Source: an uncultured beta proteobacterium (GTDB lineage Bacteria > Pseudomonadota > Gammaproteobacteria > Burkholderiales > Burkholderiaceae_C). From it: DNA of 34,907 nt. The position numbers were made by a program, and so were the translations under genes. The stretch spans positions 1 through 34,907 of the forward strand of contig CAIPBW010000299.1 in the NCBI GenBank assembly GCA_903863395.1, in the 5' to 3' direction. The notes beneath the pieces are model-generated. The model was not told where the DNA came from and did not search any database. It saw only the letters and a list, made by a program, of their open reading frames with translations. The stretch's first letter is position 1; every line of letters starts with the position of its first letter. Shown piece by piece: positions 1 through 34,907 of the stretch.

Positions 1-29
1 CGTTCGATGCGGTCCAGAAAACGTTGCAT
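1..29 (-). CDS. Possible start of a further gene running off the left edge (MQRFLDRIE...)
   Basis: ATG on minus strand at 29, purine-rich GAGG upstream, 10 bp after the stop of the preceding kinase gene; only ~9 codons visible. Confidence 0.25.
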
Positions 30-39
30 GGGGAAAGCC

Positions 40-2286
40 TCAATCAATATTCAAAGTGGGCGCTGCCGCTGGCGTTGCCAAGGCCAGTTCAAACCAGAAG
101 GTCGAGCCCCGACCTTCCTCACTGCTGACCCCGATGCTGCCTTGCATCAAGGTCACCAACTGCTTGCACAGGGCCAGACCCAGACCGACCGAATGCGCTG
201 TTTCGGGTGCTAGCCCATGGATCGGGTGAGCGCTCAGGAACAAATGCGTTTGCGCAGCGGCCGAGAGACCGACACCGGTATCGCGCACTTCAAAGCGCAG
301 CCACTGCACCCCGGCACCGTCTTGCACCACGCGCAGCGCGAGTTGCACGCTGCCCGCGCTGGTGAAGTTGAGCGCGTTGTCGAGCAGGTTGAACAGAACC
401 TGGCGCACGCGATTGGCGTCACCAAAAACGATCGGCGGCAGGGCGGGATCGAGCTCCAATTGCAGTTGCAGATGCTTGCGCTGCGCCTTGGGTGCCAACT
501 GGGCCACGCAGGCTTGCACCATGGGCTGCAATGCGAATGCTTCAATCTCGATGCTCAGGCGCCCGGCCGCAAGCTTGGATAAATCCAGAATGTCATTGAC
601 GATCACCGCCAGGTCTTGTGCCGACTGAGCCACGGCGCTGGCGTACTCTTGCTGCTGGAGGGTGAGCGTGGTTTTCCCAAGCTTTTGCGCCATGTCGGCA
701 ATACCGTTGATAGGTGTGCGAACTTCGCGGTCCACCACCGAGAGGAATTGCGAATTGAGCCGCGACGACTCCAGCGCCCGGTCGTAGAGCTGGGCAATTT
801 CGGACTCGCTTTGCTTGCGCTGCGTGATCTCGCGCTGCACCGAGACCCAGTGCGTGTACCAGTCGCCATTGCTGCCGTCGGCAATCGGGGAGATCACCAG
901 TTCGACCCAGAATTCGCGCCCGTCCTTGGCGTAGTTGACAACCTCAAAGCGCCCGGACTGCCAGTTCTCCAGCGTCTGGTGTATGCGATCGAGCTCGCCA
1001 CGATCCGTGCGCGGCCCCTGCAGAATGCGCGGCGTCATGCCCAGCACTTCGTCCTGGGTGTAGCCGGTCATGTGCGTAAAGGCGTCGTTGACAAACACGA
1101 TGCGCGGGCCCGGCGGCTGACGTGGCTCGGCCTCGGTTATCAACACCGCGTCGTTGAGACTGGCGACGCACTTTTCGAACAGGCGCAGCCGCTCGTGCAT
1201 GTTCACCAGTTGCACTTCGGTCTGGCGCCGTAGCGTGATGTCGCGCGCCACGGTTTGCACGCCCGCGCGGCCTCCGTCGGCACGGCGCAAAGGCGTGCGC
1301 ACAATCTCGAACAAGCCCACCTGAGCGTTGGCGGCCGAGGTCAGACGCACTTCGGTGTGAATCGACTGGCCTTCGGCCATCAGCTTTTCGTCACGCGTGC
1401 GCTCGGCTTGGGTCTGCTGGGCTTCGTACAGGTCGATTTCGTTGCGGCCGGTCAGGCTGTCGGCCGCACGACCTTTGAAGACTTCGTAGGAACGGTTGCA
1501 GCTCAGGTACACGCCGTTTTCGTCCTTGCTCCACACCAGGTCGGGGCTAACCACCATCAGGTCGCGCAACTGCTGGCGCGTTTGCACCAGTTCGCTGTCC
1601 AGAAACTGCGACTCAGCCTCCAGGCGCTGCAACTCCTGGTTCTCCAGAAGTTTGCCCTTGTGTTTGACTACCAGGGCAATCACCCCCAGCATTAGAACCA
1701 TCGCCGCCACCGCCCTTTGCAGCCAGCGCAGGCGTTGCAATTCGTCATGGTTATGTTGCACCATGAACATCGTGATCTCGTCGATCATCCCCAGCAGTTC
1801 GTCGGTGCGCTGATCAGAGAATTGAAACGCTTGGTCAATCGCCTGGGGCGACACAGTCTGGCTCGAACCCACTGCCTGCACCAGGGGATAGTAGGTTTGC
1901 CACAGTTGCTCGCTGCGCGCCAGCACACTGGCAAGCTCCGGCTGTTTTTTGAGTGGCGGCAGTTCCACCGTATCACCCAGGCCATCGGGACCCGCGTAGC
2001 CGGCGGCAAATCCTTTCAGCACGGTGTTGAACTGGTTCGCCGCCTCAGTCAGTTGCTTTTGCAGTGGGGCGCTAGCGGGAGCAGTGGAACGGGGCAAGGT
2101 CATCTGCAGCAAGCTGCCATGCATGCGCTGCAGCAGCACACGCTGGTGATTGGCCAGACTGATATGCGACTGGTGCTGGTTGGAGGTCTGAATGGCATAC
2201 ATGCCCAGCCCCACCAGCAGAACGGTCATCAGCATCATGGTGATGATGCTGATGCGCAGCACGCCGAAGTTGGGGATGAATCGCAT
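40..2286 (-). CDS. Membrane sensor: N-terminal TM/helical periplasmic domain, two PAS domains, DHp-like plus HATPase; H-box His replaced by Arg
   Basis: ORF 40-2484; start set to MRFIPNFGVLRISIITMMLM at 2286. PAS segments (DLVWSKDENGVYLSCN..., TEAEPRQPPGPRIVFVNDAFTHMTGYT), ATPase motifs NRVRQVLFNLLDNALNF, DTGVGL, VGLGLAL. H-box reads FLSVVDREVRTPINGI. Confidence 0.85.
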   Translation of the reverse strand: MRFIPNFGVLRISIITMMLMTVLLVGLGMYAIQTSNQHQSHISLANHQRVLLQRMHGSLLQMTLPRSTAPASAPLQKQLTEAANQFNTVLKGFAAGYAGPDGLGDTVELPPLKKQPELASVLARSEQLWQTYYPLVQAVGSSQTVSPQAIDQAFQFSDQRTDELLGMIDEITMFMVQHNHDELQRLRWLQRAVAAMVLMLGVIALVVKHKGKLLENQELQRLEAESQFLDSELVQTRQQLRDLMVVSPDLVWSKDENGVYLSCNRSYEVFKGRAADSLTGRNEIDLYEAQQTQAERTRDEKLMAEGQSIHTEVRLTSAANAQVGLFEIVRTPLRRADGGRAGVQTVARDITLRRQTEVQLVNMHERLRLFEKCVASLNDAVLITEAEPRQPPGPRIVFVNDAFTHMTGYTQDEVLGMTPRILQGPRTDRGELDRIHQTLENWQSGRFEVVNYAKDGREFWVELVISPIADGSNGDWYTHWVSVQREITQRKQSESEIAQLYDRALESSRLNSQFLSVVDREVRTPINGIADMAQKLGKTTLTLQQQEYASAVAQSAQDLAVIVNDILDLSKLAAGRLSIEIEAFALQPMVQACVAQLAPKAQRKHLQLQLELDPALPPIVFGDANRVRQVLFNLLDNALNFTSAGSVQLALRVVQDGAGVQWLRFEVRDTGVGLSAAAQTHLFLSAHPIHGLAPETAHSVGLGLALCKQLVTLMQGSIGVSSEEGRGSTFWFELALATPAAAPTLNID

Positions 2287-2309
2287 GGTGGTTCGAGGCC
2301 TGCGCTGGT

Positions 2310-4403
2310 TCAAGCCTTGGACGAGTCCACCGGCAGGCACAGGCTGACGCAGGTACCTTGCCCGAGCGCGCTGGAAATCGACACGCTGCCGTGGTGCAAG
2401 CCGACAATTTCCTTGACGATGCTCATTCCCAAGCCGGTGCCAGGGTAGCGCCCCGAGGTGTCGACGCGGTAAAAGCGGTCCCACACCTTGCTGGCTTGCT
2501 CAGGCGTCATGCCAATACCGTGGTCGGTCACGCGAATCCGGGCTTGGGGCAGTTGGCCGCGCACCAGCAGCGCATCCACCTCCACCCGCACCGGCCCGCC
2601 CTGGGGCGAATACTTGTAGGCGTTGGAGAGCACGTTGAGAACGGCCTGGTGCAGCTTGCCCGCGTCGCCCAGCAGCCATTGCGGCTGCGTGGCCCGCACC
2701 ACCACCGGCAGGTCGCGCCCCTGCGGACACAGGTACGAGGCCACCGTCTGCGCCACCAGTTCATTGAGGTCAAAGCGCGTCAACTTGAAGTCTTTGCCCC
2801 GGCGTGACTCAATGCGCGCCAGATCGAGCAATTCGTCCAGAATGGCTGCCACCGCGATCGACTGCTTGTAAATGATGTCCAGAAATTCGCGCTTCTGGTC
2901 TTCTTCAAATGGCTGGGTAATCAGCAGTTCGGAGAACCCCAGGATGCTGGCCATGGGCGTGCGCAACTCGTGCGCTGCCGTGGACAGAAACTCGCTCTTG
3001 ATTTGGTCGATTTCAAACTCGCGCGTCACGTCGCGCAGGTGCAGCACCTGCGACACCGTGGCCGACGCACTGCTGCGCAGCGCCAACTGCAGCACCTTGT
3101 TGCCTTTGAGCGTGATGGTCTTGGCATCGATTCCGTCTGGCTTGTCGCCTTCGTGGGCCGCGTCTGCTGCGCCGCGCAACCCGGAGAGTCCGTCAAAACT
3201 GGTTCCGGCTTCGCACAAGCTGTTAAGCCAATGCGAAAACCCGTGCTCGTCCAGTCCTACCAACGGGGTCGCCCCCTGGTCGGTCATGCGGGCAAACGCC
3301 GGGCTGACGTAGTTGATGCGCTTGTCCACACCGAACGAAACGAATCCGTCCGGGCTGAGTTCAAAAATTTCGTTCAGTTGCCCGGCCTGCTTTTGCAACG
3401 CATTGCGCGCCAGACGCTGCACTTCAAGCGCGCGCGTAACCTGCACCAGATAGCGCGTGATCACAGCCGCCAGCGTCAGCACCAACAGCGTGAGCATCAC
3501 GACCTGGCGCAACAGGTCTTCACGCGCATGGTTGTGGTTGGTCAGGACCTGCGACAACTCCTTGCCCATGAACACCGCTAACGGGTACTGCGGAATCTTG
3601 CGAAAGTGGTAAATGCGCTCGACGCCATCGACCTTGGAAGCACTGGTCTGGTTGCCCTCCAACTCGCCCTTTTGCAAGCGCTGGATGATCGGTCCGCCCG
3701 AAGCGTCGGTACCAAATTCTTCCTTGGTGCCCACCATGCGCGCGCGGGCAATGCCGTCCACGCCGTAGAGCGCCGCCAATGCACCGCTGCCCAACTGCAA
3801 CTCTCCGTAGAAGCGGGTGAAGTAGCCGGGGTCGATCGAGACCACCACCACCCCGGCAAACTCGCCATTGGCGCGGCTGATGCGCCGCGTCAACTGGACC
3901 GACCATTTGCCGCTGGCGCGGCCAATAATGGGCTTGGAGATGAATAGCTGACCGGTGTCTGCGGCCACGTGTACCTTGAAGTGCTCGCGGTCCGACAAAT
4001 CCAGCGGTGTCTTCAGCACGATATTGGACACGGCGTACATACCCTTGGCGTCGATCACGCCCACTTGCGGAAAGATTTCGGCGTCGATCACGCCCTGGCG
4101 CACCAGTGCCGCCAGGTCGAGCTTGGGGCCCACCTCCAGATAGCGCACCTGAATGAATCGGATGACCTGGTCGACACTGCGAAAGGTGCGGATCGCGTGC
4201 TCCTGGCTCACGCGCGTGAGGTTGGCCAACTCGGTTTGCGCTACCGTCAGTTCACGCGCCTTGCTCTCGGCAATCGTCGTAAGCACATGCCACCAGGCGA
4301 GCGCGATCAGGCACATGGCCGCCAGCCACACCAGTACCAGGGTGCGCCAATGGGCGCGCGTTGGAGTGTTGGAGTCGGGCATGGGACGGGTACTTTGCAG
4401 CAA
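2310..4403 (-). CDS. Cache-type membrane sensor histidine kinase with PAS domain
   Basis: 697 aa; TM, cache-like periplasmic region, second TM, PAS, H-box FLSTAAHELRTPMASILGFSELL, N/G boxes NVLSNAYKYSP, DHGIGM, GTGLGMSIVKEIV. Start may be 4382 (MPDSNTP). Confidence 0.9.
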   Translation of the reverse strand: MLQSTRPMPDSNTPTRAHWRTLVLVWLAAMCLIALAWWHVLTTIAESKARELTVAQTELANLTRVSQEHAIRTFRSVDQVIRFIQVRYLEVGPKLDLAALVRQGVIDAEIFPQVGVIDAKGMYAVSNIVLKTPLDLSDREHFKVHVAADTGQLFISKPIIGRASGKWSVQLTRRISRANGEFAGVVVVSIDPGYFTRFYGELQLGSGALAALYGVDGIARARMVGTKEEFGTDASGGPIIQRLQKGELEGNQTSASKVDGVERIYHFRKIPQYPLAVFMGKELSQVLTNHNHAREDLLRQVVMLTLLVLTLAAVITRYLVQVTRALEVQRLARNALQKQAGQLNEIFELSPDGFVSFGVDKRINYVSPAFARMTDQGATPLVGLDEHGFSHWLNSLCEAGTSFDGLSGLRGAADAAHEGDKPDGIDAKTITLKGNKVLQLALRSSASATVSQVLHLRDVTREFEIDQIKSEFLSTAAHELRTPMASILGFSELLITQPFEEDQKREFLDIIYKQSIAVAAILDELLDLARIESRRGKDFKLTRFDLNELVAQTVASYLCPQGRDLPVVVRATQPQWLLGDAGKLHQAVLNVLSNAYKYSPQGGPVRVEVDALLVRGQLPQARIRVTDHGIGMTPEQASKVWDRFYRVDTSGRYPGTGLGMSIVKEIVGLHHGSVSISSALGQGTCVSLCLPVDSSKA

Positions 4404-4406
4404 GGG

Positions 4407-4769
4407 CTATTCGATCTGCTCGCGCACCCAGGACACCACCTGAATCGGGCTGAAGGGCTTGACGAAATAGGCGTCTGCGCCCAAGGCGTCGGCGGCTTCA
4501 AAATCGGTGGATTCACCGCGCGCCGACATGATGCCGATCACCACATCGCGCGTATGCGGATCGGCCTTGGCCGCCTGCAGCACCTGCAAGCCGTTGAGTT
4601 CGCCCGGCATCATGATGTCGAGCAGCACCACCTTGGGTCGGTGGTGGCGAATCATTTCCAGCGCACTCATGCCGTCCTCACTCTCGAGAATTTCGCACGC
4701 CTTGCCCAGGCTGATTTTGAGCAAGCGTCGGATGTCGGACTGGTCGTCCACGATAAGTACTTGTGCCAT
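4407..4769 (-). CDS. Single-domain (CheY-like) response regulator
   Basis: MAQVLIVDDQSDIRRLL..., phosphoacceptor region VVLLDIMMPGELNG, KPFSP; 120 aa. Confidence 0.9.
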   Translation of the reverse strand: MAQVLIVDDQSDIRRLLKISLGKACEILESEDGMSALEMIRHHRPKVVLLDIMMPGELNGLQVLQAAKADPHTRDVVIGIMSARGESTDFEAADALGADAYFVKPFSPIQVVSWVREQIE

Positions 4770-4789
4770 GGCAGGTGTTCAACGCTTCA

Positions 4790-5416
4790 CTACGCGGCAA
4801 GCAGGGGGTTGAGCGCATGGCGCTGGCGCGCCAGACGCGTGGCCAGGGCAAGCAGTTGGTCATACGCAACCGGCTTGGGCATGACTTGCACATCTGCGGG
4901 CAGTCCGCCACGGCGGGCAATTTCATCGGGCTCCAGTCCGGTAACCACCACAATCGCGGTCTTGTCGGCTTCAAAGCTCTTGCGCAATTCACGCAGCATA
5001 TGAAAGCCGTCCATGCCAGGCATATTCAGATCAGCAATCAGCAAATCCGGGCAACGGTTGCCCATCGCCAACAGCGCCATCACTGCGCTTTCAAAACAAT
5101 TCAATTCGGGCTGCATCGGCCAGCGCGAAATGTTGGCCTGGTACAGACGCAACAAACTGTTGTCATCTTCCACCACCATTACGCTGAACCTTCGTATCGG
5201 CAGCCCCGCCGGACCCGACTGCGACTGCATCGACGGACTCTTGCGCACCAACCGGTCGATCGAATCGCGCATTACACGGCGGTGTCCTCCGTTGGTCTTC
5301 CAGGCCTGCAGCAAGCCGGACTCCACCCACAGTTGCACCGTGCCCACCGACACGCCCAACAGGGACGCAGCTTCCCGTGTGGTGCAAAACGACTTTTCGA
5401 TCACTCCGTCGGACAT
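4790..5416 (-). CDS. HTH (MerR/excisionase-like) - REC two-domain regulator
   Basis: N-term TREAASLLGVSVGTVQLWVESGLLQAWKTNGGHRRV winged-HTH signature; C-term MVVEDDNSLLRLYQ...LLIADLNMPGMDGFHML...MPKPV receiver. Confidence 0.88.
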   Translation of the reverse strand: MSDGVIEKSFCTTREAASLLGVSVGTVQLWVESGLLQAWKTNGGHRRVMRDSIDRLVRKSPSMQSQSGPAGLPIRRFSVMVVEDDNSLLRLYQANISRWPMQPELNCFESAVMALLAMGNRCPDLLIADLNMPGMDGFHMLRELRKSFEADKTAIVVVTGLEPDEIARRGGLPADVQVMPKPVAYDQLLALATRLARQRHALNPLLAA

Positions 5417-5724
5417 AGGGTGCTATTGGTTTGGTGCTTATTGGGAAATGCTGGCAAATCTTAGCGTTTAGCAGCAGGTGCAGCAAACAGCACTAACTTG
5501 GCTCAAGGCCCGATTCTGATCGGGGCTCGGACTTGCAAAAGCGCTTTTAATCCTGAATAAACCGCACGTTACAAGGCTGTACAGCTATCATTTATATAGC
5601 GTCTTGGGGTTACGCAGCGGCCAAAAATGCCACTCAAAAATGATACTCTTTGATACAATTTGCCCATAAATGACAACACGTATCGGCCCCATTTCCTGCC
5701 GGTGCTGCTGCAAAATCGAAGCCC

Positions 5725-6360
5725 ATGCGCAGCACCCCCAAAGTTCTCAAGACATTTTGCACATCGGCAGAGGCCGCCAAGTTGCTTGGGGTCTCGCTGC
5801 GCACGGTGCAGTTGTGGGCCGAGGCCGGTGTACTCGAAGCGTGGAAGACCGGCGGCGGGCACCGGCGCATTGCCCGCCCCTCTATTGACCGCCTGCTGCA
5901 CAGCCCCAAGGGCCGCCCGGTGCGCAAAGTGGGCACCGCGGGCAGCAGCGACCAGGCCGCCAGCACGCAACCAGCACCGCCCTCCTTCAACATTCTGGTG
6001 GCTGAGGACAACGCCATCTTGCGCAAACTCTACGAAGTCAATCTCTCGCGCTGGCCGATGCGCCCGCGCGTGACCACCGCCGGTGACGGCTACGAAGCCT
6101 TGATCATCATGGGCCACTCCAAGCCCGACCTGCTGGTGCTCGATCTGAACATGCCCGACATCGACGGGTTTCGGATGCTGCAAACCATCCGCAGCACACC
6201 CGAACTCGCCAACACGGCGGTGATCGTGGTCTCGGGTCTGGACGCCGCTGAAATCAAGAGCCGTGGCGGCGTGCCCGAGGGCATTCCGATTCTTTGCAAA
6301 CCCATCCCCTTCCCTGAATTGCAGGCACTGGCACAAAAGCTGGTGCCCCAACCGATATAA
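5725..6360 (+). CDS. HTH (MerR/excisionase-like) - REC two-domain regulator, paralogue of 4790-5416
   Basis: SAEAAKLLGVSLRTVQLWAEAGVLEAWKTGGGHRRIARPSIDRLL plus ILVAEDNAILRKLYEVNLSRWPMRP...LLVLDLNMPDIDGFRML...CKPIP. Confidence 0.88.
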   Translation: MRSTPKVLKTFCTSAEAAKLLGVSLRTVQLWAEAGVLEAWKTGGGHRRIARPSIDRLLHSPKGRPVRKVGTAGSSDQAASTQPAPPSFNILVAEDNAILRKLYEVNLSRWPMRPRVTTAGDGYEALIIMGHSKPDLLVLDLNMPDIDGFRMLQTIRSTPELANTAVIVVSGLDAAEIKSRGGVPEGIPILCKPIPFPELQALAQKLVPQPI

Positions 6361-6381
6361 GAGTAAAAGGAGCTATATCCC

Positions 6382-6762
6382 ATGAGCAAAATTCTTCTCG
6401 TTGATGACCACGCTGACATCCGCCGCCTGATGCGCGTCACGCTGGGCAAAACCTTCGACATCCTCGAAGCCGAAGATGGTGCCAGCGCCCTGCAACTCGC
6501 CCGTGACGAGCGCCCCGACCTGATCGTTCTGGACGTCATGATGCCGGGCGAACTCGATGGCCTCGATGTGCTGGACGCGGTGCGCGCCGACCCCCAACTC
6601 AACGCTGTGCGCATCATCATGGTGACCGCGCGCGGACAAGTGCGCGATACCGAGGTAGGTATGCAGCGCGGTGCCGACGCCTATTTCGTCAAACCCTTCA
6701 GCCCGCTGCAACTCACCAGTTGCATCCAGGAAACCCTGGCCAAGGACATTCTTCGTGGCTGA
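6382..6762 (+). CDS. Single-domain (CheY-like) response regulator
   Basis: MSKILLVDDHADIRRLMRVTLGK...LIVLDVMMPGELDG...GADAYFVKPFSP. Confidence 0.9.
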   Translation: MSKILLVDDHADIRRLMRVTLGKTFDILEAEDGASALQLARDERPDLIVLDVMMPGELDGLDVLDAVRADPQLNAVRIIMVTARGQVRDTEVGMQRGADAYFVKPFSPLQLTSCIQETLAKDILRG

Positions 6763-7735
6763 AAGCCAAGGCGGCTCGGGCATCATGCCGCTCGCCGACC
6801 CAACGGCCAGCGAGACGACGGACCAGTTGCATCCGGTCATCGAGCAGGTGATCGACCAATATGGCTCGCTGGAAACCCGCTATGAACGTCTGCGCCACGC
6901 CTACGCCAGCCTGATGGAAAACCAGATTGAACTGCTGGAGCAGGTGCGCACGGCGCACGATATTCACCTCATTACCGACAGCGCTGGGCACATCGTCCAG
7001 GCCAGTCCCAGCGCGTGCCTTCTTGCGCCGCTGGATCAACTCCAAGGCAGCCTGCTGGAACAATGGGTGGCAGATTCCAGCCACGCGCAGTTGCTGGCGC
7101 TGCTCGCTCCTGCGCAAGCCGAGCAAGCCCAGCCCTGCAGCGTGGCTTTGCTCAGCCATGCAACAGCTACCCCATCGATCCCGGCCACGGTGCAGCGTGT
7201 CAGCAGCGACAAAAGCGGCGCGCGCCAGTTGCACTGGGTGCTGCGCCCCGATCCTGATGCTTTGGAGCCCGCCTTGCCTATAGATGAGGCGCTGGCCGCG
7301 CTCGACCGCAACGAGCAGGCCGCCATGACCACCAACGCAAGCGGAATCATTGTGGCGGTCAACGCCGGATTCGCCCACATTACCGGCTACAGCGCCGACG
7401 AAGCCATTGGGAAAAACCCCAGCTTTTTGCACTCAGGCTTGCAGGACGACGACTTTTACCGGGATTTCTGGCAAGAGTTGCACGACACCGGTGCCTGGCA
7501 AGGCCACGTGTTCAATCGGCGCAAGAGCGGTGACATCTATTCACAATGGATGGTCATCAAAGCCGCCAAGGATGCCCAAGGACGGGTTCTGCAGTACCAG
7601 GCTGTGCTCCACGACCTGAGCGCCGTTACCTCCAAAAAGCGGCAACGTTTGGCGCAGTCGCTCCCGCCCAACGTGTACCGTACCCAGGCGTCGACCAGCA
7701 TGCTGGGTGAACTCGGCGGCGATGCATCGCGATAG
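6755..7735 (+). CDS. PAS-domain protein (probably two PAS-like regions)
   Basis: ORF 6671-7735; GTG start at 6755 (overlapping the preceding stop) or ATG at 6785 likely. C-terminal PAS: MTTNASGIIVAVNAGFAHITGYSADEAIGKNPSFLHSG...HVFNRRKSGDIYSQWMVI. Confidence 0.75.
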   Translation: MAESQGGSGIMPLADPTASETTDQLHPVIEQVIDQYGSLETRYERLRHAYASLMENQIELLEQVRTAHDIHLITDSAGHIVQASPSACLLAPLDQLQGSLLEQWVADSSHAQLLALLAPAQAEQAQPCSVALLSHATATPSIPATVQRVSSDKSGARQLHWVLRPDPDALEPALPIDEALAALDRNEQAAMTTNASGIIVAVNAGFAHITGYSADEAIGKNPSFLHSGLQDDDFYRDFWQELHDTGAWQGHVFNRRKSGDIYSQWMVIKAAKDAQGRVLQYQAVLHDLSAVTSKKRQRLAQSLPPNVYRTQASTSMLGELGGDASR

Positions 7736-7738
7736 CCC

Positions 7739-8359
7739 ATGGACAAAGACCAGGAAGCCAGCGACAGCATGCTGCAGGAGCAGTTGCTGCGCTATGCCGA
7801 AGACTTGCAGCAACTTCTGGCTCGACAAGCAGTGTTGGAGTCCCGTTTTGAGGGCCTGCACCAACTCGCCCATTACGACGCACTGACCGGCCTGCCCAAC
7901 CGGCGCCTGTTTCTCGATCGGCTCGCGCCAATGCTGACGCTGTCGCGCCGACCCGATGACAGCTTCACGCTGATCTTTATCGACCTCGACGGCTTCAAGA
8001 GAGTCAACGACAGCCAGGGCCATCCGCAGGGCGACCATGTTTTGCAAACCGTGGCCCGGCGGCTGCTTGCCGCGGTGCGCGATTCCGACACCGTGGCACG
8101 CCTCGGGGGCGACGAGTTTGTGATCATCGCGCGCTCGCTCAAGGGTGACGAGAACATCGCCGCGTTTTGCGATAAAGCGATTCGCGCCATCGGCCAGCCA
8201 ATGTATTCGGTCGGCGTGACCTTGGTGGTGGGCTGCAGCATCGGCTGCGCCGAATTCCCTCGTCACGGTGAGGATGAAGTCAGCCTTCTGACGCATGCCG
8301 ACGCCGCCATGTACCATGCCAAAGCTGCTGGAGGAAATACCTTTCGCATCCACGTCTGA
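7739..8359 (+). CDS. GGDEF-domain diguanylate cyclase
   Basis: HYDALTGLPNRRLFLDRL..., intact RLGGDEF and RxxD I-site five residues upstream (RDSDTVARLGGDEF). Confidence 0.9.
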   Translation: MDKDQEASDSMLQEQLLRYAEDLQQLLARQAVLESRFEGLHQLAHYDALTGLPNRRLFLDRLAPMLTLSRRPDDSFTLIFIDLDGFKRVNDSQGHPQGDHVLQTVARRLLAAVRDSDTVARLGGDEFVIIARSLKGDENIAAFCDKAIRAIGQPMYSVGVTLVVGCSIGCAEFPRHGEDEVSLLTHADAAMYHAKAAGGNTFRIHV

Positions 8360-8407
8360 CGGCGCAGACGCAGGTGCGCCAGCAGCGCGCCCCAAGCTAA
8401 AAACACC

Positions 8408-9271
8408 ATGAACACGTTGACCGACAGCATTTCCCTGCACTCCTGCCGCTGGCTTGCACGCTGGTGCGCCAGCCTGGCGCTGCTGCTGTGCGCGCTGCTG
8501 GGCACGGCGCAGGCGCAAGACGCTGCGGTTTACAAAGTGGGCGTGGTGCCGCAGTTTGACAGCCGAACCACCTACGACATCTGGACCCCGATCCTGGCGC
8601 AGTTGCAAACTGCCACGGGCCTGCACTTTCAACTGGTGGGCTCGCCCAATATCCCGGAATTTGAAAAACGCGTGAGCCAGCAGGAATTTGACTTTGTTTA
8701 CCTCAACCCCTACCAGTGGCTGGTGGCCAGCAACAACTACGTGCCGCTGGTGCGCGATGTGCAGACTCCGCTGGAAGGAATCATTGTGGTGCGCAAGGAC
8801 AGCGCCTTTAACGAGCTCTCCGACCTCAAGGGCAAGACCGTGGACTTTCCGGCACCCAATGCACTGGCAGCTTCGCTCATGACGCGCGCCCATCTCGACC
8901 AGGCGGGCGTAAACGTGCAGGCACGCTACGTCAAAACCCACACCTCGGTGTACCTGAACGTGGCCTTGGGCCAGGCCGATGCCGGTGGCGGCGTGCTGCA
9001 AACCCTGGAAGACCAACCGGCGGCGGTACGCAAGCAACTGCGCGTGATCTACAAGACCAATGCGGTCGCATCGCACCCGTTGGCAGCCAACCGACAACTC
9101 AGTGCGGCGCTGCGCGACCAGGTACGTGCCGCCCTGGTCGCTCTGGGCGAGTCAAAAGACGGGCACGCCCTGCTGCTGCGGGTCCCGTTTGACCAGGTCG
9201 GTCGCGCCAGCGCCGACGACTACACCCCGCTGCGCCGCATGGGACTTGAAAAGTACTATGTCCCGAACTAA
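8408..9271 (+). CDS. PhnD-like (phosphate/phosphite/phosphonate-type) periplasmic substrate-binding protein
   Basis: Signal peptide ...LALLLCALLGTAQAQDA; YKVGVVPQFDSRTTYDIWTPILAQLQTATG, EFDFVYLNPYQW, LSDLKGKTVDFPAPNALAAS are typical of this family. Confidence 0.82.
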   Translation: MNTLTDSISLHSCRWLARWCASLALLLCALLGTAQAQDAAVYKVGVVPQFDSRTTYDIWTPILAQLQTATGLHFQLVGSPNIPEFEKRVSQQEFDFVYLNPYQWLVASNNYVPLVRDVQTPLEGIIVVRKDSAFNELSDLKGKTVDFPAPNALAASLMTRAHLDQAGVNVQARYVKTHTSVYLNVALGQADAGGGVLQTLEDQPAAVRKQLRVIYKTNAVASHPLAANRQLSAALRDQVRAALVALGESKDGHALLLRVPFDQVGRASADDYTPLRRMGLEKYYVPN

Positions 9272-12218
9272 GTCGTCCGCCAGTTTGCAACAAAAGCTGC
9301 TGGCGCCGTTTTTCGCGGCGATGCTGCTGTTTGCGCTGGGGTTGCACTTTATCTGGCTGCCCTCGCGGTTGGATGATGCGCGCCACGAATTCCGGCGCAC
9401 GCAGGAGTCGATGCTGGCGGTGCTCACGCCGGCCCTGACCGGTCTTTTGCTGAGCGAAGACCTGGTGCAGGTGCACGCGACGCTGACGCAGACGGCAAAA
9501 GACTTTCCGCAGTGGGTTGACATTGCGTTGTACGACCCCCAGGGGCGGCGCCTGTTTCCGGTGGAGAACCGCGATGAGTCCGAGGCCGAGCACCTGATCT
9601 GGCTTGAAGTAGCGCTGCGCTACCAGGACACCGCGCTGGGCCGTCTGCGCGTGGCCACCGATCCCACTGGCGTGCTGCAAGCCGAGGCACGCAAGATCTG
9701 GGAGCTGGAAGCGAGCCTGCTGGTGATGGTGATGCTCACCGTGGGCCTGTTCCTGTGGCTGCAAAACCGCTTGATCGTGCGCCCGCTGCGCCAGTTGGCC
9801 GAAGTGGCCAACCGCCTGGCGCAGGATGACTTTGCCGCCGTGCTCCCAACGCCCAAGGACGACGAGGTGGGCTACCTGATTCGCGCCTTTGACGCCATGC
9901 GCTCGCGGCGCCAGTCCACCGAAAGCGCCCTGGTGCAGGCCAACGAGCGCAGCAAGGCGGCACAAGAGTTGGCCGAGGGCGCGCGCAACCTGCTGCACGA
10001 AGCGGTGAGCAATGTGGCGCAGGGCTTCACGATCTACGACCAGCAAGACCGTCTGGTGCTGTGCAACGAAGCCTATCTGAACATGTACGAGGCCAGCCGC
10101 GACCTGATTGTTCCGGGCGCCACGTTTGAAGAGATCGTGCGCAAGGGAGCCGAGCGCGGGCAGTACCTTGAGGCACTGGGGCGGGTGGACGAGTGGGTCA
10201 AGGGCCGTGTGGAACAACACCAGAACGCCCATGGCGAGGTACTGCAACAGGAGTTGGGCGACGGCCGCTGGCTGATGATCATCGAGTACCGCACCCCCAG
10301 CGGCTACATCGTAGGCAACCGGGTCGAAATTACCAACCTCAAGCGCACCACCACGCAGTTGCGTCAGCGCATCCTCTACCAGCGCGCCACGCTGGACAAC
10401 TTGCCGTTCCAGTTCTGGCTCAAGGACACCGAGGGCCGGTTCCTGGCGGTCAACAAGGTGTTTGCCAACTCCTACGGTTATTCCGATCCCGAGCAGATCA
10501 CGGGGTTGACCGACTTTGACATTTGCCCGTTGGAAAAGGCGCAGCGCTACCGCTCCAACGACCAGGAGGTGATGGACTCCCGCAAGGACTTGCTGCTGGA
10601 AGAGTCACGCATTGGCAGCCAGGGTCCGCGCTGGTCGGAAGTATTCAAGAAGCCGGTGATCGGCGACGATGGCGTCTTGCTCGGCACCGTGGGCTTTGCG
10701 CGCGACATCACCGAGCGCAAGCAGATGACCCGCGCCCTGGCCGCGAGCGAGCAGCGCTGGAGCCTGGCGGTCACAGGTTCCAATGACGGCATTTGGGACT
10801 GGGACACCCAGGCCGAGACCGTGTACTTCTCGGATCGCTGGAAGTCCATGCTGGGCTACGAAGTCGAGGAACTGAGCAACGACTTTGAGGAGTGGAGCAC
10901 GCGCATTCACCCCGAAGACCGTGAGCGCGTCATCGCCGACTTGCAGCGCCATCTGGAGGGCCTCTCGCAGCACTACCAGAGTGAGTACCGCCTGCGCTGC
11001 AAGGACACAAGCTACAAATGGGTGTACGACCGGGGCCAGGCCTTGTTCAACGAGACAGGAAAGCCAATCCGCATGGCTGGATCGCTGGCCGACATTTCGG
11101 AGCGCAAGGCAACGCAAGCGCAGATTCTGGACCGCACCGAGCAGCTCAACGCCATCTTCCTGCTCAGCCCCGACGGCTTTGTGTCGTTTGACCGCGCGCT
11201 CAAGGTCAAGTCGGTCAGCCCCGCGTTTCTGCGCATGACCGGACTGGTCGAGTCCGAACTGATCGGTCTGGACGAAGCCGCGTTTTCGCAACGCCTGTCC
11301 CAGATGTGCCCGCCCACGGCCAGTTTCCCGACGATTGCTGCGCTGCGCGCAAGCAGCAAGTTCCAGTTGAATGACGACGACAGTGCGCAAGGCGAAGCCA
11401 GCGGCAAGCGCCATCTGTTTGAACTCACGGCCAGCCACCGCATGCTGGAAGTGCAGCTGCGCCTGTCCAACGCCGAGACGGTGTCGCAGATCCTGTATTT
11501 CCGCGACATCACGCACGAAGTGGAAGTGGACCGCATCAAGACCGAATTCCTCGCCACCGCTGCGCACGAGTTGCGCACCCCGATGTCGAGCATCTTTGGT
11601 TTTGCCGAGTTGCTGATGTCGTTCGACTTCAGCGCCGAGGAGCGCATGGAATACATCCAGATCATCCACAGGCAATCGGGCCTGATGGTCACCATCCTCA
11701 ACGAGTTGCTCGACCTGGCGCGCATTGAAGACCGGCGCGGCAAGGATTTCAACCTGAGCGATATTGAATTGGGGCACTTGCTGGCCGACGTGATCGATGG
11801 ATACAAGGCACCCGCCGGGCGCGCCGTGTCGCTTCAAGTGGGCGCAGAAGGGGCGCTGCGCATCCGGGCCGATCGCGGCAAGCTGATCCAGGCTGTGAGC
11901 AACGTACTCTCCAACGCCTACAAGTACTCGCCCCAGGGCGGCGCGGTAGAGCTCACGCTGATCAACCAGAGCGCGCAGACGGATGATCCGCGCATCGGCA
12001 TTTGCATCCGCGACCACGGCATTGGCATGACGCCCGAGCAGCTTGCACGCGTGTTTGAACGCTTTTACCGGGCCGATACTTCCGGCAAAATCCCCGGAAC
12101 CGGGCTGGGAATGAGCATTGTCAAGGAAATTATTGAACTGCACGGCGGCAAGATAGATATCACCAGCCGCCCGGGAGAAGGTACCATGGTGACCTTGTGG
12201 ATGCCGGTCACTCCATGA
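9258..12218 (+). CDS. HAMP, multi-PAS sensor histidine kinase
   Basis: ORF 9060-12218; start at ATG 9258 (MSRTKSSASLQQKLL) overlapping the PhnD-like stop. TMs, HAMP (NRLIVRPLRQLAEVANRLAQDDF), several PAS domains, FLATAAHELRTPMSSIFGFAELL, NVLSNAYKYSP, DHGIGM, GTGLGMSIVKEII. Confidence 0.9.
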   Translation: MSRTKSSASLQQKLLAPFFAAMLLFALGLHFIWLPSRLDDARHEFRRTQESMLAVLTPALTGLLLSEDLVQVHATLTQTAKDFPQWVDIALYDPQGRRLFPVENRDESEAEHLIWLEVALRYQDTALGRLRVATDPTGVLQAEARKIWELEASLLVMVMLTVGLFLWLQNRLIVRPLRQLAEVANRLAQDDFAAVLPTPKDDEVGYLIRAFDAMRSRRQSTESALVQANERSKAAQELAEGARNLLHEAVSNVAQGFTIYDQQDRLVLCNEAYLNMYEASRDLIVPGATFEEIVRKGAERGQYLEALGRVDEWVKGRVEQHQNAHGEVLQQELGDGRWLMIIEYRTPSGYIVGNRVEITNLKRTTTQLRQRILYQRATLDNLPFQFWLKDTEGRFLAVNKVFANSYGYSDPEQITGLTDFDICPLEKAQRYRSNDQEVMDSRKDLLLEESRIGSQGPRWSEVFKKPVIGDDGVLLGTVGFARDITERKQMTRALAASEQRWSLAVTGSNDGIWDWDTQAETVYFSDRWKSMLGYEVEELSNDFEEWSTRIHPEDRERVIADLQRHLEGLSQHYQSEYRLRCKDTSYKWVYDRGQALFNETGKPIRMAGSLADISERKATQAQILDRTEQLNAIFLLSPDGFVSFDRALKVKSVSPAFLRMTGLVESELIGLDEAAFSQRLSQMCPPTASFPTIAALRASSKFQLNDDDSAQGEASGKRHLFELTASHRMLEVQLRLSNAETVSQILYFRDITHEVEVDRIKTEFLATAAHELRTPMSSIFGFAELLMSFDFSAEERMEYIQIIHRQSGLMVTILNELLDLARIEDRRGKDFNLSDIELGHLLADVIDGYKAPAGRAVSLQVGAEGALRIRADRGKLIQAVSNVLSNAYKYSPQGGAVELTLINQSAQTDDPRIGICIRDHGIGMTPEQLARVFERFYRADTSGKIPGTGLGMSIVKEIIELHGGKIDITSRPGEGTMVTLWMPVTP

Positions 12219-12226
12219 ACCGCCCC

Positions 12227-12297
12227 GTCATTGCGAACGAAGTGAAGCAATCCATGACTTGCGGATGCATGGACTGCCGCGCTACGCTCGCAGTGAC
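12227..12297. repeat. Palindromic dispersed-repeat-like element (GTCATTGCGA...TCGCAGTGAC)
   Basis: Left arm GTCATTGCGAACGAAGTGAAGCAATCCATG; reverse complement of right arm GTCACTGCGAGCGTAGCGCGGCAGTCCATG; imperfect inverted repeat across ~71 bp in an intergenic gap. Confidence 0.75.
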
Positions 12298-12385
12298 GAA
12301 AATGCGGTTTATGGTCCATTTGGAGTTTCGACAAACCGAGACAGGACGCTCGTAATCAAGCGCAGCCTCAATGGTGGAGTAGCCT

Positions 12386-12766
12386 ATGAAGAAGATATTG
12401 ATCGTGGATGACAACGCGATGATTCGCGAAATGCTGCGGCTTACGCTGTTTCGTTGCTTTGCCCTGGACGAAGTGGACAGTGCCGATGCCGCCTACGAAC
12501 ACATTCTTGCCGACCGGCCCGACGGCATTGTGCTCGACGTCATGATGCCCGGCAGCATGAACGGCTTCCAACTGTGCGAACGCATCAAGGACGACCCCGC
12601 GCTCAAGGACATCCATGTGGTGCTGGTCACCGCCTGCGGCCAGGTGGCTGACCGCGAACTCGGGCTGGCGCTGGGTGCCAACGCCTACTTTGTCAAGCCC
12701 TTCAGCCCCAACGCCTTGGTCACCCACCTGCGCAAAGCCCTGGAAACCGAGGAGAACCCATCATGA
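12386..12766 (+). CDS. Single-domain (CheY-like) response regulator
   Basis: MKKILIVDDNAMIREMLRLTL...GIVLDVMMPGSMNG...GANAYFVKPFSPNAL. Confidence 0.9.
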   Translation: MKKILIVDDNAMIREMLRLTLFRCFALDEVDSADAAYEHILADRPDGIVLDVMMPGSMNGFQLCERIKDDPALKDIHVVLVTACGQVADRELGLALGANAYFVKPFSPNALVTHLRKALETEENPS

Positions 12767-13290
12767 GCGGCAGCACCCAAGCCATGCAATCCAATTCCCT
12801 CGCCTACATCGGCCAAAGCGCGACCGCTGAAGACGTGCTGCGTGCCCTGAGTGCGGGCTGGATGCACGCCCCTTGGGGCATGGCGGTGGTGGACGCGGCA
12901 GGGGTGATCTGCGCGATCAACCCCGCTTTTCACAAATGCACCGGCATCGCCCACGGCGAACTGCTTGGGCAGGCGGAGTCGGTGCTGCAAGCCAAGCTCG
13001 AACTCTCCATGCTCAACCACCGGCGGGTGGAAGTCGGCACCAGCGGCGTACGCGCGGTGCACTACCTCTCGGACGCCGTGGCCCAGGAGACCATCGACCA
13101 GAAGCTCTCGCGCGTGGCCGAGCTGCTGCGCGAACCGCTGACCAGCGTGTACGGCTTTACCGAATTGATGCACGGCGAGGGTTTTGACGAAAGCACGCGA
13201 AAGGAGCTATCGGCCAAGGTGATGGTGCAGATCGAACTGATTTCAAGCATCATCAATACCCACCTCGACCAGGCTGCGGTGCCGCCCTGA
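12763..13290 (+). CDS. PAS domain plus degenerate DHp-like protein without ATPase domain
   Basis: 175 aa; PAS MAVVDAAGVICAINPAFHKCTGIAHGELLGQ; then RVAELLREPLTSVYGFTELMHGEGF aligns by eye with AAHELRTPMSSIFGFAELL of the neighbouring kinase; no N/G boxes. ATGA overlap with preceding gene. Confidence 0.75.
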   Translation: MSGSTQAMQSNSLAYIGQSATAEDVLRALSAGWMHAPWGMAVVDAAGVICAINPAFHKCTGIAHGELLGQAESVLQAKLELSMLNHRRVEVGTSGVRAVHYLSDAVAQETIDQKLSRVAELLREPLTSVYGFTELMHGEGFDESTRKELSAKVMVQIELISSIINTHLDQAAVPP

Positions 13291-13301
13291 ATCCCGCGCC
13301 C

Positions 13302-13619
13302 ATGCGAAACCGAATCCGCTACCTGCCCACCTTTGAGGCAACCCAGGGAATGGTTCTGGCCGAGCCGGCGCAGGACCGCCACCTGCGCAACATCCTGCCC
13401 ACCGGCCACACCCTGTCGCAAGAAAACCTGCAGCAACTCATTGCGCACCAGGTCGAACTGGTGTGCATCACCGTGCCCGACGTGCGCCGCGCCGAAGAAG
13501 TGGCGCTGGAAGTCTCCCAGGTAGCCAAGCGCGTGCTCGACACGTTTGAGCACGCCGACCTGTCTGACACGGTCACCGCTGCCCTGTTCAACCAGGTGCT
13601 GACCTACCGCAGCGCGTAA
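13302..13619 (+). CDS. Small hypothetical protein, resembling the linker domain found in some HD-GYP proteins
   Basis: 105 aa; FEATQGMVLAEPAQDRHLRNILPTGHTLSQENLQQLIAHQVELVCI; between the PAS and HDOD genes, same strand. Confidence 0.65.
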   Translation: MRNRIRYLPTFEATQGMVLAEPAQDRHLRNILPTGHTLSQENLQQLIAHQVELVCITVPDVRRAEEVALEVSQVAKRVLDTFEHADLSDTVTAALFNQVLTYRSA

Positions 13620-13624
13620 CCACC

Positions 13625-14476
13625 ATGCCAATCACGCGCGACCACGTCATCGCCAAGAGTGCCGACCTGCCGACCTTTCCACTGGTGATTGAGAGAATTC
13701 TCTCCACCCTGGAAGACCCCGACGCCAACCTCAACGCCCTGGTGTCGTACATCGAGCACGACCCTGTGGTGGCAGGCCATGTGCTGTCGATGGCCAACAA
13801 GGCCGGCACCAGCCGCTATGGCGGCGCGCGCATCAACGACATCTTCACCGCGATCTCGCTGATCGGCCTGGCGCGCGTGCGCGAGGCGGCGATTGTGATG
13901 AGCCTGTCCAAGGTGTTTGAGGGCCTTCAGCCGCCAGGCACGCACGACTACTTCTGGCGCCACAGCGTCGCAGTAGGGGTGTGCAGTGTGGAACTGGCGC
14001 ACTGGACGCAAGCCACGCTGAGTGTGGATACGGCACTGATAGCCGGACTGCTGCACGATGTCGGCCAGCTCTGGCTGCAGCGCTTTGAACCATCGGCATT
14101 CAACCATGCCATGAGCGAAGCCGTGCGCCAAGGCGTGGAGACGGTGGTTACCGAGCGTGAAGCGCTTGGCATCGACCACGGCACCATCGGCGGCTGGCTG
14201 GCACAAAGCTGGGGCCTGAGCGAGCCGATTACCAGTGCCATCGTCCACCACCACACGCCCGAAGGCGTAGCGGCGCAACCGCTGGCCGCGGTGGTACACG
14301 TTGCCGAGGTACTGAGCAACGCGCTCGATCTGACCCACAGTGCGAATTCCCGCGTCACCCGGATTTCTGCCGCCAGTTGCGCCACGCTGGGCCTGCAGTG
14401 GGGCGACGACTCGCACCGCCTGTTTGGCCGCATCGAAGCCCGCAGCCGTCAAGCCGCCGCCCTGTTTGTGCGCTAA
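13625..14476 (+). CDS. HDOD-domain protein
   Basis: ADLPTFPLVIERILSTLEDPDANLNALVSYIEHDPVVAGHVLSMANKA...INDIFTAISLIGLARVREAA...GLLHDVGQLWL. Confidence 0.88.
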   Translation: MPITRDHVIAKSADLPTFPLVIERILSTLEDPDANLNALVSYIEHDPVVAGHVLSMANKAGTSRYGGARINDIFTAISLIGLARVREAAIVMSLSKVFEGLQPPGTHDYFWRHSVAVGVCSVELAHWTQATLSVDTALIAGLLHDVGQLWLQRFEPSAFNHAMSEAVRQGVETVVTEREALGIDHGTIGGWLAQSWGLSEPITSAIVHHHTPEGVAAQPLAAVVHVAEVLSNALDLTHSANSRVTRISAASCATLGLQWGDDSHRLFGRIEARSRQAAALFVR

Positions 14477-14490
14477 GCCCGCTCGGGCTT
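14475..14490 (+). terminator. Possible rho-independent terminator after the HDOD gene
   Basis: AAGCCCGCTCGGGCTT stem-loop overlapping the stop codon, followed by GTGCATTTTG (weak T-tract). Confidence 0.4.
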
Positions 14491-14561
14491 GTGCATTTTG
14501 TTGGAGCTTGCCTGCAAACGATTGTCTGGAAATCACCCTTGCGCGCAGCGCCGATTCGCAG

Positions 14562-14588
14562 TTAAGATGTTTTCCTGATTGTTCTTAA
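14562..14588 (+). promoter_or_regulatory. Candidate operator (inverted repeat TTAAGA-N15-TCTTAA) upstream of the nickel transporter operon
   Basis: Perfect 6-bp inverted repeat with 15-bp spacer, 22 bp upstream of the NikMN start; a weak promoter TTGCGC-N18-TAAGAT overlaps it. Spacing is close to published NikR operators, but half-sites differ from E. coli GTATGA. Confidence 0.35.
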
Positions 14589-14610
14589 TCCAACAACCGA
14601 GGGAATTCAG

Positions 14611-15666
14611 ATGCACATGGCTGACGCATTGTTGTCACCCGCTGTCGGGGTCACGCTCTGGGCGGGATGCGCGGCAGTGCTTGCCCGGTGCGCGCGCAAG
14701 GTACGCTCGGATGGGCGCGAGGATCTGGTGGCGCGCATGGGGGTGCTGGGTGCCTTTGTGTTTGCCGCGATGATGATCAACTTCACCATCCCGGGCACGG
14801 GTTCGAGCGGCCATATCGGAGGCGCGCTGCTGTTGTCGGTGCTGCTGGGGCCGCACGCCGCCTTGGTGGTGATGGCCTCGGTGCTGACGGTGCAGGCGCT
14901 GTTTTTTGCCGATGGCGGGCTGCTCGCGCTGGGTGCCAATATCGTGAACGTGGGCGTGTTTCCCTGCTTCGTGGGCTACGCGCTGATCTACCGGCCACTG
15001 CGCCGGCGCGCGGGGTCGGCGGCATCGCGCCGCCAACTGGTAGCCATCACGGTGCTCTCCACGGTGGTCGGCTCGCAACTCGGCGCGCTGGGCGTGGTGC
15101 TGGAGACACAACTCTCGGGCATCAGCAGCCTGCCGCTTGCCAGCTTCTTGTGGCTGATGCAACCGATCCACCTCGCCATTGGTTTGATGGAGGGGCTGGC
15201 CACGGCCGCGCTGGTGGCGTTTGTGCACCAGGCACGGCCGGACCTGCTCGCGGCCGAACCATCCCCCGCCAACGCCCGACCCGCCTTGGCCACGCGCTGG
15301 TTGGCCACTACCGTTGTGCTGGCCGCGTTGACTGCAGGCGTGTTCTCCTGGTTTGCGTCCACGCAACCCGATGGCCTGGAGTGGTCGATCGCGCGCATTG
15401 CAGGCGCAGCAGTACCCACCGCACCAGTCACCGCCTTGCACCGCGAACTGGCTGACGTGCAAAAGAGGGTGGCGGTGTTTCCCGACTACCGCCTCGCCAC
15501 CGCAGATGCGCCCAACAATGCCGCCGCACCCGCCTGGCCCGCGGTGGACGCGACCACCTCGCTGGCCGGTGTTGTGGGCGGTGCTGCCACCCTGGCACTG
15601 GTGTCGCTACTGGCCTACCTGATGCGCAGGCGCAGCAGGCGCGCCGTGTCCGGCGCTGAGCGCTAG
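14611..15666 (+). CDS. nikMN: Nickel/cobalt ECF-type transporter, fused NikM(CbiM)-NikN(PDGLE) permease
   Basis: MHMADALLSPAVG N-terminus (His2 expected for metal coordination), multi-TM protein with GALLLSVLLGPHAALVVMASVLTVQALFFADGGLLALGANIVNVG; C-terminal PDGLE motif TQPDGLEWS and final TM. Confidence 0.88.
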   Translation: MHMADALLSPAVGVTLWAGCAAVLARCARKVRSDGREDLVARMGVLGAFVFAAMMINFTIPGTGSSGHIGGALLLSVLLGPHAALVVMASVLTVQALFFADGGLLALGANIVNVGVFPCFVGYALIYRPLRRRAGSAASRRQLVAITVLSTVVGSQLGALGVVLETQLSGISSLPLASFLWLMQPIHLAIGLMEGLATAALVAFVHQARPDLLAAEPSPANARPALATRWLATTVVLAALTAGVFSWFASTQPDGLEWSIARIAGAAVPTAPVTALHRELADVQKRVAVFPDYRLATADAPNNAAAPAWPAVDATTSLAGVVGGAATLALVSLLAYLMRRRSRRAVSGAER

Positions 15667-15687
15667 CCCCCACTTCGCCGCCTGCCT

Positions 15688-16500
15688 GTGAGCCGCATCG
15701 CCGCAGCCCTGGAGGACTTTGCCTCGCTTGAGGCGCTGGCAACGCGGCGTACCGCACTCACGGCGCTTGATCCGCGCGCCAAGATTCTGGCTACCCTGGG
15801 CTTCATCGTCGCGGTGGTGTCGTTTGACCGTTATGCCGTGGCGGCCTTGCTGCCGTTTGCCGCGTTCCCGGTGGTTCTGGCGGTGCTGGGCGACATCCCC
15901 TGGCGCGTGGTGGCGCGCAAGGTCTGGATCGCAGCGCCCTTTGCCGTGATGGTTGGCATCTTCAACCCCATGCTCGACCACACGCCCATGCTGCAACTCT
16001 GGGGCACTTCGGTCAGTGGCGGCTGGGTGTCGTTTGCCTCGATCCTGACGCGCTTTGCCCTCACGGTGGCAGTGGCCGTGCTGCTGCTGGCGGGCACCGG
16101 GCTGCATCCGCTGTGTACCGGCTTGGCGCGCATGGGTGTGCCCGGCGTCTTCACCACCCAACTGCTGCTGATGCACCGCTACGCAACGGTGCTCTCCGCA
16201 GAAGCCGCACGCATGAACCTGGCGCGCGAACTGCGCGGCGGCAGTGCGCGCGCGCTGAGCCTGCCGGTGTATGCCACGCTGCTGGGGCACTTGCTGCTAC
16301 GCTCCTTTGAGCGTGCCCAGCGCATCTACCAGGCCATGGCCTCGCGCGGGTTTGACGGCGCAATGCGCCCGCCACAAGCCCTGCACTGGCGCAGCGCCGA
16401 CCTGCTTTTTGTGGCCCTGTGCTGGGCCAGCTTTGGTCTGGCGCGAACGCTGGACTTGCCCCACCTGCTGGGCCGCTTGCTGCTGGGGCAACTGCAGTGA
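15688..16500 (+). CDS. nikQ: CbiQ/NikQ energy-coupling transmembrane component
   Basis: GTG start; LTALDPRAKILATLGFIVAVVSF, RELRGGSARALSLPVYATLLGHLLLRSFERAQRIYQAMASRGFDG are CbiQ-family motifs. Confidence 0.88.
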   Translation: MSRIAAALEDFASLEALATRRTALTALDPRAKILATLGFIVAVVSFDRYAVAALLPFAAFPVVLAVLGDIPWRVVARKVWIAAPFAVMVGIFNPMLDHTPMLQLWGTSVSGGWVSFASILTRFALTVAVAVLLLAGTGLHPLCTGLARMGVPGVFTTQLLLMHRYATVLSAEAARMNLARELRGGSARALSLPVYATLLGHLLLRSFERAQRIYQAMASRGFDGAMRPPQALHWRSADLLFVALCWASFGLARTLDLPHLLGRLLLGQLQ

Positions 16501-17255
16501 ACACGCCCCTGATCGAAGCGCGGGACTTGCGCTACGCCTACCCCGATGGCCGCGAGGCCTTGCGGGGTTTGAGCTTTTGCATCCACGCAGGCGAATCGGT
16601 GGCCATCATCGGGGCCAATGGCGCGGGCAAATCGACGCTGCTGCTGCACCTCAACGGCGTGCTGCGTGCCAGTGCCGGTGCGGTCTGCATCGCGGGCACG
16701 CCGATTACCGAAGGCAGCCTGGCCGAGGTGCGGCGCAGCGTGGGGCTGGTGTTTCAGGACCCGGACGACCAGTTGTTCATGCCCACCGTGCTGGAAGACG
16801 TGGCCTTTGGCCCGCGCAACCAGGGTCTGGACGAAGCGCAGGGGCAAGCGCGCGTGGCTACGGCACTCGAAACAGTAGCTGCCAGCCACCTGGGCCAGCG
16901 CGCACCCTACCATCTCTCCGGTGGCGAAAAGCGCGCTGTGGCGATTGCCGGGGTGCTGGCGATGGACGTGCGTGTGCTGGTGCTCGATGAGCCCAGCGAC
17001 GGCCTTGACCCGGCCGCGCGCCGACGCCTTATCCGCCTGCTCAACGCGCTCGCGCACACCAAGATCATCGCCACCCACGACCTCGATCTGGTGCTCGACG
17101 TGTGCACGCGCGTGCTGGTGTTGGGCAATGGCAGCATTGCAGCCGATGGCACGCCCGAGCAGATCTTTACCGATGCCGCGCTGCTGGAGCGTTGCCAACT
17201 CGAGCCACCCTTGAGCTGGCAAGCGCGTGGCCCGGCGCGCGCTCAAGGTGCCTGA
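16497..17255 (+). CDS. nikO: CbiO/NikO ABC ATPase
   Basis: ORF 16419-17255; GTG start at 16497 overlapping the nikQ stop. Walker A GANGAGKST, Q-loop FQDPDDQLF, signature HLSGGEKRAVAIAG, Walker B VLVLDEPSDGLDP. Confidence 0.93.
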   Translation: MNTPLIEARDLRYAYPDGREALRGLSFCIHAGESVAIIGANGAGKSTLLLHLNGVLRASAGAVCIAGTPITEGSLAEVRRSVGLVFQDPDDQLFMPTVLEDVAFGPRNQGLDEAQGQARVATALETVAASHLGQRAPYHLSGGEKRAVAIAGVLAMDVRVLVLDEPSDGLDPAARRRLIRLLNALAHTKIIATHDLDLVLDVCTRVLVLGNGSIAADGTPEQIFTDAALLERCQLEPPLSWQARGPARAQGA

Positions 17256-18601
17256 AGGCTCCCCTGCTGGGGCAGGCGCAAGACAAATTCCGCGCCGCCG
17301 CCGGGCCGGTTGCTGGCGCTCAAATTGCCGCCGTGGCGGTCCACAATGCCGTAGCTGATCGACAGACCCAGCCCGGTGCCCTGGCCCACCTGCTTGGTGG
17401 TGAAGAACGGCTCAAACAAGCGCCCCAGATGGTCGGGCGCAATGCCGGGCCCGTTGTCGGCAAAGCGCAGTTCAATCATGCCGCCGTGGCAATGCCCGCT
17501 GATGTGCAGGCGCGGATCGGCCGCGCTGGCGGTGGCGTCGCAGGCGTTTTGCACCAGGTTCATCACCACTTGCTGGAGCTGGCCGGAGGAGCCGGTGCAA
17601 ACCAGGTCGGGTGGTAGCTCCACATCCACCTTGAAGCGCGACGCCGCACTTTGCGTCACCCAGCGCACCGAGCGCTCCACCACCTCGTTGAGGCGCACGT
17701 CCTCGGGGTTGGCCTTGTCGATGGCCGAGAAGCGCTTGAGCGCATCGACAATGTCGCGCGTGCGTTCGGCCCCCTCGACCATGCCTTCGATCAGCACAGG
17801 CATATCGGCCTGGATGCGGTCAATGCGCAACTCCTGGCGCAAGTCCTGCAGCGCCGCGTTGTCGGCGCAGCCGTTGGCATGCACCGCCTGTAGATAGCGC
17901 TCCAGACGCTGGCCGTAGCGCTGCAGCGACAGCACATTGCCCAGCACAAAGCTGATCGGGTTGTTCAGTTCGTGCGCCACACCCGCCACCAGGCGGCCCA
18001 GCGACACCATTTTTTCGGCGTGCAGCAACTGGCTTTGCGTGCGCTTGAGGTCTTCGTGCGCCTGGCGCAGGGCCTGGTAGGCGCGCTGCAACTCGCCCAC
18101 CGGTCGGCCCGTCACCACCGTGCCGATGAGCTTGCCAGTTTGCGACAGACGCGGCGTGCAGTTCATCGACACCGGCACCGTGGAGCCGTCGCCCGCGCGC
18201 AGGAAAAACTCGCAGTCGTACAGGCTCTCGCGTCCCACGGCGGAAAACATGGCGCGCGCCTTGACGCGCTGGGCGTCATCCGCGAACAACTCGTACACCG
18301 AGGTGTGCTCCAACTCCTTCAAGGGTTTGCCACACAGATGCAGCATGGAAGGATTGACCTCGACGATGGCACCATGACGATCGCAGACAATCAGGATGTC
18401 GGACATCGACGCCAGCACGCTCTCAATGAACTGGTGCGAGTCCTCCAGCGCGGCGTTCTTCTCTTCAAGCTCCACCTCGTACTGAAGCAGTTCGTTATAG
18501 ACCTCGTCCATCTTCTGGATCACTTCGATCCAGGCCTGCTCGCCAAACTGTTCGCCCGCTGCGGGCACACCCGGCCTAGCGGGCGGGGCGGTAGTGGACA
18601 T
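17243..18601 (-). CDS. hoxJ: HoxJ/HupT-type histidine kinase of the H2-sensing cascade
   Basis: Start at 18601 (MSTTAPP). WIEVIQKMDEVYNELLQYEVELEEKNAALEDSHQFIESVLASMSDILIVCDRHG is the HupT/HoxJ N-terminus/PAS signature; H-box VAHELNNPISF, ATPase DNGPGI, GTGLGLSISYGIV. Confidence 0.85.
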   Translation of the reverse strand: MSTTAPPARPGVPAAGEQFGEQAWIEVIQKMDEVYNELLQYEVELEEKNAALEDSHQFIESVLASMSDILIVCDRHGAIVEVNPSMLHLCGKPLKELEHTSVYELFADDAQRVKARAMFSAVGRESLYDCEFFLRAGDGSTVPVSMNCTPRLSQTGKLIGTVVTGRPVGELQRAYQALRQAHEDLKRTQSQLLHAEKMVSLGRLVAGVAHELNNPISFVLGNVLSLQRYGQRLERYLQAVHANGCADNAALQDLRQELRIDRIQADMPVLIEGMVEGAERTRDIVDALKRFSAIDKANPEDVRLNEVVERSVRWVTQSAASRFKVDVELPPDLVCTGSSGQLQQVVMNLVQNACDATASAADPRLHISGHCHGGMIELRFADNGPGIAPDHLGRLFEPFFTTKQVGQGTGLGLSISYGIVDRHGGNLSASNRPGGGAEFVLRLPQQGSLQAP

Positions 18602-19040
18602 GCGCCTCTCCCTGTGCACTATGCGCGTGGTGATGCGCCGCCAGGAGCGCCACCACATTGAGCTTGCCGTGGCGCACGCCGCGCTGCGCCATCAGGGCAT
18701 CGGCAAACTGGCGCACGTCGGCGGTGGGGCCTTTCAGGATCACCGACTCCATGCAGTTGTCGTGGTCCAGGTGCGAGTGCATCGATGCCACCGTCAGGTC
18801 GTGGCGCTGGTGCTGCAAGCCGGTGAGCCGCTCCGCGAGTTCGCGTTCGTGGTGGTTGAACACATAGGACAGATTGGCCACGCAGTACCCAGCAGGTGTG
18901 TCGCGCTGGCGGTCGCCCTCAATCGCACTGCGGATCAAATCACGCACCGCCTCCGACCGGTTGGCATACCCGCGCGCCGCGATCAGGTCATCAAACTGGC
19001 TGGCCAGCGATTCGTCCAGAGAAATGGTGAAGCGTTCCAT
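18576..19040 (-). CDS. nikR: Nickel-responsive regulator NikR
   Basis: Start at 19040 (MERFTISLDESLASQFDDLIAARGYANRSEAVRDLIRSA ribbon-helix-helix); nickel-site region HQRHDLTVASMHSHLDHDNCMESVILKG and QRGVRHGKLN. Confidence 0.95.
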   Translation of the reverse strand: MERFTISLDESLASQFDDLIAARGYANRSEAVRDLIRSAIEGDRQRDTPAGYCVANLSYVFNHHERELAERLTGLQHQRHDLTVASMHSHLDHDNCMESVILKGPTADVRQFADALMAQRGVRHGKLNVVALLAAHHHAHSAQGEAHVHYRPAR

Positions 19041-19132
19041 CGAATTACCTCCATGCACAGCCACCCCGCCCCGGTCGGGCAACGCAGCTTGCGTATCCGT
19101 CCGCGCCTAACCAGGGCCGACAGCCCACCCGC

Positions 19133-19792
19133 TTAGTAGCGGTACGTCAGACCGATAGCGGCCCGGGGTAGCACCGTCAGGCTGCTGATTGAATCGCGCA
19201 TCGTCTTGGTTTGCGCGTCGATGTCAGTTTGTGTGATGGTGTAGCCGGAGTAGGTTTTGTTCAAAACGCTGGTGCTGACATCGGAATTGAACGAGCCGAT
19301 CGTGACACCGAGGTCGGCGTAAAAGCCCAGGCCACTTTGCTGGCCCGACTGATGTCCGAAGCCCAGCCCCAGGTAGGCTGTCGAATTGGGATAGGTAAGG
19401 TTCACGTTGAAGGTTTCGCCGGTCAGGTTCACGGGTTTGCCGTTGATGGTGGCGCTGCCGCCAACGCTTTTGAATTCGGCCTTGATGTCATTCATCGTCA
19501 AGCCACCCACCAGCCGGAAGCCACCGTCAAACGGGAACCAGTCGGCAAAAACGCCGGCTTGGCTGGCCTTGAGCGAACCGGTCGCGCTGATGCCGCTTTG
19601 AACCCCATCCTTGCTCATGCTCAGGCCAGCGGCGTATTCGCCGCGCAAGCCCCAGTTGGACCCCATGGGCTGTGCGTAACCGATTGAATACAGGCCCGGC
19701 GCGCCTACACCGCCAAACACATCGCCCGCCTGAGCAACGCCGCCCAGACCGAACAAAACAGCCAATACGACAAGGTTCTTATTCATAGTCAT
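19133..19792 (-). CDS. Putative outer-membrane beta-barrel protein, function unknown
   Basis: ORF 19133-19825; start MTMNKN at 19792, signal peptide NLVVLAVLFGLGGVAQAGD, alternating amphipathic strands, C-terminal aromatic (GLTYRY). Confidence 0.7.
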   Translation of the reverse strand: MTMNKNLVVLAVLFGLGGVAQAGDVFGGVGAPGLYSIGYAQPMGSNWGLRGEYAAGLSMSKDGVQSGISATGSLKASQAGVFADWFPFDGGFRLVGGLTMNDIKAEFKSVGGSATINGKPVNLTGETFNVNLTYPNSTAYLGLGFGHQSGQQSGLGFYADLGVTIGSFNSDVSTSVLNKTYSGYTITQTDIDAQTKTMRDSISSLTVLPRAAIGLTYRY

Positions 19793-19920
19793 TTCCCCCG
19801 GTTCACCCAAAGCCACCAACCCCATTGTGCCTTGCTAGCCACGCGGGCGCATGGGTGCAAGCTATTGCGGCCATCATAATCCATCCGCTTTCAATCGTGC
19901 ACGTGCCAACCGGGTTACGC

Positions 19921-21342
19921 TCAATGTACTGTGCAGACCATGCAGGGATCAAACGACCGCACCACATGCTCGATGGTGGGTTCTGCGCCCTCGCCTGCGG
20001 GCAAGCCTACCAGGGCCAACTCCAGCGGACCGGGTTGGCCACGGGTGTCGCGCGGGGAAAAATTCCAGGTGGTGGGGGCGATGATCTGGTAGCGCTCGAT
20101 TTGCCCGTCCTTGACCGATATCCAGTGGCCCAGGCCGCCGCGTGCGGCTTCCACCAGGCCCACGCCTTGCCCGCTGTGCGGCAGTTCACTGCTCTGGTAG
20201 AAGGCCTCGCCCAGAGTGATGTCACGCAGCCACTGCTCCATGGCGGGCAGCACGCGCGCGAGTTCGACCATGCGCGCCACCATGCGTGCGCTCACGCTGG
20301 CGCCGTGGCGTTGCACCAGGTCGCGCAACAGCGGCTGACCCGCGACCATCTGACGCGCCAGCGCACCGGTCTCGGCAACCTGAGCGCCATAGCGCGGTGC
20401 CTTGCACCAGGTGTAGGCGTCGGTCTTGTCCACATCGACCACAGTCTGCCCCTCGGCGGGCGACAGCGGGGCGCTGCCGGACAACCACGCATGGCGCGTG
20501 TCCTCGGTGATTCTCTGCGGCTCCAGCGGCTCCACGCCCAGGCCGGGTTGCCACACGCCGCTGGGCCACAAGTCGTAGGCCCCGTAGGACAGAAAACGGT
20601 CGGCCGCGCACCCTATTTTTTCCAACCCCAGATCAAATGCCAGTTGCAAAAACTGCGCAAAGTCGCCCGATCGGCCCGCAGCCCAGGCGCGCAAGGCGTC
20701 TTCGGAATCGATTTGCGCAAAGTGCTCGAGCGTGTCGCCGATCAGCGTGGTTTCCACAAAGGCGCGAAAGTCGCGCAGCAAGGCCTGGATGCGCACGCGT
20801 TCCGACGCCGTGATGGCCTTGGTGCTGCCGCCGGCCTGCAAGGCCAGGGAATGCGGCCAGCGCCCGGCCATAAAGCCCATCAGCTTGAGCAGGTTGGCGC
20901 GCGCCACCAGCGCCGGTGCCGCTGCCGAACCCTGGCCCGCCATGAAACGCGCCGCCGCCCCCGCGTACCAGCCGCGCGTGGCGTACTGGCTGCGCGTGAA
21001 GTCGGGCATGAAGAACAGGTAGAAGTGCGTCACATGGTCGGCCAGGTTTTCTGCCGCCTGCACCAGATGCGCGGCAAGCCTGCCATTGGGGGGCGCTTGA
21101 ACACCGCAGAGCGCTGCCAGCGCTGCCGCGGCCGCCGCCGACTGCGCCACCGAGCAGATGCCGCAGATGCGCGGCACGATGGTCAGCGCGTCGTGCGGTG
21201 GTCGCCCCACCAGCAGTTGCTCAAAGCCCCGAAACAGCGGCGAATTCACCTGCGCCGACGCGACTTGCCCGCCAAGCACTTCGAGACTGATTTCCAGATC
21301 GCCTTCCACCCGGTTGAAGGGCCCAAGCAGCACGCGGCTCAT
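19921..21342 (-). CDS. hoxC: Regulatory (H2-sensing) [NiFe]-hydrogenase large subunit HoxC/HupV
   Basis: L1 motif RICGICSVAQ; protein ends directly at the L2 motif SFDPCMVCTVH-stop with no cleavable C-terminal peptide. Confidence 0.93.
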   Translation of the reverse strand: MSRVLLGPFNRVEGDLEISLEVLGGQVASAQVNSPLFRGFEQLLVGRPPHDALTIVPRICGICSVAQSAAAAAALAALCGVQAPPNGRLAAHLVQAAENLADHVTHFYLFFMPDFTRSQYATRGWYAGAAARFMAGQGSAAAPALVARANLLKLMGFMAGRWPHSLALQAGGSTKAITASERVRIQALLRDFRAFVETTLIGDTLEHFAQIDSEDALRAWAAGRSGDFAQFLQLAFDLGLEKIGCAADRFLSYGAYDLWPSGVWQPGLGVEPLEPQRITEDTRHAWLSGSAPLSPAEGQTVVDVDKTDAYTWCKAPRYGAQVAETGALARQMVAGQPLLRDLVQRHGASVSARMVARMVELARVLPAMEQWLRDITLGEAFYQSSELPHSGQGVGLVEAARGGLGHWISVKDGQIERYQIIAPTTWNFSPRDTRGQPGPLELALVGLPAGEGAEPTIEHVVRSFDPCMVCTVH

Positions 21343-22349
21343 TTTTCGATCTTCCTCACCGCTGGCCGCACCACGGTATGGTCGGCCAGGGAGTTGGCGC
21401 GCACCCGCTTGGGTGTGGCCGATTTGGACAGCGCCGCCAGCGCAACAAACCAGGCTTTGGGCATGTCAGCGGGCAGCCCGATGGGGATGCCAGCGAGCTT
21501 GTGCGTCTCCTGAAACGGATGCCCGGGCGACTCAAAGCCCGGCTCGACACAGGTGATGCAGGCAAAGCCGCCGCGCAGGCACGAGCCCGCGCCGTTCCAG
21601 GTGCGCAGGTTGCAATCGGCATGCGCCTGTGTACCCTTGCAACCCAGGTTTTCCATCAAACAGCCCTGGTCGGAATGCTTCTTGGCGCTGGCCTTGAACT
21701 CGTAATACTCATTGCGCGGGCAGCCGTGGTGCACCAGTTGCTCGGCGTACAGCAGGGGGCGGCCAAGCTCGTCGAGGTCGCTGGCGCGCAAGCCTTCGGT
21801 GGCGAGTTTTTCCAGGGTATCGACCACCCAGCCCGGGTGCACCGGGCAGCCGGCAATGTTGACCACCGGCAGGCCGCCGCGGGCGACAAAGTCTTCGCCC
21901 AGCAAGCCGCCAAAATCGGCCACCTCGTACTGCAAGCCGGTGGCCGCCAGTGGGTTGCCCGGCGTGCTGGCCGACAGGCCGCCATAGGCGCTGCACGACC
22001 CAATCGCAAACACCCAGCGCGCGCGCTGCGCCAGGCGCTCTACCCATTGCGTCATCGGTACGCCCGTGCCTGCAAGCAGATGGAATTTGCCGGTTCCGTG
22101 CGGGCCGCGCAGCATCGCGCCTTCTACGCACAGCACATCAAAATCGACCGTGCCATCGGCGCAGCCTTCGATCACCTGCAGGGCTTCGTGCCCGCTTTCA
22201 CGCGCAAGAGCCGGGTGCCACAGCATCTCGATACCAGCGCCGCGCAGTTCGTCAAACAGGGGGCGCGGCTCGCTGCACAGCAGCGACTGGGTGCAGCCCC
22301 CACAACCGGCGCTTTGCAGCCAGAGTACGCGCAGCGCGGTGGCGGTCAT
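21339..22349 (-). CDS. hoxB: Regulatory [NiFe]-hydrogenase small subunit HoxB/HupU
   Basis: SAGCGGCTQSLL, GSCSAYGGL, NIAGCPVHPGW, GCKGTQAHADC; no Tat signal peptide; overlaps hoxC and hoxA by ATGA. Confidence 0.93.
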   Translation of the reverse strand: MTATALRVLWLQSAGCGGCTQSLLCSEPRPLFDELRGAGIEMLWHPALARESGHEALQVIEGCADGTVDFDVLCVEGAMLRGPHGTGKFHLLAGTGVPMTQWVERLAQRARWVFAIGSCSAYGGLSASTPGNPLAATGLQYEVADFGGLLGEDFVARGGLPVVNIAGCPVHPGWVVDTLEKLATEGLRASDLDELGRPLLYAEQLVHHGCPRNEYYEFKASAKKHSDQGCLMENLGCKGTQAHADCNLRTWNGAGSCLRGGFACITCVEPGFESPGHPFQETHKLAGIPIGLPADMPKAWFVALAALSKSATPKRVRANSLADHTVVRPAVRKIEK

Positions 22350-23818
22350 GCCTGCTCCAGCCCGTAGCGCAGCAATTTGGAACGCAGCCCCACGCGCGAC
22401 AACCCAAGCTCGCGCGCCGTGGCCGACTTGTTCCAGCGGTGCCGGATCAGCGACTCCTTGAGCACCTGCATCTCCAACTGCTCCATGCGATCCTTGAGCC
22501 CGCCCGAGAGCGTGGCCAGCCAGGCTTGGTCTTGCGCCTGGGTTTCACCCACGGGCGTGCGCAGCACCTGGGGCGAGAGCAATTCCGCGCCGAGCATGGG
22601 CTTTTTGCTCAGCGCCACCATGCGCAGGATTTCGTTGTGCAGTTGGCGCACATTGCCGGGCCAGGCGTAGGCGGCGATACACGCCAGCGCCTCGCTGCTG
22701 AAGCCCTGAACCGATTTACCCAACGCGCGGCAACTGCTCTCCAGCAAACGCTGGGCCAGCAAGGCCAGGTCCATCGGGCGCGCGCGCAGCGCGGGCACGT
22801 GCAGTGCCACGGTAGCCAGCCGGTAGTACAAGTCCTGGCGGAAGCGCCCGGTACGCACGTCTTCGTCCAGATCGCGGTTGGTGGCGGCAATCACGCGCAC
22901 GTCCACCGTCACCGAGCGGTTGCTGCCCAGCGGGCGGAACTCGCCTTCTTGCAGCACGCGCAGCAGCTTGACCTGAAAGGCCGGGCTGGTCTCGCCAATT
23001 TCGTCCAGAAACAGGGTGCCGCCATCGGCCTGGTGAAACAGGCCCACCCGGTCTTCGTTGGCACCGGTAAAGGCGCCGCGCTTGTAGCCGAAAAGCTCGG
23101 ATTCGAGCAGCGTGTCGGGCAGGGCTCCACAGTTTTCGGTGATGAAGGGGCGGTCGCGCCGGTGGCTCTCGTAGTGCAGCGCACGCGCCACCATCTCCTT
23201 GCCGGTGCCGGATTCGCCGGTGACCAGCACCGACAAGTCAAACGGCGCAATGCGCTCGACCAGATCGCAAACGGCGTTGAGCGGGCTGCCGGGCGCGCGG
23301 ATCAGGCCGTCCAACCCGTAGGCGTGGCGCAACTTTTCGTACTTGGACTCCACCCGCTTCTTGAGCACCGGCTCGGCAGTGCGCAAGTCCAGCGACAGGC
23401 GCTGGTTTTCCTGCTGCAGCCGCCAGACCTCGGCCGCGCGCTTGAGCGTGAGCAACATCTGCTCGGGCTGCCAGGGCTTGAGCAGGTACTGCCAGATGCC
23501 GGCTTCGTTGACGCCGCTGATGATGTCTTCGGCGTCGGTGTGGCCCGAGAGGATGATGCGCACCGCGTCCGGCCAGCGGTTGCGCACCTCTTTGAGGAAT
23601 GCCACGCCGGTGGTGCCGGGCATGCGCTGGTCGCACAGCACCACCCGGATCGGGGCTTGCGCCTGCTCGTGCTCCAGGATTTCCATGCCCGCTGCGGCGC
23701 TGCTGGCGCAAAACACCTCAAAGTCTTCTTCGAGCGTGCGGCGCAAGGCCTCCTGGGAGCGCACCTCGTCATCGACGATCAGCACGGCGGGGAGTTTGCG
23801 GGTAACGGTATCTTTCAT
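22346..23818 (-). CDS. hoxA: HoxA/HupR-type NtrC-family response regulator
   Basis: REC domain (VLIVDDE...[10 protein letters not shown]), AAA+ Walker A GESGTGKE, intact GAFTGA (KRGAFTGAN), C-terminal HTH ([25 protein letters not shown]). Confidence 0.92.
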
Positions 23819-25497
23819 GAGGGGCTATTCCACCCCAGATCACGGTGAATGGCAAGATGGCGCGGCGTCCACGAGTGGGGCGAGCGCGCCACGAAGTGGT
23901 GGCGGGCAATGTGGTACGACGCATCAAAGCCGTAAAAATTGCGCTGCATCTGCTGCAACTCCTGTGCACGGTACTGGGCCAGCGGCTGGGCGGCCTCGTC
24001 GCTCTGGCGCTTGGCACGCTTGGCGGCCATGCGCTCGGCCAGGTCGGCGCTCTCGGCCAGTTGCCCTGCGCGGCGCAGCACACTTTCGGCAAAACCAGCG
24101 CCGGGCAGGCATTCGTCGTAGAAGCCGCTATGCACCGCCTCGGCGGCGGTCATGGGCAAGCGCCGCTGCATGATGCGCTGTGCACCTTCAGGCCCAACGC
24201 GCGCAGGCAGCAAATAGGTCCAGAACTCCGAGCCAAACAGGTTGCCCATGTTCTTGTAATGCGGGTTGAGCATCACGCCTTCGCGCAGCCACACCAGGTC
24301 GGCACAGCGCGCCAGAAAGCAGCCCCCGGCGCCCGCGCCAGCGTGCATTGCGGCCACGGTGAGGTGGCTTTCGCAGCGCAGGATCGCTTCGGCCAAGTCG
24401 TCCATGGCGAAGATGTTGGCCCAGGATTCGTCGGCCGGACTGGACGCGGCCTCAATCAGGTTGAGGTGGATGCCGTTGGACCAGAAATCTGCACCGCCGC
24501 GCAGCACGATCACCCGGGTCGCTCGTGACGCGGCAAAGTCAAACGCCTGGCGCAGGCGCTGGCATTGGACCGTGCCCATGGCACCGTTGTAAAACTCAAA
24601 GTCGAGCAACCCCACGCCATCGGCCTCGCTGTAGGCAATGTCCTGCCAGGTGGCATGCCCGGCCTTCCACCAGGGCGCAAGCGGCAACTCCGGCAAAGCG
24701 TCTGCCTGGGCAAACGCCAGCGTGGCCGGCAGCTTGATCGACTCCGGGCGTTTGACGTGGCCGATCCAGACCGCACCGTCTGCGGTAGCGCGCAGCACGG
24801 CGGTTGCGCGCCGCCCCAGCAGCGTGCCCGGCGCGCCGCGCAACTGCGCTTCGGGCCAGGCGTCAAACAGGTGGCAGGGTTCGCCAAAGAGCGCATCGGC
24901 CACACCTGGAAAACCATCGGCCGCGTGGATTCTGGCCAGAATCTGCGCCGTGGTCTGCGTGGCCCAATCGATGGCGCGGTCGCTCTGGCGCATCAGGGCG
25001 TGGGCTTGCCCGCTCACCTGTCGTGGGGTGAATGTGCCAGATTGCCTGCGCTCAAGCGCATTGAGCACGCATTGCACGGCAGCCTCAGTCACTTCGTTGC
25101 GGTACAACGAAGACTTCTTGACCGCACGCGTGGCAAAGGTGGCGCTGGCCCAGACCGGGCCGGCGTCCATTTCGGCCTGCGCTTGCAGCACGGTCACGCC
25201 CCAGGTGGGCTCGCCATTCTGAATCGCCCAATCCAGCGCCGAAGGCCCCCGGTCGCCCTCCACGCCCGGGTGCACCACCCAACACAGGTACTGCGACCAG
25301 ATCGATTCAGGAATGGCGCGCTTGAGAAACGGTGCCAGCACCACATCGGGCTGGAACAGCGCCACCGCCTCGTGCGTGACCTCGTCGGAAATATCAAACT
25401 CGACGCTGACGGTGTGGCCGCGTGCACCCAGTTCGCACCACAGGCGCTGTGCCAGACTGTTGAAGCTGTGGGTGAGCAGCAGAATACGCATCAGCAA
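23815..25497 (-). CDS. hypX: Hydrogenase maturation factor HypX/HoxX
   Basis: N-terminal formyltransferase-like domain (ILLLTHSFNSLAQRLWCELGARGH...HPGVEGDRGPSALDWAIQNGEPTWGVTVLQAQAEMDAGPVWAS) and C-terminal enoyl-CoA-hydratase-like domain (GGADFWSNGIHLNLIEAA). Confidence 0.93.
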   Translation of the reverse strand: MLMRILLLTHSFNSLAQRLWCELGARGHTVSVEFDISDEVTHEAVALFQPDVVLAPFLKRAIPESIWSQYLCWVVHPGVEGDRGPSALDWAIQNGEPTWGVTVLQAQAEMDAGPVWASATFATRAVKKSSLYRNEVTEAAVQCVLNALERRQSGTFTPRQVSGQAHALMRQSDRAIDWATQTTAQILARIHAADGFPGVADALFGEPCHLFDAWPEAQLRGAPGTLLGRRATAVLRATADGAVWIGHVKRPESIKLPATLAFAQADALPELPLAPWWKAGHATWQDIAYSEADGVGLLDFEFYNGAMGTVQCQRLRQAFDFAASRATRVIVLRGGADFWSNGIHLNLIEAASSPADESWANIFAMDDLAEAILRCESHLTVAAMHAGAGAGGCFLARCADLVWLREGVMLNPHYKNMGNLFGSEFWTYLLPARVGPEGAQRIMQRRLPMTAAEAVHSGFYDECLPGAGFAESVLRRAGQLAESADLAERMAAKRAKRQSDEAAQPLAQYRAQELQQMQRNFYGFDASYHIARHHFVARSPHSWTPRHLAIHRDLGWNSPS

Positions 25498-26543
25498 ATC
25501 CGGGGCAACTGCTCGCCGCTGAGCCAGTCCACAATGCGCCGCCCGCCAAACGCGGTGGTCATTTGCACAAAGTGGTGCGCGTCTTCGTTCACGGTGCCGA
25601 CAATGGCGGCCTGCGCGCCCAGCGGGTGGGCCTGCATGGCGGCAAGAAGTTTGGGCGCGTCAGCGGCAGCGCAGATCGCCAGCAGTTTGCCCTCGTTGGC
25701 CACGTACAGGGGGTCGAGGCCCAGAAACTCGCAGGCCGCAGCCACCGCCGGTTTTACTGGCAGGGCTTTCTCCTGCAGCATCATGCCCACGCCCGACTGC
25801 TGCGCAATCTCGTTCAAGGTGGTGGCCAGGCCGCCGCGTGTGGGGTCGCGCACCACGTGCAAGTCTGCCCCGCTCTCACGCATGGCGGCAATCAGGCCGT
25901 GCAAGGCGGCGGTGTCCGAAACAATGGGCGACTCAAAGCCCAGGCTTTCGCGTTCGGCCATGATCGCCATGCCGTGGTCGCCAAGCGTGCCCGACACCAG
26001 AATTGCGTCGCCCGCGCGCGCGTTGCGCCCCGAGAGTTCGTGGCCGGGTGCCACCACGCCCACGCCAGTGGTGGTGATGAACACGCCGTCGCCCTTGCCG
26101 CGCTCAACCACCTTGGTGTCGCCCGTGACGATGGGCACCCCGGCTTCGCGCGCGGCCTGCGCCATGCTTTGCACGATGCGCGCCAGATCGGCCAGGCTGA
26201 ATCCCTCTTCCAGAATGAACGCCGCCGACAGCCACAGCGGCTTGGCCCCCATCACGGCCACATCGTTGATGGTGCCGTGCACCGACAGGCAGCCGATGTC
26301 ACCGCCCGGAAAGAACAGCGGCGAGACCACATGGCTGTCGGTGGCCATCACCAGGCGGCCACCACCGGGTGCGGGCAGCAGCGCGCCGTCGTCGCCCTGC
26401 GCCAGCCACTCGTTGCCGAGGTGGCGCGCAAACAATTCTTCGATCAGTTGCGCCATGGCGCGTCCGCCCGAACCATGCGCCATGTCTACCTGACCGCGCC
26501 GGATATCGAGCGGCCGCACATAGCCCTTGCGAACTTCAGACAT
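25491..26543 (-). CDS. hypE: HypE, hydrogenase maturation
   Basis: Start at 26543; VDMAHGSGGRAMAQLIEELF, DDGALLP; ends in PRIC (catalytic C-terminal Cys). Confidence 0.96.
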   Translation of the reverse strand: MSEVRKGYVRPLDIRRGQVDMAHGSGGRAMAQLIEELFARHLGNEWLAQGDDGALLPAPGGGRLVMATDSHVVSPLFFPGGDIGCLSVHGTINDVAVMGAKPLWLSAAFILEEGFSLADLARIVQSMAQAAREAGVPIVTGDTKVVERGKGDGVFITTTGVGVVAPGHELSGRNARAGDAILVSGTLGDHGMAIMAERESLGFESPIVSDTAALHGLIAAMRESGADLHVVRDPTRGGLATTLNEIAQQSGVGMMLQEKALPVKPAVAAACEFLGLDPLYVANEGKLLAICAAADAPKLLAAMQAHPLGAQAAIVGTVNEDAHHFVQMTTAFGGRRIVDWLSGEQLPRIC

Positions 26544-27660
26544 CCTTGTACCGCCCATAAGTGAAGTGGGCGGCACACGCGCCCTCGGACGAAACCATGC
26601 ACGAACCCACCGGGTTTTCGGGCGTGCACACCGAACCGAACAGTTTGCAGTCGCGCGGGTTCTTCACGCCGCGCAAAATGGCCCCGCACTCGCACGCCTT
26701 GTGGTCGGCCACGGCGCGGTAGTCCACGCTGAAACGCGCTTCGGCGTCAAACTGCGCGTACTCCTGGCGAATGCGCAGCGCCGAGTAGGGCAGCACGTTG
26801 AGGCCGCGCCACTCAAAGCTCTTGCGCAGCTCGAACACATCGGCCACCAGTTGCTGCGCCTTGCGGTTGCCCTCGCGGCTCACGGCACGCGAGAACTCGT
26901 TTTCCACCTCGGCGCGGCCCTCGTTGACCTGGCGCACCAGCATGCGGATGGCCTGCATCACGTCCAGCGGCTCAAAGCCGGCAATCACCACGGGCTTGCG
27001 GTACTCCTGGGCAAAAAACTCGTAGGGCTGGCTGCCGATGATGGTGGAAACGTGCGCCGGGCCAATGAAGCCGTCAAGCGGCACCGTGCCCCACTGGCGC
27101 ACCTCGGGCGACTCCAGAATGCTGGAGATGGCCGAGGGCGTGAGCACATGGCAACACAGCACCGAAAAATTCTTCAGCCCCAGCGCCGCCGCCTGCTTGA
27201 TGGCCACCGCTGTGGGCGGCGTGGTGGTCTCAAAGCCGATGGCAAAGAACACCACTTGCTTGTCAGGCAGCTTTTGCGCCAGTGCCACGGCGTCGGCACT
27301 GGAGTAGACCATGCGGATGTCGCCACCGCGCGCCTTGGCCTTGAGCAGCGAAAGGCTATCGGAGGCGGGCACGCGCAGGCAGTCGCCATAGGTGCACAGC
27401 GTGACGCCCTCGTCCAGCGCCAGCCGGATGGCTTGATCGACACGACCGATCGGCAGCACGCACACCGGGCAGCCCGGGCCGTGAATCATCTTCACCTGCT
27501 CGGGCAGCAGGTCGGAAATACCGTAGCGCGAGATCGCATGGGTGTGGCCGCCGCAAAACTCCATGAAGTGATAGCGCCGGTCGGTGCGCGCCTCTTTGGC
27601 AATCACCGTGGCCAGACCACGCGCCACGTCACCATCGCGAAATTCGTCGATGAACTTCAT
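26536..27660 (-). CDS. hypD: HypD, hydrogenase maturation
   Basis: EFCGGHTHAISRYGI, GPGCPVCVLP, FFAIGFETTTPPTA, CECGAILRGVKNPRDCKLFG. Confidence 0.96.
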   Translation of the reverse strand: MKFIDEFRDGDVARGLATVIAKEARTDRRYHFMEFCGGHTHAISRYGISDLLPEQVKMIHGPGCPVCVLPIGRVDQAIRLALDEGVTLCTYGDCLRVPASDSLSLLKAKARGGDIRMVYSSADAVALAQKLPDKQVVFFAIGFETTTPPTAVAIKQAAALGLKNFSVLCCHVLTPSAISSILESPEVRQWGTVPLDGFIGPAHVSTIIGSQPYEFFAQEYRKPVVIAGFEPLDVMQAIRMLVRQVNEGRAEVENEFSRAVSREGNRKAQQLVADVFELRKSFEWRGLNVLPYSALRIRQEYAQFDAEARFSVDYRAVADHKACECGAILRGVKNPRDCKLFGSVCTPENPVGSCMVSSEGACAAHFTYGRYKDV

Positions 27661-27671
27661 GGCTGGCGTCG

Positions 27672-27899
27672 TCAGGCCGGGGTGGGAGCGTCGATTTGCG
27701 CAAACAGCTCCAGCGTGCGCTGCGCCTCGTCGGCGTCGAGCTTGCTCAGTGCGTAGCCCACGTGGACGATGACATAGTCACCCACAGCAACGCCTTCGAC
27801 CAGTGAGAGCGAGATTTCCTTGCGCACGCCAGCCAGATCGACCACCGCACTGTCGCCGTCGCGCAATTCCACTACCTGCGCCGGTATGGCCAGACACAT
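27672..27899 (-). CDS. hypC: HypC, hydrogenase maturation chaperone
   Basis: MCLAIPAQVVEL...VVDLAGVRKEISLSLVEGVAVGDYVIVHVGYAL; good Shine-Dalgarno AAGGAG upstream. Confidence 0.94.
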   Translation of the reverse strand: MCLAIPAQVVELRDGDSAVVDLAGVRKEISLSLVEGVAVGDYVIVHVGYALSKLDADEAQRTLELFAQIDAPTPA

Positions 27900-27967
27900 G
27901 AGCCTATCTCCTTAAATTGCTTGTATGGACTGCATTCTGCTGCAAACCGGGCGCTTGCGACATCGGG

Positions 27968-28543
27968 TTAGCCCCGACCGCCCAAGCGCCGAAAGAAATC
28001 GCGCCGTGGCGACTGCGCGCCTGGTGCTTTGGCGGCTGCAGGTGTTTCGGGTGCGCAAGCGGCGGCGCTCTGCTCGGGCGGCTCGACCACCGGGACGGTG
28101 CGCACCGCTTGCAGCGCATCCAGCGCGGCTTGGCGCGCCGTGGCCATGTCGGGTACATCGCTCACCGGTGCAATCAGCGGGCAGTATTGGTACAGGCCGA
28201 TGTCGGGGTCGTCGTCGGCAATGAACTCCAGCACGCCGCACGGCAGGGTAACCAGGCTGCGCTGGCCCGCCGACGTGTCCCGCCACAGGCTGCCGCCACC
28301 GTACACCAGGAACAGGTTGAGAAACCAGGGCGTGACCACCACGCCCAACCAATCGCCATCCACGCGCTCAACGCCGATAGTCTCGATGGCCAGCGCCGGG
28401 TTGACAAACGGCATGTCGTGCATGCGCGTAAGCCATACATGCTGGTAGTGTTGCTGCAAAAAGTCTGCAGGGTTGTCGCCGCGCGCCAGCGCCGTGCGAA
28501 CCGCAGGCGGCGTCATGGCCGGGCGACGCATGCGTTCGGTCAC
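27968..28543 (-). CDS. hybE: HybE-family (HoxT/HupJ) hydrogenase assembly chaperone
   Basis: MHDMPFVNPALAIETIGVERVDGDWLGVVVTPWFLNLFLV is the HybE-family core; C-terminal extension SPRRDFFRRLGGRG. Confidence 0.85.
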   Translation of the reverse strand: MTERMRRPAMTPPAVRTALARGDNPADFLQQHYQHVWLTRMHDMPFVNPALAIETIGVERVDGDWLGVVVTPWFLNLFLVYGGGSLWRDTSAGQRSLVTLPCGVLEFIADDDPDIGLYQYCPLIAPVSDVPDMATARQAALDALQAVRTVPVVEPPEQSAAACAPETPAAAKAPGAQSPRRDFFRRLGGRG

Positions 28544-28809
28544 CGCTTGAGGTCGTGAAAATACTGCTGCGCGTCGTAGTCGCCATCAAGCGACGCGGCC
28601 AGCGCCACCAACGCTTCTTCGATCAGCGCCAGTTGTTCGGGCTCGACCACCTCGCGCGCCAGACCAAGTTGCGTGAGCACCCAGGTGCCCACCGGCTGCT
28701 CGCCAATGAGCATCATGTTGACGCGCTCACGCGCACCGGCGCGTTCGACCCAGGCAAAGTCGCCCCCGCTTTCGCACTCCACCACCTGCTTGGGGATCGA
28801 CAGGCACAT
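28540..28809 (-). CDS. hoxL: HoxL/HupF (HypC-family) hydrogenase chaperone
   Basis: MCLSIPKQVVECESGGDFAWVERAGARERVNMMLIGEQPVGTWVLTQLGLARE; second HypC-family protein, next to the protease gene. Confidence 0.88.
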   Translation of the reverse strand: MCLSIPKQVVECESGGDFAWVERAGARERVNMMLIGEQPVGTWVLTQLGLAREVVEPEQLALIEEALVALAASLDGDYDAQQYFHDLKR

Positions 28810-29285
28810 CAGCGTGGCTCCGCGTGGCAGCCCACAGCCGCAAGCTCGGCCACGGCCATCGCCACCAGTTCATCCACGCGCGCCAACACGCCCGCAGTCA
28901 GCTCCATGCCCAGCTCCATCGAAGCGGGCTGGATGCCAATGATCGCCGTGATCTTGGGCGCGCGGTCGGTGAACTCCAGACTGGCCAGCACATCGGAGAG
29001 GCTGACCTGGTGCGGTGAGAGCTTGGTCTTGAAGAACACCGGAACGTCCTCGCCCTTGAGCAGCACCGGCGTGGCAGGCGGCTTGCCAAAGCGCACGCAG
29101 TCCACCACGATCAAGGCGTCGAGGTCTTCAAGCTGCTCGAGCATCTCCATGCCGCAGGTGCCGCCGTCAATCACCTCCACAACAGGGGGCAAGCGGTAGA
29201 GCTGCTCCAGCCGCTCCACCACACGCACACCCACGCCCTCATCCGAGAGAAGAATATTGCCGATACCCAATACAACGACGCGCAT
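28809..29285 (-). CDS. hoxM: Hydrogenase maturation endopeptidase (HoxM/HupD/HyaD family)
   Basis: Start 29285; MRVVVLGIGNILLSDEGVGVRVVERL, DGGTCGMEMLEQLEDLDALIVVDC. Confidence 0.93.
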   Translation of the reverse strand: MRVVVLGIGNILLSDEGVGVRVVERLEQLYRLPPVVEVIDGGTCGMEMLEQLEDLDALIVVDCVRFGKPPATPVLLKGEDVPVFFKTKLSPHQVSLSDVLASLEFTDRAPKITAIIGIQPASMELGMELTAGVLARVDELVAMAVAELAAVGCHAEPR

Positions 29286-29302
29286 GCTGATACCTAAAGA
29301 AA

Positions 29303-29330
29303 ATGGGGCGTCAGCCAGGCTGCGCCCCAT
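29303..29330 (-). terminator. Terminator-like hairpin between the large-subunit gene and the maturation genes
   Basis: Minus strand: ATGGGGCG-CAGCCTGGCTGA-CGCCCCAT followed by TTTTCTTT. Confidence 0.6.
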
Positions 29331-29352
29331 GCATCATAGAGCTTGCGTCACG

Positions 29353-31065
29353 TCAAACGGCGGTAACCGTCACGACGGGATGGTTTTCCTTGTCAACGAC
29401 GTGCACGGCGCAAGCCAGGCAGGGGTCGAACGAGTGCACCGTGCGCAGCACCTCCAGCGGCTTCTCGGCGTCGGCCACCGGGGTGTCCACCAGGCAGGCT
29501 TCGTACGCACCGGGCTGGTCTTTCTCGTTGCGCGGAGCGGCGTTCCAGGTGGTGGGCACCACGCACTGGTAGTTGGCAATCTTGCCGTCCTTGATGACCA
29601 CCCAGTGGGAGAGCACGCCGCGCGGCGCTTCGTGGAAGCCCACGCCCATTTGCTCGCCCTTGGGGAACTCGGGCCGGTTGAAGGTCTTGAGGTCGCCCTT
29701 GGCCATGTTGGCCAGCAGCAAGTCCCATTGCTTGACCAGCTCATCGCACTGCACGGCGCAACCCACGGCGCGTGCGGCGTGGCGGCCAATGGTGGAGTGC
29801 ATGGCGTCGAGCCCGACCTTGGCACCGGCAATGGTGGACACCAGATCGAGCGCCTTGGTGGCGTAGAGCTTGGTGGGTTCGTGCCCGGCTGCAAGCATGT
29901 TGAGCACGCGTGCCAGTGGCCCGACCTGCATCGGCTTGCCATAGAACGTGGGGGCCTTGAGCCAGGAGTATTTGCCGTCGTCCTGGAAGTCGGTGTACTT
30001 GGGCACGGTCTCGCCCTTGTAGGGGTGCAGCGACTTGGCGTCGCCTTCCTTGTAGTTGTACCAGGAGTGCTTGATGCCTTCGGACACACCATCCACAAAA
30101 TACTTGTCGCCAAAGGTCTTGATCGCCTTGAAGCTTTCGAGCTTGCCGCCTTCAATGTAGCCGCCGGGCAGGGCAAAGGTGGTTCCCTTGCCGTCCAGCG
30201 GAATGTCAGGCACGCTCAGGTAGTCGGTAATGCCGCGGCCGACCTTGGTCCAGTCGGCGTAGAACGCGCCAATGGCGGCCACGTCGATCAGGTACACGTT
30301 CTTGACAAAGTCGTCGAGCTTGAGCATCCACTCCTTGACCGCAAGCAAGCGCTCCATGGTCAGCACCGACTGCGAATCGGTTGACAGCGCGTTGGACACA
30401 CCGCCCACGGCGACGTTCTGGATGTGCGGCGACTTGGACCCCAGGATGGAGACGATCTTGCTGGCGTAGCGCTGCACTTCAAGCGCCTGCAGGTAGTGCG
30501 ATACCGCCAGCAGATTGACTTCGGGCGTGAGCTTCATCGCCGGGTGGCCCCAGTAGCCGTTGGTGAAGATGCCCAACTGACCGGTGCCGACAAAGCCCTT
30601 GAGGCGCTCTTGCACCTTGCGAAACTCGGCCTTGCTGTTGCCGCTCCAGCTTGACAAACTTTGCGCCAGGCTGGCGGTCTTGTCGGGGTCGGCCTTGAGG
30701 GCCGAGACCACGTCCACCCAATCGAGCGCCGAGAGGTGGTAGAAGTGGACGATATGGTCATGCACCGCGTGCGCCAGCATGATCATGTTGCGGATGTACT
30801 GGGCGTTGACCGGAATTTCGAGTTGCAAGGCGTTTTCCACCGCACGCACCGAGGCCATCGCATGCACCGTGGTGCACACGCCGCAGATGCGCTGGGTGAT
30901 GGCCCAGGCGTCGCGCGGGTCGCGCCCGAGCAAAATGGTTTCCACGCCACGCCACATTTGCCCCGACGCCCAGGCCTTTTTGACACGGCCGCCATCGATT
31001 TCGACGTCGACACGCAGATGGCCCTCAATACGGGTGACTGGATCAATGGTGATACGTTGTGACAT
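29353..31065 (-). CDS. hupL: [NiFe]-hydrogenase large subunit (Hyb/HupL type)
   Basis: L1 RICGVCTTVHAMASVRAVE; L2 DPCLACAVH followed by a 15-residue cleavable tail VVDKENHPVVTVTAV. Confidence 0.96.
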   Translation of the reverse strand: MSQRITIDPVTRIEGHLRVDVEIDGGRVKKAWASGQMWRGVETILLGRDPRDAWAITQRICGVCTTVHAMASVRAVENALQLEIPVNAQYIRNMIMLAHAVHDHIVHFYHLSALDWVDVVSALKADPDKTASLAQSLSSWSGNSKAEFRKVQERLKGFVGTGQLGIFTNGYWGHPAMKLTPEVNLLAVSHYLQALEVQRYASKIVSILGSKSPHIQNVAVGGVSNALSTDSQSVLTMERLLAVKEWMLKLDDFVKNVYLIDVAAIGAFYADWTKVGRGITDYLSVPDIPLDGKGTTFALPGGYIEGGKLESFKAIKTFGDKYFVDGVSEGIKHSWYNYKEGDAKSLHPYKGETVPKYTDFQDDGKYSWLKAPTFYGKPMQVGPLARVLNMLAAGHEPTKLYATKALDLVSTIAGAKVGLDAMHSTIGRHAARAVGCAVQCDELVKQWDLLLANMAKGDLKTFNRPEFPKGEQMGVGFHEAPRGVLSHWVVIKDGKIANYQCVVPTTWNAAPRNEKDQPGAYEACLVDTPVADAEKPLEVLRTVHSFDPCLACAVHVVDKENHPVVTVTAV

Positions 31066-31091
31066 TTTGGTCTCCTTGTCTCTCGAATTGT

Positions 31092-32243
31092 TCAGTGGGC
31101 GGCTTGGGCTTCACGCGGAAGCACCGGGAAGCGGCGGGTGATGATGATGTAGCCAATCACTTCGGTGGCGAACATGCCCAAAGTGACGATCAGCTCCGAC
31201 AGCGACGGGAAGTAGCTCCAGCCCGGACCGGTGTCGTAGCCAATCAGGTAGCCGTTGAGGCGCAGCACCGAGCCGCCCAGCATCAGCGCCACGCCGGCGA
31301 GGAACAGGCGCGACGGGTCGCGCCGCTTCTCGATCGAGCCAATCAGCGCAAACGGCAGCACGAACAAAATCATTTCGAACCAGAAGAACAGCGCCGCCAG
31401 ATTGAAGGCAAAGGCCTGGCCGAGCGCACCGCGCACCAGCAGGTCGGCCACGCGCACCACCAAGTAGGCGGCCAGTAGCCCGAGCATCACCTTGGACATG
31501 GGTTGGAGCATGTGCACCTCGATCTTGCGCCGCTCGGCGGCCGAAGCCAGGCAGGCCTCAAACAAGACCACGGCATAGCCCATGATGATGGCCGTGAGCA
31601 AGTAGAGCAGCGGCACCATCGGGGTTTGCCAGAGCGCGTTGACCTGCGAGCCCATCAACACCAGTAGCGTTCCGATGGACGACTGGTGCATCATCGGCAG
31701 CACAGTTCCCAAGGCGATGAACACGTACAGCACCTTGTTGAGCTTCTTCTTGGCAACGCCCAGGCCCCACTTTTCCATGAACACTGGCGAGAACTCAACC
31801 CACATCACCAGGATGTAGACCGAAATACAGGTTGCCGTTTCAAACAGGGCCGAGTTGAGGTTGCCGTAGCCGGGCCACAAGATGTGCCAGAAGTTCCAGT
31901 ACCGGCCCAGGTCAAAGATCACCCCCACGCCGGCCAGTGTGTAGCCAAACAGGCTGGTCAGCAACGCCGGGCGCACCAGCGGGTGGTACACGCCCTTGTT
32001 GAAGATGTACACCAGCATCGCCACCGAGAAGCCGCCGCAGGCAAAGGCCGAGCCGATCAGCACGTCCACCACCACCCACAGCCCCCAGGGGTAGCCGTCG
32101 TTGAGGTTGGTGACCGCGCCCAGTCCAAAGACAAAGCGCGTGAGCAGCACCGCCAGCATGGCGGCGATCATGAAACCACACACCAAGGTGGTGGGGTTGA
32201 GCAGTTTGCCCCCCAGCGGGGCGGGCTGTGCGTGTGAGCTCAT
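31092..32243 (-). CDS. hybB: HybB/NrfD-type integral membrane subunit
   Basis: Multi-TM protein; NPTTLVCGFMIAAMLAVLLTRFVFGLGAVTNLNDGYPWGLWVVVDVLIGSAFACGGF, PMMHQSSIGTLLVL typical of HybB. Confidence 0.92.
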   Translation of the reverse strand: MSSHAQPAPLGGKLLNPTTLVCGFMIAAMLAVLLTRFVFGLGAVTNLNDGYPWGLWVVVDVLIGSAFACGGFSVAMLVYIFNKGVYHPLVRPALLTSLFGYTLAGVGVIFDLGRYWNFWHILWPGYGNLNSALFETATCISVYILVMWVEFSPVFMEKWGLGVAKKKLNKVLYVFIALGTVLPMMHQSSIGTLLVLMGSQVNALWQTPMVPLLYLLTAIIMGYAVVLFEACLASAAERRKIEVHMLQPMSKVMLGLLAAYLVVRVADLLVRGALGQAFAFNLAALFFWFEMILFVLPFALIGSIEKRRDPSRLFLAGVALMLGGSVLRLNGYLIGYDTGPGWSYFPSLSELIVTLGMFATEVIGYIIITRRFPVLPREAQAAH

Positions 32244-33265
32244 GGCTGGCCCCCTTCGGATTGATCGTCATCGGCCACCACATTGCGCTTGGCCACCCAG
32301 GTCATGGCACCAAACAGCGCCAGCGGCATGATCATTCCCTGGTACAGGGTGTGTTGAATGGTTTCGGACTTGGACGCCGACGACACCGGTGGCAGATCGG
32401 GCATGCCCAGCTTCTCGAAGTTGACGGAAGCGATCTTGAGCACCTGGGTGCCGCCGTATTCGGTTTCGCCATAGACGTGCTGCAGGTACGGGCCTACTTG
32501 CGCCTCGTAGCGCTGGTCGGGCTCCTTGCGCCAGGTGGCGGCCTTCTCGGCAGCGGCGTCGCTGTAGGGCAGGCGTCCGCGCGGGATCTTGGTGGTGTCG
32601 CCCGGCTTGATGGCCAGACGGCGCTTGGCTTCCACCAGCAGATCCGAGGTGCGGCCAAACAGCGTGGCACCGGTGGGGCAGACCTCGGCGCAGGCCGAGT
32701 AGTGACCGTCCTTGTGGCGGTGGTTGCAAAGCTCGCACTTGCCAATGCGCCCGGTGGGCGAATCGTATTGGTACTTGGGAATGCCAAACGCGCAGGCGGC
32801 CACGCAGTAGCGGCAACCGAAGCAGGCGTCGGGGTCGTAGGTGACGATGCCGGTCACCGGGTTCTTTTGCATTGCCGACACCGGGCAGGCCGATACGCAC
32901 GACGGGTCGGCGCAGTGCATGCACGAGGTCTTCATGAACGCAAAGCCGTTTTCCTCGGCGTTCTTGGTCTCGCCGGTGCCGCTGCTGAATACCTTGATCA
33001 CGTTGAACGTGTGGCCAGTGGTGTCGAGCGGCGAATCCCAGAGCTTGTCCAGGGTGCGGAACTCGGCCGGGTTTTCATTCACCCGCTTGCACGCTGCCAC
33101 GCAAGCCTGGCAGCCCACGCACAGCGTGGAGTCGTACAGCAGGCCCAACGCGTCGGGCGGGTTTTTCAGGTTGTCGCGTGCGCCAGCGGCCTCGGGCACC
33201 AGCGCCGCCGCAGCGGCACCGCCGCCGGCCAGGCAGCCCCTTATAAAGTCACGTCTGTTGGCCAT
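32240..33265 (-). CDS. hybA: HybA-type Tat-exported multi-[4Fe-4S] ferredoxin subunit
   Basis: Tat signal MANRRDFIRG; CVGCQACVAAC, CMHCADPSCVSACP, CFGCRYCVAAC, CAEVCPTGA; C-terminal TM. Confidence 0.92.
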   Translation of the reverse strand: MANRRDFIRGCLAGGGAAAAALVPEAAGARDNLKNPPDALGLLYDSTLCVGCQACVAACKRVNENPAEFRTLDKLWDSPLDTTGHTFNVIKVFSSGTGETKNAEENGFAFMKTSCMHCADPSCVSACPVSAMQKNPVTGIVTYDPDACFGCRYCVAACAFGIPKYQYDSPTGRIGKCELCNHRHKDGHYSACAEVCPTGATLFGRTSDLLVEAKRRLAIKPGDTTKIPRGRLPYSDAAAEKAATWRKEPDQRYEAQVGPYLQHVYGETEYGGTQVLKIASVNFEKLGMPDLPPVSSASKSETIQHTLYQGMIMPLALFGAMTWVAKRNVVADDDQSEGGQP

Positions 33266-33266
33266 G

Positions 33267-34448
33267 TCAAACCTCCGTGGATTTGCTGCTGGTGTGGCCG
33301 CTCTTTGCCTTCTCCATCTCCTCGGCCTGGTGCGACAGCCCCAGATTCTTGGTCAATTTTGCGCCTGCGCCCACCGCTACCCCGGCCACGGCGGCCAGCA
33401 CGGCAGCAGCACCCAGAGAGGCCCCTACGCCCTTGTCTTCCACAATGCGTGGCAGGAAGGCACCGGGCTCCAGGTTCTTGAGCTTGGCCAGCGAATGAAT
33501 GGGTTTTTGGAAGCCCACGCCCTGCTCGGTGCAACCGATGCACGGGTGGCCGCAACCCACCGGCCAGGTGCCCGCGCCCGCGTCGCCAAACAGCACCACG
33601 GAGCAGTTGGCATAGGTCTCCGGCCCTTTGCAGCCCAGCTTGTACAGGCAGAAGCCCTGGCGGTGCCCGTCGTCACCAAACTCCATGGCAAAGCGCCCGG
33701 CGTCAAAGTGGGCGCGGCGCTCGCAGTTTTCGTGAATCAGGCGCGAATAGGCAAACTTGGGTCGGCCCAGCTTGTCCACCGCCGGCAGCGCGCCAAAGGT
33801 CAGGAAATGGACCACGGTCGAGAGGAAGTTGTACGGGTTGGGCGGGCAGCCGGGGATGGTGACCACCGGCTTGCCCAGCACCTGCGCGACGCTGGAAGCG
33901 CCCGTGGGGTTGGGGTCGGTAGAGGGCATGCCGCCCCAGGAGGCGCAGGAGCCAATGGCAATCACGGCGGCGGCGTCGGCAGCGCATTCCTTGACCAGCT
34001 CAATCGCGGTCTTGCCGCCGATCTTGCAATAGATGCCGCCGTCCTTGGTGGGAATGGCACCTTCGACCACCAGCACGTATTTGCCCTTGTGCTTTTCCAT
34101 GGCCTGCTTGCGCGCCGCCTCGACCTGGTGGCCCGCCGCCGCAAACAGAGTCTCGTGGTAGTCGAGCGAGATCACGTCCAGAATCAGCTTTTCCAGCGTG
34201 GGGTGCTCGGCCCGCAACAGCGATTCGGTGCAACCGGTGCACTCCTGGAAATGCAGCCAGATCACGCTGGGCCGCTGCTTGGCGGCCACCGCCTGGGCAA
34301 TGGCTGCGTCCGCCCCCTGGGGCAGACCCAGCGTTGTTGCCAACGCGGCGCAGAACTGCAGAAGCTCACGTCGCGACATTGACAGGCGCTTGGCGGCCGC
34401 ATCAATGCTGGCATCAGTCTCCAGTGAAATGAGATTTTCCATGGTCAT
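33267..34448 (-). CDS. hybO: [NiFe]-hydrogenase small subunit (HybO-like)
   Basis: Tat motif MSRRELLQF; proximal-cluster motifs ECTGCTES, IGSCASWGGMPSTDPNPTGA, IPGCPPNP, GCKGPETYANC; C-terminal TM anchor. Confidence 0.94.
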   Translation of the reverse strand: MTMENLISLETDASIDAAAKRLSMSRRELLQFCAALATTLGLPQGADAAIAQAVAAKQRPSVIWLHFQECTGCTESLLRAEHPTLEKLILDVISLDYHETLFAAAGHQVEAARKQAMEKHKGKYVLVVEGAIPTKDGGIYCKIGGKTAIELVKECAADAAAVIAIGSCASWGGMPSTDPNPTGASSVAQVLGKPVVTIPGCPPNPYNFLSTVVHFLTFGALPAVDKLGRPKFAYSRLIHENCERRAHFDAGRFAMEFGDDGHRQGFCLYKLGCKGPETYANCSVVLFGDAGAGTWPVGCGHPCIGCTEQGVGFQKPIHSLAKLKNLEPGAFLPRIVEDKGVGASLGAAAVLAAVAGVAVGAGAKLTKNLGLSHQAEEMEKAKSGHTSSKSTEV

Positions 34449-34518
34449 GACTACGTCTCCTCTTATGCTTGAACGTCGGCGCGCGACCGACCCAATCGGC
34501 TAATCGGTACTGCTTTAC

Positions 34519-34533
34519 GCAAATCCCGGGCCA
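34519..34533 (-). promoter_or_regulatory. Sigma-54 (-24/-12) promoter for the hydrogenase operon
   Basis: Minus-strand TGGCCCGGGATTTGC fits TGGCACN5TTGC (GG-N10-GC), ~70 bp upstream of the hybO start; an NtrC-type activator with GAFTGA is encoded in the same operon. Confidence 0.65.
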
Positions 34534-34680
34534 AAGAGAAATAGTCAATGCATTCAACAACTTGGCCGATGACGGCGGCTCAACCGAGGGTGAATTGGCT
34601 AAATTGCTGACACAAAACGATACAAAGTGGAAACCAAGTTGCCAAGCTGGTGGTTTGGCGGGTCAGACCCATGCCAAGGG

Positions 34681-34907
34681 TTAACCCGTACCCCCGTATT
34701 TCCGGTCAACAGTTGCCACCTCGACACTGTAGCTCTCATACCACCGCTCCTTGCCCAGGCGCTGCGCCTGGACGTGCTCCGGGTGCGCGCGCCAAGCCCG
34801 GATGCTCTCAACATCGGGCCAGTAGGAAAGCGCCACTTCGTTCTCGCCCTCTGCGACCGCGTGAAACTCGATGCACCCAAACTCCGCAAGCGCAAGCTCC
34901 CGCATCC
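34681..34907 (-). CDS. Antibiotic biosynthesis monooxygenase (ABM)-like protein, truncated by window edge
   Basis: Frame open to window end; GCIEFHAVAEGENEVALSYWPDVESIRAWRAHPEHVQAQRLGKERWYESYSVEVATV. Confidence 0.7.
   Translation of the reverse strand, partial: MRELALAEFGCIEFHAVAEGENEVALSYWPDVESIRAWRAHPEHVQAQRLGKERWYESYSVEVATVDRKYGGTG

Follow-up and report, generated by a model that had tools for sequence, protein, structure and literature searches.

A conserved sensor-kinase fragment, predicted to be catalytically dead, encoded beside a single-domain receiver in an uncultured beta proteobacterium

Gene organization of the locus

The analyzed window (34,907 nt of contig CAIPBW010000299.1) contains a row of signalling genes on the + strand. 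A PhnD-like periplasmic binding protein (8408-9271; Phosphonate-bd, E 1e-53) likely provides the input of a multi-PAS sensor kinase with HAMP, PAS, HisKA and HATPase_c domains (9255-12218). A single-domain receiver (12386-12766; Response_reg, E 1e-22) is encoded further along the row. Its gene overlaps by ATGA with an ORF at positions 12763-13290, whose translation is a protein of 175 aa, designated P0001, composed of a PAS-like domain and a pseudo-DHp. The ATG of this ORF, preceded by a GAGGAG Shine-Dalgarno sequence, shares bases with the TGA stop codon of the receiver gene, in agreement with the overlap reported in the initial annotation, and the receiver is regarded as the co-translated partner of P0001. 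The stretch RVAELLREPLTSVYGFTELM, quoted in that annotation, is present in the protein.

P0001 had been described as a PAS and DHp fragment without an ATPase domain. The ORF reads as described, and Pfam and NCBIfam searches revealed no HATPase_c/CA domain in P0001 or directly after it. The 3′ neighbour begins at position 13302, 11 nt past the P0001 stop codon, and encodes a 105-aa protein (13302-13619, + strand) with no Pfam or NCBIfam match. It is 76% identical in G012, a genome of another species of the genus, the highest conservation among the nine genes compared. The possibility that a kinase was split or frameshifted, leaving its ATPase part downstream, was rejected, since the next gene encodes a different protein that is conserved in G012. 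The row continues with an HDOD-domain protein (13625-14476, + strand; HDOD, E 2e-42), a possible output of the locus. The same order of genes (kinase, receiver, P0001 relative, 105-aa protein and HDOD protein) was found in G012.

Translated ORFs beside this signalling island (14611-21342) were read as cobalt/nickel-type transport genes, a NikR-like regulator, a sensor kinase and a hydrogenase large-subunit-like gene.

On the opposite strand, a PAS-PAS-HisKA-HATPase kinase (40-2484) keeps HATPase_c and carries the H-box VVDREVRTP, in which His is replaced by Arg. Taken together with P0001, this kinase had led to the suggestion that two degenerate H-boxes reflect a scaffold design. The syntenic gene in G012 (L011, 2310-3866, - strand) encodes a counterpart of 518 aa that ends after the second PAS domain, without HisKA or HATPase. 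Conservation thus does not extend to the pair of degenerate H-boxes, and the argument for a scaffold design is weak.

Predicted fold and relatives of P0001

The first 20 residues of P0001 are predicted to be unstructured. They are followed by a shortened PAS-like domain (12847-13068, residues about 29-102) recognized from sub-threshold Pfam PAS/PAS_4 matches (E 0.004), a TIGR00229 match (E 8e-5) and AF2 strands at residues 39-44, 48-52, 86-93 and 96-102, which together with helices form a PAS-like unit spanning residues 39-102. The PAS matches are sub-threshold in all four known members of the family, AF2 gives four strands whereas the PAS fold has five, and in the alignment the domain is approximately 40 residues short of the last PAS domain of the neighbouring kinases. 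The core residues W...PWG and NPAF are invariant in the four members.

The C-terminal part consists of two AF2 helices, i.e. DHp helix 1 with the E-x-L-R-E-P motif (13075-13176, residues 105-138) and DHp helix 2 (13189-13278, residues 143-172), with the HisKA alignment extending to residue 169. Block pLDDT values within the hairpin are mostly 86-95 in a model based on a 23-row alignment. The initial annotation had made its reading depend on a two-helix DHp hairpin; AF2 predicted one for P0001 and also for the distant relative from G1106 (introduced below), whose model, obtained with the four-member alignment only, has the same layout. The HisKA (PF00512) match of P0001 (E=2.5e-4, 21.5 bits) falls under the Pfam cut-off of 26.9 bits, which is exceeded by all three relatives (33.0, 36.7 and 34.2 bits), and a four-member profile retrieved most related kinases at E values of about 1e-20 to 1e-31 (about 1e-82 for the members themselves). 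The similarity of P0001 to HisKA is thus more than chance, and the modelled DHp-type two-helix hairpin, HisKA by homology, can be taken as real. Foldseek comparison with the PDB placed histidine kinases and PAS proteins on top, at TM-scores of only 0.3-0.4 and large rmsd, probably because the two domains are placed differently relative to each other; the result is used simply to support a protein of PAS-DHp type.

Over the PAS-DHp region P0001 is about 30% identical to the upstream kinase (9255-12218), and sequence comparison traces its origin to the family of this multi-PAS kinase. Three relatives were identified: one in G012 (53% identity), one in a genome from a different family of the order (G622, 43%) and one in a genome from a different order of the class (G1106, 45%), the last order being represented by four genomes. 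The members are of similar length (156-175 aa), with the ORF intact in four species of two orders, and all those seen lie in multi-contig draft genomes. The family is rare: roughly 1,900 genome searches, repeats included, yielded at least four members. The wide surveys scored the first 8-11 candidates per genome, and members were possibly missed. A single-sequence P0001 scan of 85,000 genomes returned no relatives; with a three-row profile, the scan gave the records already known and two weak hits similar to parts of the query only (L019 and L020). Viral contigs contained no P0001 relatives, and plasmids nothing beyond distant PAS/kinase similarity.

In a tree of the DHp region the four members form one clade (100/99 support) outside 19 related kinases, which indicates that catalysis was lost long ago and that this loss has been maintained, whether the receiver-fragment pair was inherited vertically or transferred. 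In the comparison with G012, the dN/dS of P0001 is about 0.26, at a dS of 1.5 that is near saturation; the HTH-receiver genes of the row show values of 0.24-0.25, and the partner receiver, at 0.10, is held more tightly than P0001. Identity is unevenly distributed along the protein: helix 1 is the best-kept segment (26/34 positions, 76%), followed by the PAS-like domain (42/76), loop and helix 2 (16/34) and the tail (8/28).

A pseudogene was rejected in view of the open frames in the relatives and the dN/dS value. It is likewise highly improbable that P0001 is a functionless relic of a duplicated kinase. Such a reading would agree with a truncated paralogue that is rare and, among the nine genes compared with G012, the most diverged, but the frame is open at similar length in four species of two orders, the comparison with G012 indicates purifying selection, and every member has the same three positions replaced and the same receiver neighbour.

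A single-domain receiver gene lies directly 5′ of the P0001-type gene in each of the four loci, with the ATGA overlap in three of them and a spacing of 28 nt in G622. The partner receivers are 63-74% identical to one another, versus 43-52% to two other receivers of these loci, and they group together in the receiver tree, where support is weak (88/26). A kinase of the parent family is also present in all four loci; in G1106 it is located two genes downstream. The HDOD and 105-aa genes are not adjacent to the members in G622 and G1106.

No further member was found behind related receivers of the genus; the gene that comes next there encodes another, longer PAS protein. A second receiver of the window (6382-7735), like the related receivers of the genus (L036-L046), also precedes a longer PAS protein, of about 310-330 aa in most cases, so that receiver and PAS protein form a parallel pairing. 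In G622, a 398-aa kinase-like protein with a sub-threshold HATPase_c match (L015, 4394-5590) is encoded beside receivers and is possibly another degenerate kinase.

Replaced catalytic positions and putative partners

The phospho-acceptor position of P0001 is occupied by Glu120 (codon GAG, 13120-13122), which aligns with the H-box His of the kinases, in agreement with the previously claimed H-to-E substitution. Conservation of this Glu in orthologues had been put forward as a check, and it is present in all four members, whereas 19/19 related kinases have His. Two further positions of the motif differ. At +1, Leu121 (13123-13125) stands at the position of the Glu needed for autophosphorylation; the members have L/S/A/L and no acid, and the kinases invariably Glu. 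At +4, Glu124 (13132-13134) takes the phosphatase Thr position, with Glu in 4/4 members versus Thr in 19/19 kinases. The motif thus reads A-E-[LSA]-L-R-E-P-L in the family and A-H-E-L-R-T-P-[ML] in the kinases. A departure from the kinases as strong as that at 0/+1/+4 is seen in only 0.28% of position triples of helix 1 (residues 116-138). The rest of helix 1 is kinase-like: of the 18 core positions, the catalytic ones counted, 9-12 agree with the neighbouring kinase, Arg at +3 and Pro at +5 are kept, and positions +11, +12, +14 and +15 are G, F, E and L in all members and nearly all kinases. The last four correspond to L254, A255, E257 and M258 of EnvZ, which together with T250 (+7) and R251 (+8) are its helix-1 receiver-specificity positions (PMC2991266).

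In EnvZ, mutation of H243 or D244 abolishes autophosphorylation, and phosphatase activity is lost in the R246A, T247A and P248A variants (PMC2991266). P0001 has neither the H-box His nor the HATPase_c/CA domain of an active histidine kinase, and in place of the HisKA-type phosphatase motif E/DxxT/N the family carries L/S/A at +1 and Glu at +4. A shifted phospho-acceptor common to the family was ruled out, as no alignment column has His in all four members. Judged by its sequence, P0001 is a conserved, catalytically dead sensor-kinase fragment made beside a lone receiver, and its probable role is to bind signalling partners with no transfer of phosphate.

It is very unlikely that the fragment is an altered receiver phosphatase, in which Glu120 and Glu124, both invariant in the members, would remove phosphate from the receiver by a novel mechanism. 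The pair has the i, i+4 spacing of the acid/amide pair of CheZ, but the Thr, Asn or Gln that orients the attacking water is absent, and we know of no phosphatase of the HisKA-type class with Glu at the water-orienting position. The retained +3 Arg and +5 Pro both matter for phosphatase activity in EnvZ (PMC2991266), and archaeal HisKA proteins without HATPase have been suggested to be phosphatases (PMC5847659).

As the best explanation we tentatively propose, at close to an even chance, that P0001 is a stand-alone histidine pseudokinase fragment acting as a docking partner of its co-translated receiver. Docking without phosphotransfer is suggested by the constant presence of a receiver gene next door, together with translational coupling, the kept helix-1 face and the lost catalysis. 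The DHp hairpin would dimerize, or at least fold, and offer its kinase-like helix-1 face to the receiver. With His, the +1 Glu and the +4 Thr replaced, P0001 would neither donate nor remove phosphate; it might instead retain, titrate or detect the receiver in one of its phosphorylation states. In this way it could compete with the upstream kinase and/or relay the state of the receiver through the PAS-like domain, with the HDOD protein as a possible recipient. The G-F-x-E-L residues are common in HisKA for structural reasons, so their retention is no proof of receiver docking. Further points against it are the greater divergence of helix 2 relative to helix 1, the small number of members found, at least four, and the CA domain, which is kept in the pseudokinase DivL and absent here.

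An improbable extension of this scheme is a DHp that mimics phospho-His, with Glu120 and Glu124 imitating the charged donor, holding the receiver in a kinase-bound-like form and setting its free pool. In DivL, receiver affinity is the same with Tyr or His at the acceptor position (PMC4211667), which advises caution in calling the Glu phosphomimetic.

The main rival to receiver docking, possible though on balance unlikely, is a DHp-DHp heterodimer inhibitor resembling RetS: the fragment would take the place of one DHp in the four-helix bundle of the upstream kinase and block trans-autophosphorylation, in the manner of RetS on GacS. Among PDB chains, the four-member profile matches best the DHp in entry 7n0e, a GacS-RetS complex (E 3.9e-6), the GacS homodimer interface is replaced on RetS binding (PMC12148439), and a kinase of the parent family is encoded in every locus. 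However, the conserved direct neighbour is the receiver and not the kinase, helix 2, which makes up half of the dimer interface, is less conserved than helix 1, and the PAS-DHp linker of the members is 4 residues shorter than that of the kinases, with K/H/R at a Phe invariant in the kinases. Receiver docking is tentatively favoured over the heterodimer on account of the strict receiver link and the weaker conservation of helix 2.

Alternatively, the PAS-like domain could be the working part of a sensor or scaffold dimer, in which the hairpin is a dimerization handle to the 105-aa and HDOD proteins. The invariant PAS-like core and the presence of both genes downstream in G012 are consistent with this. 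We consider it quite unlikely, given that these genes, unlike the receiver gene, are not adjacent in G622 and G1106, the PAS-like domain is reduced in length, and conservation is higher in helix 1.

Comparison with known systems

The multi-PAS kinases of the same loci (e.g. 9255-12218) share a homologous last PAS domain and DHp with P0001, which differs from them in the missing HATPase, the replaced His, Glu and Thr, and the shortened PAS domain and linker. RetS is likewise kinase-like and acts on another kinase through its DHp, which makes it a possible model for P0001; it is, however, a hybrid kinase of large size that sits in the membrane and has a CA domain (PMC12148439). The archaeal HisKA proteins without HATPase, described as nonenzymatic and histidine-kinase-like, also combine PAS/GAF with a C-terminal HisKA-like domain, but they keep the His (PMC5847659), whereas the P0001 family has Glu and is bacterial and receiver-linked.

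The closest parallel to receiver docking is DivL of Caulobacter, in which PAS domains and a DHp with a non-His acceptor site are linked to a single-domain receiver, DivK. DivL has Tyr at the acceptor site, lacks kinase and phosphatase activity, and binds DivK~P specifically (PMC4211667); the same lack of activity would be expected of P0001. A non-His acceptor in a DHp next to a single-domain receiver is found in all four loci. DivL differs in being a much larger, multi-PAS protein that keeps the CA domain and other histidine kinase motifs, whereas P0001, at 175 aa, has Glu (rather than the Tyr or Ala of alphaproteobacterial DivL) and also lacks the CA domain, the +1 acid and the +4 Thr; the profile match to DivL in the PDB (4q20) is weak (E 0.012). 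P0001 is therefore not placed among the DivL orthologues.

As far as a limited literature search shows, the combination of a missing CA domain, a missing acceptor His and receiver coupling is undescribed. DivL and other histidine pseudokinases are, for the most part, known as large proteins that keep a CA domain; if the proposed role is correct, P0001 would be a very small natural pseudokinase consisting of a PAS-like domain and a DHp hairpin only. Its family, with three catalytic positions replaced, the remaining helix 1 kept and one kind of receiver alongside in two orders, would thus offer a compact, testable case for separating receiver binding from phosphotransfer.
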